NCBI RefSeq assembly: GCF_024105735.1
Contig: NZ_JAAAML010000001.1
Coordinates: forward strand, 1,125,809 to 1,189,808
DNA: 64,000 nucleotides
Source: Parahoeflea alexandrii
GTDB lineage: Bacteria > Pseudomonadota > Alphaproteobacteria > Rhizobiales > Rhizobiaceae
Direction of reading: 5' to 3'
The position numbers were made by a program, and so were the translations under genes. Of the stretch, positions 1 to 64,000 are shown piece by piece; positions within the stretch are counted from its first letter, which is position 1; each line of letters begins with the position of its first letter. Below the pieces are notes generated by a model that did no database searches, was not told the DNA's origin, and was given only the letters and a program-made list of their open reading frames with translations.

Positions 1-482
1 AAGTAGTCAGCCTGCCTGCGAAGGTCATCGGCGATCATTGGCGGCTGGGAGGAAAGCGAGGAGACGACTGTCACCTTGCGGCCCTTGCGCTGCAAGGCCT
101 CGACCAAGGACGTGAAATCGCCGTCACCGGAGAAAATTACCAAGTGGTCGACTACGTCAGACTGCTCCATGGCATCGATTGCGAGCTCGATGTCCATGTT
201 GCCCTTGATTTTCCGACGGCCGGTGGAGTCGGTAAATTCTTTTGCGGGCTTGGTAACTACTTTATACCCATTGTAATCGAGCCAGTCGATCAATGGGCGG
301 ATCGATGAATATTCCTGATCCTCAATCAAAGCGGTGTAATAGTAGGCCCGCAACAAATACCCGCGGGATTGAAAAGCCTTGAGCAACTTCCGGTAGTCGA
401 TATCGAAATTCAGGCTTTTTGACGCTGCGTATAGATTCGCCCCATCAATAAAGAGCGCAATTTTCTCTCTTGGATCAAACAC
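1..482 (-). CDS. NYN-domain (LabA/DUF88-like) protein, C-terminal end cut by the window
   Basis: Read on the minus strand from a GTG at 482, preceded by a GAAAGGAAG ribosome site. The product begins VFDPREKIALFIDGANLYAA and runs off the window edge after about 160 residues. The early acidic stretch FIDGANLY and the later VIFSGDGDFTSLVEALQRKG are the paired acidic motifs of NYN (PIN-like) nuclease folds, which typically cleave RNA with Mg2+ or Mn2+. The residues ELAIDAME lie between them. The gene is divergent from rpoZ, an arrangement I associate with rhizobial chromosomes. Substrate unknown. The family call is firm; the physiological role is not. Confidence 0.8.
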   Translation of the reverse strand, partial: MFDPREKIALFIDGANLYAASKSLNFDIDYRKLLKAFQSRGYLLRAYYYTALIEDQEYSSIRPLIDWLDYNGYKVVTKPAKEFTDSTGRRKIKGNMDIELAIDAMEQSDVVDHLVIFSGDGDFTSLVEALQRKGRKVTVVSSLSSQPPMIADDLRRQADY

Positions 483-849
483 TTATGATCTTCCTTTCAA
501 AGAAGCCCTCTGTCTCAACTGAAGGCAAGTCTGGCTTCTGCATGACCAATTTAGATCGATCTCGAACTTTTTGAAAGCCATACAAGTACCATTCTCATAC
601 TGTTCCACGACTCAATAAATCGTCAGGCCGAACCAAATGCTGCGGTTGGTCCCATTTTTCAAGGGTTGTCGCCTTGATACTTATGCATAGCTGCTAAAGG
701 ACCGATGATTCTGACGCAAAGGTCGGTTGCGTAAACTGCAATATACGGGGCGTCAAACAAGTGCTTTTGCCGCAAAGGACTTGAATTAGCCACACAATGT
801 GTTTATCGCATGGTCAAACTCCCCCATAGCAGTTTGCAAAGGACAGGCA
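483..849. other. Divergent intergenic region between the NYN gene and rpoZ
   Basis: This 367-base stretch is more AT-rich than the flanking genes and must carry promoters for both directions. No coding frame is convincing. An open frame entering rpoZ from about 799 lacks a ribosome site at its own start and is better read as leader. I see TATA-like patches near 680 and 740 but no clear -35/-10 pair that I would defend. Confidence 0.5.
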
Positions 850-1251
850 ATGGCCCGCGTCACAGTCGAAGATTGCATCGACAAGGTTGATAATCGTTTT
901 GAACTGGTATTGCTTGCCAGCCATCGCGCCCGCCAGATCTCCCAGGGCGGACAAATCACGATCTCGCGTGATAACGACAAGAACCCTGTTGTTGCCCTCA
1001 GAGAAATCGCAGATGAAACACTTTCGCCCGGCGATCTGAAGGAAGACCTCATTCATTCGCTGCAGAAGCATGTCGAAGTTGACGAGCCGGAGCCCGATCC
1101 GGAGCGTTACCTGCAGACTGCAGAGACGACGGAAGAGGTTGTCGCCGAAGACGATCAGCCCGAGGGCGTTTCTTTCGGCTCGATGTCGGAAGAAGAGCTG
1201 CTCGCTGGCATCGAAGGACTTGTGCCGCCGGAAAAAAGCGACGACTATTAA
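850..1251 (+). CDS. rpoZ: RNA polymerase omega subunit
   Basis: 133 residues beginning [20 protein letters not shown], the characteristic omega N-terminus. It continues with [11 protein letters not shown] and [15 protein letters not shown], which form the conserved core that holds the beta-prime tail. The acidic C-terminal half ([12 protein letters not shown] onward) is typical of rhizobial omega. The ATG at 850 is chosen because AAAGGACAGG sits just before it; an upstream ATG at 799 would add 17 unsupported residues. The gene lies directly upstream of the stringent-response enzyme, as in other alphaproteobacteria. Omega takes part in ppGpp binding in Proteobacteria, so the neighbourhood makes functional sense. 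Confidence 0.95.
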
Positions 1252-1330
1252 GCGTCTGGACGTGGCCTGACGATTTGCATGAATCGGCAGGCCATGAGTC
1301 CGGAGGCCGATAGACAGCTGATGCTTTGCA

Positions 1331-1367
1331 ATGCGCCGGTCGTTCGATTCGGCGCATTTTCTTGTTT
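1331..1367 (+). terminator. Hairpin plus T-rich tract between rpoZ and rsh
   Basis: ATGCGCCG (1331-1338) pairs perfectly with CGGCGCAT (1350-1357) around an 11-base loop, and TTTCTTGTTTT follows. This has the shape of an intrinsic terminator for rpoZ. Because it ends about 16 bases before the rsh start codon it could also act as an attenuator in an rpoZ-rsh transcript. Confidence 0.55.
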
Positions 1368-1382
1368 TGGAGTGCCCATCAG

Positions 1383-3623
<2,241 letters not shown>

Positions 3624-3791
3624 CCGTGCGGCGGCGTGGAAGACCGGGCGGATTTTCAGGCAGGCCTTTACCAGTTCTTCGCGGTTGTCTGGCAGGCTTG
3701 GTGGCAATGACAAAGGAAGAAAGGCGTTCTGGAAAATTTGTTGTCGGGCTGACTTAGAGCTGACACAAAAAGAGCGATATACGGACACGAC

Positions 3792-4403
3792 ATGCTGTTT
3801 CGTCGCCGAAGACCCGAAGGATTTTTTGACCGGTTGCGCACCGCGCTCTGGCCGAGGAGATCGTTTGGCCGGTCGTTCCAGTATTTCATCAAGCGGGTGC
3901 TGCGGCTGACGGCGACTCCGCACGCGATCGCGGCTGGTGTTGCGGCAGGGGTGTTTGCATCCTGGACGCCGCTGCTCGGGTTTCATTTCATCCTGGCGTT
4001 CGCGCTCTCCTACGTGCTCGCGGGCAACATGGTGGCCGCTGCATTGGGGACAGCCTTCGGCAATCCGCTTTCGTTTCCCTTCATCTGGGCGCTGACGCTC
4101 AAGGTCGGAAACATGCTGATCGGGGTCGAGACCGGCGTCCACCAGAAGCACGTCAATCTTGAAGCTCTCCTGCGTCACCTTGATGTCGGTCAATTGTGGG
4201 AGCCTGTGCTCAAGCCAATGCTGATCGGGGCGATCCCGCCCGGTGTCATCACCGGCGTGGCAGTCTATGTCTTGACCTACTGGGGTGTGCGGGCGTTTCA
4301 GACACAGCGCAAATCCAGACTGGCGGCGCGGGCCAAGGCACGGCTTCGTGAGCTGGCCGCGGCAAGAGCCGAGCGAACGGCGGACAGGGCAAACAGGGCG
4401 TGA
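3792..4403 (+). CDS. DUF2062 membrane protein
   Basis: 203 residues. After a basic N-terminus ([15 protein letters not shown]) comes the DUF2062 signature region: [19 protein letters not shown], then [17 protein letters not shown] and [14 protein letters not shown] further membrane span lies near [20 protein letters not shown], and the tail is very basic and Ala/Arg-rich. Three or four transmembrane segments are likely. The 3' end overlaps acpS by four bases (GTGA), so the two are probably translationally coupled. The DUF2062 gene next to acpS and lepB is a conserved rhizobial arrangement. Molecular function is not established; an envelope role is only inferred. Confidence 0.85.
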
Positions 4404-4801
4404 TCATCGGAATTGGCAGTGATCTGATTGACATCAGGCGGATCGAGAAGACACTCGAACGTCACGGCGAGCGTTTCATCCGGCGCTGCTTTACGGATGT
4501 CGAGCGGGCCAAGTCGGATCGCCGGGCCTTGCGTGCGGCTTCCTACGCCAAGCGGTTCGCGGCGAAGGAGGCTTGCTCCAAGGCACTTGGAACAGGGTTG
4601 TCGAGAGGCGTGTTCTGGCGGGACATGGGCGTTGTGAACCTGCCGGGCGGCAAGCCCACCATGCAATTGACCGGCGGTGCCGCCGAGCGCCTCAAGGAGA
4701 TGACGCCTGACGGCATGAGGTGCGCCATTCATCTGACGATAACCGATGACTATCCGCTGGCGCAGGCGTTCGTGATCATCGAGGCGCTTGGCCGGGACTG
4801 A
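4400..4801 (+). CDS. acpS: Holo-[acyl-carrier-protein] synthase
   Basis: 133 residues from a GTG start that overlaps the preceding stop codon. The N-terminus [16 protein letters not shown] holds the Asp that binds Mg2+. The motif [15 protein letters not shown] carries the Glu/Lys of the CoA-binding helix. Both are diagnostic of AcpS-type phosphopantetheinyl transferases, which move 4'-phosphopantetheine from CoA to ACP. Length is normal for the family. It lies in the DUF2062-acpS-lepB-rnc-era block, so fatty-acid synthesis, export and ribosome assembly genes share a locus. Confidence 0.95.
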
Positions 4802-4947
4802 CGTCAACCCGGCGCTTCTACCGGAATCGAGCTGTTTCGAACCGGCCGCGTGCGGCACAATGCGCGACATTGGCAAGCGGTGTTGCCCGGAACGATGCAA
4901 ACGGCTAGAGAAAGCGCTTCCGCGCCCTATCTTGAGGAACTCAACGC

Positions 4948-5694
4948 GTGTCAGATACAAAAGAAGACCAATCCGGCGGACTTTGGGAGAACATCAAGGT
5001 CCTCGTGCAGGCACTGCTGCTTGCAGTGATCATCCGCACCCTGTTCTTCCAGCCGTTCAGCATTCCGTCGGGGTCGATGATGGAAACGCTGCTGGTCGGC
5101 GATTATCTGTTCGTGTCGAAATATTCCTACGGCTACACCAAGTACTCGATTCCGTTCTCGCCGGACCTGTTCTCCGGCCGGATCTGGAGCAGTGAGCCGG
5201 AACGGGGCGATGTCGCCGTGTTCCGCCTGCCCAGCAACACCAAGATCGACTACATCAAGCGCGTCGTCGGGCTTCCCGGAGACCGTATCCAGGTGACTGA
5301 CGGACAGCTCTTCATCAATGGTGAAGCGGTCAAGCGCGAACTCGTCGGCAGCTATACGCCGGAAGGACGCTACAGCCAGAGCACGGATGTGCCGGTCTAC
5401 CGGGAAACCCTGCCCAACGGGGTGAGTTACACGACACTCGATCTGACGCCGAACTCGCCGGGCGACAACACGCGCGAGTTCGTGGTTCCCGAAGGCCATT
5501 ACTTCATGATGGGCGACAATCGCGACAACTCGCAGGACAGCCGGTTCGAGGTTGGCTATGTGCCACTTGAGAACTTCATCGGCCGGGCAACGATCATCTT
5601 CTTCTCGATCGGCGAGGGCGCATCGCCGCTGGAGATCTGGAAATGGCCGACTGACCTCAGGTTGGAGCGGTTCTTCAAATCAGCTCAGCGATGA
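4948..5694 (+). CDS. lepB: Signal peptidase I
   Basis: 248 residues. The GTG at 4948 gives MSDTKEDQSGGLWENIKVLV. One N-terminal membrane span (about residues 17-34) anchors the protein with its active site in the periplasm. The catalytic Ser is Ser43 in IPSGSMMETLL and the general-base Lys is Lys104 in DYIKRVVGLPGD. The later MMGDNRDNSQDSR box is the third conserved region. The gene overlaps rnc by four bases (ATGA). It removes signal peptides from Sec and Tat precursors, several of which are encoded in this window (PhoX, the cyanate binding protein). Confidence 0.96.
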   Translation: MSDTKEDQSGGLWENIKVLVQALLLAVIIRTLFFQPFSIPSGSMMETLLVGDYLFVSKYSYGYTKYSIPFSPDLFSGRIWSSEPERGDVAVFRLPSNTKIDYIKRVVGLPGDRIQVTDGQLFINGEAVKRELVGSYTPEGRYSQSTDVPVYRETLPNGVSYTTLDLTPNSPGDNTREFVVPEGHYFMMGDNRDNSQDSRFEVGYVPLENFIGRATIIFFSIGEGASPLEIWKWPTDLRLERFFKSAQR

Positions 5695-6416
5695 AACGCG
5701 CGGCCAGGAAAGCAGCGGACATCGTCGCCCGGGTCGAGGAACGCATCGGCCACAGATTTGCCGATGCGGGCAGGCTCGAGCGGGCGTTGACGCACTCCAG
5801 CCTGCGCAATCCGTCGGGCGGAAACTACGAGCGGCTGGAGTTTCTTGGTGACCGGGTGCTCGGCCTGTGTGTGGCTGAACTGCTGTTTGACCATTTCCGC
5901 GACGCCAGCGAGGGCGAATTGTCGGTGCGTCTCAACCAGCTTGTCAGTGCGCAGACCTGCGGGGAGGTGGCCGACGAGCTTGGATTGCACGAGTTCATCC
6001 GCACCGGTGCGGATGTGAAGCAGGTGACCGACAAGCGGATGTTGAATGTGCGCGCCGATGTGGTCGAGTCCATCATTGCCGCGATCTATCTTGATGCTGG
6101 GCTCGAGGCGGCGCGGGGTTTCATCCACGCTCACTGGAAGGGGCGGGCCTTTGCGGAGGACGCCGCACGGCGCGACGCCAAGACCGAATTGCAGGAATGG
6201 GCCCATGCCCGTTACGGCGTGACCCCGGTTTACCGGGTGACCGACCGGTCCGGCCCCGACCATGAGCCGGTGTTCAAAGTGACCGTCGAGATTGAAGGGG
6301 CCAAGCCCGCCAGCGGCGTCAGCCGCTCCAAGCGTGCCGCCGAACAGGCCGCAGCGACCGCACTCCTTGAGCGCGAAGGCGTCTGGCAGGCAAATGCAGG
6401 AAAAGATGATGAATGA
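5691..6416 (+). CDS. rnc: Ribonuclease III
   Basis: 241 residues. The signature ERLEFLGDRVLGL (about residues 47-59) contains the catalytic acidic residues. The second acidic cluster ADVVESIIAAIYLDAG is also intact. A C-terminal double-stranded RNA-binding domain (about residues 165-232) ends with SRSKRAAEQAAATALLE. The enzyme processes rRNA precursors and structured mRNAs. It overlaps lepB at the 5' end and era at the 3' end, so the three are almost certainly co-transcribed. Confidence 0.96.
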   Translation: MKRAARKAADIVARVEERIGHRFADAGRLERALTHSSLRNPSGGNYERLEFLGDRVLGLCVAELLFDHFRDASEGELSVRLNQLVSAQTCGEVADELGLHEFIRTGADVKQVTDKRMLNVRADVVESIIAAIYLDAGLEAARGFIHAHWKGRAFAEDAARRDAKTELQEWAHARYGVTPVYRVTDRSGPDHEPVFKVTVEIEGAKPASGVSRSKRAAEQAAATALLEREGVWQANAGKDDE

Positions 6417-7347
6417 TACACCTGAAACAGAGGCAAGCCCGGCGGAACCGCAGGGCCCGACCCGGTCCGGCTTCGTGGCGCTGATCGGCGCTCCGAATGC
6501 GGGAAAATCAACCCTGATGAACCAGCTTGTCGGCGCCAAGGTGTCGATCGTCTCGCACAAGGTGCAGACGACGCGGGCGATCGTGCGCGGCATTGCCATT
6601 CACGACCGGACCCAGATCGTGTTCATCGACACGCCGGGGATCTTCACGCCGAAGCGCCGGCTCGACCGGGCGATGGTAACGACTGCCTGGGGTGGCGCCA
6701 AGGATGGCGACCTGGTGCTGGTGCTTGTCGACGCCGAGCGCGGGATCAAGGGAGACGCCGAAGCGCTGCTCGATTCGCTTGCCGAACGCCAGGGGCGGAC
6801 GATCCTGGTGATCAACAAGATCGACCAGGTCAAGCGCGACACGCTCTTGGCGCTGACGGCCGCCATTCACGAGAAGGCCAGATTTGACGAGACCTTCATG
6901 ATCTCGGCACTCAACGGCTCGGGCTGCAAGGACCTGATGGATTACCTGGCGAAAACGCTGCCGGAAGGTCCATGGTACTATCCCGAAGACCAGATCTCCG
7001 ACCTGCCGATGCGGCAGCTGGCGGCCGAGATCACTCGCGAGAAGCTGTTTTTGCGGCTGCATCAGGAACTGCCCTATGCCTCGCATGTCGAGACGGAAAG
7101 CTGGGAAGAGAAGAAGGACGGCTCGGTTCGCATCGAGCAGGTCATCTATGTCGAGCGCGAAAGCCAGAAGAAGATCGTGCTTGGCCACAAGGGAGAGACC
7201 ATCAAGGCCATCGGCCAGGCATCGCGCAAGGAAATCTCCGAGATCCTCGAGCAGAAGGTGCACCTGTTCCTGTTCGTCAAGGTCCGCGAGAACTGGGGCA
7301 ATGATCCCGAGCGATACCGCGAGATGGGACTTGAATTTCCGCATTAA
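6409..7347 (+). CDS. era: GTPase Era
   Basis: 312 residues from ATG 6409. AGGA at 6398-6401 is well spaced for this start; ATG 6406 is the alternative. G1 is GAPNAGKST, the effector region is KVSIVSHKVQTTRAI, G3 is DTPG and G4 is NKID. The C-terminal KH domain includes GHKGETIKAIGQASR. Era binds 16S rRNA near its 3' end and is required for 30S maturation. The start lies inside the rnc reading frame, giving tight coupling of RNase III and Era. Confidence 0.95.
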   Translation: MNDTPETEASPAEPQGPTRSGFVALIGAPNAGKSTLMNQLVGAKVSIVSHKVQTTRAIVRGIAIHDRTQIVFIDTPGIFTPKRRLDRAMVTTAWGGAKDGDLVLVLVDAERGIKGDAEALLDSLAERQGRTILVINKIDQVKRDTLLALTAAIHEKARFDETFMISALNGSGCKDLMDYLAKTLPEGPWYYPEDQISDLPMRQLAAEITREKLFLRLHQELPYASHVETESWEEKKDGSVRIEQVIYVERESQKKIVLGHKGETIKAIGQASRKEISEILEQKVHLFLFVKVRENWGNDPERYREMGLEFPH

Positions 7348-7394
7348 TGCATGTCGCGTTCAAATGTGTTTATTTGAACGATAACGTACATGCA
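7348..7394 (+). repeat. Nested inverted repeat downstream of era
   Basis: CGTTCAAAT (7357-7365) and ATTTGAACG (7372-7380) form a perfect 9-bp stem with a 6-base loop. Outside this, TGCATGT (7348-7354) pairs with ACATGCA (7388-7394). No T-run follows, so it is not a classical terminator. It could be an mRNA-stabilising 3' structure or an RNase III substrate. Confidence 0.6.
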
Positions 7395-7421
7395 TCGATT
7401 TAAGGAGTTGCAGCAGCCTTT

Positions 7422-7441
7422 GCGCATCCAGGAGGATGCGC
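7422..7441 (+). repeat. Perfect 8-bp hairpin with AGGA loop in the recO leader
   Basis: GCGCATCC (7422-7429) pairs with GGATGCGC (7434-7441) around the tetraloop AGGA. The loop plus the first stem bases would read AGGAGG, a Shine-Dalgarno-like sequence exposed in the loop. It lies 28 bases before the chosen recO start. Function unknown. Confidence 0.5.
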
Positions 7442-7468
7442 GGTGCTGTAAGCGGGCAAGGTCACGCG

Positions 7469-8239
7469 ATGGAATGGCGAGACGAGGGCATCATACTGGG
7501 CCTGCGAAAGCACGGCGAGACCTCGGTTATCGCCGAGGTCATGACCAAGGCGCATGGCCGGCACCTGGGCATCGTGCGCGGCGGGCGTTCCAAGCGGCTG
7601 CAGCCGGTGCTTCAACCGGGCAATTCGGTGGATCTTGTCTGGCGCGCCCGGCTCGACGAGCATCTCGGACAATACCAGGTCGAACTGTTGAACGCGCGCG
7701 CCGGACGGCTGATGGAGAGCGCCATCGGCGTGCACGGTGTGCAGGCGATGGCCGCCTTGTTGCGGCTGTTGCCGGAGCGCGATTCCCATCCGCGGCTGCA
7801 CGATTCGTTCGCGATCATTCTCGACAGCCTGGATACGCCGCAGGAAGCCGGGGCGCTTTATGTCCGGTTCGAACTCGCGGTGCTTGAAGACCTCGGCTTC
7901 GGACTTGATCTGAGCACCTGTGCTGCCACCGGCGCCCATACCGATCTCATCTATGTCTCGCCCAAATCGGGCCGGGCGGTGTCCGCCGAAGCCGGCCGCC
8001 CCTGGGCTGACCGGATGCTGGCGCTGCCGGCGTTCCTGCCCGATCGCACCCAGGCCTGCACGAGCGCGGATATGCTCGACCAGGCTTTCAGGCTGACCGG
8101 CTATTTTCTCGGCCGGCACGTATTTGAGCCGCGCGGTGTCGAGCCGCCGATCAGCCGCGAGAGCTTTTGCGCGGCAGCCTTGCGGGCAATGCCGCAAGAG
8201 CCGCGCGTTTCCCCCTCACTTCAGGAACCGATTTCATGA
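7469..8239 (+). CDS. recO: DNA repair protein RecO
   Basis: 256 residues starting [20 protein letters not shown], the usual RecO N-terminal OB-fold opening. It continues with [19 protein letters not shown] and the helical C-terminal domain. [18 protein letters not shown] segment follows the [18 protein letters not shown] region, which sits where other RecO proteins hold a zinc site. RecO loads RecA onto gaps with RecR. I prefer ATG 7469 to the in-frame ATG at 7436: the latter abuts AGGAGG with no spacing and adds non-conserved residues. The stop overlaps the next gene (ATGA). Confidence 0.92.
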
Positions 8240-8745
8240 CCGATGACACCAACCAACGCGCCAACGGTCAGTTTACCGGCGTCGTGCCACTCGATTTAGT
8301 CGCCAGGGAAGGCGGCCTGTCGGTGATGAAAGGCATTCTCGAAGGCCGGCTGCCGGGCGCGGCCATGGCCAGGACGCTCAATTTCTGGCTCACAAAAGTC
8401 GAGGAAGGCCTGATCGTGTTCACCGGAACACCGGGCGTCGACCATCTCAATCCGCTTGGCACGGTTCACGGCGGATGGGCGGCGACGATCATGGATTCCG
8501 CGCTCGCCTGTGCTGTGATGACGATGATCAAGCCAGGCGAGGGCTACACGACGGTGGAGTTCAAGCTCAACCTGACCCGGCCGATCCTGCCGGATATGGG
8601 TGAACTGGCCTGCGAGGGGCGGGTTGTGCACCGGGGCAAGACGATTGCCACTTCGGAGGCCTATCTCAGAGACAGCTCGGGCAAACTTCTGGCGCATGGC
8701 ACGGAAACCTGCGCGATCTTCCCGATCGACAAGCTGATGCGCTGA
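8236..8745 (+). CDS. PaaI-family hotdog thioesterase
   Basis: 169 residues. The hotdog signature [20 protein letters not shown], with the HGG loop and the catalytic acidic Asp, is clear. [15 protein letters not shown] follows, as in PaaI/YdiI-type acyl-CoA thioesterases. The start ATG overlaps the recO stop by four bases, so it is co-translated with recO. No pathway partner is adjacent, so the substrate cannot be named; aromatic or medium-chain acyl-CoAs are usual in this family. Confidence 0.85.
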
Positions 8746-8778
8746 GGGGTGCCACCCAGACGCGGGCAGGCCCGAGCT

Positions 8779-10641
8779 CTACTCGCTTTCCTCGAGCACG
8801 ATGCCGTATTTCTTGATCCGGGAATAGAGCGTCGTGGGCTTGATGCCCATCAATTGCGCGGCGCCCTCTTCGCCTGAAACGCGCCCACCGCAGCGCTTCA
8901 GGCAGGCGATGATGTTGCTGACCTGCAAATCCTGCATCTGTTGCTCGGTGAGGATATCCAAATGCTCTGCGCGGCTGTGTCCGCTCGCGCCCTTTTGCAG
9001 ATCGAGGATCAGCTTTTCGCCGCGCGAGAGGATGGCACCGCGTTCGACCACGTTCTGCAGCTCCCTGACATTGCCGGGCCAGTGGTAATCCTGCAACTGG
9101 CGGATATTGGCTTTGGTGATCGTCGGTTTCTGCAGGTTCAGCCGCTCGCAGGCGAGGGTAAGGAAGTGCTGTGTCAGCTCGGGGATGTCAGACAGGCGTT
9201 CGCGCAGGGGCTGACACTCGATCGGAAACACATTGAGATAGAAATAGAGATCCTGGCGCAGGGTTCCGTTCGTGATGCAGGCGTTGAGATCCTTGCTCGA
9301 GGAGGCGATGACGCGAACATTGATCTTGCTGATGCGGTTGTCGCCCAGCCGCTCGAGCGTCTGTTCCTGCAGGGTCTTGAGGATCTTGCCTTGGAGCTCT
9401 ATCGGGATTTCGGAGACTTCGTCGAGGTAGAGAGTACCGCCATTGGCGATTTCCAGCTTGCCGGTTCGGTCGTGGACAGCGCCCTGGAAGGCGCCGCGGA
9501 CGTGGCCGAACAGTTCGCTTTCGAAGGTCGAGGGAGAGATGCCGGCGCAGTTGATGCGGATGATCGGCCGCCGCGCGCGCGAACTCGACTTGTGGATGGC
9601 GGACGCAATCAGCGATTTGCCTGTGCCGCCTTCGCCGGTGATCAACACATTGCTCTGGGTCCTGGCGACCAGTTCGATCTGCGCCAGAGTGCGCATGATG
9701 GCGGGTGAGGATCCGGCCAGGTCGTAGTGGGAGCGGACATTGCGTATTTCTTCCTGCAAATACTCGTTTTCCTGCTCGAGGCGTTCGCGCAGGGCGTCGA
9801 TCTGATCCATCGCCGCGCGCAGCTTGCGTTCGTTCTCGCGCCGCTCCGAAACATCGCGGAAGATCACCACTGCGCCGGCCAAGACCTGCTGGTCGTAAAT
9901 CGGGGTCGAGGTGTACTCCACCTGGATGGGGCGGCCATTCTTGTGCCAGAACACCTCGTCTTCGACCCGGTTGACCTGCTCATTTCGGAACGAATGGTAG
10001 ATCGGGCATTCCCGCGAGGGGTATTTGCGGCCATCGAGATGGTGATGGTGGATCATGGCGTGGATGTCCTCGCCAAGCAGATCCTCCTTGGTCCAGCCCA
10101 GCATCTCCTGCGCGGCATTGTTGACGAAGGTGGTTTTGCCTTCGAGATTGATGCCGTAGATGCCTTCCCCGGCGGCGTCGAGGATCAGCCGGTTCTCGTT
10201 TTCCATCTCCCGGAAGAAATCGCGCGCCCGGTCCCACTCCATCAGGCCCCTGGCGTGCAGTTTGTGGGTGGAGACATTCTGCGAGCGGGTGTCATAGGCG
10301 GCCATGTCGATGATCTGCATGACCAGATAGGTCGCGCCGCCATGGCTGACCGTGGAGCCGTGAATTTCGGTGTCGATCTCGCGACCGGCTGAGCTGATAA
10401 CCGGCAGATCGCGGGTCCAGCTGGTTTTGTAGTGGTCGACCTTTTCGGTGAAAACGATCAGCTCCGGCAAACGGCCGACCAGGAAGCTGGCAAAATCCTT
10501 GCCGGGCAAGTCATCGTTGGCAAGCAACTGGGCGGCAGCACCGTTGGCCGCGACAATCAGGCCGCTAAAGGTGTCGAGCGCGATGCAGGGAAGGATGCTC
10601 GAATGCACATGGCTATGCGGAAGGGGCGGCGGGATGGTCAT
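8779..10641 (-). CDS. PAS-PAS-AAA+ enhancer-binding-type regulator with atypical central motifs
   Basis: 620 residues. Two PAS domains occupy about residues 15-115 and 145-265, followed by a coiled-coil linker (ENERKLRAAMDQIDALRERL). The AAA+ domain (about 310-540) has Walker A GEGGTGKS and Walker B GGTLYLDE. The C-terminal Fis-type helix-turn-helix reads GAAQLMGIKPTTLYSRIKK. The loop that normally reads GAFTGA and contacts sigma-54 is GAFQGA here. The arginine-finger segment reads RQDLYFYLNVFP, with Tyr where Arg is usual. The gene is divergent from the cyanate transport/cyanase operon and is its likely regulator. Whether it uses sigma-54 is open. Confidence 0.88.
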   Translation of the reverse strand: MTIPPPLPHSHVHSSILPCIALDTFSGLIVAANGAAAQLLANDDLPGKDFASFLVGRLPELIVFTEKVDHYKTSWTRDLPVISSAGREIDTEIHGSTVSHGGATYLVMQIIDMAAYDTRSQNVSTHKLHARGLMEWDRARDFFREMENENRLILDAAGEGIYGINLEGKTTFVNNAAQEMLGWTKEDLLGEDIHAMIHHHHLDGRKYPSRECPIYHSFRNEQVNRVEDEVFWHKNGRPIQVEYTSTPIYDQQVLAGAVVIFRDVSERRENERKLRAAMDQIDALRERLEQENEYLQEEIRNVRSHYDLAGSSPAIMRTLAQIELVARTQSNVLITGEGGTGKSLIASAIHKSSSRARRPIIRINCAGISPSTFESELFGHVRGAFQGAVHDRTGKLEIANGGTLYLDEVSEIPIELQGKILKTLQEQTLERLGDNRISKINVRVIASSSKDLNACITNGTLRQDLYFYLNVFPIECQPLRERLSDIPELTQHFLTLACERLNLQKPTITKANIRQLQDYHWPGNVRELQNVVERGAILSRGEKLILDLQKGASGHSRAEHLDILTEQQMQDLQVSNIIACLKRCGGRVSGEEGAAQLMGIKPTTLYSRIKKYGIVLEESE

Positions 10642-10675
10642 CCGGCAACATTGCGCATTGCAGCATGAAAAATCA

Positions 10676-10708
10676 ACGAAATTTCGTAATTCACGATAAT
10701 TCGTAATT
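10676..10708. promoter_or_regulatory. Tandem palindromes, candidate operator for the cyanate regulator
   Basis: Two ACGA-N4-TCGT palindromes lie at 10676-10687 (a perfect 12-bp palindrome) and 10693-10704, with centres 17 bp apart. TTCGTAATT occurs twice (10683-10691 and 10700-10708). They sit 35-67 bp from the regulator start in the divergent gap to the cyanate operon. This is the expected layout of an activator or autoregulatory site. Confidence 0.5.
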
Positions 10709-10839
10709 TTTTGAACAAGGGTGACGCCTAATAGTCCAGTTTAAACAACATCTTGCAAATTTTCCCGGGAATTCGATTTTTGCGGACTTCTGTGTTTGAG
10801 CCGTTAGTCTTGGGTCAGGAATTAGCGCAGGAGACCCCG

Positions 10840-12219
10840 ATGACAGTCAAGAGTCTAAACGACCCCTTCTCAAGCAAGGCCGATCTGCGGCACGGCGCCA
10901 AGTGCGGATGCTCCGCGTGTGCACCGGCGTCCGGCATTCGCGAAGAGAGTACGTTGCAGTCGAGCGAACAGATGATGGAGCGCGCGATCGAAAGCGCCAT
11001 CGTGCGGTCTGTTTTCGGGCATTCCGACATCAGCCGCCGGTCCTTCATGGGCCTGGTCGGGGGAGGGACGGCTGCCGCCGCTCTTGCGTCTATCTTCCCG
11101 ATGGACAAGGCCAAGGCGGCATTGCTCGACACTTTGGGCAAGCCTGAGAAAACCGATCTCAACATCGGCTTTGTGCCGATTACCTGCGCAACGCCGATCA
11201 TCATGGCGCAACCGCTCGGCTTTTATGAGCGCTACGGTCTGAACGCGCAGGTGATCAAGACCGCCGGATGGGCGGTGGCGCGCGACAAGTCGCTGGCCGG
11301 CGAATATGACGCGAGCCACATGCTGACCCCGATGCCATTGGCGATGACGCTCGGCGCCGGCTCGGTGGCCGAACCCTACATCATGCCCGCGGTTGAAAAC
11401 ATCAACGGCCAGGCCATCGTGCTGTCGAACGAGCACAAGGACAAGCGCGATCCGAAGCAGTGGAAGGGTTTCACCTTCGGCGTGCCGTTCGAATACTCGA
11501 TGCACAATTTCCTGCTTCGCTACTATGTCGCCGAGCACGGCCTCGATCCGGATGTCGACATCCAGATCCGTGTCGTACCGCCGCCGGAAATGGTTGCCAA
11601 CCTGCGCGCCGGAAACCTCGACGGTTACCTGTCGCCGGATCCGTTCAACCAGCGTGCCGTCTGGGAAAATATCGGCTTCATCCACATCCTGACCAAGGAA
11701 ATCTGGGAAGGCCATCCCTGCTGCGCATTTGCCGCGCCGCTGTCGTTTGCCACCGAGTTGCCCAACACCTACGGGGCGCTGCTCAAGGCGATCATCGACG
11801 CAACGCAATACGCTTCCAATCCCGACAACCGGAAAGAGATCTCGGCGGCGATCGCGCCGACCAATTATCTCAACCAGCCGGTCGAGGTCATCGAGCAGGT
11901 ACTCACGGGAACCTACGCGGATGGGCTGGGCGAAGTGAAGCAGGTGCCCGACCGCATCGACTTCGATCCGTTCCCCTGGCACTCGATGGGTGTGTGGATT
12001 CTCACGCAGATGAAGCGCTGGGGCTATATCGAGGGCGACATCGACTACAAGGCGGTGGCCGAGCAGGTGTACCTCGCCTCCGATGCGAGGAAGATCATGA
12101 CCGATCTCGGCTACGACGCCCCGGCGGAGAGCTACAAGTCGCACGTCATCATGGGCAAGACTTTCGATCCCGCGACGCCGGAAGACTACGTTTCGAGCTT
12201 TGCGATCAAAAAAGGCTGA
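10840..12219 (+). CDS. CmpA/NrtA-type ABC substrate-binding protein, probably for cyanate
   Basis: 459 residues, ATG 10840 with GCAGGAG upstream. A twin-arginine signal SRRSFMGLVGGG lies unusually deep, at about residues 65-77. It is preceded by a hydrophilic stretch containing KCGCSAC (Cys22, 24, 27). The mature part (NIGFVPITCATPIIMAQ, GFYERYGL, PFEYSMHNFLLRYY) matches the nitrate/bicarbonate/cyanate binding family. It heads an operon with a permease, an ATPase and cyanase, so cyanate is the inferred ligand. Nitrate cannot be excluded on sequence alone, but no nitrate reductase is nearby. Confidence 0.87.
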   Translation: MTVKSLNDPFSSKADLRHGAKCGCSACAPASGIREESTLQSSEQMMERAIESAIVRSVFGHSDISRRSFMGLVGGGTAAAALASIFPMDKAKAALLDTLGKPEKTDLNIGFVPITCATPIIMAQPLGFYERYGLNAQVIKTAGWAVARDKSLAGEYDASHMLTPMPLAMTLGAGSVAEPYIMPAVENINGQAIVLSNEHKDKRDPKQWKGFTFGVPFEYSMHNFLLRYYVAEHGLDPDVDIQIRVVPPPEMVANLRAGNLDGYLSPDPFNQRAVWENIGFIHILTKEIWEGHPCCAFAAPLSFATELPNTYGALLKAIIDATQYASNPDNRKEISAAIAPTNYLNQPVEVIEQVLTGTYADGLGEVKQVPDRIDFDPFPWHSMGVWILTQMKRWGYIEGDIDYKAVAEQVYLASDARKIMTDLGYDAPAESYKSHVIMGKTFDPATPEDYVSSFAIKKG

Positions 12220-12222
12220 CGC

Positions 12223-13056
12223 ATGACTGACATGTCCGTGAACAAGCGCGCGGCTATCCTCTCGTTCATCCTGCTGATCGGCGGCCTCCTTTTGTGGGAG
12301 GCCGCCATTCCAGGGCAGAAGGCGGTGGGAGAGCTGACCGAATATGAGCGACTGACGGGGGGTGGGGCGCAGAAAGCCGGCGTTCCGCCGCCGAGCCAGG
12401 TGCTGGAAAAGGCGTGGGAGCAGCTGAGCGACCCGTTCTACGATGCGGGTCCGAACGACAAGGGGATCGGCATCCAGATCGGCTATTCGATCTACCGCGT
12501 GCTGGCCGGCTATTTCCTGGCGGCGCTGATCGCCATACCGTTGGGCTTCCTGATCGGCATGTCCCCGGTTGCCTACAAGGCGCTCAATCCCTTCATCCAG
12601 GTGCTCAGGCCGATCTCGCCGCTGGCGTGGATGCCGCTGGCGCTGTTCATCATCCAGGACAGCGAGACCAGCGCGATCTTCGTGATTTTCATCTGTTCGA
12701 TCTGGCCGATGCTGATCAACACCGCCTTTGGCGTTGCCGGAGTGCGCAAGGACTGGGTCAATGTCGCACGGACCCATGAGCTCGGTGCCCTGCGCACCGC
12801 CTTTATGGTGATCCTGCCGGCGGCCGCTCCAACGATCGTGACCGGCATGCGCATTTCCATCGGCATTGCCTGGCTGGTGATCGTTGCGGCCGAAATGTTG
12901 GTCGGCGGCACGGGTATTGGATACTACGTCTGGAACGAGTGGAACAATCTCGATCTGACCTCGGTCATCTTTTCCATCCTGATGATCGGCGTTGTCGGCA
13001 TGGCGCTCGACGCGATGTTCGGTGTGTTGCAGCGCTTTGTCGTCTACAGCGAATAG
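12223..13056 (+). CDS. ABC transporter permease, NrtB/CynB type
   Basis: 277 residues with about six membrane spans. The N-terminal span is ILSFILLIGGLLLWEAAIP, followed by a long periplasmic loop. The ATPase-coupling EAA-like region is ARTHELGALRTAFMVILPAA. The gene starts four bases after the binding-protein stop and is followed ten bases later by the ATPase gene, so all belong to one transcript. The family serves nitrate, sulfonate and taurine systems; the adjacent cyanase points to cyanate uptake. Confidence 0.9.
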   Translation: MTDMSVNKRAAILSFILLIGGLLLWEAAIPGQKAVGELTEYERLTGGGAQKAGVPPPSQVLEKAWEQLSDPFYDAGPNDKGIGIQIGYSIYRVLAGYFLAALIAIPLGFLIGMSPVAYKALNPFIQVLRPISPLAWMPLALFIIQDSETSAIFVIFICSIWPMLINTAFGVAGVRKDWVNVARTHELGALRTAFMVILPAAAPTIVTGMRISIGIAWLVIVAAEMLVGGTGIGYYVWNEWNNLDLTSVIFSILMIGVVGMALDAMFGVLQRFVVYSE

Positions 13057-13066
13057 GAGAACCACC

Positions 13067-13951
13067 GTGACCACTCCTTTCTTGAGCGTTGAACGCCTTA
13101 GCCAGAGATACCCGGACGGGGAGGGCGGCCAGACCACGATTTTCGAGAATGCCAGTTTCGGCATCGAGCGGGGCGAATTCGTCGTCATTCTCGGCCACTC
13201 GGGCTGCGGCAAGTCGACGATCATGAACATCCTGGCCGGACTGGCCGAGGCCAGCGAGGGCGTTGTCATCATGGATGGCAAGGAGGTCTCCGGACCCAGC
13301 CTTGATCGCGGCGTGGTGTTTCAGAACTATTCGCTGCTGCCCTGGCTGAGCGCGCTCAAGAACGTGACGTTTGCCGTCGCGGCCCGTTATCCGGACTGGT
13401 CGAAGGACCAGGTTCTGAGCCACTCGAAGAAGCATCTCGAGATGGTCGGCCTGAGCGCGGATGTGTTCCACCGAAAGCCGAGCCAGCTGTCGGGCGGCAT
13501 GCGCCAGCGTGTGTCTATCGCCCGGGCGTTTTCGATCAGTCCGAAGCTGCTGTTGCTGGACGAGCCGTTCGGTGCGCTCGATGCGCTGACGCGGGGCACC
13601 ATTCAGGACGAGCTGCTGAAGGTCTGGGCGGGGACCAACCAGACCGTGTTCATGATCACCCACGATATCGACGAGGCAATCCTGCTGGCGGACCGCATCC
13701 TGCTGATGACCAACGGCCCGTTCGCGCGGGTGGCGGAATCCGTGGAGATCACCATTCCGCGGCCGCGCAACCGGATCGAGATCGTCGAGCATCCGAACTA
13801 CTACGCGATCCGCAATCATCTGGTGCAGTTCCTTGGCAAACATTCGAAGGAACTCGCAGGACCGACAGACGCCGTCGAGAACCGGCCCGAGACGGTCCGC
13901 ATCGACAAGACCGCGCCGGCTGCGCGGTCGCCCAAGAAACTCGCCGTTTAA
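13067..13951 (+). CDS. ABC transporter ATP-binding protein, NrtD/CynD type
   Basis: 294 residues from GTG 13067, preceded by TAGGAGAACCACC. Walker A is GHSGCGKST, the Q-loop region is [11 protein letters not shown], the signature is LSGGMRQR and Walker B is [11 protein letters not shown]. The switch His lies in [15 protein letters not shown]. The C-terminal extension after about residue 255 is poorly conserved and basic. It energises the upstream permease. Coupling to cynS suggests a cyanate uptake system feeding cytoplasmic detoxification and nitrogen release. Confidence 0.93.
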
Positions 13952-13974
13952 CACCCTGAGCAGGAGACTTCATC

Positions 13975-14427
13975 ATGGCCAAAATGATGACCAAGGAAGA
14001 CGTGACCGAAATGATACTGTCTGCCAAGCGCACGACAGGCATGAAATGGGAGGACATCGCCGAGAAGATCGGCATGTCGCCGGTGTGGACGCATTCGGCC
14101 GCAATGGGCATGAACGCGATGCCCAAGGACAAGGCCGAGGCGATGGTCTCCGTGATGGGGCTGCCGCAGGAGGCGGCGCTGGTGCTGCAGGAGTATCCCA
14201 CCAAGATCTGGGAGCAGGCAGTGCCGACCGACCCCTGCGTCTACCGGCTCTACGAAATCGTCGGGGTCTATGGTCCGACGATCAAGACGCTGATCCAGGA
14301 GGAGTTCGGCGACGGCATCATGTCGGCCATCGATTTCGACATGCAGATCACCCGCGTGGCCAATCCCAAGGGCGACCGGGTCAAGATCGAGATGTCGGGC
14401 AAGTTCCTGGGCTACAATTCCTGGTAA
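13975..14427 (+). CDS. cynS: Cyanase (cyanate hydratase)
   Basis: 150 residues. The C-terminal catalytic signature [20 protein letters not shown] includes Arg91 and Glu94. Ser117 in [11 protein letters not shown] supplies the third catalytic residue, matching Arg96, Glu99 and Ser122 of E. coli CynS. The N-terminal helix bundle ([20 protein letters not shown]) is typical. Cyanase turns cyanate plus bicarbonate into ammonia and CO2 as a decamer. It lies 23 bases after the ATPase gene with AGCAGGAG before the start. Its stop TAA overlaps the next ATG by one base. Confidence 0.97.
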
Positions 14428-14891
14428 TGTCGCGGCCTCCCTTCCCACCTTTCACCGAGCAGTCGGCGGTCCAGAAGATCAGGGCCGCCGAGGACGGCTG
14501 GAACGGCCGCGACCCGGCTAAGGTCGCACTCGCCTACACGCCGGACAGCAGGTGGCGGAACCGGAGCGAGTTCATCAATGGGCGCAGCGAAATCGAGGCG
14601 TTCCTGACCCGAAAGTGGGAAAAAGAACTCGAGTACCGGCTGATCAAGGAGCTGTGGGCGTATTCCGGCAACCGTATCGCTGTCCGCTTTGCCTATGAGT
14701 GGCACGATGCGGCGGGAACCTGGTACCGTTCCTATGGCAACGAGAACTGGGAATTCGACGAGGCGGGCTACATGATGACGCGCCACGCCAGCATCAATGA
14801 TGTCGAGATCGCCGAAGCGGACCGGAAATTTCACTGGCCGCAGGGGCGGCGGCCGGAAGAGCATCCGGGATTGACGGAACTCGAATTATAG
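14427..14891 (+). CDS. SnoaL-like (DUF1348, NTF2-fold) protein of the cyanase operon
   Basis: 154 residues. The start ATG at 14427 shares a base with the cynS stop. The sequence [20 protein letters not shown], then [19 protein letters not shown] and the aromatic run [20 protein letters not shown] fit the DUF1348 branch of the NTF2/SnoaL fold. No enzymatic function is established for this branch. Its position as last gene of the cyanate operon suggests an accessory role, perhaps binding a small product or intermediate; that is inference only. Confidence 0.8.
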
Positions 14892-14921
14892 ACCGGCGCC
14901 GATCTATGGGTCGCTGAACGA

Positions 14922-14948
14922 CGAAGGGCGCCGCAGGGGCGCCCTTCG
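14922..14948. terminator. 11-bp perfect stem between convergent cyanate operon and phoX
   Basis: CGAAGGGCGCC (14922-14932) pairs with GGCGCCCTTCG (14938-14948) around GCAGG. It lies between the convergent ends of the cyanase operon and phoX and probably serves both, although neither side has a strong T-run. Confidence 0.65.
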
Positions 14949-14971
14949 CGTTGATGGCTTGTGTGAGCCGG

Positions 14972-16963
14972 TCAGGCCATGCCGATCTTGCCGCCGCCCT
15001 GTTTGGTGACGGCGACGACGGCCGGACGCACCGGCATGTCGTCGCGGAAATCGGGCCAGCGGGTGGCGGGCTGCTCATAGGTGGCGAGGCCTTCGTCACC
15101 GGGATGCTGAACCGCGAGGAACACGGTTTCGCCTGTCGGGTCGAAAAGCGGGCCGCACATCTCGGCGCCGACCGGAACCCGGAAGAACAGTTTCGAGGTG
15201 GCTCGCGCATCCCCATCCGTATCGACGGCCCACAGACCATCGGTACGCCCGGTCCGCTTCTCGGAATTGCCGTCTGTCGAGACCCAGAGGCGTCCGTCAG
15301 CATCGATGGCGCAGTTGTCGGGCATGCCGAACCAGCCGTTGGTGGTGGTTGCGGAGGAGAAGCTGGCGCCGACTTCGGCGACCGCCGGATCTCCGCATTT
15401 GAGCAGGATTTCCCAGGTCGATTTGGTGGAGGCGAAGTCGCCATCGGTCTCGCTGATTTCGATGATGTGGCCGAAGGCATTGTTGGCGCGCGGGTTGGCG
15501 GCGTTTTCGTCACCTTCCTTGCGCCGGGTGTTGTTGGTCAGCATGCAATAGACCTTGCCGGTCATGGCATTGGGCTGAACGTCTTCGGGACGGTCCATCC
15601 TGGTGGCGCCGAGAAGATCACCTGCGCGGCGGGCCTCGATCACCACGTCGGCCTGGCTCATGAAGCCGTTGTCGGCATTGAGCGGGCCTTCACCGTGAAC
15701 CAGCGGCATCCAGTCAACCGTGCCGTCCGCATCAAAGCGCGCGACATAGAGGATGCCATCGTCGAGAAGGTCCATGTTGGCCGCGCGGTCATCGGGGTTG
15801 TAGGCGGCGCTGGTGACAAACTTGTAGACATAGTCGAAGCGCTCGTCATCGCCGCAGTAAAACACCACGCGGCCATCCTTGTTGACAACGCTTTCAGCAC
15901 CTTCATGTTTCATGCGGCCAAGTGCCGTGCGCTTCTTCGGTACCGAGTTGGGGTCCATCGGATCGACTTCGACAACCCAGCCGAAGCGGTTGGGTTCATT
16001 GGGCTCCTTGGAGACATCGAAGCGGTCGTGATGCGTGCCCCAGTTGTACCAGCCGGCGGGAGCGCCGTAGCGCTTGTAGTTGACCGCTTCGGGATGGCCT
16101 TCCGGCAGTTCGCCGATGAAGTAGCCGTGGAAGTTTTCCTCGGCCATCAGCCATGTGCCCCAGGGCGTGACGCCGCCGGCGCAGTTGTTGAGCGTGCCGA
16201 ACACCTTTGTGCCTGACGTGTCCGCATTGGTCTTGAGGCGGTCGTGACCGGCGGCCGGACCGGTCAGCGCCATCTCGGTGCCGACGTGCAAACGGCGGTT
16301 CATCTTGCCGTCGAGGACCGGCATCCATTTGCCGTCCTGCTTGCGGATTTCGATGACGGTGCCACCGTGTGCGGCCATTTCGATGTCGACGATGTCCTTT
16401 GTGAACTCGCCCATCATCACCTTGTCCTTGCCTTCACCATCCTTGCCGATGGTGGCCCAGTTGGGGAACATCAGCTCGGCGTTGGTGTATTCGTGGTTGA
16501 CCACGAGCAGGCCATGGTCGTCGGCACCATCGAGCGGAATGAAGCCGACATAATCGTTGTTGTAGCCGAACTGTTTCGACTGGCTTTCCGCCGTCTGGTT
16601 CATGGGGTCGAAATCCGGCGAATCGGCGAAGACCTTGTCGCCCCAGCGCAGCAGAACATCGGCGTCATAGCCCTCGGCAACGTGATGGGTTTCATCGACG
16701 CCGGCCTCGACTTCGGTGAACGAAAAGGCGCTCATACCTTCCGCACGGGCCTCATCGGCGATCATCAGCGCCAGCGGGCTGACGGTCGTGGCAATGGCGG
16801 TGACGGCGAGCGAGCCGCCAAGGAAGCCGCGGCGCGAGAAACGGCGGTTGATAATGTCGCCCATTGTGGGATTGTCTGACGGGTTGCGGCCGACATCTTC
16901 TTCCGCTTCGCGCAGTTCGGTGAGGTTGATGATTTCTTCATCTGGCTTGAACATGTCGTTCAT
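14972..16963 (-). CDS. phoX: PhoX-family alkaline phosphatase, Tat-exported
   Basis: 663 residues from the ATG at 16963, which has GGAGAAAG just upstream; an ATG at 16975 is the alternative. A twin-arginine signal INRRFSRRGFLGGSLA lies near residues 38-53, followed by a hydrophobic stretch, so the folded protein is exported to the periplasm. PhoX features include VVNHEYTNAELMFP, NNCAGGVTPWGTWLMAEEN, YCGDDERFDYVYKFV and a GWFGMPDNCAIDADGRLWV segment. PhoX enzymes are monomeric Ca/Fe phosphatases that release phosphate from organic esters. A Pho-box-like sequence lies upstream. Convergent with the cyanate operon. Confidence 0.92.
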   Translation of the reverse strand: MNDMFKPDEEIINLTELREAEEDVGRNPSDNPTMGDIINRRFSRRGFLGGSLAVTAIATTVSPLALMIADEARAEGMSAFSFTEVEAGVDETHHVAEGYDADVLLRWGDKVFADSPDFDPMNQTAESQSKQFGYNNDYVGFIPLDGADDHGLLVVNHEYTNAELMFPNWATIGKDGEGKDKVMMGEFTKDIVDIEMAAHGGTVIEIRKQDGKWMPVLDGKMNRRLHVGTEMALTGPAAGHDRLKTNADTSGTKVFGTLNNCAGGVTPWGTWLMAEENFHGYFIGELPEGHPEAVNYKRYGAPAGWYNWGTHHDRFDVSKEPNEPNRFGWVVEVDPMDPNSVPKKRTALGRMKHEGAESVVNKDGRVVFYCGDDERFDYVYKFVTSAAYNPDDRAANMDLLDDGILYVARFDADGTVDWMPLVHGEGPLNADNGFMSQADVVIEARRAGDLLGATRMDRPEDVQPNAMTGKVYCMLTNNTRRKEGDENAANPRANNAFGHIIEISETDGDFASTKSTWEILLKCGDPAVAEVGASFSSATTTNGWFGMPDNCAIDADGRLWVSTDGNSEKRTGRTDGLWAVDTDGDARATSKLFFRVPVGAEMCGPLFDPTGETVFLAVQHPGDEGLATYEQPATRWPDFRDDMPVRPAVVAVTKQGGGKIGMA

Positions 16964-16996
16964 GGCTTTCTCCATCGTGTTGGACTGACCCCGATG

Positions 16997-17035
16997 AATC
17001 CAAATGTACCAATTTGCGTAACGAGCTTATGACAG
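16997..17035 (-). promoter_or_regulatory. Pho-box-like element with possible -10 before phoX
   Basis: On the minus strand CTGTCAT-AAGC-TCGTTAC (17035 down to 17018) has a perfect first 7-base Pho half-site and a weaker second one at the usual 4-base spacing. A TACATT hexamer follows about nine bases later, at the spacing seen in PhoB-activated promoters. The phoX ATG is about 55 bases downstream. Confidence 0.5.
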
Positions 17036-17131
17036 TTGACGCAGGATTGCAGCCTTCCTGTTTAGAAGCGGTGCGCATTGCAGCGCGCTCGCTGGCCTAC
17101 CCGCGGTTCGTGCCGGCTCGGAGGAGTGGAA

Positions 17132-18214
17132 ATGATGACACTGAGAATGGTCTTGCTGGGAAGCGCTGTCGGCCTTGCGCTCGGATGGCTGGCAGTCCCG
17201 GCAGCGGCAGGTGAACTGGAAGACTACCGGAGTGCGCTTGAAGAGTTTCTTGCGGAAAACGGACTTGCCGGCGGGACACTCTTTGTGCGGGGACCGGAAA
17301 CCGAGATCGAGGTTGTTGCCGGCATGGCCGAGACCGGGACCCGGCGGCCGGTGACACCGGATACGCGGTTCTACATAGCCTCCACCGGCAAGATGATGGT
17401 TGCCGCCGCGGTCCTCGCCCATGTCGAAAAGGGGGATCTCGATCTCGATGCCAGGGTCTGGCCGCTGGTTCGCGATCTGCCGGGTATTGATGCGCTTGAG
17501 GGGATTGGCGAAGTCACGCTCCGCCAATTGCTCAATCATACTTCCGGTCTCGCAGATTATCTCGACGACAGTTTTGTGGGCGCTGCCCTGCTTGATATGA
17601 AGCGGCGGTGGAGCGAGGCCGAGGCCCTTGCCTTTGCCTATGGAGAACCTGCCTATGGCGAGCCCGGCGAGATTTTTGAGTACTCCAACAGCAATTATGT
17701 GCTGCTCGGCCATATTCTCAAAAACCGATCTGCGGATCTGGAGGCCGCACTTCGGGAGAGCGTGTTCGTTCCCTCGGGCATGTTGGCGACCACGGTCGGC
17801 GCCTCCGCGGAGGAGGCCGATCTCGCACATGGCTACGCCGGCGAAACCGGGGATACTGATATCAGTCAGTTGTCCTGGGCGAGTGTTCTGGCGGACGGGC
17901 CGCTGGTCAGCACCGCGCGGGATGTTGCAGGTTTCCTGCAGGCGTTGATGCGCGAACAGAGGATACTCAAAGCCGATCTGCTTGAAGAGATGCTGGCCGG
18001 CACTAAGCAGGACGATAGCTACGGTCTCGGCATGGCCAACGGCGGCGATGATTGGGGCGACTGGTACGGCCATTCGGGCAGCTATGATGGTTTCGAGGCA
18101 GACGCCCGGTACTATCCAGATGCCGATCTGGTGCTGGTCTATACGGTCAACGGCAACAGCGTCACGGATACGGATCTTCTGGATCTCGCCGCCGGAATCT
18201 ACTTCGACAACTAG
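17132..18214 (+). CDS. Serine beta-lactamase-like hydrolase (class C / PBP4b-type fold), secreted
   Basis: 360 residues; GGAGGAG precedes ATG 17132. A Sec signal peptide ends near AVPAAAG (about residue 26). The nucleophile motif is ASTGKMMVAAA (SxxK) and the Tyr motif is YSNSNY. The third motif is GHSGSYDG, the HxG variant of the KTG box common in esterase- or D-aminopeptidase-like members. RQLLNHTSGLADY is the family landmark. The protein probably acts on peptides, esters or peptidoglycan fragments in the periplasm; antibiotic resistance should not be assumed. Divergent from phoX. Confidence 0.88.
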   Translation: MMTLRMVLLGSAVGLALGWLAVPAAAGELEDYRSALEEFLAENGLAGGTLFVRGPETEIEVVAGMAETGTRRPVTPDTRFYIASTGKMMVAAAVLAHVEKGDLDLDARVWPLVRDLPGIDALEGIGEVTLRQLLNHTSGLADYLDDSFVGAALLDMKRRWSEAEALAFAYGEPAYGEPGEIFEYSNSNYVLLGHILKNRSADLEAALRESVFVPSGMLATTVGASAEEADLAHGYAGETGDTDISQLSWASVLADGPLVSTARDVAGFLQALMREQRILKADLLEEMLAGTKQDDSYGLGMANGGDDWGDWYGHSGSYDGFEADARYYPDADLVLVYTVNGNSVTDTDLLDLAAGIYFDN

Positions 18215-18227
18215 TCGCCCTGTCGTC

Positions 18228-19463
18228 TCATTCCGCCGGCGCCAGTTCCGGCCGCTCCACGGCCTGTTCCCGGATCGGCCAGTGGACGATCGCGGCGAAG
18301 ATGCCGAGTGCCACGCCCAGCCACCAGACCGGGTTGTAGGTGCCGAAGATGTCGTAGAGATAGCCGCCGAGCCAGACGCCGAGGAAGGAGCCGACTTGGT
18401 GGGCGAGAAACACCACCCCACCCAGCATGCCGAGATGGCCGGTGCCGAACATGATTGCCACCAGCGCATTGGTCGGAGGCACGGTCGACAGCCACAGCAG
18501 GCCCATGACGATGGCGAAGATCACCACCGAGGTGCTGGTCTGCGGCAGCAGCAGGAATGCGGTGACGGCGATTGAACGGCCGATATAGATCCAGACCAGT
18601 GCCATCGGCTTGGAATAGCGCTGGCCGATATAGCCCGAGGCCAGCGAACCGATGATGTTGAAGAAGCCGATGAGCGCCAGCGACAGCACCGCAAAGGAGC
18701 TTTCGATACCGATATCGCGTAGATAGGCCGGGAAATGGGCGGTGATGAAGGCCACCTGGAAGCCGCAGACGAAGAAACCGGAGACCAGCAGCAGGTAGCT
18801 CTTGTGGCCGAGCGCTTCGCGCAGGGCTTCACCGATAGACTGCTTGTACTGAAGCGCCGATTGCGAGCCGGAATTCGAGTTGCCGCGCAGCGGAATGGCC
18901 AGGAACGGGATGATGAACATCATCGCCGCCATCCAGATGAGCGCTTCCTGCCAGCCATAGGCATCGATCAGGCCCTGGCTCAGCGGTGCGAAGACGAACA
19001 TGCCGGCCGAGCCCGCTGCCGTGCCTATGCCGAAGGCCATGGAGCGCCGCTCCGGCGCGACATTGCGGGCAAATGCGGCCAGCACGATGCCGAAGGAGGC
19101 CGACGCAATGCCCAGCCCGACGAGGACGCCGCCGCCGATGTAGAACCAGCCGGGGCTTGGCGCCACCGACATGATGAACAGTCCGCTCGAATAGACGAAT
19201 GCGGACAGGGCCAGCACCTTCCAGGTGCCGAACTTGTCGGCAATCGCGCCAAAAAACGGCTGGCCCAAGCCCCAGAACAGGTTCTGGATCGCCATGGCGA
19301 GACCAAACGTCGTCCGGTCCCAGCCTGTGTCAGCGAGCATCGGCAACTGGAAGAAGCCCATGGCCGAACGTGGTCCGAAGGACAGGAGCGAGATCAGCGA
19401 ACCGGCGATGATGATCAGCCAGGGCAGCGATGGAACGGCTGGGGAGGGGCGGGTTTCGGACAT
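18228..19463 (-). CDS. MFS transporter (oxalate/formate-monocarboxylate-like)
   Basis: 411 residues with twelve predicted spans. AGGAGCCGTTC precedes the ATG. Span 1 carries LLSFGPRSAMGFFQLPMLAD. The loop between spans 2 and 3 reads GAIADKFGTWKVL, an MFS motif A variant. The second half has SGYIGQRYSKPMALVWIYIG. The overall pattern resembles OFA or monocarboxylate-type carriers. Substrate is not determinable. It is convergent with the beta-lactamase-like gene, 13 bases apart, and has its own upstream region. Confidence 0.85.
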   Translation of the reverse strand: MSETRPSPAVPSLPWLIIIAGSLISLLSFGPRSAMGFFQLPMLADTGWDRTTFGLAMAIQNLFWGLGQPFFGAIADKFGTWKVLALSAFVYSSGLFIMSVAPSPGWFYIGGGVLVGLGIASASFGIVLAAFARNVAPERRSMAFGIGTAAGSAGMFVFAPLSQGLIDAYGWQEALIWMAAMMFIIPFLAIPLRGNSNSGSQSALQYKQSIGEALREALGHKSYLLLVSGFFVCGFQVAFITAHFPAYLRDIGIESSFAVLSLALIGFFNIIGSLASGYIGQRYSKPMALVWIYIGRSIAVTAFLLLPQTSTSVVIFAIVMGLLWLSTVPPTNALVAIMFGTGHLGMLGGVVFLAHQVGSFLGVWLGGYLYDIFGTYNPVWWLGVALGIFAAIVHWPIREQAVERPELAPAE

Positions 19464-19609
19464 GAACGGCTCCTGAGATGTGGGGCGACTTTAGGCATTT
19501 CCATCCATTCGACAAGTGCATTTGTTTGAAGGAATGGATCAGCAGAATTGATGTTCGCCACTCGTTAACCGCGAAAGTCGACACTGCCGGCTGATTTCGC
19601 ACACCATGG

Positions 19610-19636
19610 TTGTGGATGGCTGTGGCAGTCTATAAT
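19610..19636 (+). promoter_or_regulatory. Candidate promoter for the DUF2339 gene
   Basis: A perfect TATAAT lies at 19631-19636. TTGTGG at 19610-19615 is a possible -35 with a short 15-base spacer. The gene start is 30 bases beyond. The short spacer lowers confidence. Confidence 0.35.
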
Positions 19637-19665
19637 CGGGACCATTCACTTTACTGGATTTGCGC

Positions 19666-22428
19666 ATGTTCTCCTTGCTTGGTTTTATGCTTCTGATTGC
19701 CCTGGCCTTGTGGGTCCGCAGTGTTTCGCTCGAGCAACGCAGGATGGCCGAGCAATTGGCATTGCTGCGCCGTGAACTCGACCGGCTTCCGGTCGGGGTA
19801 GCGGCGGAATCCGGTGCCGGGACAGGCGATGAACCGGCAGAGCCGCGGCGGGATGCGCCGGAAAGCACAGGCGCCGGGCCGGAACCGGAGGGGTCTGAGC
19901 CAAAGGCCGCTGAGGCGGCAGATGCTGCCCGGCTTTCTGCCGACGCTGCCGCCGGGCGAGCGGAAACCGGCGGCGCCGGGCCAGAGCGGCGTGACGAGGA
20001 TGACACCGGGTTGCCGGAGGCCGCTGTTCTGGCCGCGTCTAGCCCGGGCAAGGGCATGGATCTGGAGAGCCTGATTGGCGGCCGCTGGTCGGCGCTGCTT
20101 GGCGGGCTTGCGGTTGCGCTGGGTGTGCTGTTTCTGGCACGCTATTCCATCGAGGCCGGTCTGCTTGGCCCGCGTGCCCGGATGACGATGGGCACGCTGT
20201 TGTCGCTGGCCCTGTTCGGGGCCGGCGAATTCATGCGCCGCCGCGACCGCCAGGAAGCGATGCCGACTTTGATGAGTGCGGACATTCCGGGGATCCTGAC
20301 CGGGGCCGGCGCCATCGGCGCCTTCGGCACGATCTATGCGGCCTACGTGCTCTACGGTTTTGTCGGCCCGGCAGTGGCGTTTGTCGGTCTTACTGTTCTC
20401 GGCATCGCCAGCCTGCTCCTGTCCGCCGTTCACGGGCCGAAGCTCGCGGCTCTCGGATTGGTCGGCGCCTATGTGTCGCCGTTGCTGGTCTCCTCGCAGG
20501 ACCCCAACCCGGTGGCCTTCGGCGCCCATATCCTGGTGGTGACCGCCGCAGTGATGGGGGTTGCGCGGATTCGCGGCTGGCGCTGGCTGGCAATCGGCGG
20601 CATTGCCGGATCGACAGGTCTGGCGCTGCTGCTTTTGACGATTTCGACGCTGACAGCGTGGTTCACGCTCGGACTTCTGCTCGTGGCCCTGTTTGCCGTC
20701 CACGTGACAAGCCTGGTGGCCGGTATCGAAGATCGCCCGGATCCGCTCGCGGACCGGGCGGCGGCTCGGCTTGCGGTCGGTGCGCTGCTTTGCATTGTCA
20801 TGGTTGCCGCCTTCGCCGTTCTGGCCTGGGACACCCAGGTGCCCTTGCTGCTGCTGGTTTCCGGGCTTGCTGCGGTCATGGTGGGCGCCGGCGGGATCTG
20901 GCCGTCGCTGTCGCTCATCGCCCCGCTTTCCGCAGTTCTGGCCGTTGTGGCGATGCTGTCGCTCAGGATCGATTTCCCGGTCATTCCGGGGATCACATCG
21001 GGTCTCGATGTTCGTGATGGCCTGATGGCGCCGGATCTGGGGGGCTTTGTCCGCAACAGTCTGCTTCTTTCGGTGCCGTCCTTCCTGCTCGCCGTCTTCT
21101 TCGGCCTCAGGGCAGCGGCCACCGCCCCGGTCGCGGCCGGGCGTCTGGCGATCGCGGTGAGTGCGATTGCCGCCCTGACCATGGCGGCGATCTATCTGTC
21201 GGTCGCCCCGTTCGAGACCCATGTTCCGACCGGGCTCGCGGCACTGGCGCTGTCGGCCATGATGGTCGGACTGACGGAGAAATTCGGCCGCGCCAGACCG
21301 GATGACTGGTCGGCCGCGGCTCCGGCATGGCTGGCGGTGGGCGCGGTGGCGCTCGCGGGGCTCGCGGTTGCGATCCTTTTAACGCGTCAATGGATGCCGC
21401 TAGGGTTTGCGGTGACTGCTGCCGGCGCCTGCCTGATCCATGGCAGACGGCCGGTGCCGGCGCTCGGCTGGCTTGCCGTGGTGCTCTCGCTGCTGGCCTC
21501 CTCTGGGCTCCATTTCAATGCACCGTTTTCCGCCGATGTGATCGGGTCGACGCCGTTCGTCAACTGGCTGGTCGTGATCATCGCCCTGCCGGCCGCGCTC
21601 CTGATTTGGGGCGGTCTGGCGTTGCGCGGATCGGGCGGGCGCCGGCCCGGCGAACTGGTGATTGCCTTCGGCCTTGCTCTTGCCGGGCTGTTCGTGGCGC
21701 TGGAGCTGCGCCACTTCATCGCCGGCGGCGATATCACCGGTGCGCCGTTCGGCCTGATCGACATGGCGACCCAGTCTATTGCGGCGCTTTGCTTTTCCGT
21801 CGGGCTGCAATGGGCTGCCCGGCGCAGCGACGCGAGCGTCTTTCCGCTGGCCTCGCTTGTCGTCGGAGCGCTCGGCATCGCGGCGATGGTGATCGGGCTG
21901 ATCGTGGTGTTCAATCCGTTCCTGAGCCAGGCAGCTGTGGGCGAAGGGCGGGTGTTCAACCTGCTGCTTCCCGGCTACCTGATCCCTGGCCTGCTTGCCG
22001 CCCTGACCGCCTATCTTGCCTCGGCAGCACGGCCCAGATGGTACCGGATCGGCTATGGCGCAACCGGCGCCATATTGCTGTTCATCTACGTATCGCTGAT
22101 GGTCCGGCACGGATTTCAGGGCGAGAGGGTCGGCTTTCTGCGCAGTACATCGGATGCGGAGATCTGGGCCTACTCGGTGGCGTGGCTGATCATGGGGGGC
22201 TGCACGCTGGCGCTCGGACTGGTCTTGCGGTCATTGCCTCTGCGGGCGGCGTCGGCGGCGGTCATCTCGCTGACGGTCGCGAAGGTGTTTCTCATCGACA
22301 TGTCGGCGCTCACCGGCGCCTTGCGGGCGTTCTCGTTCATCGGCCTCGGCGTGTCGTTGATGGTCATCGGCCGGTTCTATCAGCGGGTGTTGCTGCGCAC
22401 CGGCAACCGGTCCGCGGACAAGGCCTGA
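19666..22428 (+). CDS. DUF2339 polytopic membrane protein
   Basis: 920 residues from ATG 19666; TTG 19660 is an alternative. One N-terminal span is followed by a short coiled coil (LEQRRMAEQLALLRRELDRL). A long Ala/Pro/Glu-rich linker (about residues 45-125) comes next. The landmark GKGMDLESLIGGRWSALLGG leads into more than twenty hydrophobic segments. DUF2339 members are large inner-membrane proteins of unknown function; an exporter or envelope-stress role has been guessed but not shown. A downstream gene for a small secreted protein follows after 75 bases. Confidence 0.85.
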   Translation: MFSLLGFMLLIALALWVRSVSLEQRRMAEQLALLRRELDRLPVGVAAESGAGTGDEPAEPRRDAPESTGAGPEPEGSEPKAAEAADAARLSADAAAGRAETGGAGPERRDEDDTGLPEAAVLAASSPGKGMDLESLIGGRWSALLGGLAVALGVLFLARYSIEAGLLGPRARMTMGTLLSLALFGAGEFMRRRDRQEAMPTLMSADIPGILTGAGAIGAFGTIYAAYVLYGFVGPAVAFVGLTVLGIASLLLSAVHGPKLAALGLVGAYVSPLLVSSQDPNPVAFGAHILVVTAAVMGVARIRGWRWLAIGGIAGSTGLALLLLTISTLTAWFTLGLLLVALFAVHVTSLVAGIEDRPDPLADRAAARLAVGALLCIVMVAAFAVLAWDTQVPLLLLVSGLAAVMVGAGGIWPSLSLIAPLSAVLAVVAMLSLRIDFPVIPGITSGLDVRDGLMAPDLGGFVRNSLLLSVPSFLLAVFFGLRAAATAPVAAGRLAIAVSAIAALTMAAIYLSVAPFETHVPTGLAALALSAMMVGLTEKFGRARPDDWSAAAPAWLAVGAVALAGLAVAILLTRQWMPLGFAVTAAGACLIHGRRPVPALGWLAVVLSLLASSGLHFNAPFSADVIGSTPFVNWLVVIIALPAALLIWGGLALRGSGGRRPGELVIAFGLALAGLFVALELRHFIAGGDITGAPFGLIDMATQSIAALCFSVGLQWAARRSDASVFPLASLVVGALGIAAMVIGLIVVFNPFLSQAAVGEGRVFNLLLPGYLIPGLLAALTAYLASAARPRWYRIGYGATGAILLFIYVSLMVRHGFQGERVGFLRSTSDAEIWAYSVAWLIMGGCTLALGLVLRSLPLRAASAAVISLTVAKVFLIDMSALTGALRAFSFIGLGVSLMVIGRFYQRVLLRTGNRSADKA

Positions 22429-22503
22429 ACCGGGCCTTTGTTGACAGTGGCCGCTGCTGAGGGAATGCTTGCGAGAATGGGAGCGACCGCAGGAGGCAGG
22501 GCA

Positions 22504-23154
22504 ATGAGGCAGGGTGTGTTTGCAGCGCTGGTGGTATCGGCGCTTCTATTGGGTCCGTTGTCGGGGGCGTATGCCGAGAATTTCGATCCGGATCGCGCCA
22601 CCTTCGACCCGGAGAGCAAGTTTGTCATCACGCCCTTTGGCGCGATTATCGGCGATCCGGCGCAGGTTGCTGACCTGTCGACCGACCGCATCGGCTTCAC
22701 CTATTGCTCGGCCATGCCGGACAAAACCCGCGGGATGCTGCTGATGGCGTCCATCGTGATACCGGCACAGGGCGGTGCCGATGGCGGCGGGCATTCGATG
22801 ATGATGAGCGTCGACCAGGCGCGCGCATTCATCGCCCATCTGCGCAAGGCGCCGGAATGGGCGGCGGTTGCAGCAGAAAACAAGGTCGGCCTTTTTTCCA
22901 AACCGATCGGTGACGTGATCGGTACCGAAGGCGATGCAGAATACCTGGTGCTCAAGTTCGTCTCCGACGAGAACAACGCCGGATCCGTACGGATCGAACA
23001 CGTGCTCGGCGGTGTAACCAAGGCGTTCGGACTGGGCATCAATCCGGCCGTGAAGTTCGCGGCCCAGGCTGAATTCACGCTGGAAAAGGCGCTTGCGGAA
23101 TCACCTGATGCAGCCCCGGCTGAAGACGCGGAAAAAAGCAAACTGTTCAAATGA
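22504..23154 (+). CDS. Secreted protein of unknown function
   Basis: 216 residues; AGGAGGCAGGGCA precedes ATG 22504. A clear signal peptide ends at GAYAEN (about residue 24). The mature part has one Cys (FTYCSAMPDKTRGM), a Gly/Met-rich segment and an acidic Ala-rich tail ending KSKLFK. I do not recognise the family. It follows the DUF2339 gene and is closed by a strong terminator, so the two may form a unit concerned with the envelope. No catalytic motif is evident. Confidence 0.7.
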   Translation: MRQGVFAALVVSALLLGPLSGAYAENFDPDRATFDPESKFVITPFGAIIGDPAQVADLSTDRIGFTYCSAMPDKTRGMLLMASIVIPAQGGADGGGHSMMMSVDQARAFIAHLRKAPEWAAVAAENKVGLFSKPIGDVIGTEGDAEYLVLKFVSDENNAGSVRIEHVLGGVTKAFGLGINPAVKFAAQAEFTLEKALAESPDAAPAEDAEKSKLFK

Positions 23155-23229
23155 GGCACGCCCGGCCTGCCGGGTTGCCGCTGCGGGCCGGCTTGCAATC
23201 ACGAAAGCAAAGTCCTATGTGAAGGGTTC

Positions 23230-23251
23230 CCCGGCATTGCCGGGTTCTTTT
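23230..23251 (+). terminator. Intrinsic terminator
   Basis: CCCGGC (23230-23235) pairs with GCCGGG (23239-23244) across ATT, followed directly by TTCTTTT. It ends the transcript of the secreted unknown and separates it from the nadABC operon. Confidence 0.8.
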
Positions 23252-23258
23252 AAAACCC

Positions 23259-23283
23259 AATTATGCTCAGTTTGAGCATAATT
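23259..23283. promoter_or_regulatory. Perfect 25-bp dyad before nadA, probable NadQ operator
   Basis: AATTATGCTCA (23259-23269) and TGAGCATAATT (23273-23283) form an exact inverted repeat with the 3-base centre GTT. It ends 22 bases before the nadA start codon, a position suited to repression by blocking polymerase. Alphaproteobacterial nadABC operons are assigned by comparative genomics to NadQ. A NadQ-like gene lies 10 kb away at 33390-34376. The assignment of the site to that protein is inferred. Confidence 0.75.
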
Positions 23284-23305
23284 GCTGATGACGGGAGGGT
23301 TTGCC

Positions 23306-24385
23306 ATGACCCGGTTGGAGACCAGCACCGGCGCCAAGGCCGCAAGCCGGGCGCAGAGTGCAGCGCAGCGGTTCGGCGTAATCGAGCGTCCGGAGCTGAA
23401 GTATACCCCGGCGGTGGCGCGCGAAACCGCGCATCTTTACGACCGGGTCCGCGACCACATCCCGGAAATCGAATGGCCCGTCTACGCGCCTTATGTGCAC
23501 GCCATCAACCGCATCAAGAAAGAACGCGGTGCGGCAATCCTGGCGCACAACTACCAGACGCCGGACATCTTTCACTGCGTTGCCGATATCGTCGGTGATT
23601 CGCTGCAGCTGGCGCGCGAGGCGACACTGGTGGATGAGCAGATCATCATCCAGTGCGGTGTGCACTTCATGGCGGAGACGTCGAAGCTTCTGAACATGGA
23701 CAAGACCGTGCTGATCCCTGATGGCAAGGCCGGGTGTTCGCTGTCAGATTCGATCACCGGCGCCGATGTGCGGCTGCTCAAGGAGCGCTATCCCGGCGTC
23801 CCGGTGGTGACCTACGTCAACACCTCCGCCGACGTGAAGGCTGAAACCGATATCTGCTGCACCTCGTCCAACGCGGTGGCCGTGTGCGAGAGCTTCGAGT
23901 CCGACACGGTGCTGTGCATTCCTGATGAATACCTGGCGATGAATGTCGCCAAGCAGACCAAGAAGAAGATCCTGACCTGGAAGGGTCATTGCGAGGTGCA
24001 TGAGCGCTTCACGGCGGAGGAGCTGCTCGCCTACAAGGAAGCCGACCCGACCATCGAAATCATCGGCCACCCGGAATGCCACCCGGATGTGATCGCGGTC
24101 TGCGACTATTCGGGATCGACAGCCGGGATGATCAATTACGTCAAGGACACGCGGCCGCCGCGGGTTCTGCTGGTGACCGAATGCTCGATGGCCTCGAACA
24201 TCCAGAGCGAGGTTCAGGGCGTCGAGTTCATCAAGCCCTGCAACCTTTGCCCGCACATGAAGCGCATCACCCTGCCGAAGATCCTCGACAGCCTGTTGAT
24301 GATGACAGAGGAAGTGCTGGTCGACCCGGCGATTGCCGATCGTGCGCGATTGGCTGTCGAACGTATGATCAACCTGAAGAACTGA
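23306..24385 (+). CDS. nadA: Quinolinate synthase
   Basis: 359 residues. ATG 23306 is chosen because GGGAGGG lies seven bases upstream. NadA features include [20 protein letters not shown], the Fe-S Cys117 in [15 protein letters not shown], the substrate loop [11 protein letters not shown], and the C-terminal cluster ligands in [21 protein letters not shown] is also conserved. The enzyme condenses iminoaspartate with dihydroxyacetone phosphate to quinolinate using a 4Fe-4S cluster. It is the first gene of nadABC and lies directly under the dyad operator. Confidence 0.96.
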
Positions 24386-24436
24386 CGTTCTGGCCCAGCG
24401 GCCGCAGCGCCGCTCTCGACCAGCAGGGAGCATGCC

Positions 24437-26032
24437 ATGGCGTCCACCGCGATTGCTATCCATCAGCCGCAACCGGTCAGGCGATCGGAGGAGGTGATCA
24501 TCATCGGCGGCGGCCTGGCCGGGCTGTTCTGCGCGCTGAAACTGGCGCCCAAGGCGGTCACCGTTCTGGCCGCGGCTCCGATCGGTCGCGGCGCCTCCTC
24601 GGCCTGGGCGCAGGCCGGAATTGCCGCGGCTGTGGGCGCGGGTGATACAATCGAAAGCCATGTCCGGGACACCATCGTCGCCGGCGACGGCATCGTCGAT
24701 GAAGCGATCATCCGCATGATGGCGTCGGAAGCCTCCGACCGTGTGCATGACCTGCTTGGCTACGGCGTGCCGTTTGACCGGGATCTGGAAGGCCATCTGG
24801 CGGTCAGCCGCGAGGCGGCGCACTCGGAAAGCCGGATCGTGCGGGTCAAGGGTGACATGGCCGGCCGTGCCATCATGGAGGCGCTGGTGGCCTCGGTTCG
24901 CAAGACGCCGTCAATCCGCGTGCTGGAAGGTTACGTCGTCGAGGACCTGATCGTCGAAGAGGGCCGGGTCACAGGCGTCATTGCCCGGGACCGGGCGGGC
25001 AGCGGCGAGGAACTGCAGCGGATCACCGGCTCGAACGTGGTGATGGCCACCGGCGGCATCGGCCATCTCTACGAGGTGACGACCAACCCGACCGAGGCGC
25101 GCGGCGGCGGCATCGGCATGGCGGCGCGGGCCGGAGCGCGGATGGCCGACATGGAGTTCGTGCAGTTTCACCCGACCGCCATCAATGTCGGCAAGGATCC
25201 GGCGCCGCTTGCCACCGAGGCGCTGCGCGGCCATGGCGCGACGCTGCACAATGCGGCCGGCGAACGCTTCATGCTGCCGCTGCACCATGATGCGGAACTG
25301 GCGCCGCGCGACGTGGTGGCGCGCGGTATCTTTGCCGAGGTGAAGGCGGGGCGGGGCGCGTTTCTCGATTGCCGCACCGCGGTGCCGGGTTTCGCGGCCG
25401 AGTTTCCTACTGTTCATGGCTACTGCCGTGAAGCAGGCATTGATCCGGTCACGGAGATGATCCCGGTCATTCCAGCGGCGCATTACTTCATGGGCGGAAT
25501 CTGGACCGACATCGATGGCCGGACCTCGCTGCCGGGTTTCTGGGCCTGCGGCGAGTGCACCTCGACCGGGGCTCACGGCGCCAACCGGCTGGCGTCGAAT
25601 TCACTCCTTGAAGCGGTGGTGTTCTCTGCCCGTATCGGCGAAACGCTGAAGGCGGAGATCGTGCCCGATGCACCAAAGGACTGGCAGGACGGCTCGGTAA
25701 CGACCACCGAGCACATCACCGAGAACGATCACCCCAACATGGTGGCGCTGCGCAAGACCATGAGCGCCAATCTTGGTGTGTTGCGCGATGGCGAGGGCAT
25801 GCGCGAGGCGCTTCACACGATCCTGCATCTGGCGCGGGAAAGCCACTCGGTCCGGTTCGACAATGTCATTACCACGGCGAAACTGATTGCGGTCTGCGCG
25901 CTCAACCGCACCGAAAGCCGCGGCGGGCATTTCCGCACCGACTATCCGGAAGAGCAGGCGGACTGGAAGCGGCGGACGCTGGTGACGCTTGATCAGGCCC
26001 ATGCCATCATTCCCGATCTGCTGGAGGGCTGA
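24437..26032 (+). CDS. nadB: L-aspartate oxidase
   Basis: 531 residues; GGGAG precedes ATG 24437. The FAD dinucleotide fold is [34 protein letters not shown] is the flavoprotein segment specific to aspartate oxidases. [13 protein letters not shown]-like [16 protein letters not shown] and the C-terminal [15 protein letters not shown] complete the family set. It makes iminoaspartate for NadA. It follows nadA by 51 bases and precedes nadC by 3 bases, in the standard order. Confidence 0.96.
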
Positions 26033-26035
26033 CCC

Positions 26036-26911
26036 ATGAAACATGCCTATCTTCCCGAACTGCCGGGCCTGATGGTCGAGGAGCAGGTGCGTGCTGCGCT
26101 CATCGAAGATCTCGGCCGGGCCGGCGACATCACCTCCAATGCCACCATCGGCCCGGAGAAGCAGGCAAGGGCCGAGATGAACAGCCGCGAGGCGGGGATC
26201 ATCGCCGGGTTGCCGCTGGCCGAGGCAGCGTTCCGGCTTATCAACCCGGCGATCCGTTTTGAAGCGCTGGTGACTGACGGTGCCCGGGTGGATCCGGGCA
26301 CGATGGTTGCCCGTATCTCGGGACCGGCGCGCGGGGTGTTGTCGGCCGAGCGGGTGGCGCTCAATTACCTCATGCATCTGTCGGGCATAGCCACCTACAC
26401 GGCGCGGTTCGCTGATACGATTTCCCACACAAAGGCCAAGGTCACCTGCACACGCAAGACCATTCCCGGGCTCAGGGCATTGGAGAAGTACGCCGTGCGC
26501 TGCGGTGGAGGCTCGTCGCATCGCTACGGGCTCGATGACGCGATCCTGATCAAGGACAACCATATCGCGGTCGCCGGCGGCATTGCGGAAGCGCTGACAG
26601 CCGCGAAGGCTTTCGCCGGGCATCTGGTCAAGGTCGAGATCGAGGTCGATACGCTCGAGCAATTTGCTGTAGTGCTGGACCAGGGCGCGGATGTGTGCCT
26701 GCTCGACAATATGGGTCCCGACATGCTGCGCGCGGCGGTGGCGATGAACGCTGCGAGGAGCGGCGGTCCGATCACTCTTGAGGCCTCGGGCAACGTCAAT
26801 CTCGACACGATCAGGGCCATTGCCGAGACCGGCATCGACTATATCTCGACCTCGAAGATCACCATGGCCGCGCCGACGCTCGATATCGGGCTGGATATGG
26901 CGATCGGCTGA
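26036..26911 (+). CDS. nadC: Nicotinate-nucleotide pyrophosphorylase (carboxylating)
   Basis: 291 residues. The quinolinate-binding segment is CTRKTIPGLRALEKYAV, followed by CGGGSSHRYGLDDAILIKDN. The C-terminal barrel strands include VKVEIEVDTLEQ, LLDNMGPDML and LEASGNVNLDTI. The enzyme converts quinolinate and PRPP to nicotinate mononucleotide, completing the de novo branch run by nadA and nadB. Start 26036 follows the nadB stop with GGAGGGCTGACCC as ribosome site. Confidence 0.96.
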   Translation: MKHAYLPELPGLMVEEQVRAALIEDLGRAGDITSNATIGPEKQARAEMNSREAGIIAGLPLAEAAFRLINPAIRFEALVTDGARVDPGTMVARISGPARGVLSAERVALNYLMHLSGIATYTARFADTISHTKAKVTCTRKTIPGLRALEKYAVRCGGGSSHRYGLDDAILIKDNHIAVAGGIAEALTAAKAFAGHLVKVEIEVDTLEQFAVVLDQGADVCLLDNMGPDMLRAAVAMNAARSGGPITLEASGNVNLDTIRAIAETGIDYISTSKITMAAPTLDIGLDMAIG

Positions 26912-27004
26912 GGCTATGCCAGCAGACTTGTCGTATCAGGGCAAAGCGGTGCGACCAGCGAGCCTGGCCTTGCTGTCCGTGCCGCAAACCGCACTGGAAT
27001 TTCC

Positions 27005-27901
27005 GTGACCACACATATCGCGACGGATCTCAAGGCCAACCTTGTCGGCAGTGGCTGGATGATCGCGTCGATGGCGGTGTTCGCCGTCGAAGATGCTTTC
27101 ATCAAGGCTGCATCAGTGACATTGCCGGTCGGCCAGGTGCTTGTCATCTTTGGCCTTGGCGGTGCGCTGGTGTTCGCATCGTTGGCGCTCTACAACAGGG
27201 AACCGCTGTACAGTGCAGACGTGATTTCCCGGCCGATGTGGATTCGCGTGGTTTTCGAGATCATCGGCCGCCTGTTCTACGTGCTTGCGCTGTCCTTGAT
27301 TCCACTGTCGGCGGCAACCGTCATCCTGCAGGCAGCACCGCTTGTGGTGGTCGCCGGGGCGGCACTGGTGTTTGGCGAAAAGGTCGGCTGGCGCAGGTGG
27401 AGCGCCATTTTCGTCGGGCTCGCCGGGGTCGTGATCATCATCCAGCCGGGTACGGACAGCTTTTCCGCCCTGTCCTTGCTGGCTGTCGCCGGGATGATCG
27501 GCTTTGCCGGCCGTGACCTGGCAAGCCGTGCCGCGCCGGCCAAGCTGAGCACAGCGATCCTCGGGCTGTACGGATTCCTCCCCATCATGGTTGCCGGCGG
27601 GTTTTATGCAGCATGGCAGGGCGTGCCGTTCGTGATGCCGGATGGGGTGACCTCGTTTTATGTCCTGGGTGCTGTCCTGTCCGGGGTAATCGCCTATTCA
27701 TGCCTGATGAAAGCCATGCGGACTGGCGAGGTGTCGGCGGTCACTCCTTTCCGCTATTCGCGGCTGCTGTTCGGAATTGCGCTGGGGATCATCCTGTTTG
27801 ACGAGCAACTGAGCCTCGCCATGATGGTCGGGTCGGGGCTGATCGTTGCTTCGGGCCTGTTCATTCTGTTGCGAGGCCGTCAGGTCCGCGGGACAAAATA
27901 A
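27005..27901 (+). CDS. EamA/DMT-family transporter
   Basis: 298 residues from GTG 27005 with about ten membrane spans arranged as two EamA repeats. The first repeat ends VVVAGAALVFGEKVGWRRW and the second ends GIILFDEQLSLAMMVGSGLI. The family exports metabolites such as amino acids or purines. It lies 93 bases behind nadC and could be read with it, but nothing ties it firmly to NAD metabolism. A bidirectional stem closes the region. Confidence 0.82.
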   Translation: MTTHIATDLKANLVGSGWMIASMAVFAVEDAFIKAASVTLPVGQVLVIFGLGGALVFASLALYNREPLYSADVISRPMWIRVVFEIIGRLFYVLALSLIPLSAATVILQAAPLVVVAGAALVFGEKVGWRRWSAIFVGLAGVVIIIQPGTDSFSALSLLAVAGMIGFAGRDLASRAAPAKLSTAILGLYGFLPIMVAGGFYAAWQGVPFVMPDGVTSFYVLGAVLSGVIAYSCLMKAMRTGEVSAVTPFRYSRLLFGIALGIILFDEQLSLAMMVGSGLIVASGLFILLRGRQVRGTK

Positions 27902-28024
27902 GCCCGCCCCGTTTGCGGTTGGCCGGAAGCAGTTGCAGCGGATATCCGGCCGGAGCACTTGCAGCGTGTCAGCCAGACGGTGCCTGGCGGATGCTTTGCG
28001 GATTCGTACGGCGTCGGAAGTCAA

Positions 28025-28053
28025 AAGGGCCGCCGTTCTCAACGGCGGCCCTT
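28025..28053. terminator. Bidirectional 13-bp stem terminator
   Basis: AAGGGCCGCCGTT (28025-28037) pairs perfectly with AACGGCGGCCCTT (28041-28053) around CTC. On the minus strand the stem is followed by TTTTGACTT, a good terminator for the BCCT gene. On the plus strand it closes the EamA gene. Confidence 0.8.
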
Positions 28054-28059
28054 GCTGTG

Positions 28060-29682
<1,623 letters not shown>

Positions 29683-29733
29683 GGGGTCTTCTCCCGTATT
29701 GTTATGTTTGTTGCAGGTGCTTCCTGTCGGGGA

Positions 29734-30150
29734 CTAGCCGCGGACGAGAAAGACAGACGCATCGGTATGCGTCGCCAGTTTGCCGCCGTTGGACGGCCAG
29801 ACGTGGTCGACGACGTTGGGAATATGCGTCGCCATGACCACGAGATCGCTTCCGGTTTCTTTCACCGTCCTGATCAGCGCATCGTCAAGATCGGTCGCCG
29901 GGTCATGGCTGACCACGGTGACATTGCCGGTTTCGATGCCGTGGGCATCGGCCTGTCCGGCAGCAAAGGCGGCGAGCTTCTGATCGTATTCCCCCGGATT
30001 GTGGCCAAGTGGTCCAGGCGTCGAGGCCGTGACGCCCACATAGGTAACAGGTGCTTGATAGAGTTTGGAAAGGCTTGCCGCCGTATCCAGAGCATGTGAC
30101 AACTTTTCAGCGTGTGCGAGATCCACGGGCACCATGATTTTCTTGTACAT
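29734..30150 (-). CDS. Universal stress protein (UspA family, ATP-binding type)
   Basis: 138 residues starting MYKKIMVPVDLAHAEKLSHA after GGGGGAAAATCA. The C-terminal nucleotide-binding part reads VVMATHIPNVVDHVWPSNGGKLATHTDASVF-like in successive pieces, resembling UspA proteins that partner membrane transporters (TeaD of the ectoine TRAP system). It precedes the BCCT carrier, so a regulatory partnership with that transporter is plausible but unproven. Confidence 0.87.
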   Translation of the reverse strand: MYKKIMVPVDLAHAEKLSHALDTAASLSKLYQAPVTYVGVTASTPGPLGHNPGEYDQKLAAFAAGQADAHGIETGNVTVVSHDPATDLDDALIRTVKETGSDLVVMATHIPNVVDHVWPSNGGKLATHTDASVFLVRG

Positions 30151-30440
30151 TGATTTTCCCCCGTCTGTTCCCGGCCGGCATTTTTCTGCCGATTTCTGGT
30201 TACTGTTTCAGGCTGCCGGGTGTTTCAGGCTTGTGATGCTTCACCAACGCCGAACACGGCCTTGATTGCGACCAAAGGCTAACGCGGCGGGTGTGTGATT
30301 GTAAACCGCAGGGTCAGGTTTCTCTCAGAAGCTGCCGACACGGGCCTCTCGCTCCGGGCCATGGATTGTTGTAGAAGGCTGGCGCAACAGGGTTGAGGAG
30401 CCCCGGTTGTGACCGGCTGACCAGGGGAGGAGAAAGCCAG

Positions 30441-31775
30441 ATGAACCTGTTTTCGATGTTGGGCAAACGCGCCGAGGATGGCAATCCGATCCGAATCGGG
30501 ATGATCGGAGCGGGCAAGTTCGGCACCATGTTCCTGTCGCAGGTGCGCAAGCTTGGCGGTATTCACCTGATCGGCGTGGCCGACCTGTCGCCCGCCAATG
30601 CGCGGTCGAACATGGAGTTTGTCGGCTGGCCGCCGGAGCAGTTCGGCGCCCCGTCGCTGGATGAGGCGGCCCGGGGAAAAACCACCCATGTCGGCGATGA
30701 CTGGCAGGCGTTGGTCGCGCATCCGGCGATCGACATCATCATTGAATGCACCGGCGCGCCGGTGGCTGCGATCGACCATGTTCTGGGCGCTTTCGCCCAC
30801 GGCAAGCACGTGATCAATGTCACTGTCGAGGCGGATGCATTTTGCGGCTATGCGTTGGCGCGCAAGGCCGCAGAGGCCGGAGTGATCTACTCAATGGCTT
30901 ATGGCGACCAGCCGGCACTGACTTGCGATCTGGTCGACTGGGCGCGTACCTGCGGCTTTACCGTGACGGCCGCCGGACGCGGACACAAATGGCTGCCCGA
31001 ATTCCGAAAATCCACACCGGAAACTGTTTGGGATCATTGGGGCGTCACCCGAGAGGCCGCCGAACGCGGGCGGCTGAACCCGAAGATGTTCAATTCGTTT
31101 CTGGACGGCTCCAAGCCGGCGATCGAGTCCTCGGCAATCGCCAATGCCACCGGTCTTCTTGTGCCGTCAAACGGGTTGCAGTACCCGGTCGGCGGCGCCG
31201 AGGATCTGGCCAACATCATGCGACCGAAATCCGAAGGCGGGGCGCTCGAGCAAAAGGGCATGGTCGAGGTCGCTTCGGCTCTCACGCGTGAAGGCAAGCC
31301 GGTGCCTTACGACGTCAGGCAGGGCGTCTGGGTGGTGTTCGAGGGTGAGACCGAGTATCTGCGCAACTGCTTCCAGGAATATCTGGTCAGGACCGATGAC
31401 AGCGGCCGCTACTCGTCGCTCTACAAGCGCTGGCATCTGATCGGGCTGGAACTTCCGGTTTCGGTCGCCTCGGTGGGCTTGCGTGGAGAGCCGACGGGGG
31501 TTGCGCGATGCTTCAACGGCGATGTTGCGGCGATTGCCAAGCGTGACCTCATGGCGGGCGAGATTCTCGACGGGGAGGGCGGTTACACCGTGACCGGCGG
31601 ATTGCGCCCGGCCAAGGCTTCCGTGGCTGCCGGCTATCTTCCCCTGGGTCTGGCACACGACGTCAAGCTCAAGCGCGCCATCGCCGATGGTGATCCGGTT
31701 CGCTTCGAGGATGTCGAAATCGACGAGACCACGACGGCCTACAAGCTGCGCAAATGGATGGAGACGATCTCATGA
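30441..31775 (+). CDS. NAD(P)-dependent oxidoreductase with C-terminal SAF domain
   Basis: 444 residues; GGAGGAGAAAG precedes ATG 30441. The N-terminal Rossmann fold is IRIGMIGAGKFGTMFLSQV with DIIIECTGAPVAAIDHVL, resembling homoserine dehydrogenase. The C-terminal SAF domain begins near AIAKRDLMAGEILDGEGGYT. Proteins of this architecture are often mislabelled as FlgA-like. Some occur in sugar-acid catabolism, but no partner gene is adjacent here. The reaction is not known. The 290 bases upstream, to the uspA start, show no further gene. Confidence 0.78.
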   Translation: MNLFSMLGKRAEDGNPIRIGMIGAGKFGTMFLSQVRKLGGIHLIGVADLSPANARSNMEFVGWPPEQFGAPSLDEAARGKTTHVGDDWQALVAHPAIDIIIECTGAPVAAIDHVLGAFAHGKHVINVTVEADAFCGYALARKAAEAGVIYSMAYGDQPALTCDLVDWARTCGFTVTAAGRGHKWLPEFRKSTPETVWDHWGVTREAAERGRLNPKMFNSFLDGSKPAIESSAIANATGLLVPSNGLQYPVGGAEDLANIMRPKSEGGALEQKGMVEVASALTREGKPVPYDVRQGVWVVFEGETEYLRNCFQEYLVRTDDSGRYSSLYKRWHLIGLELPVSVASVGLRGEPTGVARCFNGDVAAIAKRDLMAGEILDGEGGYTVTGGLRPAKASVAAGYLPLGLAHDVKLKRAIADGDPVRFEDVEIDETTTAYKLRKWMETIS

Positions 31776-31947
31776 GGTTTCATCTTGAATTATCAAGCTC
31801 AGCCCCGCCCGACGAGCCGCGAAGCGGGCGATGTTCTGGGATCCTGGTGCGGAAGCGGTAGAGGCGGCGATTTTGGCAAGTCTTCAGATCTTCAGCTGGG
31901 CCCATCAAAAATCTTTACAAAACTAGAATTATGGTTATATTAAAGAA

Positions 31948-32265
31948 ATGACGACATCCACACCCCATGCTCGCGCGCTTGCCGCCCTTGGTCATGACGC
32001 CCGCCTTTCGATCTTTCGCCTCCTTGTCAGGGCGGGGGATGAAGGGCTGAGGGTGGGTGATATCGGTGAGCATCTTGAGCTAGCGCCGTCGACCCTGGCG
32101 CATCACCTCTCAAGCCTGGTGGATGCCGGGCTGGTCGTGCAGGAAAAGCAGGGGCGTGAGGTGTTCAACCGGGTTGACTACCCGGCGATGCGCCGGGTGC
32201 TGTCTTTCCTCACGTCTGAATGTTGTTCCGGCGTGCGCGTGCAGCCGACGGAGGATGCCGCATGA
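31948..32265 (+). CDS. arsR: ArsR-family metalloregulator
   Basis: 105 residues with a winged helix: ALAALGHDARLSIFRLLVRA, then ELAPSTLAHHLSSLVDAGLV as recognition helix and wing. A C-terminal Cys pair, SECCSGV, is the likely As(III)/Sb(III) binding site, as in ArsR proteins of the ECC type. The gene precedes an ArsP-like permease by 55 bases and probably represses both. AT-rich sequence at 31915-31947 supplies the promoter. Confidence 0.88.
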   Translation: MTTSTPHARALAALGHDARLSIFRLLVRAGDEGLRVGDIGEHLELAPSTLAHHLSSLVDAGLVVQEKQGREVFNRVDYPAMRRVLSFLTSECCSGVRVQPTEDAA

Positions 32266-32320
32266 TAGCCCAATCAGCTTTTTTTGATCTGAAAACAACC
32301 ATAAATCCGGAGATATAGGT

Positions 32321-33370
32321 ATGACTACCGCAAGTCTTTCCACAAACGGCCTATGGGCCGGTCTGCGGCATCTCTGGCGCGATCAGCGCGTCTGGCTTGC
32401 CTCGGCGCTGATTCTCGCTGTGCTTTTGGTGTTCGACCCGACCCAGGCCGCTGATAGCGCGCTGTTTGCAGGCGATGCATTGGTGAACACGGCGCCGTTC
32501 CTCATCCTGTCGATCGGCATTGCAGCGTGGGCGGGTGCGACTGGAGCGGACAATCTGATTGCCAAGGCTTTCACCGGTGCGCCGCTGATGATGATCGCGC
32601 TCGGTGCGCTGGCGGGCGGGATATCGCCCTTCTGCTCGTGCGGGGTGATTCCGCTGATTGCGGCGTTGCTGGCGATGGGCGTTCCGTTGTCAGCCGTCAT
32701 GGCTTTCTGGCTGGCGTCGCCGATCATGGATCCGTCGATGTTCGTGCTAACGGCCGGCGTGCTGAACCTCGAATTCGCTGTCGCCAAGACACTGGCCGCA
32801 GTCGGACTGGGGCTGTTCGGCGGGGTGGTGGTCCATCTCATGGCGCGCAGCGGCGCGCTGTCCAACCCGCTGCGCGAGGGCATTGGCAATGGCGGTTGCG
32901 GCGGCTCGAAGATTCGTGTGCCCAAGCCGGTTGTCTGGCGGTTCTGGGATGAACCGGAACGGCGGGCGAAGTTCGGCAAGACGGCCTTCACGACAACATT
33001 GTTCCTGGCGAAATGGCTGACGCTCGCCTTTCTGCTCGAAAGCCTGATGCTGGCCTGGATCCCGGCCGAGACTGTGACGGCGGCGCTGGGCGGTACCGGT
33101 CTCATGCCCATCGCCATGGCGACTTTGGTAGGTGTACCGGCCTATCTGAATGGCTATGCCGCGCTGCCGCTGGTGGGCGGGCTGATCGACCAGGGCATGG
33201 CGCCGGGCGCCGGACTGGCCTTCCTCGTGGCCGGAGGCGTGACCTCGATCCCGGCGGCGATGGCGGTCTGGGCGCTGGCACGACCCCAGGTCTTCGCCCT
33301 CTACATCGGATTGTCGCTGACTGGCGCCTTTGCCACAGGCCTGTTGTTCCAGTTCTGGGTCATGGCATGA
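32321..33370 (+). CDS. arsP: ArsP-like permease (organoarsenical efflux)
   Basis: 349 residues with about eight spans. The conserved motif GGISPFCSCGVIPLIAAL holds the Cys pair essential in ArsP proteins that extrude trivalent organoarsenicals such as methylarsenite. A repeat-like ATLVGVPAYLNGYAALPLV occurs in the second half. A Gly/Cys loop, GNGGCGGSK, precedes the cytoplasmic segment. The ArsR gene upstream supports arsenic control. The start at 32321 has GGAGATATAGGT before it. Broader DUF318/UPF0718 membership is certain; the arsenical substrate is inferred. Confidence 0.82.
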   Translation: MTTASLSTNGLWAGLRHLWRDQRVWLASALILAVLLVFDPTQAADSALFAGDALVNTAPFLILSIGIAAWAGATGADNLIAKAFTGAPLMMIALGALAGGISPFCSCGVIPLIAALLAMGVPLSAVMAFWLASPIMDPSMFVLTAGVLNLEFAVAKTLAAVGLGLFGGVVVHLMARSGALSNPLREGIGNGGCGGSKIRVPKPVVWRFWDEPERRAKFGKTAFTTTLFLAKWLTLAFLLESLMLAWIPAETVTAALGGTGLMPIAMATLVGVPAYLNGYAALPLVGGLIDQGMAPGAGLAFLVAGGVTSIPAAMAVWALARPQVFALYIGLSLTGAFATGLLFQFWVMA

Positions 33371-33389
33371 GCCGAACCCAAAGCTGCCT

Positions 33390-34376
33390 CTATCCCCGCC
33401 CGCCCAGTCTCAGGCCCGGGGCGGGACGTTCCTCGAGGATCTTGGCGCGGAAGCGGTAGAGGGCTGCGGGGCGGCCGCCGGTGGCGGAGCTTGAAGCGCC
33501 CGTCGGCTCGACAAGTTCCGCGCCCTCAACGAGACGCCGGAAATTTTGCTTGTGCAGGTGCCTGCCGGAGATGGCCTCGACGGTGGTCTGCAATTCGGTC
33601 AGGGTGAACTCGGGTGGCATCAGTTCGAAGATCACCGGGCGGTACTTGATCTTGGCGCGCAGCCGCTGGACGGCGGTGGCGGCGATGCGGCGATGGTCGA
33701 AGCGCATGGCGCGACCCAGGGGAGATGCCAGCCCGGTCGATTTCACCCTCTGGTCGGCGACGGCCTCGGCGAGCAGGCCGGCCTCGTAGAGCAGCTCGTA
33801 GCGGTCGAGCACACGCTCCTCGTCCCAGGGAAAATCACCCAGCCCGAACGCAAGGCGTATGCGTGCCTTGCGGCTTGGATTCTGCGGGCGTTCGGCCGGC
33901 TGTTCGGCCCAGGGCTTGAGGCGTGGAAGGATGGCCGCGTCAAGCATGGAGGGCCGGCCTTCGCGCCAGTCCTCCCAGGGGAAGAGTTCGTACCAGTCCC
34001 GCCAGCGGGCGCCGGTCGCGTGCAATGCTTCGGGATTTTCGGCATCGGCGCGGGTCAGCGCCAGGTAGCCGACGGAGACCAGGTGCGGGCTGCCGTCGCG
34101 CGCTTCATCGAAATCCATCTGGCGCCCGCGGTCGCCGAATGTATAGAGTTGCTCGACATAGCCGAGGTTGAGCGCGGTCTGGCTTTCGACGCTGCCCCGC
34201 AGGCTGGCTTCGAAGGTCCTGTGCCGCACTGGATCGAACGGACCGAAGGGAAGTCCGTCTGCGGGACCGTCGCCGGGCGTTGCCGGGACTGTCAGAATGC
34301 TTGGCGTGCGGTTGGTGACGGCAACGATGGCCGCATTCAATCCGATGCGGAGCGGGGGGATGCGATCAGCTTGCAT
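33390..34376 (-). CDS. nadQ: NadQ-type transcriptional regulator of NAD synthesis (Nudix-like plus winged helix)
   Basis: 328 residues. The N-terminal half resembles a Nudix fold (LRIGLNAAIVAVTNRTPSIL, YVEQLYTFGDRGR) but lacks the REXXEE catalytic box. This is expected of a ligand sensor. The C-terminal part (YRPVIFELMPPEFTLTELQ, HLHKQNFRRLVEG, GRPAALYRFRAKIL) is a winged helix, as in NrtR-like proteins. COG4111 members are assigned as NadQ, repressor of nadABC in alphaproteobacteria. A perfect dyad lies before nadA in this window. It is followed on the same strand by nothing and preceded by a phosphatase gene. Confidence 0.82.
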   Translation of the reverse strand: MQADRIPPLRIGLNAAIVAVTNRTPSILTVPATPGDGPADGLPFGPFDPVRHRTFEASLRGSVESQTALNLGYVEQLYTFGDRGRQMDFDEARDGSPHLVSVGYLALTRADAENPEALHATGARWRDWYELFPWEDWREGRPSMLDAAILPRLKPWAEQPAERPQNPSRKARIRLAFGLGDFPWDEERVLDRYELLYEAGLLAEAVADQRVKSTGLASPLGRAMRFDHRRIAATAVQRLRAKIKYRPVIFELMPPEFTLTELQTTVEAISGRHLHKQNFRRLVEGAELVEPTGASSSATGGRPAALYRFRAKILEERPAPGLRLGGRG

Positions 34377-34399
34377 GGCGGTCTCGCTCCATGGCTGTG

Positions 34400-34963
34400 T
34401 CAGCCCGTGCCCTTGGGGCGGTCCGGCGTTGCCGGCGGCACCTCCTCGCCCGGCCTGATGGCAAAACAGAACCTGTTTCCCTCGAAAGCGTCGGCGCCAC
34501 GCCCGATTGCCCTGATCGCGCGGATCAGCCGGCCGCCCCGGCCCAGCATGGCGTCACCGATCTCGATCAGCCGCGGATTGGGGGTGATGAAGGGGGAGGC
34601 GGTGCGCAGCCGTTCGGCCAATGCCATCTCGTCCTGGTCGGGTTCGAGTGTCAGTGCCGTGATGGCCGCGGCTGCGGGTGACCGGGAAATCCCCAGCCAG
34701 CAATGAACCACCAGAGGTGCGCGCTGGTCCCAGCCCTGGGCAAACCGGATCAGCCGGTCGACGTGGATCTCGCCGGGGGCGGTCAGGCCGGGGCGGGCTT
34801 CGGCGATATCATTGAGGCCAAGCTTGAGATGCCTGGCTTCATCGATGACACCGGGCCGATGAAAGTCCTGGTTCTCCGCCAGCAGACTGACCATCTCGCG
34901 CGCGCTATGCAGCACGGCCGATTCGGCGATCTGGTCGAGGCGGCAGATGACGATGTAGGGCAT
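34400..34963 (-). CDS. Cysteine-based protein tyrosine/dual-specificity phosphatase-like protein
   Basis: 187 residues. The signature VVHCWLGISRSPAAAA is a CX5R phosphatase loop (Cys and Arg present). An upstream acidic region (GLNDIAEARPG) could hold the general acid. The fold matches the rhizobial tyrosine phosphatases that sit near the HD-domain gene. The start codon lies three bases past the HD gene stop, and nadQ begins 23 bases after its end, so the four minus-strand genes form one operon. Substrate unknown. Confidence 0.82.
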   Translation of the reverse strand: MPYIVICRLDQIAESAVLHSAREMVSLLAENQDFHRPGVIDEARHLKLGLNDIAEARPGLTAPGEIHVDRLIRFAQGWDQRAPLVVHCWLGISRSPAAAAITALTLEPDQDEMALAERLRTASPFITPNPRLIEIGDAMLGRGGRLIRAIRAIGRGADAFEGNRFCFAIRPGEEVPPATPDRPKGTG

Positions 34964-34966
34964 GTC

Positions 34967-35581
34967 TCAGCCTTTCCCGGCCCGGCGGAGGGCCTCTATG
35001 GTTTCAAAGCGCGCGAGAAACATCTTTTCGACCTCGGCCGCGGAGCGTGGTGACACATCCACCATGTCGCGGCTTATGTCGCGGGGCGGCCCGAAGAAGG
35101 CCCGCGCCTCGCTGGGCTGAAATCCCGCCAGTTCGGTCGCCTCGAAATAGGCGGCGATCCGGTCTGCCCGCTTGATCAGCGCCTTGATCGCCTTGGGGGC
35201 CGCGGGAGGCAGCCCGAAACGGAGGTGAATGGCTGCCTCGAGCTTTGCTTCCACCGTCTTGTAGCCGCCGCCGACGACGGCCTTGAAAGGCGAGATCATG
35301 TCGCCGATCACATATTCGGGGGCATCATGCAGCAGCGCAAGAAGCAGGGTCTGAGGCGAGGCGGACGAGATCCGTCCGACAATCGCCTCGACCATCAGCG
35401 AATGCTGCGCCACCGAAAACGCATGATCGCCACGGGTCTGGCCGTTCCAGCGCGCGACCCGCGCCAGCCCCTGCGCAATGTCGGAAATCTCGACATCGAG
35501 CGGCGAGGGATCGAGCAGGTCGAGCCGCCGGCCCGAAAGCATGCGTTGCCAGGCACGGGGCGCTTTTTCTCTTGCAGGCAT
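34967..35581 (-). CDS. HD-domain hydrolase (YfbR-like 5'-nucleotidase fold)
   Basis: 204 residues. The HD motif ALLHDAPEYVIGDMISPFK and the upstream VAQHSLMVEAIV supply the metal ligands (His, HD, Asp). The sequence KALIKRADRIAAYFEATE resembles YfbR-type dNMP 5'-nucleotidases. It probably acts in the cytosol on deoxynucleotides. The gene starts three bases downstream of the ygfZ-like stop, supporting an operon with ygfZ, the phosphatase and nadQ. Confidence 0.82.
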   Translation of the reverse strand: MPAREKAPRAWQRMLSGRRLDLLDPSPLDVEISDIAQGLARVARWNGQTRGDHAFSVAQHSLMVEAIVGRISSASPQTLLLALLHDAPEYVIGDMISPFKAVVGGGYKTVEAKLEAAIHLRFGLPPAAPKAIKALIKRADRIAAYFEATELAGFQPSEARAFFGPPRDISRDMVDVSPRSAAEVEKMFLARFETIEALRRAGKG

Positions 35582-35584
35582 TGA

Positions 35585-36463
35585 TCACTTGTCCGGCGTG
35601 TTTGTGTCGCCGCTGTTAAAGGACAAACCGGTCCAGCCTGGCAAGCTCAATGTTACCTGTGCGTCTCCTACGGTCAGGGGAGTGCCCTGCGAGAGAGCGT
35701 CGGCAACCCTGTCGGTTCGCACGATTGCGAGCGCCGACCCGCCGGCGGTCGAGCCGATGCTGCCGACCGGCTTGCCGCCAGCCATGATGCTCAGTTCATC
35801 TTCATTGCTGTTCTCGTTCCTGGTGCGGGCGGGCAGGTCGGTCTGTGCCGTCAGTGTCACCACACGGCGCCTGGCTGTGCCGCGGTGCTGCATGCGGGAA
35901 ACAACCTCCTGGCCGACATAACAGCCCTTCCGGAAATCAACGCCGCCATTCCTGTCCATCAACACGTCATGGGGGAAAACATCCGAGAGTGCGAAATCCG
36001 AGCCCGATTCGGCCACTCCGTGGGCGATCCGGACCGCATCCCAGTCAGCCGGCTTGCCATCAGGCATGGCTTCGTTGCCATAAAGCCGCCAGACGTCGGC
36101 TTCTTCGGGAAACCTGCGATCCCGCAATGCGCCCTGCGGCGCGTCTTCATCCCAGGCGGCAATCACAGGCTGATCCTCAAGGAGATTGAATTCGACAGAC
36201 GCGCGCAGCTTGTAGAGTGTCAGCCTGCGGATGAAATCGGCTGCCTGATCGGCGCGGATGTCGCAGTCATAGCCGGTCTCACCGGACTTCGAGATCAGAA
36301 AGTCGAAAAGGATCTTGCCTTGCGGTGTGAGCAAGGCGGCCGGCCAGGCCTCGCCGGGCGCGATGGCGTCAATATTGGTGGTGATCAGGTTCTGCAGGAA
36401 ATGTTGCGCATCCGCCCCCTCCACGCGAATGAGGCTCCGGTCGGGAAGGATCAGGGCTGGCAC
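35585..36463 (-). CDS. ygfZ: YgfZ/GcvT-like folate-binding protein
   Basis: 292 residues from a GTG start. The family signature KGCYVGQEVVSRMQHRGTAR contains the conserved redox Cys. The N-terminal LIRVEGADAQHFLQNLITTN is also typical. YgfZ proteins bind tetrahydrofolate and help assemble or repair Fe-S clusters, for example in MiaB. NadA in this window needs such a cluster. It is the first gene of the ygfZ-HD-phosphatase-nadQ group. Confidence 0.9.
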   Translation of the reverse strand: MPALILPDRSLIRVEGADAQHFLQNLITTNIDAIAPGEAWPAALLTPQGKILFDFLISKSGETGYDCDIRADQAADFIRRLTLYKLRASVEFNLLEDQPVIAAWDEDAPQGALRDRRFPEEADVWRLYGNEAMPDGKPADWDAVRIAHGVAESGSDFALSDVFPHDVLMDRNGGVDFRKGCYVGQEVVSRMQHRGTARRRVVTLTAQTDLPARTRNENSNEDELSIMAGGKPVGSIGSTAGGSALAIVRTDRVADALSQGTPLTVGDAQVTLSLPGWTGLSFNSGDTNTPDK

Positions 36464-36559
36464 GGTGCGGCTCTCCGGGGTTGGACTGCGGATGGTGCGT
36501 GGAAGGCGAGGCTGGTCACTAGGTATGCAGTCGCAACGCGCCCGGCAAGAGCCGGCCGG

Positions 36560-37318
36560 TCAATCACCCGCCATGAAGAAGCGCCATTCGCCGTCGGGCG
36601 AAATTCCGACCCGGTAGAAATTGTAGGCGCCGTAGGCCTTCATGTCCTCGACATCGCCGGCGGTGACCAGCCGCAGCAACTCGACCCGTTGCGGGGCGGT
36701 CAGGCCGTCCAGCGGCAGAGCGACAAAATAGGGCCAGACATAGGTTTCCCCCGGTTCCCCTGCATCGAAACGGACAAAGCCTGCGTTGAGCAGATCGATG
36801 AGTATGGCCAGGATTTCGAGGCCCTCGCCGTCTCCGGAGACCGAACGCAGATAGTCCACCGGATCGCCCTCGATATCGCCAAAGGCAAGCTGGGTGGCAT
36901 TCGGTCCTGTTCCAAGCAGTGCGCGGAGCTTTTCGGGATCTCCAGTGGCTGCGGCATCAAGGATCAGCTCGCGCATGCGCCGTGCCGGTTCAGGCAGCTG
37001 TTGCGGATCGGTGATGATGTCGACAGCCATTGCTTCGCCGGCCGTTGTGTCGGATCCAGTGATCTCGCCGGTCTGCGGTTGAGGCAATTCGCGGATGATC
37101 GGGCCGGGCTGCGGCAATCCGCCATCGATGCCGGTGGTCGGTTCTTCAAGCGGTGGCAGCGAAGGACCCTGTTCCACCTCGTCAGAGGCAGGCTGGACCG
37201 GCTTGAGTTCGCTCAGCGCGAATACCTGTCCCGAAAGGCCGATGGTCAGCAGCGCGGCCCCAGCCGATAATCTCAAGCTCAAACGGGTCGGGATGCAGCG
37301 CCTGCCCTTGATCACCAC
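36560..37318 (-). CDS. Secreted protein of unknown function with Pro-rich N-terminus
   Basis: 252 residues from GTG 37318, with GGGGAG upstream. A signal peptide (SLRLSAGAALLTIGLSGQVFA) covers about residues 14-35. A Pro/Glu-rich linker of some 60 residues follows. The C-terminal domain includes LREL-like MRELILDAAATGDPEKLRAL, LAFGDIEGDPVDYLRS, VWPYFVALPLDGLT and DGEWRFFMAGD. The last part is reminiscent of small periplasmic proteins common in rhizobia. I do not know the function. No catalytic residues stand out. Confidence 0.68.
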   Translation of the reverse strand: MVIKGRRCIPTRLSLRLSAGAALLTIGLSGQVFALSELKPVQPASDEVEQGPSLPPLEEPTTGIDGGLPQPGPIIRELPQPQTGEITGSDTTAGEAMAVDIITDPQQLPEPARRMRELILDAAATGDPEKLRALLGTGPNATQLAFGDIEGDPVDYLRSVSGDGEGLEILAILIDLLNAGFVRFDAGEPGETYVWPYFVALPLDGLTAPQRVELLRLVTAGDVEDMKAYGAYNFYRVGISPDGEWRFFMAGD

Positions 37319-37338
37319 TTGGCTCCCCGCCGGTCATC

Positions 37339-37608
37339 CTACTGAAGGGTGCGTTCCGGAGAGAATTCGCCGGCCAGAATGCGTCCCCTGAGCGATTCCA
37401 CCAGAGCTTCCGCCTGATCCTCGCCCAGTGCGCGCACCGTTTCGCGAATGGCGGTGATCATCGCGGCATCGGCGATGATCTCCGGTTCGATGCCGTCGGC
37501 CGCACTCTCGGCCCATGCATCATGCTGTAACTCGAGAGCAACCTGGAGCTTTTCCTGGATGATCAGATCATCGAGTTCGTCGGGCGTGTGCGCTGTGGGA
37601 TGTGTCAT
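37339..37608 (-). CDS. Small conserved-type hypothetical protein
   Basis: 89 residues from ATG 37608 (MTHPTAHTPDELDDLIIQEK), mostly helical and acidic. No signal peptide, membrane segment or known domain. It lies 20 bases upstream of the secreted unknown on the same strand and may share its transcript. The ribosome site is weak (GAG only), so the start is uncertain. Confidence 0.55.
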   Translation of the reverse strand: MTHPTAHTPDELDDLIIQEKLQVALELQHDAWAESAADGIEPEIIADAAMITAIRETVRALGEDQAEALVESLRGRILAGEFSPERTLQ

Positions 37609-37700
37609 GCGAAACAACTCTTACTTACTATGTCGTTAACACCCTAGCACGGCTTGACGCGTTTCGGCACGGGGCAGAGGCGATATCAGTTAACAAAATG

Positions 37701-38126
37701 TCAATTTCCGTAGCGGGCGACAATTTCAGCGATAAGTGTTGCACCTTCGTGACGGTATCGTTGCTCCGCGACGAGGGCAGATGAGGTGCAGGTGGTGTAA
37801 ACCGAGGCAAATGTGCGGAAGCCGCGATTGTATCCGGCAGTCAGCCGTGTGCGACGCTCCGGTTCATCGGCGGTCTCGCTGTCGAGCAGGGCCTGCATGC
37901 TTTCGAGCCACCCGGTCTCGCCCTCGGAATTGCACAGATTGCGCAGATACTGGATCGACCCTAGAATTTCGGCCAGTCGCAGCAATCTGTCCTCATAGGG
38001 TGGCGGTGGCAGGTTCAAAGCGGCTGCGTCCGCGCCATCGCTTTCCTGCGCCAGAACCGGCTGGGAGCCGAGGGCCGTCAGCAGGGGCGTGAGAAGGGTA
38101 AGGATCAGGAGCGAGCGGCGGATCAT
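37701..38126 (-). CDS. TIGR02301-family secreted protein
   Basis: 141 residues; AGGGAGCC precedes ATG 38126. A signal peptide ends near PVLAQES. The mature part PPPYEDRLLRLAEILGSIQY, RNLCNSEGETGW, GYNRGFRTFASVYTTCTSSA and AEQRYRHEGATLI matches the TIGR02301 family of alphaproteobacteria. Two conserved Cys could form a disulfide. Function is unknown. The family is common and well conserved in rhizobia. Confidence 0.8.
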   Translation of the reverse strand: MIRRSLLILTLLTPLLTALGSQPVLAQESDGADAAALNLPPPPYEDRLLRLAEILGSIQYLRNLCNSEGETGWLESMQALLDSETADEPERRTRLTAGYNRGFRTFASVYTTCTSSALVAEQRYRHEGATLIAEIVARYGN

Positions 38127-38183
38127 GACGGCTCCCTTACACCAAGACATGGCCCGATGAAATCCCATGCGGGAGTGCGCAAG

Positions 38184-39209
38184 CTATTTGAGGATGCTGA
38201 TTTCGGGCAGGAATGCGCCGACGACAAAAGCAAACGTCAACTCGTGGACGAGGGGGGCACCATTGCGGGTAACGTTGACGCTTCCGATCTCGCGGCCTTC
38301 TTCGATCGAGCTGGTGTCAAGTACCGAGCGGACTCCGGGCACCCATTCGATTTCCACCCCGTCGATTTCCATCTTTTCCTCGCGGCGCAGCCGGTCCAGC
38401 GAAACCGCCAGTGGCTCCGATGCGTCGCGCACGACGACGACATAGGACAGCGGCGAGATGCCATCGGGCATCGGGCCGCGGTAAAGAAACGGCACGGCCG
38501 AGCTGTCATAGCCGGCGTAGGGATTGCGCCCGTAGTCACGTAGGCCCGGATTGCCGGGCACCAGCACTTGGCCATCGGGGAAACGCTCGCGAAAGCTCTG
38601 CCAGGATTCAAGCCGCGAGGGGATGACCTTGAGCATCGTGCCGGTCCGGGCGCCGGCAATCGCCTCGCCGGTGAATTGCTGCCACCAGCTTTCGGTTTCC
38701 CGGTCGTACATGATCAGGTCGGAATTGCGCAGCTTGCCGGTGGTGCCGAAGCTGGTCATCGTTCCCTCGACCGTCCGTTCAAACACGATAGCTGCATTGC
38801 ACAGCGGGCAGTAGGTGACCGAGATCGGCTGGCCGGCGAGCATGTCGTTGACGATCTCGTGCCATATCATGATGCGCAGCGGATAGGCGCGGGCCTGGCC
38901 GTCGATTGCCACCGACATCACCGGTTCCTTCGCATCAAGACCGGAGGCTTCAGACACCGGCAGAAACGACGGATCGTCGATCGGCGGAATGCCATCCCTT
39001 GGCGGGCCACCCGACATGACGCTTGAATAATCGATGCCGGACTTCGAGAAATCAGTCTTCCAGCCTTCGGCGCGCCAGCGGTCCGGATCGGCGGCGGCAC
39101 CGACGGCTGAAGCCGCCAGGAAAAGCCCGGCAACCAGCGCCATGCTGATGATGCCGGTGAGCCTGGCATGCAACACGCGTATCGATCTGGGTGGGCCGAA
39201 CCTGTTCAT
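38184..39209 (-). CDS. DUF3179-domain protein, exported
   Basis: 341 residues from ATG 39209; a TTG at 39245 would extend it. The N-terminal hydrophobic segment IISMALVAGLFLAASAVGAA is a signal peptide. The DUF3179 landmark is SVTYCPLCNAAIVFERTV (CPLCN pair) followed by FGTTGKLRNSDLIMYDRETESWWQQF in sequence. DUF3179 proteins are predicted periplasmic, possibly metal-binding through CPLC, with unknown activity. It shows no obvious operon partner. Confidence 0.82.
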   Translation of the reverse strand: MNRFGPPRSIRVLHARLTGIISMALVAGLFLAASAVGAAADPDRWRAEGWKTDFSKSGIDYSSVMSGGPPRDGIPPIDDPSFLPVSEASGLDAKEPVMSVAIDGQARAYPLRIMIWHEIVNDMLAGQPISVTYCPLCNAAIVFERTVEGTMTSFGTTGKLRNSDLIMYDRETESWWQQFTGEAIAGARTGTMLKVIPSRLESWQSFRERFPDGQVLVPGNPGLRDYGRNPYAGYDSSAVPFLYRGPMPDGISPLSYVVVVRDASEPLAVSLDRLRREEKMEIDGVEIEWVPGVRSVLDTSSIEEGREIGSVNVTRNGAPLVHELTFAFVVGAFLPEISILK

Positions 39210-39275
39210 GGGCGGATGATCGGCGAAAATTGGCAAACCGGCCAATCAAGCCGGCTCACATTTGCTTGAACGGCT

Positions 39276-40184
39276 TCAGGCCTTGAGCTCTTGCGCAAGC
39301 CGGCCGATCTGCTCCACGCCGATACCGCAACACCCGCCAACCAGGGTTGCGCCGGCTTCGGTCCAATTCCGGGCAAAGCCGAGATAGCCATCGCCGTCGA
39401 GCTCTGCCCGCATGCCGCTCAAACCGTCATTTGCCTTCTTCTCGTCCGTCTCCTCGTCGAACGCATTGGCGTAAACGCCGATCCTGGGGCTGACGTCGAG
39501 ATTGCTGAAAATCGATGCGGCTGTCCGGATCGCCGGTTCCATGACCTCGGGCTTGGAGCAATTGAACAGGAGTGCCTGGATGCCGTTCGCTGCAGCCCAG
39601 CGGGCCGCCTCGGCCACGGTCTCGCCAGAGCGCAAGGCCGGTTCGGCGCCGGTCGCACCGGGTTTGTCATCGAGGGTGAAGGATACCCACACGGGCTTGC
39701 CGTTGGCCTTGACCGCCTTTGTCACCGCCTCGGCTTCGGCAATCAGGCTCAGGGTTTCGGCGAGCCAGACATCGACGTGGGGTTCAAGGTTTTCCACGAG
39801 AACCTGCAAATAGTCCTGCACGCGCGCCGGATTGAAATTCTGAGGTTCGTATGAGCCGAAAATCGGCGGCAGGGAGCCGCAAACCAGCACCTTGCGGCCT
39901 TCGGCCGCGTCGGCCGCTTCCCGCGCCAGCTGTCCCGACAGGGCAATCAAGGAGGCCCCATCGGCCCGAAACCGGTCCTCGCCGATGTGGAAGGGGACCA
40001 GTGCGTAGCTGTTGGTGGTGATCGCGTCGGCACCGGCCGCGATGAACTCGGCATGCACCTGGCGCACGATTTGAGGGCTTTCCATCAGCGCCAGCGCCGA
40101 CCATTCCGGCTGTACGAGACGGGCGCCGAGCCGCATCAGTTCGCGGCTCATGCCGCCATCGAGGATCATCATTTCCGGGTGCAT
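39276..40184 (-). CDS. Homocysteine S-methyltransferase family protein
   Basis: 302 residues. The N-terminal LDGGMSREL and ITTNSYALVPFH fit the barrel of the family. The zinc-binding Cys residues lie in LLFNCSKPEVMEP and VGGCCGIGVEQI. Members transfer methyl from S-methylmethionine, betaine or S-adenosylmethionine to homocysteine. Exact donor cannot be told. A BCCT-type betaine carrier is encoded 10 kb away, but no direct link is shown. Confidence 0.88.
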   Translation of the reverse strand: MHPEMMILDGGMSRELMRLGARLVQPEWSALALMESPQIVRQVHAEFIAAGADAITTNSYALVPFHIGEDRFRADGASLIALSGQLAREAADAAEGRKVLVCGSLPPIFGSYEPQNFNPARVQDYLQVLVENLEPHVDVWLAETLSLIAEAEAVTKAVKANGKPVWVSFTLDDKPGATGAEPALRSGETVAEAARWAAANGIQALLFNCSKPEVMEPAIRTAASIFSNLDVSPRIGVYANAFDEETDEKKANDGLSGMRAELDGDGYLGFARNWTEAGATLVGGCCGIGVEQIGRLAQELKA

Positions 40185-40500
40185 TCCGCAATCCTTTTAC
40201 AACGAGAAGCAGGGACGGTTGCCGCTCATGGTCGCGCTGTTTTTCAGACGCCAAATTGTTTCCTTCTCCGAGCCCGAGTCGTCCTGAAAGGTCAATGTTC
40301 CGGCTGTTCAAACTCCCGGATTGGGTCCGTGTGAACGCCGGTCGCGGCGGGGTGGTATGCAAAATGTGCCTACTTGCAGCAATTTCTCTGATGCATATTT
40401 GGGCCGGGCACTTCGCCGAGAACTGCGCCACGGTGGATCCTCCCATTATCGCCGGACGCAGGGACGACGAGACCAATCACTGTCTGAAAGGCCCTTGGAA
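40185..40500. other. Gap before the nitroreductase gene, with an imperfect dyad
   Basis: This 316-base gap lies between divergent genes. TGCAA (40358-40362) and TTGCA (40374-40378) form an inverted repeat with an 11-base centre inside GTATGCAAAATGTGCC-TACTTGCA, which resembles operators of HxlR-type regulators. No HxlR gene is adjacent. I see no other gene. Confidence 0.35.
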
Positions 40501-41130
40501 ATGCTGCTCGAAAAACTCAACTGGCGCTATGCCACCAAGAAAATGAACCCTGAGGAGAAGGTTCCCGAAGAAAAGCTCCAGAAAATCCTGGAAGCCGCGC
40601 GGCTTGCGCCCACCTCGAGCGGCTTGCAGCCGTTCGAGATCATCGTCGTGACCGACCCGGAGGTCCGCGCGAAGATCCGCGAAGTCGCCTGGGATCAGGC
40701 GCAGATCACCGACGGCTCCCATCTGCTGGTTTTCGCCGCCTGGGACAACTACACCGAGGACCGGATCAACGCGATGTTCGACCTGGTCAACGAGGAACGC
40801 GGTTTCACCAATGAGGGCTGGGAAGCCTACCGGCAGAAACTGCTGAGCGGCTATGTTCCGCGCGAGGCGGATGTCAATTACCAGCACGCTGCGCGCCAGG
40901 CCTATATTGGCATGGGCATTGCACTGACGGCCGCGGCCTTCGAGGAAGTCGACGCGACGCCGATGGAAGGCTTCGATCCTGAGAAAGTGGATGAGATCCT
41001 CGGGCTGAAGGCACGAGGCTTGCGCTCGGTGACACTTGTGCCGCTGGGCTACCGTGACAGCGAGGGCGACTGGCTGGTCAAGCTGAAGAAGGTGCGGCGC
41101 CCGAGAGAAGAGTTCGTGAGCTTCGTGTAA
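40501..41130 (+). CDS. Nitroreductase-family NAD(P)H oxidoreductase
   Basis: 209 residues from ATG 40501. FMN-binding features are RYATKKMNPEEK, then RLAPTSSGLQPFEIIVV near the N-terminus and the C-terminal RSVTLVPLGYRDSEGDW. The family reduces quinones and nitro compounds with FMN and NAD(P)H. The ribosome site is weak. A possible HxlR-like operator lies upstream. Natural substrate unknown. Confidence 0.88.
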   Translation: MLLEKLNWRYATKKMNPEEKVPEEKLQKILEAARLAPTSSGLQPFEIIVVTDPEVRAKIREVAWDQAQITDGSHLLVFAAWDNYTEDRINAMFDLVNEERGFTNEGWEAYRQKLLSGYVPREADVNYQHAARQAYIGMGIALTAAAFEEVDATPMEGFDPEKVDEILGLKARGLRSVTLVPLGYRDSEGDWLVKLKKVRRPREEFVSFV

Positions 41131-41187
41131 ATGCAAGAACGCCGCGCTTCGGTTTCGAGGCGCGGCACACTGCGCCGTCCGGTGATC

Positions 41188-41631
41188 TCACACCGCCGGG
41201 CGCTTGCCCTCAAGCATGTCCATGCAGTCGACCATGCTTTGCGGCACCGGCAGGCCACGGATTTCTTCCGGCGTGAACCAGCCGACCTGCCTGGCATCAT
41301 CCATTGCTACCGGGTCTCCGCCAGTATCTTCGGCAAGGAAGACCGTCAGAAAAAAATGCGACTTGCTGTGTTCTCCCGGGGCATCGGAGCCGAGGTCGAA
41401 AGTGGCGAAGGGGCGGGGATTGATCGCTTTCAGGCCGGTCTCTTCGGCGAGTTCGCGCAGGGCCGCGTGTTCGAGTGTCTCGTCCGGATCGACCCTGCCG
41501 CCGGGGAAGGCATAGAGATTTTGCGCCGGCGGGTTGGCGCGCAGCACCAGCAGGAACCTGCCATCGCGTTCGAGCGCCACCGAGACGGCAAGGGCTGCTT
41601 TCGGGCCGGCCTTGCCGGACTTTATGCTCAT
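41188..41631 (-). CDS. Nudix hydrolase
   Basis: 147 residues with a complete Nudix box: GGRVDPDETLEHAALRELAE followed by ETG. Strand features FLLVLRANPPAQNLYAFPGG precede the box. The protein resembles MutT/ADP-ribose pyrophosphatase-type enzymes that clean oxidised or excess nucleotides. It is convergent with the nitroreductase gene and divergent from the SRAP gene, 38 bases apart. Confidence 0.9.
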   Translation of the reverse strand: MSIKSGKAGPKAALAVSVALERDGRFLLVLRANPPAQNLYAFPGGRVDPDETLEHAALRELAEETGLKAINPRPFATFDLGSDAPGEHSKSHFFLTVFLAEDTGGDPVAMDDARQVGWFTPEEIRGLPVPQSMVDCMDMLEGKRPAV

Positions 41632-41669
41632 TGCTTGACCCTGTTCCTGTCCTCAGTCATGGATTGGCA

Positions 41670-42464
41670 ATGTGTGGACGTTTTTCACTTACGGCAACCC
41701 CCCAGGAGGTGCAGGAGCTGTTCGGGCTCGAGGAGATCGAGGATTTCCCGCCGCGCTACAATATCGCGCCGACCCAGCCGATCCTGATCATTGCCGGCGA
41801 CAGGCGCCGCGAGGAGGGCGACAACCGCACCGACCGCCGCGCGCTTTTGGCGCGCTGGGGGTTCCTGCCGGGATGGGTCAAGGATCCGGCCGATCTTCCG
41901 CTGCTGATCAATGCGCGCTCGGAGACGGCGGCTGAAAAGGCCTCGTTCCGCGCCGCCATGCGGCACCGGCGAATCCTCGTTGCCGCCTCGGGTTTTTACG
42001 AGTGGCGGCGGCCGCCGAAGGGCTCGAAGGAAAAATCGGTGGCCTACTGGATCAGGCCCAGAGCTGGCGGCATCGTTGCCTTTGGCGGGCTGATGGAAAC
42101 CTACATGAGCGCCGATGGGGCGGAAATGGACACCGCCGCCATCCTGACGGTCGGTCCCAATCGCGAGGTTGCGCCGATCCATGACCGGATGCCGGTGGTG
42201 ATTGCGCCCGAGGATTTCAGCCGCTGGCTTGACTGCCTCAACCAGGAGCCGCGGCATGTGGCCGACCTGATGCAGCCGGCGCCGGATGATTGTTTCGAGG
42301 CGATCCGTGTTTCCGATCTCGTCAACAAGGTTGCCAATAGCGGGCCGGAGGTGCAGAAGCCTGCGACCGACGCCGAACCCGCCGTTGCGCCGGCAAAACC
42401 GGTGAAACGGCCGGTGAAGCCCAAGACTGCCGATACGGATTCCGACCAGATGAAACTGTTCTAG
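41670..42464 (+). CDS. SRAP-domain protein (YedK/HMCES family), abasic-site DNA crosslinker
   Basis: 264 residues beginning MCGRFSLTATPQEVQELFG. After Met removal Cys2 is the nucleophile that forms the thiazolidine link to abasic sites in single-stranded DNA. PPRYNIAPTQP, INARSETAAEKASFR, VAASGFYEWRR and IHDRMPVVI are the remaining SRAP blocks. The last 35 residues form a Pro/Lys/Ala-rich tail ending DQMKLF. That end fits the loose beta-clamp consensus QxxLF. The gene is divergent from the Nudix gene and five bases ahead of lysE. Confidence 0.93.
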   Translation: MCGRFSLTATPQEVQELFGLEEIEDFPPRYNIAPTQPILIIAGDRRREEGDNRTDRRALLARWGFLPGWVKDPADLPLLINARSETAAEKASFRAAMRHRRILVAASGFYEWRRPPKGSKEKSVAYWIRPRAGGIVAFGGLMETYMSADGAEMDTAAILTVGPNREVAPIHDRMPVVIAPEDFSRWLDCLNQEPRHVADLMQPAPDDCFEAIRVSDLVNKVANSGPEVQKPATDAEPAVAPAKPVKRPVKPKTADTDSDQMKLF

Positions 42465-42469
42465 GCCCC

Positions 42470-43093
42470 ATGTCTCCATTCGTCGCCCCTGCCATCGCCG
42501 GTCTGCTACTCGGCGGCTCGCTGATCATCGCCATCGGCGCCCAGAACGCCTTCATCCTGCGCCAGGGCCTGCTCAGACAACACGTGTTCATCCTGTGCCT
42601 GATCTGCGCGCTGTCGGATGCACTGCTGATCGGGCTCGGTGTGGCGGGGCTCGGCGCGATCATTGCCGGGTCCGGGCTGCTGATCGCGCTGGTGACGCTT
42701 GGCGGCGCGGCATTCCTCGCGGTCTATGCCTTCCTGGCGCTCAGGCGGGCGATCTCGCCATCGACACTGGAGGCTGCGAAAACAGGACCGGGTTCGCTGA
42801 AGGCTGCGGTGCTGACCTGCCTCGCCTTCACTTTCCTCAATCCGCATGTCTATCTCGATACGGTGTTGCTGGTCGGCGGGCTGAGCGGCCGCTACGAGGG
42901 CACCGCGCGGCTGGCGTTCGCGATCGGTGCGATGTCGGCATCGTTCATCTGGTTCTTCGGGCTTGGTTATGGTGCGCGGGTGCTCGAACCGCTGTTTGCC
43001 AAACCGTCTGCATGGCGCGTGCTCGACGGACTGATTGCGCTGGTGATGGCGGCCTTGTCGGTGTCGCTGCTGGTGCGGTTCTTCACCGGCTGA
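42470..43093 (+). CDS. LysE/ArgO-family amino acid exporter
   Basis: 207 residues with six spans. The N-terminal landmark GLLLGGSLIIAIGAQNAFIL is the LysE/ArgO signature. TFLNPHVYLDTVLLVGGLS is the second. The family exports lysine, arginine or analogues. The start lies five bases after the SRAP stop. A GC-rich hairpin without a T-run (43102-43120) follows. Confidence 0.92.
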   Translation: MSPFVAPAIAGLLLGGSLIIAIGAQNAFILRQGLLRQHVFILCLICALSDALLIGLGVAGLGAIIAGSGLLIALVTLGGAAFLAVYAFLALRRAISPSTLEAAKTGPGSLKAAVLTCLAFTFLNPHVYLDTVLLVGGLSGRYEGTARLAFAIGAMSASFIWFFGLGYGARVLEPLFAKPSAWRVLDGLIALVMAALSVSLLVRFFTG

Positions 43094-43146
43094 AAGCCGC
43101 TTGCCCGGATCTTGACCGGGCGGATGCAATCGGGGATAAGAACAGC

Positions 43147-43203
43147 ATGAAAACGGCACACGGCGCACGCGCCACCTGCATCTGCGGCATCATTATTCGC
43201 TAG
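43147..43203 (+). CDS. Putative Cys-codon leader peptide upstream of cysS
   Basis: An 18-codon frame, [18 protein letters not shown], starts at ATG 43147 after GGGGATAAG and stops at TAG 43201. Cys codons at positions 11 and 13 flank an Ile. It ends 85 bases before cysS. GAAAACGGC at its start (43149-43157) can pair exactly with GCCGTTTTC after its stop (43219-43227), which is followed by the T-rich GTCTTCTTT. This resembles an attenuation leader sensing charged tRNA-Cys. Translation is not demonstrated; a chance frame is possible. Confidence 0.5.
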
Positions 43204-43288
43204 CTCACCGCTGGCTCGGCCGTTTTCGTCTTCTTTCACCAAACAGGACAAACGACCCGGGCCCGGGGGCCGGCATCGGGGAGTTGAC

Positions 43289-44746
43289 ATGACCGAGCTC
43301 AAGTTCTGGAACACGCTGACGCGCGCCAAGGAAGAGTTCCAGCCAATCGATAAGAACAATGTCCGGATGTATGTCTGCGGACCGACGGTCTATGACTTTG
43401 CCCATATCGGCAATGCACGGCCGGTGATCGTGTTTGACGTGCTGTTCCGGCTCTTGCGCCATGTCTACGGCGCGGATCACGTCACCTATGTGCGCAACAT
43501 CACCGACGTCGACGACAAGATCAACGCCCGGGCGTTGAGGGATTATCCCGATCTGCCGCTCAATGAGGCGATTGCCAAGGTCACGGCGAAGACCGCCGAC
43601 CGGTTTCACAAGGATGCGGCAGCACTCGGCAGCCTAGAACCGACGCATGAGCCCCGCGCCACCGCCCATATCGACGGCATGGTGAAAATGATCCAGCGGC
43701 TCATCGACAAGGGCAACGCCTATGTCACCTCCGGCCGCGAGGGCCGCGAAGTGCTGTTTGCGGTCGGCTCGATGCCCGATTACGGCAAGCTGTCGAACCG
43801 CAAGCTCGAAGACCAGCAGGCCGGCGCCCGCATCGCGGTGGAAGACCACAAGCGCAATCCGGCTGATTTCGTGCTGTGGAAGGAATCGGCCGCCGACGAG
43901 CCCGGCTGGGACGGGAGTTTCACCGAGGGCGGCGAGAGCATCACCATCCATGGCCGCCCCGGCTGGCACATCGAATGCTCGGTGATGAGCGAGCATCATC
44001 TGGGTGAGACCTTCGACATCCACGGCGGCGGGCTCGACCTGATCTTTCCGCATCACGAAAACGAGATCGCCCAGTCCTGCTGCGCCCATGGCAATGACCG
44101 GATGGCGAACCTGTGGATGCACAATGGCTTTCTGCAGGTCGAGGGCAAGAAGATGTCAAAATCCGACGGCAACTTCGTCACCATCGCTGAGCTCTTGGAA
44201 ACCGAAAAATTCGGCGGCCGCAAATGGCCGGGCGAGGTGCTGCGGCTTGCGATGCTGATGACGCATTACCGAGAGCCGATCGATTTCAGCGTGAAGCGGC
44301 TCGAGGAGGCGGAGGGGATCTACAATCGCTGGGCCGATCTCGCTCTGGGCACAGACACTTCAGGCTATAGCCCGAAGCTTCCGGAAGGGTTTCCACTGTT
44401 GGACGATCTCAACACACCGTTGGTCATCAATCAATTGCAAGGACTGTATAAGGAGGCCAAGGCTGGGGATGCGAGCGCCCGCATTGCTTTTCGGTTGGGG
44501 TTGGATTTGCTTGGGTTCGATGAAATCGAATATGCTTCCAAGGCGTTGCTTGGCTTTGGCCTGACTGAGGAACAGCAATCAAGAATCGAAGCTTTGCGTG
44601 ACGAGCGACTCGAGCTCCTCAAGGCCAAGAACTGGGCCGAAGCCGACCGGATCCGTGATGAGTTGCTGGAGCAGGGCATCCAGCTCAAGGACGGCAAGAA
44701 TCCGGAGACTGGTGAGCGGGTGACGACATGGGAGGTCCGGCGGTGA
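43289..44746 (+). CDS. cysS: Cysteinyl-tRNA synthetase
   Basis: 485 residues; CGGGGAG precedes ATG 43289. The zinc ligand Cys30 and HIGN lie in [29 protein letters not shown] provides another zinc ligand, and [14 protein letters not shown] supplies the His ligands. KKMSKSDGN is the second ATP-binding motif. The C-terminal anticodon-binding region includes [20 protein letters not shown]. It charges tRNA-Cys. A candidate Cys-codon leader precedes it, suggesting feedback on its own product. Confidence 0.97.
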
Positions 44747-44763
44747 GTTCGAGCTTGGGCAAG

Positions 44764-44921
44764 GACCCCTCCCCAACCCCTCCCCACAAGGGGGAGGGGC
44801 TCGGCTCCGTGAGTTTGGCGCCTGCCGAACCATCCATCAACACTGCAAAGAGGGGATTATTTGATGGGATGGTGCGGCTTGGTAGCCCCTCCCCCTTGTG
44901 GGGAGGGGTTGGGGAGGGGTC
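44764..44921. repeat. Palindromic intergenic element with 38-base perfect arms
   Basis: Bases 44764-44801 and 44884-44921 are exact reverse complements, rich in CCCCTCCCC and ending ACAAGGGGGAGGGGCT. Inside, ACCATCCATCAA (44829-44840) nearly mirrors TTGATGGGATGGT (44861-44873), so the whole 158 bases fold as one long stem. A T-run (44922-44925) follows the right arm. No transposase frame is present. It looks like a miniature palindromic repeat and could terminate cysS transcripts. Confidence 0.85.
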
Positions 44922-44961
44922 TTTTGTATCCCCGAATTTGATGTCGCGGGGTACCTGAACG

Positions 44962-45333
44962 ATGCCTCACTCCAACATCACGCCTCAGACCCGGGACAGG
45001 GCAAGGAAGCTCCGCACTGAACTGACGCGCGCGGAGGCGCAGATGTGGAACCTGCTGCGCGATTTCCGGCCGCGGGGTGCGCGGTTCCGACGCGAGACGC
45101 CGATTGGTCCCTACATCGCGGATTTTGCCTGGCTGTCGAAGAAGATCGTCATTGAGGTGGATGGTGACAGTCACGAGACCGAACAGGGCCGGACCCATGA
45201 CAAGGCTCGAGATGCATGGATGAGGCAACAGGGCTATACCGTTTTGCGGTTTGACAATGCCGACCTCATTGATGCGGAAGATCATGTCTATCTCGAAATC
45301 GAAAAGACCATTGGCGGGTATCTCCATGACTGA
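44962..45333 (+). CDS. DUF559 domain protein (Vsr/restriction-endonuclease-like fold)
   Basis: 123 residues. The pattern RKLRTELTRAEAQMWNLLRD, then RRETPIGPYIADFAWLSKKI, VIEVDGDSHE and QQGYTVLRFDNADL is the DUF559 signature. The DFxxxxxxxxxEVDGxxH core places Asp, Glu and Asp as PD-(D/E)XK-type metal ligands. Some relatives are Vsr-like nucleases, but the biological role of stand-alone DUF559 proteins is not settled. It lies between a palindromic repeat and a GFA gene, which it overlaps by eight bases. Confidence 0.88.
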   Translation: MPHSNITPQTRDRARKLRTELTRAEAQMWNLLRDFRPRGARFRRETPIGPYIADFAWLSKKIVIEVDGDSHETEQGRTHDKARDAWMRQQGYTVLRFDNADLIDAEDHVYLEIEKTIGGYLHD

Positions 45334-45832
45334 GCCGCTCAAACACCAAACCACCCACTCCGGCGGCTGCCAATGCGGTGCGGTTCGCTACCGCATCGAT
45401 GGGGATCTCGAATACCCGCATCTGTGCCATTGCCGGATGTGCCAGAAGGCTGCCGGAAACTATTTCATGCCGCTCGGCTTCGCGCCGGAGAAGATGCTTG
45501 AGATCACCCGCGGGGAGCCGGGGTGGTTCCGGTCGTCCGATCCGGTCCGGCGCGGGTTCTGCCGGGACTGCGGCACGCCGTTGTTCTTCGATACGCTGCA
45601 ATCGGACGGGATAGCGGTGACGCTTGGCAGTCTCGACGATCCTGCGGCGTTTCCACCGGTGGCCAATGACGGCATGGAAACGCGAGTGCCGTTTCATGCG
45701 CTTCTTGACGGGCTGCCGGCAAAGAGCGTCGATCGTAACGATCTGCCCGGCGGGCTCGAAAGCATTGCCTCAACCAATCATCAGCATCCCGATCATGACA
45801 CAAGTGTCTGGCCGGCGGAGGGAAAGCCATGA
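45326..45832 (+). CDS. GFA (glutathione-dependent formaldehyde-activating/CENP-V) domain protein, first copy
   Basis: 168 residues. Cys motifs HSGGCQCGAVRYRI, LCHCRMCQKAAGNYF and RGFCRDCGTPLFFD are the zinc-binding set of the GFA fold. The start overlaps the DUF559 stop by eight bases and the stop overlaps the second GFA gene by four. Despite the family name, most members have no proven formaldehyde activity. It is probably a small zinc enzyme or binding protein. Confidence 0.9.
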   Translation: MTEPLKHQTTHSGGCQCGAVRYRIDGDLEYPHLCHCRMCQKAAGNYFMPLGFAPEKMLEITRGEPGWFRSSDPVRRGFCRDCGTPLFFDTLQSDGIAVTLGSLDDPAAFPPVANDGMETRVPFHALLDGLPAKSVDRNDLPGGLESIASTNHQHPDHDTSVWPAEGKP

Positions 45833-46307
45833 GCATGGATATCCATTCCGGCGGCTGCCAGTGCGGCGCGGTGCGGTTCCGGCTGACGGGCGCGCCCGGC
45901 ACCTCGTCGGTGTGCTATTGCCGGATGTGCCAGAAGGCCTCGGCAAGCCACGCGCTGGCGCTTGTCTCGGTCGGCGATGCTGACTTCGAATGGACGCGGG
46001 GACAGCCGTCCTGGTTCCAGAGCTCGAATGCGGCGCGGCGCGGGTTCTGCGACAAGTGCGGAACGCCGCTCGCCTATGATGCACCCGACGGCCTGGCGCT
46101 GTCGGTGCTGGCGTTTGACGATCCCGACAGGGTGGCGCCAACCATCGCCTATGGCACCGAGGCCAAGCGGATCTGGTGCGACGGCATTCCGGGGCTGCCC
46201 GAGCGGCACACGCTGGAGGATGCCGAGGCGGTGGCGTTTCTGAGAACGCTGACATCCTTCCAGCATCCGGACCACGACACCGAAGCCTGGCCGCCGGAGG
46301 ATCGGGC

Positions 46308-46311
<4 letters not shown>
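45829..46311 (+). CDS. GFA domain protein, second copy
   Basis: 160 residues. The motifs SGGCQCGAVRFRL, VCYCRMCQKASASHA and RGFCDKCGTPLAYD repeat those of the preceding gene, and both end in a HPDHDT-x-WP sequence. This indicates tandem duplication followed by divergence. The ATGA overlap at its start and again at its end shows tight coupling with the first copy and the mini membrane protein. Substrates unknown. Confidence 0.9.
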
Positions 46312-47394
<1,083 letters not shown>

Positions 47395-47405
47395 GTACCT
47401 GCGTC

Positions 47406-47529
47406 ACACCCCCCTCTGTCGGCTGCGCCGACATCTCCCCCGCAAAGGGGTAGAATGGACCCTGCAAAATCTCGGCGTCCGATCTCCCCCCTTGCGGGGG
47501 AGATGTCACGAAGTGACAGAGGGGGGTGT
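47406..47529. repeat. Second palindromic intergenic element, clover-like
   Basis: The left arm (47406-47450) and right arm (47490-47529) are near-exact reverse complements: ACACCCCCCTCTGTC, an inner hairpin, then GACATCTCCCCCGCA. Each arm carries its own small stem, GTCGGC-TGC-GCCGAC on the left and GTCAC-TTC-GTGAC on the right. The sequence differs from the 44764 element. Such elements are frequent between rhizobial genes. It ends 27 bases before cimA. Confidence 0.85.
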
Positions 47530-47556
47530 TCGCCCCGTCAATACCGGAATGAAATC

Positions 47557-49173
47557 ATGACAAAGCAACGTATCTACCTGTTCGACACAACGCTGCGCGA
47601 TGGTCAGCAGACGCCAGGCATCGATTTTTCCGTCGAGGACAAGATCGCCATCGCGAAGATGCTCGACGAGTTCGGCATCGATTATGTCGAGGGCGGCTAT
47701 CCCGGCGCCAATCCGACCGATACCGCGTTCTTCTCGAAAAAGCGGACGGAGAAGGCGTCGTTCGTGGCCTTCGGCATGACCAAGCGGGCAGGCGTCTCTG
47801 CATCGAATGACCCCGGGCTCGCCGGCCTGATCCAGGCTGAAAGCGATGTGGTGTGCCTCGTCGCCAAGAGCTGGGACTACCATGTGAAAGTGGCGCTCGG
47901 CTGCTCCAACGACGAAAATCTCGAGTCTATTTCGGGTTCGGTGAAAGCCGTTGCCGATGCCGGCAAGGAGGCGATGGTCGATTGCGAGCATTTCTTCGAC
48001 GGCTACAAGGCCAATCCCGCCTATGCCATCGCCTGCGCCAGGGCGGCTTATGACGCCGGGGCGCGCTGGATCGTGCTGTGCGACACCAATGGCGGCACCC
48101 AGCCTTCGGAAATCCGCGACATCATCGGCGCGCTGATCGCGTCGGGTATCCCCGGCGACCGGCTTGGCATCCATGCCCACAACGATACCGGCCAGGCGGT
48201 GGCCAATTCGCTCGCCGCGGTGGAAGCAGGCGTGCGGCAGATCCAGGGCACGCTCAACGGCATCGGCGAGCGCTGCGGCAATGCCAACCTGGTGACGCTG
48301 ATCCCGACGCTGATGCTCAAACCGGCGTTCGCCGACCGGTTCGAGACGGGCATCGTGCCGGAGAAACTGGCTGAGCTGACCGCACTGAGCCACGGCTTCG
48401 ACGAGTTGCTCAACCGCTCGCCTTCGACGCAATCGCCCTATGTCGGCGCTTCGGCATTCGCCACCAAGGCCGGCATTCATGCCTCGGCGCTGCTCAAGGA
48501 TCCGCGCACCTACGAACATGTGCCGCCCGAAAGCGTCGGCAATTTCCGCAAGGTGATGGTCTCCGACCAGGGTGGAAAATCCAATTTCATCAACGCGCTG
48601 AAGCGCCGCGGCATCGCGGTCGGCAAGGATGATCCGAAGCTCGACAAGCTGATCGGCATCGTCAAGGAGCGCGAGGCCACCGGATACGCCTATGAAGGTG
48701 CGGATGCGAGCTTCGAACTTCTGGCGCACCGGATGCTCGGCCGGGTTCCGGAGTTCTTCTCGGTGACCAGTTTCCGGGTGATGGTGGAACGCCGCTTCGA
48801 TGCGATGGGTCGGATACGAACGGTATCTGAAGCCGTGGTCAAGCTCTCGGTCGACGGGGTCGAGATGATGTCGGTGGCCGAGGGTCATGGTCCGGTCAAC
48901 GCGCTCGACATCGCGCTCAGGAAGGATCTCGGCGTCTACCAGTCGGAGATCGCCGATCTCGAACTGGTCGACTACAAGGTGCGCATCCTCAATGGCGGCA
49001 CCGAGGCGATCACAAGGGTGCTGATCGAATCGGCCGATGGCGAAGGCGGACGCTGGTGGACGGTGGGCGTGTCGGACAACATCATCGACGCCTCGTTCCA
49101 GGCGCTGATGGATTCCATCGTCTTCAAGCTGATGAAGAACCGCGACATGGCGGGCAGGGTGGCGGCGGAGTAG
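47557..49173 (+). CDS. cimA: (R)-citramalate synthase
   Basis: 538 residues. The N-terminal LFDTTLRDGQQTPGIDFSVE is the acyl-CoA/oxoacid condensing signature. The metal site HAHNDTGQAVANSLAAVEAG and NGIGERCGNANL follow. The C-terminal LeuA allosteric-like domain (about residues 400-525) is present. The full-length pattern fits the CimA type of the isopropylmalate synthase family, which condenses pyruvate and acetyl-CoA for isoleucine synthesis. Start 47557 excludes residues encoded by the palindromic repeat just upstream. Confidence 0.9.
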   Translation: MTKQRIYLFDTTLRDGQQTPGIDFSVEDKIAIAKMLDEFGIDYVEGGYPGANPTDTAFFSKKRTEKASFVAFGMTKRAGVSASNDPGLAGLIQAESDVVCLVAKSWDYHVKVALGCSNDENLESISGSVKAVADAGKEAMVDCEHFFDGYKANPAYAIACARAAYDAGARWIVLCDTNGGTQPSEIRDIIGALIASGIPGDRLGIHAHNDTGQAVANSLAAVEAGVRQIQGTLNGIGERCGNANLVTLIPTLMLKPAFADRFETGIVPEKLAELTALSHGFDELLNRSPSTQSPYVGASAFATKAGIHASALLKDPRTYEHVPPESVGNFRKVMVSDQGGKSNFINALKRRGIAVGKDDPKLDKLIGIVKEREATGYAYEGADASFELLAHRMLGRVPEFFSVTSFRVMVERRFDAMGRIRTVSEAVVKLSVDGVEMMSVAEGHGPVNALDIALRKDLGVYQSEIADLELVDYKVRILNGGTEAITRVLIESADGEGGRWWTVGVSDNIIDASFQALMDSIVFKLMKNRDMAGRVAAE

Positions 49174-49281
49174 GGTTGCGTCGCGGCGGCGGCATGCATT
49201 GTTCATCGGAATGAATTTGTGCATTCACGCTGCTTGCCATATGCGTCGAGCCTCGCAACCAGCAAGAGAACGGGACAGACA

Positions 49282-50229
49282 ATGGCGACCAGAAAGGCTC
49301 CGGCGGCCTATGATGAAGACACGCCGCGCGGCTTCGCCTTTGCGCTCGTGGCCTATCTGTTGTGGGGCTTCCTGCCTTTCTACATGAAGGCTGTCAGCCA
49401 CATTCCCGCGGTCGAGGTGGTGGCGCACCGGGTGGTCTGGTCGGTGCCGATCGCCGCGGTGGTGCTGATCCTGCTTGGCCGGACCCAGGATATCCGGGCC
49501 GCCTTCCGGTCGCCGCGGACAATGGGCATGGCGCTGATCACGGCGGGCCTGATCACCGTCAACTGGAGTATCTATGTCTGGTCGATCGCTGCCGGCCGGG
49601 CAATCGAGACGGCACTCGGTTACTACATCAATCCGCTGTTCTCGATCTTTCTGGGCGCGATCCTTTTGAGGGAAAGTCTCGACGGGCGCCAGAAGGCCGC
49701 GATCGCGCTTGCAGTGGCGGCGGTTGGCATTCTGGCATGGGAATCGGGCGGGGTGCCCTGGGTGTCTGTCGGGCTGGCGCTGTCCTGGGGCTTTTACGCA
49801 TTCTTCAAGAAGTCGCTGCCGGTCGGCCCGAACCAGGGGTTCTTTCTCGAGGTCCTGATCCTAACCGTGCCCGCGCTTGGCTTCATCATCTATACGGAAA
49901 TCAATGGCACCGGCCATTTCGGCGACACCGGGCCGGCGGACATGCTGCTTCTCATGGGCTGCGGCGTTGTCACCGCGGTGCCGCTGATGATCTACGCCAA
50001 CGGCGCCAAGCTTCTCAGGCTCTCGACCATCGGCATCATGCAGTATATCGCCCCGACGATGATCTTCTTCATCGCGGTATTCGCCTTCAAGGAGCCCTTC
50101 GGACCTTACAAGCTGGCAGCCTTCGTGCTGATCTGGATTGCATTGGCAATCTATACGTCATCGCTTTTGCGCAGCCGGCGGGCGCGGCAGGCTGCAGCCG
50201 CCGCAACGGCTGTCAATCCGCCTGGCTGA
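49282..50229 (+). CDS. rarD: RarD-type EamA permease
   Basis: 315 residues with ten spans. The landmark LVAYLLWGFLPFYMKAVSHI and VVAHRVVWSVPIA match RarD. WSIYVWSIAAGRAIETALGY, YINPLFSIFLGA and YIAPTMIFFIAV are further signatures. Substrate is unknown; RarD was named from chloramphenicol sensitivity. Start ATG 49282 is preferred over an upstream ATG at 49219, whose added residues are not RarD-like. Confidence 0.9.
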   Translation: MATRKAPAAYDEDTPRGFAFALVAYLLWGFLPFYMKAVSHIPAVEVVAHRVVWSVPIAAVVLILLGRTQDIRAAFRSPRTMGMALITAGLITVNWSIYVWSIAAGRAIETALGYYINPLFSIFLGAILLRESLDGRQKAAIALAVAAVGILAWESGGVPWVSVGLALSWGFYAFFKKSLPVGPNQGFFLEVLILTVPALGFIIYTEINGTGHFGDTGPADMLLLMGCGVVTAVPLMIYANGAKLLRLSTIGIMQYIAPTMIFFIAVFAFKEPFGPYKLAAFVLIWIALAIYTSSLLRSRRARQAAAAATAVNPPG

Positions 50230-50275
50230 AGCGTTGAGGCGGGCCGCGAGGTCTATCGGTCCTTCCCAACGAAAA

Positions 50276-50298
50276 ACCGCGCTCCGGTGGAGCGCGGT
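50276..50298. terminator. Terminator, strongest for the flagellin transcript
   Basis: ACCGCGCTCC (50276-50285) pairs with GGAGCGCGGT (50289-50298). On the minus strand TTTTT follows, so it terminates the flagellin mRNA. On the plus strand it can close rarD. Confidence 0.8.
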
Positions 50299-50331
50299 CC
50301 ATGTTCATTCTCTCTGCGGCCGGGTGCTGGC

Positions 50332-51291
50332 TCAGTTGAACAGCTGAATGATTGCCTGCGAGCTGGAGTTGGCAATCGACAGCGACTGAATGCCGAGTTG
50401 CTGCTGGGTCTGCAGCGCCTTGAGACGAGAGGATTCGTCGTTCATGTCCGCATCCACCAGCCTGCCGATACCGGTGCTGATGGAATCCACCAGGTCCTCG
50501 ACGAACTTCGTCTGCATCTCGATGCGGCTCTTGATGGCGCCGAGATTTGAAGAGGCATCGGTCAGCTCGAAAAGCGCGTCGTCGGTCGCCTGGACCTGTA
50601 GCAGCAACTCGTCCCGGGTCATCGTCGTCAGGTCAAAGTCGATGACGCCGGCTGTGGTGTTGCCAGTCACAGTTGCGCCGGCGGAATTGGTGTAGCTGAC
50701 CCCGACCTTGATGACCGAGAGGTAACCGTTGCCGCTGGTGGCGACGGGTCCGCCGAACCCGAGCTTGATCAGTGAGGTGTACTCGGTGTCGATGTCCAGG
50801 GTGGTCACGCTGACATTGCCCGAGGCATCGCGGTTGAACGAGCCGACGATCGATTTTATGCCGGGGCTGCTTTGGCCGAATTCGTGATAGAGCCAGTTTT
50901 CGCCGGCAAAACTGGCGGACTTGGCAATCGAGATGATCTGCTCCTGCATCTCGTTGATGTCGAGCTGGATCTTGTTCTTGTCGACGCCGGGCTGGAGAGC
51001 GGCGAGCATCTTCGACTTGATCTGGTCGACGATGTCGATCGCCGATTCCATGGCGGTATAGGTGACGTCGACCATGGCGCCGCCGAGGCCAAGGGCGTCC
51101 GTCACCGTCTCCAAGGCCTTCCTGTCGGACCGCATCGTGGTTGCGATCGACCAATAGGCAGAGTTGTCGGCAGCACTGGCGACACGATAGCCTGTGGCGA
51201 CGCGGTTCTGGGTGGTTTCCATGTCATTGTTGATGCCACGCAAGGTGGAAAGCGCGGCAATGGCCGCGGTGTTGGTCATGATACTCGTCAT
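50332..51291 (-). CDS. Flagellin
   Basis: 319 residues from ATG 51291. The N-terminus MTSIMTNTAAIAALSTLRGI, then TTQNRVATGYRVASAADNSAY and the C-terminus SRIEMQTKFVEDLVDSISTG with QQQLGIQSLSIANSSSQAI are the D0/D1 domains of rhizobial FlaA-type flagellins. The variable centre is short. No other flagellar gene is in the window, so this is an isolated copy. It has its own leader with a hairpin and a terminator, so it is a monocistronic unit. Confidence 0.94.
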   Translation of the reverse strand: MTSIMTNTAAIAALSTLRGINNDMETTQNRVATGYRVASAADNSAYWSIATTMRSDRKALETVTDALGLGGAMVDVTYTAMESAIDIVDQIKSKMLAALQPGVDKNKIQLDINEMQEQIISIAKSASFAGENWLYHEFGQSSPGIKSIVGSFNRDASGNVSVTTLDIDTEYTSLIKLGFGGPVATSGNGYLSVIKVGVSYTNSAGATVTGNTTAGVIDFDLTTMTRDELLLQVQATDDALFELTDASSNLGAIKSRIEMQTKFVEDLVDSISTGIGRLVDADMNDESSRLKALQTQQQLGIQSLSIANSSSQAIIQLFN

Positions 51292-51311
51292 TGTCAAAAT
51301 TCACTTGTTTT

Positions 51312-51339
51312 AAAAAAAAGGCTGTCGGCTCAACCGACT
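51312..51339 (-). promoter_or_regulatory. Hairpin plus U8 in the flagellin leader
   Basis: On the minus strand GTCGG-TTGAG-CCGAC (51338-51324) is followed by AGCC and eight T (51319-51312), ending about 20 bases before the flagellin ATG. It has terminator-like shape inside a 5' leader. FlbT is known to act on flagellin leaders in Caulobacter, so a post-transcriptional role is possible. Confidence 0.5.
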
Positions 51340-51775
51340 GGAATCCATGACCGCCGGGCGTTAAGAGGAGGCGGGACCATGATCGGCATCATGCCTGTTC
51401 AGTATCTGAAAGCGGGCCGGACCCGAAAACCGGACCGGTCCGAGAATGCTGTCTTCGTGTTCCGCTTGTGATGAGAGGCGGGACACAGAGAAATCTTGTG
51501 AATCCGTCAGGTCGTTCCGGACCCTCGCATGTCGATAAATGGCTGTGTGTAAAGTCTTCGGTCATCGGGCCGGACTTCTGTCCGGAACCGGGAAATAGAT
51601 TTTGCCGGGGCCGGTCATGGCTCAGCGCTTTTGCAGAAGAGCAGGGCTGATGTCGCCTGTTCTGTGAGACCATAGTGGCGCCAGTTGCGTTAAAAAAGAT
51701 CTAACGCAGGCCCGGGGAAAGGCCGGAAAAGACAAATTTTGCCGAAAAGGATGTCGCTGTAAGTTGCTGATTATG
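51340..51775. other. Upstream region of flagellin and end of LOG gene
   Basis: This 436-base stretch has no convincing gene. It holds several CCGGAC-containing elements (near 51417, 51430, 51513 and the hairpin CCGGAC-TTCT-GTCCGG at 51570-51585). TGCGTTA (51686-51692) pairs with TAACGCA (51702-51708) around a loop that includes an A6 run. The flagellin promoter must lie here; I could not assign it. Confidence 0.45.
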
Positions 51776-52393
51776 TTATAATTTAGCGATCACTTCGGCA
51801 TCTTGCCCGTTGGCGGTCAAGGCCGCCGCAGACAGGATGGCCGGGACGATCTCCTTGACCCGGTCGATGACCAGTGGCCGAACCAGATGGGCGGTGTGAA
51901 TGAAGCCCTGAGAGCTCATGTGTCCGATCAGGGCATTGAGCGGATCCCAGAAACCGCCGATATTGGCGAATACCATCGGTTTGGTGTGACGGCCCAGTTG
52001 CGCCCATGTCATGATCTCGATGATTTCCTCAAGCGTGCCGATGCCGCCCGGCAGCGTGACGAAAGCGTCCGAGCGATCGAACATCATGTGCTTGCGCTCA
52101 TGCATGTCGCTGGTCACGTGCAGCTCGGTCAGGTTGCTCAATTCCTGCCGCGAGGCTTCCTTGTCCATGAGGAATTCGGGGATGATCCCGATCGCTTTGC
52201 CGCCATTGCTCATCACCGCATCGGCAACGGCCCCCATAAGGCCCTTGGTGCCGCCGCCATAGACCAGGTCGATGCCGTTTTCCGCCATTGCCTGGCCGAG
52301 ATTGCGGGCGGCTTCCCGGTAGGATGGATCAATGCCTGGCTGGGAGCCGCAATAGACGCAGATGGAAGAGATACGCGACGGGTTTGTGCTCAT
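51776..52393 (-). CDS. LOG-family protein (cytokinin-activating phosphoribohydrolase-like)
   Basis: 205 residues from ATG 52393; ATG 52408 is the alternative. SICVYCGSQPGIDPSYREAA, then LVYGGGTKGLMGAVADAV, MHERKHMMFDRSDAFV and LPGGIGTLEEIIEIMTW are the LOG signature (PGGxGTxxE). LOG enzymes release adenine-type bases from nucleoside 5'-monophosphates, the last step of cytokinin activation, and many bacterial members were mislabelled lysine decarboxylases. Physiological role here unknown. Divergent from the LysM gene. Confidence 0.9.
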   Translation of the reverse strand: MSTNPSRISSICVYCGSQPGIDPSYREAARNLGQAMAENGIDLVYGGGTKGLMGAVADAVMSNGGKAIGIIPEFLMDKEASRQELSNLTELHVTSDMHERKHMMFDRSDAFVTLPGGIGTLEEIIEIMTWAQLGRHTKPMVFANIGGFWDPLNALIGHMSSQGFIHTAHLVRPLVIDRVKEIVPAILSAAALTANGQDAEVIAKL

Positions 52394-52531
52394 GGGTGCA
52401 CTGAACATCGGCCCGATACCCTGGTCAAGGCCGGGCTGGTGGCTCGAACCGCTTTTTCTTGTGCCATGTACCCAAAGCATATAGGTTTTCGGCCGTCATA
52501 CGCAGTTTTTGCCGTATTCACGGAGCAGACA

Positions 52532-54658
52532 ATGAACAAGAATAATGCCGGTTTCTGGGCGTTCCTCGGTGTCGCGGCCGCGATTGTCATCGGCGCTTTT
52601 TTTCTAGCACCCAACTTTTTGAAAAATAATGCAGAAACTGCTTCGGACAGCACACCGAAGAGCAACATGGTCGATGCCACGGCGCCGGCAGAGGATGCGC
52701 CGGCCGGCAACCAGGGCCTGCCCGTGGATGGTGCAGGCACCGAATCGGGGCCGGCAGCGGGGTCGGAGCCTGCGGAAGTGGCCGATGGCTGGATCATGCC
52801 AAGCTTCGATATCCTGCGTGTCGAACCTGATGGGTCCACCGTGATCGCCGGCAAGGCAGAGCCTGGCACCACGCTCGACATCATGAATGGCGATGCGGTG
52901 ATTGCCTCGACACAGGTTGGTCCCAGCGGTGATTTCGCTGTCATTCTCGATACCCCGCTTTCGGCCGGGGACTACCAGCTGACCCTGCGGATCACCGGAG
53001 AAGACGGCGAGATGCGGCAGTCCGAGGAAGTCGCCACGGTCTCCATTCCAGAAAGCGCCGGTGGCGAATTGCTGGCCATGGTCAGCAAACCGGGCAAGGC
53101 AAGCCGGATCATCGCGCAGCCCATGGCTCCCGCCGGTCAGGCCGCCGACACAGCGCCGGTTGCTGCAGCAACCCCTGACACTGATGGGGCCAGCACGAAC
53201 ACGGATCCGACCGATCAGGAAGCGACCGACGTTGCCACCGCGCCTGCGGAGCAGGTATCCGGCGATGAGACCGCTAGCGCCCAACCGGTGGCAGATGCTG
53301 CCGGCGATACGCAGTCAGATGCTTCCGGCACGGCCCAGTCTGACGCAGCAGCGGGGCAGGCGGCGGAAGTTGCCGTGGCTGGGGCGAGCGAAAGAACTGA
53401 GACCCCGGCGCTGCCCGATGCGGCTTCACTGCTGACCACATCAGCGCCAGAAATAGCGGGCGTCCAGAATATGCCGGCAACCGGCGATTCCGCGACCTCT
53501 TCGGATGGTCAGCCTGCCGCCGAGGAGGTTGCCATGGCATCGCCCGAGGCGTCCGCAGATGCGGCTCAACCCGACCTTCCGGCCGGTACCACGGTGCGGG
53601 TCGATGCCGTTGAAATCGAGGGTGACCGGATTTTCATCGCCGGTTCGGCCACACCCGGATACACCGTCCAGGTCTCCGCAGACGGGGTCGTCATCGGCTC
53701 CGACAAGGTGGACGAGACCGGACGATTCATCGTCGAGGCCATAAGCGAGCTTTCGGTTGGCGATCATATCATCAGTGCCGACCTGATGGACGCGAGCGGC
53801 AGCGATGTGCTCTTGCGGGCCACCGTGCCGTTCAACCGTCCCGAGGGCGAGGCGCTTGCGGCGGTTGCGCCGGCGGAACCCGTGGCCGATGCCCCCGTTG
53901 CCACCGAGGCCGATCCCGTCGACGAAACCCCCGCAGCGACACAGGAAGCTGATGCTGCCGGCACAGGCGAACTGATCCTGCCTGATATCGCCAGCCTGTC
54001 GAAAATGCGCGAAGACGCTTTCCAGGCGCTGTCAGATCTCAAGAACATGGTGTCGGCTGCTGACGCGCCTGAGTCTGGTCGGGTTGCCGAGGCTCTGGAC
54101 CAGGCCGTCGCAAAACTCAAGAGCGCGGCCTCTGCGGATCTGCCTGAAGGAAGCGGCAGCGACGCGATGGCCATCGCCCGCTCAATGCGGATCCAGGCGG
54201 AGTCGGCGCTTGCAGTGCTGGTGCCGAATGCTGACGGAGGTGCCAGTGCCGCCGGTGCAATGATTGACACCGGGGACCTGTCCGCGATGAGTGAAATCCT
54301 CACCCGTGCCGAGACGGTACTCGCAGAACCGGCAGACATGTCCGTTGCGGCGGATGCTGCAACCGAGCAGGTCGCGGAAGCGGCCGTGCAGACCGGTGAA
54401 CCCAAGACCATCCTGCAGGCGCCACTGGCCTCCACCCCGGGTGCGGTCATCATCCGCCGTGGCGACACGTTGTGGCAGATTTCCCGGCGGACCTATGGCG
54501 AGGGTGTTCGGTACACCACCATCTATGTCGCCAACCGGTCGCAGATCCAGGATCCGAACCGGATCAAGCCCGGTCAGGTCTTCTCCGTGCCTGAGAACCC
54601 GCTGGACAACGCGGAGGAGATGCACAAGCAGCTGCTCGACGGGAATAAAAACCTGTAG
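52532..54658 (+). CDS. Membrane-anchored LysM protein with two Ig-like repeats
   Basis: 708 residues; GGAG precedes ATG 52532. A single N-terminal span (FWAFLGVAAAIVIGAFFLAP) anchors it, with the rest in the periplasm. Two related beta-type repeats (about 95-165 and 360-430) share the pattern G-xxTxxxIAGxAxPGxT and later GDFAV/GRFIV. Long acidic, Ala/Thr-rich linkers separate them. A C-terminal LysM domain (about 641-687: RRGDTLWQISRRTYG, YVANRSQIQDPNRIKPGQVF) should bind peptidoglycan. Such proteins are common in rhizobia; function is probably structural. Confidence 0.85.
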   Translation: MNKNNAGFWAFLGVAAAIVIGAFFLAPNFLKNNAETASDSTPKSNMVDATAPAEDAPAGNQGLPVDGAGTESGPAAGSEPAEVADGWIMPSFDILRVEPDGSTVIAGKAEPGTTLDIMNGDAVIASTQVGPSGDFAVILDTPLSAGDYQLTLRITGEDGEMRQSEEVATVSIPESAGGELLAMVSKPGKASRIIAQPMAPAGQAADTAPVAAATPDTDGASTNTDPTDQEATDVATAPAEQVSGDETASAQPVADAAGDTQSDASGTAQSDAAAGQAAEVAVAGASERTETPALPDAASLLTTSAPEIAGVQNMPATGDSATSSDGQPAAEEVAMASPEASADAAQPDLPAGTTVRVDAVEIEGDRIFIAGSATPGYTVQVSADGVVIGSDKVDETGRFIVEAISELSVGDHIISADLMDASGSDVLLRATVPFNRPEGEALAAVAPAEPVADAPVATEADPVDETPAATQEADAAGTGELILPDIASLSKMREDAFQALSDLKNMVSAADAPESGRVAEALDQAVAKLKSAASADLPEGSGSDAMAIARSMRIQAESALAVLVPNADGGASAAGAMIDTGDLSAMSEILTRAETVLAEPADMSVAADAATEQVAEAAVQTGEPKTILQAPLASTPGAVIIRRGDTLWQISRRTYGEGVRYTTIYVANRSQIQDPNRIKPGQVFSVPENPLDNAEEMHKQLLDGNKNL

Positions 54659-54671
54659 GCCGCTTGACCCT

Positions 54672-54712
54672 TCAGCCTTCATCGTATATCGCCGATTAAC
54701 GATGAAGGCTGA
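54672..54712. promoter_or_regulatory. 13-bp perfect inverted repeat spanning the arsR start codon
   Basis: TCAGCCTTCATCG (54672-54684) and CGATGAAGGCTGA (54700-54712) are exact reverse complements separated by 15 bases. The right arm includes the ATG at 54702. It could be the operator of the ArsR protein, or an mRNA stem that hides the start; it also lies just after the LysM gene. Confidence 0.55.
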
Positions 54713-55106
54713 TGCAACGGACAATTCGGATCGGGACAGGGCAGTGGCGCGCAAGCTTGCGGCGCTGGCTCATCCGGTGCGCTTGCGATTGCTGAGGGAC
54801 CTTGGAGCCGCCGACAGCTGTTGCGTCAAGGACATGGTCGGTCGGATCGGATTGGCGCAGTCGACCGTGTCGCAGCATCTCAAGGTCCTGGTCGACGCGG
54901 AACTGGTAAGCTTCCGGACCGATCGGCAAAGCTCGAGATACACGGTCAATTCCGATGCACTGCGCGAATTGGCAGCCATTATCGGCACGACACTTGATCG
55001 CTGCTGCGCCGGCGCCAGTTGTACGGGTGCGGGCCGGGACGAATTGACGGACTACAATCGGACGGGGCCTGCCGCGGCGGACCCGGCCGGACACAAGGAC
55101 ATCTGA
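54702..55106 (+). CDS. ArsR-family metalloregulator coupled to an Atm1-type exporter
   Basis: 134 residues. The winged helix includes ARKLAALAHPVRLRLLRDLG and IGLAQSTVSQHLKVLVDAEL. Cys pairs at DSCCVKDM (residues 40-41, in the ELCxCDL position of classic ArsR/SmtB sensors) and RCCAGASC suggest a thiol metal site. The stop is one base before the TTG start of the exporter gene. No good ribosome site precedes the ATG. It probably senses a metal and controls the exporter. Confidence 0.85.
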   Translation: MKADATDNSDRDRAVARKLAALAHPVRLRLLRDLGAADSCCVKDMVGRIGLAQSTVSQHLKVLVDAELVSFRTDRQSSRYTVNSDALRELAAIIGTTLDRCCAGASCTGAGRDELTDYNRTGPAAADPAGHKDI

Positions 55107-55107
55107 A

Positions 55108-57000
55108 TTGGCTTCGAAAACCGTATCGGCCGACCAGGGCAATCCCTTCGGCACGCTGAAAAATCTTTGGCCCTACATGTGGCCCGCCGACAGACCCGAC
55201 CTGAAGATGCGGGTGCTTTGGGCAAGCCTGTTTCTTGTGTTGTCGAAACTGGTGCTGATCTCGGTGCCGTATTTCTTCAAATGGGCGACCGACGCTCTCA
55301 ACGGAAATCCGGATGTGGTTTCCTGGATGCCGGCGCTGATCGCCACCCCGGTCATGCTGGTCATCGCCTATAATGCGGTCCGGATCGTGCAGTGGGGGTT
55401 CAACCAGCTGCGTGATGCACTGTTTGCCCGTGTCGGCCAGCATGCCGTGCGGCAACTGGCCTACAAGACCTTCGTGCACATGCACGAATTGTCATTGAGG
55501 TTCCATCTGGAGCGCCGAACCGGCGGCCTGTCGCGCGTCATCGAACGCGGCACCAAGGGCATCGAGACCATTGTCCGGTTCACCATTCTCAACACTGCAC
55601 CGACGCTGATCGAGTTTGCCCTGACCGCCGTCATCTTCGGCCTGGCCTATGGCTGGAGCTACGTGCTGGTCACCGCGATCACCGTCTGGTTCTACATCTG
55701 GTTCACCGTGCGGGCCTCGGACTGGCGGATTTCGATCCGGCGGTCGATGAACGCCTCGGACACCGACGCCAACACCAAGTCGGTCGATTCGCTGCTCAAC
55801 TTCGAGACCGTGAAGTATTTCGGCAACGAGGCGATGGAGGCGCGCCGCTTCGATGTGTCGATGGCATCCTACGAGAAGTCGGCCACCCAGGTCTGGACCT
55901 CGCTCGGCTGGCTCAACATGGGGCAGGGCGTCATCTTCGGTGTCGGCATGACAGTGATGATGGTGATGTCGGCACTGGCAGTGCAGGCCGGCGAACAGAC
56001 CATCGGTGACTTCGTGTTCATCAATGCAATGTTGATGCAGCTGTCGGTGCCGCTCAACTTCATCGGCTTTGTCTACCGTGAGATCCGGCAGGGGCTGACC
56101 GATATCGAGCAGATGTTCGAGCTTCTCGATGTCGAGCCGGAAGTGCGCGACCTTCCCGGAGCCCGGCCGCTTGCCGTGGACCAGGGCGCTATCCGCTTCG
56201 ACAATGTCAACTTCAGCTATGATCCGGCTCGGCCGATCCTGAAGGGCATCTCGTTCGAGGTTCCCGCCGGCAAGACCGTTGCCATCGTCGGGCCTTCGGG
56301 TGCAGGCAAATCCACCATCTCGCGGCTGTTGTACCGGTTCTATGACATCCAGTCCGGAAACATCGTCATCGATGGGCAAAATTTGCGCGATGTCACCCAG
56401 AAAAGCCTGCGGTCGGCCATCGGCATGGTCCCGCAGGATACGGTGCTGTTCAACGACACCATTGCCTACAACATCCGCTATGGCCGGATCGATGCAAGCG
56501 ACGATGAGGTCAACCGGGCGGCCGACCTGGCGCAGATCGGGGATTTCATCCGCGGCCTGCCGGAGGGCTTCAATGCCATGGTCGGGGAGCGTGGCCTGAA
56601 GCTTTCGGGCGGCGAGAAGCAACGCGTTGCCATTGCCCGCACCATCCTCAAGGCACCGCCGATCCTGATCCTTGACGAGGCCACTTCAGCACTTGATACG
56701 GCGACCGAGCAGGAAATCCAGGCGGCGCTGGACTTCGTCTCCAAGGGGCGGACGACGCTGGTCATTGCCCACCGCCTGTCGACCGTTGTCAGTGCCGACG
56801 AGATCATCGTGCTCAAGAACGGCGAAATCGCCGAACGCGGCCGGCATACTGATCTTCTTGCCCAGAAGGGGCTTTATACCTCGATGTGGGATCGTCAGCG
56901 GGAGGCGACCGAGGCCGAGGAACAGCTCAAGCGGATGCGTGAAGAAGATGAAATGGGCGTGGTGACACGGCGCAGGACGCCGGAAATCGACCAGGCCTGA
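55108..57000 (+). CDS. Atm1/HMT1-type ABC exporter
   Basis: 630 residues from TTG 55108, with AAGGAC at good spacing. Six membrane spans fill the first 320 residues. The ABC-type exporter core has SVDSLLNFETVKYFGNEAME, an Atm1-family signature. The nucleotide domain has GPSGAGKST, signature LSGGEKQR and LDEATSALD. Atm1-like proteins export glutathione conjugates, Fe-S precursors or heavy-metal thiolates. The coupled ArsR-family gene favours metal export. Confidence 0.92.
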   Translation: MASKTVSADQGNPFGTLKNLWPYMWPADRPDLKMRVLWASLFLVLSKLVLISVPYFFKWATDALNGNPDVVSWMPALIATPVMLVIAYNAVRIVQWGFNQLRDALFARVGQHAVRQLAYKTFVHMHELSLRFHLERRTGGLSRVIERGTKGIETIVRFTILNTAPTLIEFALTAVIFGLAYGWSYVLVTAITVWFYIWFTVRASDWRISIRRSMNASDTDANTKSVDSLLNFETVKYFGNEAMEARRFDVSMASYEKSATQVWTSLGWLNMGQGVIFGVGMTVMMVMSALAVQAGEQTIGDFVFINAMLMQLSVPLNFIGFVYREIRQGLTDIEQMFELLDVEPEVRDLPGARPLAVDQGAIRFDNVNFSYDPARPILKGISFEVPAGKTVAIVGPSGAGKSTISRLLYRFYDIQSGNIVIDGQNLRDVTQKSLRSAIGMVPQDTVLFNDTIAYNIRYGRIDASDDEVNRAADLAQIGDFIRGLPEGFNAMVGERGLKLSGGEKQRVAIARTILKAPPILILDEATSALDTATEQEIQAALDFVSKGRTTLVIAHRLSTVVSADEIIVLKNGEIAERGRHTDLLAQKGLYTSMWDRQREATEAEEQLKRMREEDEMGVVTRRRTPEIDQA

Positions 57001-57089
57001 GTCCTTCATGAAGGGGAGGCCCGAAAGTGGTTTCCCCTTTCCGGCAATTTGCTGTAGTCACGGCCAAAGGGAATTTCAGGGAAAACGTC

Positions 57090-57788
57090 ATGAGTATCAT
57101 CGACAGCGTTCGCAACACGCTGGTTCCGGTTCACCGGGAAGGCTACAAGTTTGTCGCGATCTTCTTCGTCGCGTCATTGATCCTGGGCTGGATCGCCGAT
57201 CCGCTGTTCTGGATCGGCATGGTGCTGACTGCCTGGTGCGCCTATTTCTTCCGTGATCCCGAGCGGGTCACGCCGCTCGACGAGGATCTGGTGATCAGCC
57301 CCGCCGATGGCCGCGTCTCCTCGGTGGTGCGGATGGTGCCGCCGGCCGAGCTTGGTCTGGGGACCGACGAGATGCTGCGTATCTCGGTGTTCATGAATGT
57401 CTTCAACTGCCATGTGAACCGGGCGCCGGTGAAGGGCCGCGTGGTCCGCAAGGTCTATTCGCAGGGCTCGTTCCTCAATGCCGAGCTCGACAAGGCCAGC
57501 AGCGAAAACGAACGCAGTGGCCTGGTGATCGAGACCAGCCATGGCGCCATCGGCGTGGTGCAGATCGCAGGCCTTGTTGCGCGCCGGATTCTCTGCTGGG
57601 CCGAGGAAAACGAACAGCTTGATGCCGGCGAGCGGTTTGGCCTGATCCGTTTCGGCTCGCGGCTTGATGTGTTCCTGCCGGCAGCGGCGCGGCCGCTGGT
57701 GAGCGTCGGACAGTCCGCGATCGCCGGGGAAACCATGCTCGCGGAATTCGGATCGAGCAAGGGGCCGGTGGTCAGCCGCCGCGACTGA
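57090..57788 (+). CDS. psd: Phosphatidylserine decarboxylase
   Basis: 232 residues, the short bacterial form with two N-terminal spans (about 22-37 and 40-54). Landmarks are [43 protein letters not shown] and the self-cleavage site EFGSSKG near the C-terminus, where Ser becomes the pyruvoyl group. It makes phosphatidylethanolamine. Start ATG 57090 sits 31 bases before the pssA pairing partner's upstream region; pssA follows by 31 bases. Confidence 0.94.
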
Positions 57789-57819
57789 GCGGCTGCCTCG
57801 GCGAACAAGGGAGACAAGC

Positions 57820-58701
57820 ATGCAAACGCCGTTTCCACCCTATGACCCTCACGGTCTGGACGAGACCGACCATGATGAGGGGCGTGGACCGCGGTTGCGC
57901 GAAATTCCGTTCCGGATGCTCATTCCGAACCTGATCACGGTTCTGGCGATTTGTGCCGGCATGACCGGAATCCGGCTCGCCTTTGAAAACCACATCCAGC
58001 TCGCGGTCGCCATGGTTCTGGTTGCCGCCTTTCTCGATGGCGTCGATGGCCGGGTGGCGCGGCTTCTCAAGGCGCAGTCGAAGTTCGGCGCGCAGATGGA
58101 TTCGCTCGCCGACATCATCAATTTCGGCGTCGCGCCGGCGCTGGTGCTGTATGTGTTCATTCTGGATCAGGCGCGCTCGTTCGGCTGGATTGCAGCCATT
58201 GTCTTTGCCATCGCTGCCGGGTTGCGGCTGGCCCGGTTCAACGTGATCTCGGAAAGCCCGAAGCGATCGGCCTGGCAGAGCTATTATTTTGTCGGTGTTC
58301 CGGCGCCGGCCGGTGCGCTTCTGGTGTTGCTACCGGTCTATCTCGGCATCATGGGCATGCCGATAGACCAGAGCACGGGTTTTGCGGCTTCGGCCTACAC
58401 GATGTTCATCGGTTTTCTGCTGATCAGCCGCGTTCCGGTGTTCTCGGGCAAGGGCCTTGGCGGCGGGGTGCGCCGCGACCTGGTGATGCCGTTCATTCTG
58501 ATTGCGGTGGTCTATGTTTCGCTGCTGATGAGCTTTACCTGGGAAACGCTGACTTTGACGGCGCTCGCCTACCTGGCGTCCCTGCCGTTCGGTGCCCGTG
58601 CATGGTCTCGGAAATACGGGCCCAAGTCGCGATCGGCCAACGGCAAGTCCGAAGCCCGGGACGATGCTCCTGCAAAGACTGACAACCAGGACGAAAAGTA
58701 A
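57820..58701 (+). CDS. pssA: CDP-diacylglycerol-serine O-phosphatidyltransferase
   Basis: 293 residues. The CDP-alcohol phosphotransferase motif is DGVDGRVARLLKAQSKFGAQ followed by MDSLAD, giving DGxxAR-GxxxDxxxD. Eight spans and a hydrophilic C-terminal tail follow. It makes phosphatidylserine, the substrate of Psd just upstream, so the pair supplies phosphatidylethanolamine. The tail after about residue 265 is Lys/Asp-rich and non-conserved. It is convergent with the Aas-like gene. Confidence 0.94.
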   Translation: MQTPFPPYDPHGLDETDHDEGRGPRLREIPFRMLIPNLITVLAICAGMTGIRLAFENHIQLAVAMVLVAAFLDGVDGRVARLLKAQSKFGAQMDSLADIINFGVAPALVLYVFILDQARSFGWIAAIVFAIAAGLRLARFNVISESPKRSAWQSYYFVGVPAPAGALLVLLPVYLGIMGMPIDQSTGFAASAYTMFIGFLLISRVPVFSGKGLGGGVRRDLVMPFILIAVVYVSLLMSFTWETLTLTALAYLASLPFGARAWSRKYGPKSRSANGKSEARDDAPAKTDNQDEK

Positions 58702-58713
58702 GTTGGGCAGTCT

Positions 58714-60948
58714 CTATCGTTCGGCCTTGTCGGCGCGATGGGTGCTGATCCATTCGTCGGCGATCTTCTGGGCGGTCACGTAATCGGTCTTGCCCGAGCC
58801 CAGCAACGGCAGTTGCGGGACATTGACAATCTCGTTGGGAATCATCAGTTCGGTGGCGCCGAAGCGGCGGGAGTAGTCGCGCAACTCCTCGCGCAGTGCA
58901 GGCATTCTGGTGGTGACGAGAACGATGCGCTCGCCCTTGCGGCGGTCTGCCACGGCGACGGCTGCATGGAAGTCCTCGGGCCAGAGCTGCTGCACCATGA
59001 GTTCGATGGCGCCGAGCGAGATCATTTCGCCGGCGATCTTCGCAAACCGCTTGGCACGGCCCCTGATGGCGATGTAGCCGTCCTCATCAACGGCAACAAT
59101 GTCGCCCGAATCGTGCCAGCCGTCGGCGAGCGGTTGCAGCACGCCGGGATTGGACGCCAGCATGTAGCCCAGCATGACATTGGGACCGGACACGAACAGC
59201 CGGCCGGCATCGTTGATGCCTTCCACGGGTTCCAGCCTGAGCGCCATCGCCGGCAGAAGCCGGCCGACCGTGCCGTCCTTGTTGTGACTGCCGGAATTGA
59301 CGGCCGCGACCGGCGCGGTTTCGGTCATGCCGAAGCCCTCGACGATGCTCGCGCCGAACCGTTCCCTATAGATCCGCCTGGTTTCCGCGCGCACGGCTTC
59401 GGCACCGGCCACGATCAGCCGCAGACTGGCGAAATCCGTGTCCTTGGCGGTGCGGGCGTAACCGGCGAGGAAGGTGTCGGTGCCGAACATGATCGAGGGT
59501 TTGACCTCGCGGGCGACCGCCGGGATGATCCGGTAGTGCAGCGGTGAGGGATAGAGAAACAGCCGGACCCCGTAGAGCAGCGGCAGGATGGCGCCGCCGG
59601 TCAGCCCGAAGCAATGGAACACCGGCAGCACGTTGAACAGCTTGTCCCGAACCGAGATGTCGATACGGGCTTCGGCCTGGGCTGCATTGGCGTGGATGTT
59701 GCGATGGGACAGGACAACGCCCTTGGGCGTGCCCTCGGAGCCGGAGGTGAACAGGATGACCGCCGGATCGCCGGCATCGACCTCGCGCAACGGGCTGCGC
59801 CATCTGAGGAAAGCGCTTGTCTTTTCCTGCCAGGAGATGTCTTCGCGCATGTCCTCTAGCCAGACGATGGTGATGCCGGCCTTTTCGATGGCGGCGACCG
59901 GGGCTTCGAGGCCGGCCTTTTCGACAAAGGCGCGGCTGGCGAGCACAGTGCGGATTCTTGCTGTCGACAGTGCCGAGACAATGGCTGCCGGGCCGGCCGT
60001 GTAGTTGAGCATGGCGGCGACCCGGCCGGCCGATTGCAGCGCCAGGAAGGTGACGATCGCGGCATTCGCGTTGGGCAGCATGACGCCCATGGCCTCGCCC
60101 GGTTCGCTCATCTTCACAAACCGCGCGCCAAGCACGCGGGCGCCGATCATAAGTTTCTTGTAGGAAAGCTTGCCGCCGAGCGCATCCTCGAGCACTGGCC
60201 CCGCCTTGCCATATCGGTCGGTAGCGTCCCGGAATGCCAGAAACAGACTGCGGTCGAGGTCGTTGCTGGCAAGCCGGGCTTCGGCCAGCAGGTCATGAAC
60301 CCGGTCTTCGTCGCGCGGATCGGTGGCGCCGTTCTGAGGCGGTTGCGGATCGTCGAGATCGAGCAGCGCAGTCTGCGCCAGCCGCAGCCGAGGCAAAAGG
60401 TGGCGCGGCGCTTCCAAACGGGACCAGACCGACCAGGGTGACAAGCTCGAGCCGCGCACATGCAGCGCCTGCAGGACCGCACCATGCTTCCGGGCAAGGC
60501 CAGCCGCATGCTTGTAGGCGGTCAGGGTTTCGGGGGTTGGTTCGGCGTTTTGCGGAAAGCCAAGGGTGACCGAGCGTCCCTCAGCCAACGCCGCCTCTAT
60601 GGCAGAGTGGTCGCCTGCATGCGCGGTGCGGGCGAAAAGCCGAAGTCCGAAAAGAAGCAGCGAGCGCTGATCGTCTTCGTGGAGAACATGCAGACAGTTG
60701 CGGTCAAGCGCTGCCCAAAGCACCGCGGCATCAAGACCCGACTGGCGGGAATAGAGGTGAACAACCGGCCTGCGAGAATGTGTGGAGGGCTCTTTTCGAT
60801 CGGGAAGATGAAGGTCGAAGAGGGACCGGAGCTTGAGCAGGGCGATTGCCTGAGCGAACCCGCATTGTCGCTTGCGCGCCACGATGAGAGCGGCGAACAA
60901 ACCGCCCGCGATAGCCAGACCAATCAGCGTTGCCAGCAACCCCGTCAT
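58714..60948 (-). CDS. Aas-like protein: degenerate acyltransferase domain fused to acyl-ACP/AMP synthetase
   Basis: 744 residues. A single N-terminal span is followed by a PlsC-like region (about residues 60-210). The acyltransferase motif NHxxxxD appears as SRQSGLD and FPEGR as FPQNA, so the catalytic His and the FPEGR Glu/Arg are absent. The AMP-binding half (about 225-744) is intact: ILFTSGSEGTPKGVVLSH, EGFGMTETAPVAAVN, and HDSGDIVAVDEDGYIAIRGR. E. coli Aas uses both halves to reacylate lysophosphatidylethanolamine. Convergent neighbour of psd-pssA. Function here is therefore unclear. Confidence 0.87.
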   Translation of the reverse strand: MTGLLATLIGLAIAGGLFAALIVARKRQCGFAQAIALLKLRSLFDLHLPDRKEPSTHSRRPVVHLYSRQSGLDAAVLWAALDRNCLHVLHEDDQRSLLLFGLRLFARTAHAGDHSAIEAALAEGRSVTLGFPQNAEPTPETLTAYKHAAGLARKHGAVLQALHVRGSSLSPWSVWSRLEAPRHLLPRLRLAQTALLDLDDPQPPQNGATDPRDEDRVHDLLAEARLASNDLDRSLFLAFRDATDRYGKAGPVLEDALGGKLSYKKLMIGARVLGARFVKMSEPGEAMGVMLPNANAAIVTFLALQSAGRVAAMLNYTAGPAAIVSALSTARIRTVLASRAFVEKAGLEAPVAAIEKAGITIVWLEDMREDISWQEKTSAFLRWRSPLREVDAGDPAVILFTSGSEGTPKGVVLSHRNIHANAAQAEARIDISVRDKLFNVLPVFHCFGLTGGAILPLLYGVRLFLYPSPLHYRIIPAVAREVKPSIMFGTDTFLAGYARTAKDTDFASLRLIVAGAEAVRAETRRIYRERFGASIVEGFGMTETAPVAAVNSGSHNKDGTVGRLLPAMALRLEPVEGINDAGRLFVSGPNVMLGYMLASNPGVLQPLADGWHDSGDIVAVDEDGYIAIRGRAKRFAKIAGEMISLGAIELMVQQLWPEDFHAAVAVADRRKGERIVLVTTRMPALREELRDYSRRFGATELMIPNEIVNVPQLPLLGSGKTDYVTAQKIADEWISTHRADKAER

Positions 60949-61081
60949 GCACGACCTCCTTCATGCCCGCCGGACCATGAAGGCTTTTCACATGACCCCG
61001 GCGGTTGCTCCCGCAGGCAAGCCTAGAGCCGATCTCATGCGAAGGAAACCGGTTTGATCAACGCATCGCGAGGGTCTTGTT

Positions 61082-61819
61082 TTATTCGGGCAGCCGGTAG
61101 TCGAAAAAGCGGTTCTCCGCGACACGGAACAGCTTACCCGTCTCCGTGCATTCGGGCGCGCAGAGCGGGACCAGCTTTTCGGCAACTTCGGAGGGGTGGG
61201 GCAGGGTCTCGGGATTTTCGCCCGGCATGGCCTGCGCCCGCATCGCCGTGCGGGTGGCGCCGGGATCGATCGAGTTGACCTTCAAGGCGGTCTTTGCCGC
61301 TTCCTCGGCCCAGACCCGCGCCAGGGTTTCCACGGCCGCCTTGGAGGCTGCGTAGGGGCCCCAGAAGGCGCGTGCCGAATGGGCCACGCCAGAGGACAGG
61401 ATCAGCGCGCGTCCCGCGTCGGACTTCAGAAGCAGCGGTTCGACCGAGCGGATCACCCGCCAGGTGGCGGTGACGTTGATGGCCATGACCTTGTCGAAGA
61501 CCTTGGCCTCGACATGGCCAACCGGTGAAATGGTGCCCAGTACGCCCGCGTTGGCGACGAGAATGTCGAGCTTGCCCCAGCGTTCGTTGATGGCGCCGCC
61601 CAGCCGGTCGACGGCCGGCATGTCGGTCAGATCCATCGGCACCAGTGTGGCGCTGCCGCCCGCGGCCTGAATGGCGTCGTCGAGCTCTTCCAGCCCGCCG
61701 GTGGTGCGCGCCACGGCGATGACATGGGCACCCTGTTTGGCCAGCGCCAGCGCCGTGAAGTAGCCAATGCCGCGGGAAGCGCCGGTGACAAGCGCGATGC
61801 GTCCTTCAAGAGAGGTCAT
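61082..61819 (-). CDS. Short-chain dehydrogenase/reductase
   Basis: 245 residues. TGASRGIGYFTALALAK is the Rossmann nucleotide motif, NAG appears in ILVANAGVLG, the active Ser in ILSSGVAHS, and YxxxK in GPYAASKAAVE. The substrate cannot be named. It follows purF by 9 bases on the minus strand, an arrangement seen in many rhizobia, and may share the cvpA-purF transcript. Confidence 0.9.
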   Translation of the reverse strand: MTSLEGRIALVTGASRGIGYFTALALAKQGAHVIAVARTTGGLEELDDAIQAAGGSATLVPMDLTDMPAVDRLGGAINERWGKLDILVANAGVLGTISPVGHVEAKVFDKVMAINVTATWRVIRSVEPLLLKSDAGRALILSSGVAHSARAFWGPYAASKAAVETLARVWAEEAAKTALKVNSIDPGATRTAMRAQAMPGENPETLPHPSEVAEKLVPLCAPECTETGKLFRVAENRFFDYRLPE

Positions 61820-61828
61820 GGAGAATAA

Positions 61829-63313
61829 CTATCCGTTGTTGGCCAGCAGCGACAGGCTGCGGACATTGCCCTGATCTTCCTGATCAGTGAGCGTCGTCGG
61901 GTAATCGCCGGTGAAGCAGGCGTCACAGAATTGCGGGCATTCGGCGTTGCGGCCGGGCTCGCGCACGGCACGGTAGAGACCGTCGATCGACACGAAGCCT
62001 AGACTGTCGACGCGGATGAAATCCGCCATCGCCTCGACCGACATCCTGGAAGCGAGAAGCTTGGACTTCTCCGGTGTATCGACGCCGTAAAAACACGAAG
62101 ACATCGTCGGCGGCGAGGCAATGCGCATGTGCACTTCACGGGCGCCGGCCTCGCGCACGAGCTTGACGATCTTCTGGCTGGTTGTGCCGCGGACGATGGA
62201 ATCATCGACCAGAACCACGCGCTTGCCCTCGATCATGTTCCTGTTGGGATTGAGCTTGAGCTTGACCCCCATGTGGCGGATTTCCGAGGACGGCGCGATG
62301 AAGGTGCGGCCGACATAGTGATTGCGGATGATCCCGAGCTCAAAGGGCAGGTTGGCCTGCTGGGCAAAGCCGATGGCCGCAGGTGTTCCCGAATCCGGCA
62401 CCGGAATGATCACGTCGGCGTCGACCGGGCATTCCTTTGCCAGTTCCTCGCCGATCTTCTTGCGGGCCTCGTAGACATTGCGGTTCTCGATGGTCGAGTC
62501 GGGGCGCGCGAAATAGACATATTCGAAGATGCACAGCCGCGGCGGCTGCTTCTCGAAGGGAAAGTGGCTCTCGATTCCCTTGTCGGTAATGACCACAACC
62601 TCGCCTGGCTGAACGTCGCGGACGAAGCGGGCGCCGATGATGTCGAGCGCGCAGGTTTCCGACGCCAGGATATAGGCGCCGTCGAGATCGCCGATGCACA
62701 GCGGCCGGATGCCGAGCGGATCGCGCGCGCCGATCATCTTCTTCTCGGACAGTCCCACCAGCGAATAGGCGCCCTCGATGCGCGATAGCGCATCGATGAA
62801 CTTAGGCACGATCCGGGTTTTCTCGCTGACGGCGATCAGGTGCAGGATGGTTTCCGTGTCCGAGGTCGACGAGAAGATCGAGCCGCGCTGCTGCAATTCG
62901 CGTTGCACGGTGAGCGCGTTGGTGATGTTGCCATTGTGGGCGATGGCGAAACCGCCGCCGGCAAATTCCGCGAAAAAGGGCTGCACGTTGCGCAGGCCTT
63001 CGCCGCCGGTGGTCGAGTAGCGGGTGTGGCCGATGGCGCGGTCGCCGGGCAGACGGTCCATGACAGAGCGCTTGGTGAAGGTGTCACCGATCAGGCCGAC
63101 ATGACGTTCAACGGAAAACTGCTTGCCGTCAAAAGCGACAATCCCTGCGGCTTCCTGGCCGCGGTGCTGAAGCGCGTGCAGTCCGAGTGTGACCACGGCG
63201 GCAGCTTCGGGCTTGCCGAAAATGCCGAACACACCACACTCGTCATGAAAGCAATCTGCTTCGTTGTCGTCCGGTTTCAAGCCATTGTCTGTCATCGGCG
63301 TCGAACCCTTCAT
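61829..63313 (-). CDS. purF: Amidophosphoribosyltransferase
   Basis: 494 residues from ATG 63313, with GGAGG at good spacing. The Ntn-hydrolase nucleophile Cys (DECGVFGIFG) follows a short propeptide. RGQEAAGIVAF, HTRYSTTG and FAIAHNGNITN form the glutaminase domain. VVLVDDSIVRGTTSQKIV is the PRPP loop. The C-terminal Cys pairs CPQFCDACFTG may bind an Fe-S cluster, as in some PurF. It commits PRPP to purine synthesis. Downstream of cvpA on the same strand. Confidence 0.96.
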   Translation of the reverse strand: MKGSTPMTDNGLKPDDNEADCFHDECGVFGIFGKPEAAAVVTLGLHALQHRGQEAAGIVAFDGKQFSVERHVGLIGDTFTKRSVMDRLPGDRAIGHTRYSTTGGEGLRNVQPFFAEFAGGGFAIAHNGNITNALTVQRELQQRGSIFSSTSDTETILHLIAVSEKTRIVPKFIDALSRIEGAYSLVGLSEKKMIGARDPLGIRPLCIGDLDGAYILASETCALDIIGARFVRDVQPGEVVVITDKGIESHFPFEKQPPRLCIFEYVYFARPDSTIENRNVYEARKKIGEELAKECPVDADVIIPVPDSGTPAAIGFAQQANLPFELGIIRNHYVGRTFIAPSSEIRHMGVKLKLNPNRNMIEGKRVVLVDDSIVRGTTSQKIVKLVREAGAREVHMRIASPPTMSSCFYGVDTPEKSKLLASRMSVEAMADFIRVDSLGFVSIDGLYRAVREPGRNAECPQFCDACFTGDYPTTLTDQEDQGNVRSLSLLANNG

Positions 63314-63347
63314 ATAGATCCTCCGGACTGATCCCGGAAGGAATTTG

Positions 63348-63905
63348 TCATCCGCTGGTGGCGGGTGCTGCCTCGGATCCAGGCTCTCCGGAGCCGCCGC
63401 GCAGGCGCTCCAGAATCGTTGCATCGGCGTCATCGGGCAGCATGTTGACCAGCTTCGCGCCGAGCGAATCCAGCATCGGCTTGGATTTTGCGGTGACCAC
63501 CCACTCCGGCTGCTTCGGCGTGGGCACCAGCCAGTTGAAGAACAGCATGGCCACGACGACCAGCAGGATGCCGCGGGCCGCGCCGAAGACGAAGCCGAGG
63601 GTCCGGTCGAGCGCGCCGATGCGGCTGTCGATGATGAAGTCCGCGATCCGCATGGTGATGTAGGATACCACGATCAGCGCGATCAGGAACACCACTGCGG
63701 CTGAGCCGATCATGGCGATCTTGTCGGAGGCGGTGTATTTCAGCGCCAGCGGGGTGAGCAGCGGGTAGAGAAAATAGGCTGCCGCGGCCGCAGCGATCCA
63801 GGATGCGACGGCCAACACCTCGCGCGAAAATCCCCGGACCATGGCAAGCACCGCCGAAAACAGGGTGATACCAAGCAGGATGCCGTCAAGAAGGGTTATA
63901 GGCAT
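63348..63905 (-). CDS. cvpA: CvpA-family membrane protein
   Basis: 185 residues with four spans. The signature LLDGILLGITLFSAVLAMVR and RGFSREVLAVASWI is CvpA. A hydrophilic C-terminal part follows (PTPKQPEWVVTAKSKPML). CvpA proteins lie before purF in many Proteobacteria and are tied to envelope function or colicin V production; the molecular role is unclear. It ends 34 bases before purF. Confidence 0.92.
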   Translation of the reverse strand: MPITLLDGILLGITLFSAVLAMVRGFSREVLAVASWIAAAAAAYFLYPLLTPLALKYTASDKIAMIGSAAVVFLIALIVVSYITMRIADFIIDSRIGALDRTLGFVFGAARGILLVVVAMLFFNWLVPTPKQPEWVVTAKSKPMLDSLGAKLVNMLPDDADATILERLRGGSGEPGSEAAPATSG

Positions 63906-63966
63906 GAAATCGCGTTCCGTTCAGGCTCTGCCCATCCCTGCCAATCGGCGTCCGGATAGGCTGCAT

Positions 63967-64000
63967 TCAGTTTTCGTCCCCGTCACTCCCGGCCAGAAGG
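63967..64000 (-). CDS. 3' end of an upstream gene, probably radA
   Basis: The minus-strand frame entering at the window edge reads LLAGSDGDEN then a TGA (63969-63967). Only ten residues are visible. In rhizobial genomes radA precedes cvpA-purF, which is the only support for the name; the residues themselves do not prove it. Confidence 0.3.
   Translation of the reverse strand, partial: LLAGSDGDEN

Follow-up and report, generated by a model that had tools for sequence, protein, structure and literature searches.

The window analysed here is a stretch of 64,000 nucleotides of Parahoeflea alexandrii (contig NZ_JAAAML010000001.1), and all coordinates refer to it. The cysteinyl-tRNA synthetase gene cysS lies downstream of a gene for a LysE-type translocator that ends at 43093, and the interval between the two genes holds a promoter, a short leader ORF, and a series of segments with alternative pairing partners (Table 1). 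As given in a preliminary description of this DNA, the leader has 18 codons from an ATG at 43147 to a TAG at 43201–43203, carries Cys codons at positions 11 and 13, and stops 85 bases before the cysS ATG at 43289. The long-range stem described there was likewise recovered letter for letter, as GAAAACGGC at 43149–43157 is the exact reverse complement of GCCGTTTTC at 43219–43227, downstream of the leader stop. The leader pattern has one occurrence in this genome, and the closest named relative was a Hoeflea record (L052, 75% identity, among the best 80 of 588 matching stretches). Directly 3′ of cysS, an ORF in 44728–44958 translates to PSPTPPHKGEG and PSPLWGGVGEG and resembles an intergenic repeat.

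Table 1. Features of the cysS leader region in the window, with the basis of each assignment
Feature	Position	Strand	Basis
Promoter, TTGACC (43112–43117), 17 bases, GATAAG (43135–43140)	43112..43140	+	Sequence; spacing conserved in 89/89 leaders
Leader ORF, stop TAG	43147..43203	+	Sequence; frame kept in 176/177 leaders chosen blind to frame
Segment 1, GAAAACGGC, leader codons 1–4	43149..43157	+	Pairs with 43219–43227; swap test z −11.4, 0/5000
P0, small hairpin GGCG-CACG-CGCC, N-terminal insert of longer leaders	43162..43173	+	Predicted in window fold
Cys-11, Ile-12, and Cys-13 codons TGC ATC TGC, presumed stall site	43177..43185	+	Sequence; Cys in 176/176 leaders
Segment A, GCTAGC around the stop codon	43199..43204	+	Pairs with 43210–43215; swap test z −8.7, 0/5000
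Segment 2 (B), GCTGGCTCGGCCGTTTTCGTC, alternative partner of segment A, segment 1, and segment 3	43210..43230	+	Swap tests, alignments, folding
Pyrimidine-rich tract, TTTTCGTCTTCTTTCACCA, possible anti-Shine-Dalgarno	43223..43241	+	80% pyrimidine over 136 leaders; co-variation with Shine-Dalgarno
Segment 3 (C), GACAAACGACCCGGGCC, partner of segment 2 or segment 4	43247..43263	+	Swap tests 2:3 and 3:4
Segment 4 (D), CGGGGGCCGGCATCGG, hairpin partner of segment 3, reaches the Shine-Dalgarno; boundary approximate	43264..43279	+	Window minimum-energy structure; 3:4 swap test
cysS Shine-Dalgarno, GGGGAG	43278..43283	+	Sequence
cysS, cysteinyl-tRNA synthetase, 485 aa, presumed target	43289..44746	+	Pfam PF01406, E 2.2e-105; 1 match in the genome

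Conservation of the leader frame and its promoter

cysS was found in 17 of 18 genus, 198 of 199 family, 117 of 121 order, and 85 of 86 class sample genomes, and upstream stretches were taken for 80 order, 80 family, and 40 class hits, besides the loci from searches (named records were the best 80 of 588 matching stretches). The samples overlap, and one genome may come from two collections (L006 and L052; L044 and L059). Leaders were called with a filter on promoter-like spacing, an ATG, 8–34 codons, a Cys, and two or more Ile or Val among the last ten residues; its counts left out L017, L115, and L022 (CysS start unusable) as well as L018–L021 and L023 (repeats of one genome). The leader set chosen without a promoter rule left out L024, L029, L046, and L127 plus exact repeats, and 41 of 160 leaders failing the promoter, Cys, and Ile rule were dropped from another leader set. 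Exact repeats were removed before the Shine-Dalgarno core, distance, and frame counts, and near repeats before each swap test.

In three overlapping Hyphomicrobiales sets (the first of which includes L068, a record titled Rhodobacteraceae), the content filter was passed upstream of cysS in 96 of 110, 62 of 80, and 62 of 80 regions, against averages of 1.4, 1.0, and 1.1 passes for dinucleotide shuffles and 0, 2, and 0 for the reverse strand. Examples are MKTVICIICRKIIR in Rhizobium (L088), MKTSFAICGICIIG in Mesorhizobium (L093), and MKTVTTICINGCIIIR in Devosia (L090). Common Cys patterns were mostly CIC, CIIC, or CGIC, with an IIIR-TAGC end; a search of NCBIfam with two leaders (20 and 23 residues) returned no family. 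The preliminary description had made its reading depend on conservation past close strains, and the leader was found spread through the Hyphomicrobiales samples. The leader before cysS is real and is kept in most of the Hyphomicrobiales sampled.

The frame was assessed in a set chosen blind to ORF content, with the start taken from the TTG[ACG] distance and the end from the GCTAGC-GCTGG motif only. The start-to-end distance was a multiple of three in 181 of 183 cases (lengths 39–93 bases); when each locus contributed a single promoter, the frame was kept in 176 of 177 distinct leaders, and among these an earlier stop occurred in 0 of 176, Cys in 176 of 176, and two or more Cys codons in 131 of 176. 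This conservation is strong evidence that the leader ORF is translated.

TTG[ACG] was located 35–38 bases upstream of the leader ATG in all 89 leaders of a set chosen without the promoter rule (in 5 of the 89, an inner ATG was selected by hand), and GATAAG in the window ends six bases upstream of the leader ATG. From the −35/−10 spacing, transcription is predicted to start at, or no more than about two bases from, the leader AUG. A generic consensus scan of the window gave 0 promoter-like sites and did not pick up the leader promoter. A 4-base Shine-Dalgarno core was present before the leader ATG in 25 of 201 cases and before cysS in 139 of 201. The plausible ribosome site formerly assigned to the leader, GGGGATAAG, was not confirmed; it contains GATAAG and is better read as the −10 box of the promoter. 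The leader RNA thus probably begins at its AUG, with leaderless initiation.

Pairing segments and the modelled switch

Pairings were assessed with a swap test, in which each segment was scored by duplex energy against its own partner and against partners from other loci (relatedness is not removed by this procedure), and the main set comprised 208 leaders cut to 108 under 75% identity. For the 1:2 stem, own partners gave −15.5 kcal/mol versus −12.7 kcal/mol for swapped ones (z −11.4, 0 of 5000), so the co-variation that had been proposed as a check on the long-range stem was found. The stop-codon hairpin A:2 gave z −8.7 (0 of 5000) in the same 108 leaders, and in alignment A1, 100% of its cells were paired, yet five of its six pairs were invariant. 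The 2:3 pairing reached z −6.0 (0 of 5000, 108 leaders) and z −5.2 in the order sample, and was weak in the family sample (z −1.8, 203 of 5000); its signal was absent in an earlier, smaller swap test of 63 leaders (z −0.14) and appeared with the wider set. The 3:4 pairing gave z −4.9 (0 of 5000) in a run with segment 3 placed by fit to segment 2, a placement that biases the 2:3 value of that run and whose boundary may enter segment 4, which is the case in the window; in the same run, pairing of segment 3 (C) with the Shine-Dalgarno gave z −2.75 (15 of 5000). Among the swap controls, which otherwise lay close to zero or had the reverse sign, one stood out: the bases preceding segment A, tested against segment 2, gave z −2.6 in the order sample (30 of 5000), though +2.7 for the family leaders.

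Across 49 aligned sequences, 94.5% of cells were paired for 1:2 and A:2 together and 89.2% for 2:3, compared to 27–50% for slid versions. Changes on both sides were observed in four pairs of 1:2 plus A:2 and in five pairs of 2:3; by both-side changes alone, 2:3 was not above some slid versions (7 cells versus up to 15). The P0 hairpin had a mean z of −1.3 against base shuffles in 55 longer leaders, with 16 of the 55 at 5% or less.

In the folding model, RNA cut after the pyrimidine-rich tract formed 1:2 and A:2 almost fully, and the full-length RNA was split between 1:2 and 2:3. Placing a ribosome over the first Cys codon in the model brought the 1:2 index down from 0.96 to 0.27 and that of 2:3 up from 0.84 to 1.17 (means of 105 leaders). 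With the 5′ end covered up to the first Cys codon, the expected number of 2:3 pairs rose from 3.1 to 5.8 (77 family leaders) and from 4.5 to 7.7 (46 order leaders). The minimum-energy structure of the window contained 1:2, P0, A:2, and a hairpin of segments 3 and 4 when free, and a long 2:3 hairpin when the 5′ end was covered. The window leader, with its 18 codons, calls for a further assumption, since one ribosome stalled at Cys-11 would not cover segment 1: either another ribosome sits on the start codon, or dynamics or timing play a part. The pairings would accordingly make up a 1:2 / 2:3 / 3:4 switch, in which each pairing is supported by co-variation and the shift of segment 2 from segment 1 to segment 3 comes from the model. 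Pairings that exclude one another and depend on ribosome position, as expected of a ribosome-mediated attenuator, are present by co-variation and in the model. The core of the preliminary description, a Cys-codon leader with ribosome position altering a long-range stem, is backed both by the frame (176 of 177) and by the co-variation of that stem.

Proposed control of cysS and alternative explanations

We consider it highly probable that the leader is a ribosome-mediated attenuator that sets cysS expression according to how much charged tRNA-Cys is available, whichever the output; that the leader precedes the gene of the very enzyme charging tRNA-Cys counts for this. The leader most likely responds to cysteine, and it would do so in the direction set out below. 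The RNA would start at or next to the leader AUG, where a ribosome would initiate without a Shine-Dalgarno. With ample Cys-tRNA, the ribosome would complete the leader and depart, giving an OFF state in which segment 2 is taken up by segment 1 and by segment A at the stop codon, and segments 3 and 4 form a duplex next to the ribosome site of cysS. With scarce Cys-tRNA, ribosomes would pause on the Cys codons and segment 1 would stay covered; in this ON state, segment 2 would pair with segment 3, 3:4 would open, and the pyrimidine-rich tract would be kept in the 2:3 loop. The output would be ribosome access to cysS. For this full version, an attenuator with control of cysS translation, we see the chances as evenly balanced.

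Its main competitor shares the sensor and differs in the output: with ample cysteine, 1:2 and the stop-codon hairpin would form and the T-rich tract would then end transcription, which a stalled ribosome would prevent. Such termination is consistent with a T content of 51% in the 10 bases after segment 2 versus 10–23% around them (116 leaders; the anchor favours T at the first positions), with the nearly complete 1:2 and A:2 in RNA cut at the tract, and with the 3′ U run and the proposal of termination for a cysS motif of Rhodobacterales, uORFC-8-2 (PMC8632094). However, the window scan placed no terminator-like site on the + strand, both of its hits being on the − strand. A run of five T occurred in only 4 of 136 tracts, against 70 of 136 with a run of four, and five successive T followed segment 3 in 7 of 123 leaders. 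The TTTT of the tracts mostly faces AAAA of segment 1 (by eye), and the tract is 80% pyrimidine versus 48% at a control place (136 leaders). The T-rich run reported earlier is present, but as part of a pyrimidine-rich tract, and a terminator-like nature is not supported. Furthermore, as the tract is transcribed before segment 3, 2:3 would come about after the point at which it could prevent termination at the tract, and it would be left without a role. The tract also co-varied with the cysS Shine-Dalgarno in 107 family leaders (z −5.5, 0 of 5000), weakly so in the order sample (z −2.2 to −2.3, 67–83 of 5000, 47 leaders), with controls at −1.2 to +0.9. Taken together, the scarcity of T runs, this co-variation, and the late position of segment 3 favour translation control, which seems the likelier output, and we regard termination as rather unlikely. 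Modelled access to the Shine-Dalgarno barely changes: a stalled ribosome produced no consistent change (p 0.21–0.79, 123 leaders), and the largest effect of covering the 5′ end was a rise of the unpaired Shine-Dalgarno from 0.37 to 0.39 (last Cys, 77 family leaders, p 0.005), with no significant change of tract:Shine-Dalgarno pairing in the folding model.

That the leader senses something else, or that its peptide or RNA acts elsewhere in the manner of peTrpL, which acts in trans in Sinorhizobium meliloti (PMC7298713), with the cysteine link being secondary, appears improbable. Ile makes up 27% of leader codons, more than Cys with 12%, and in 49 of 201 leaders there is just one Cys codon, as a different signal might lead one to expect; against this, Cys was present in 176 of 176 leaders chosen without a Cys rule, the leaders were collected beside cysS, and frame and pairings are kept despite wide variation in leader length and in the N-terminal residues. 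A chance ORF next to a chance repeat can be dismissed. Folded alone, the window RNA does not stand out (z −1.0; 31 of 200 shuffles were as stable), but conservation, frame, and swap tests exclude chance.

Relation to known leaders and distribution

The closest published system is uORFC-8-2, of which 145 examples have been described upstream of cysS, exclusively in Rhodobacterales, and read as ribosome-mediated attenuation (PMC8632094, RNA Biol 2021). Like the window leader, it has a short ORF that immediately precedes cysS, is enclosed by RNA stems, and contains Cys codons after a conserved AUG (PMC8632094). Its tandem Cys codons are usually at positions 14–15, whereas those of the window leader are at 11 and 13; it has a terminator U run, whereas the Hyphomicrobiales leader lacks a U run and has a predicted leaderless start and the IIIR-TAGC end; and its hosts are Rhodobacterales, to which the window host does not belong, the leader here being found in Hyphomicrobiales. 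The rnTrpL/peTrpL attenuator of S. meliloti is likewise a rhizobial leader peptide whose RNA starts at the leader AUG, as is predicted here, but it has Trp codons, a transcription terminator, and another gene downstream, and its start and function have been measured (PMC7298713). Cysteine leader peptides of Actinobacteria are also encoded by short ORFs that carry Cys codons upstream of cysteine genes, with no obvious terminator; they differ in preceding cys operons and cbs rather than cysS, in lacking conserved hairpins, and in their phylum (PMC1262725).

Rfam 15, including T-box, gave no gathering-level match in the window, and a permissive search of 43050–43350 (E up to 5) returned only sR16, on the other strand and with 22.1 bits versus a cut-off of 70. 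A description of a cysS leader in Hyphomicrobiales was not found in the open-licence full-text literature, which is weak evidence of absence; ‘cysS’ is absent from the main text of an alphaproteobacterial motif survey (PMC1273637), and ‘cysS’ and ‘cysteinyl’ from the main text of an S. meliloti small-proteome paper. The earlier statement that no rhizobial cysS leader of this form is known thus stands for the rhizobia, for which none was found, but needs qualifying by the cousin of this leader that is already published for the neighbouring Rhodobacterales (PMC8632094).

Among further alphaproteobacterial loci, those of one family (f74), which is probably Rhodobacterales, passed the leader filter in 22 of 30 cases and in 28 of 30 without the promoter rule, versus 0.1 and 1.5 for shuffles. 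Leaders of this family often have tandem Cys, e.g., MNTASIIIICCITR, and fit the description of uORFC-8-2, except that the tandem Cys in MNTASIIIICCITR is near 10–11 and not at 14–15; swap tests gave z −4.5 for 1:2, −3.2 for A:2, and −3.5 for 2:3 (0, 4, and 0 of 5000). We tentatively suggest, at somewhat less than even confidence, a single cysteine attenuator that predates the split between Hyphomicrobiales and this family, in which a leaderless ORF at the 5′ end would be both sensor and strand 1 of a terminator-less four-segment switch controlling ribosome access to cysS. Should the leader control cysS as proposed, rhizobia and their relatives would possess an order-wide control point tying the cysteine-charging enzyme to its own product, with the first codons of the leader ORF doubling as a switch strand, and the question of a common origin of cysteine attenuators in two alphaproteobacterial orders would be raised. 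Direct testing would be possible in S. meliloti, already studied for its leaderless trp attenuator.

In the outgroup, 0 of 13 non-Hyphomicrobiales loci (L119–L131) passed the filter. Other alphaproteobacterial families passed in 3 of 39 loci, of which only L304 is leader-like by eye; L294 is leader-like too, but fails the promoter rule. Within Hyphomicrobiales, the loci at which no leader was found upstream of cysS include those of Bartonella (L112, L113, L117), Jiella (L073, L118), and Aureimonas (L074), which may reflect leader loss or a different upstream arrangement.

Several loci deviate in form. Short leaders missed by the filter were observed in Agrobacterium (L071, 1852–1959; L084, 1851–1958) as well as in L259 and L266; these (MKTTICTCC, MRTMICTCC, MKLTICLCC) end right after the Cys codons and have lost the IIIR-TAGC end, and in L071 the 1:2 stem is rebuilt with other letters (AACGATCTG with CAGATCGTT, by eye). 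In L056, L057, L058, and L068 (Labrenzia, Roseibium, and the record titled Rhodobacteraceae), a single Cys is located one residue before the last, e.g., MMTATRNIISITIICS, and segments 2 and 3 have different letters. Finally, L034 has a leader-like ORF, MTTLTAHSRACIIICKIIG, about 370 bases upstream of the chosen start, followed by a second CysS-like start; the counted start is probably wrong, and the locus may carry a broken or repeated cysS start.
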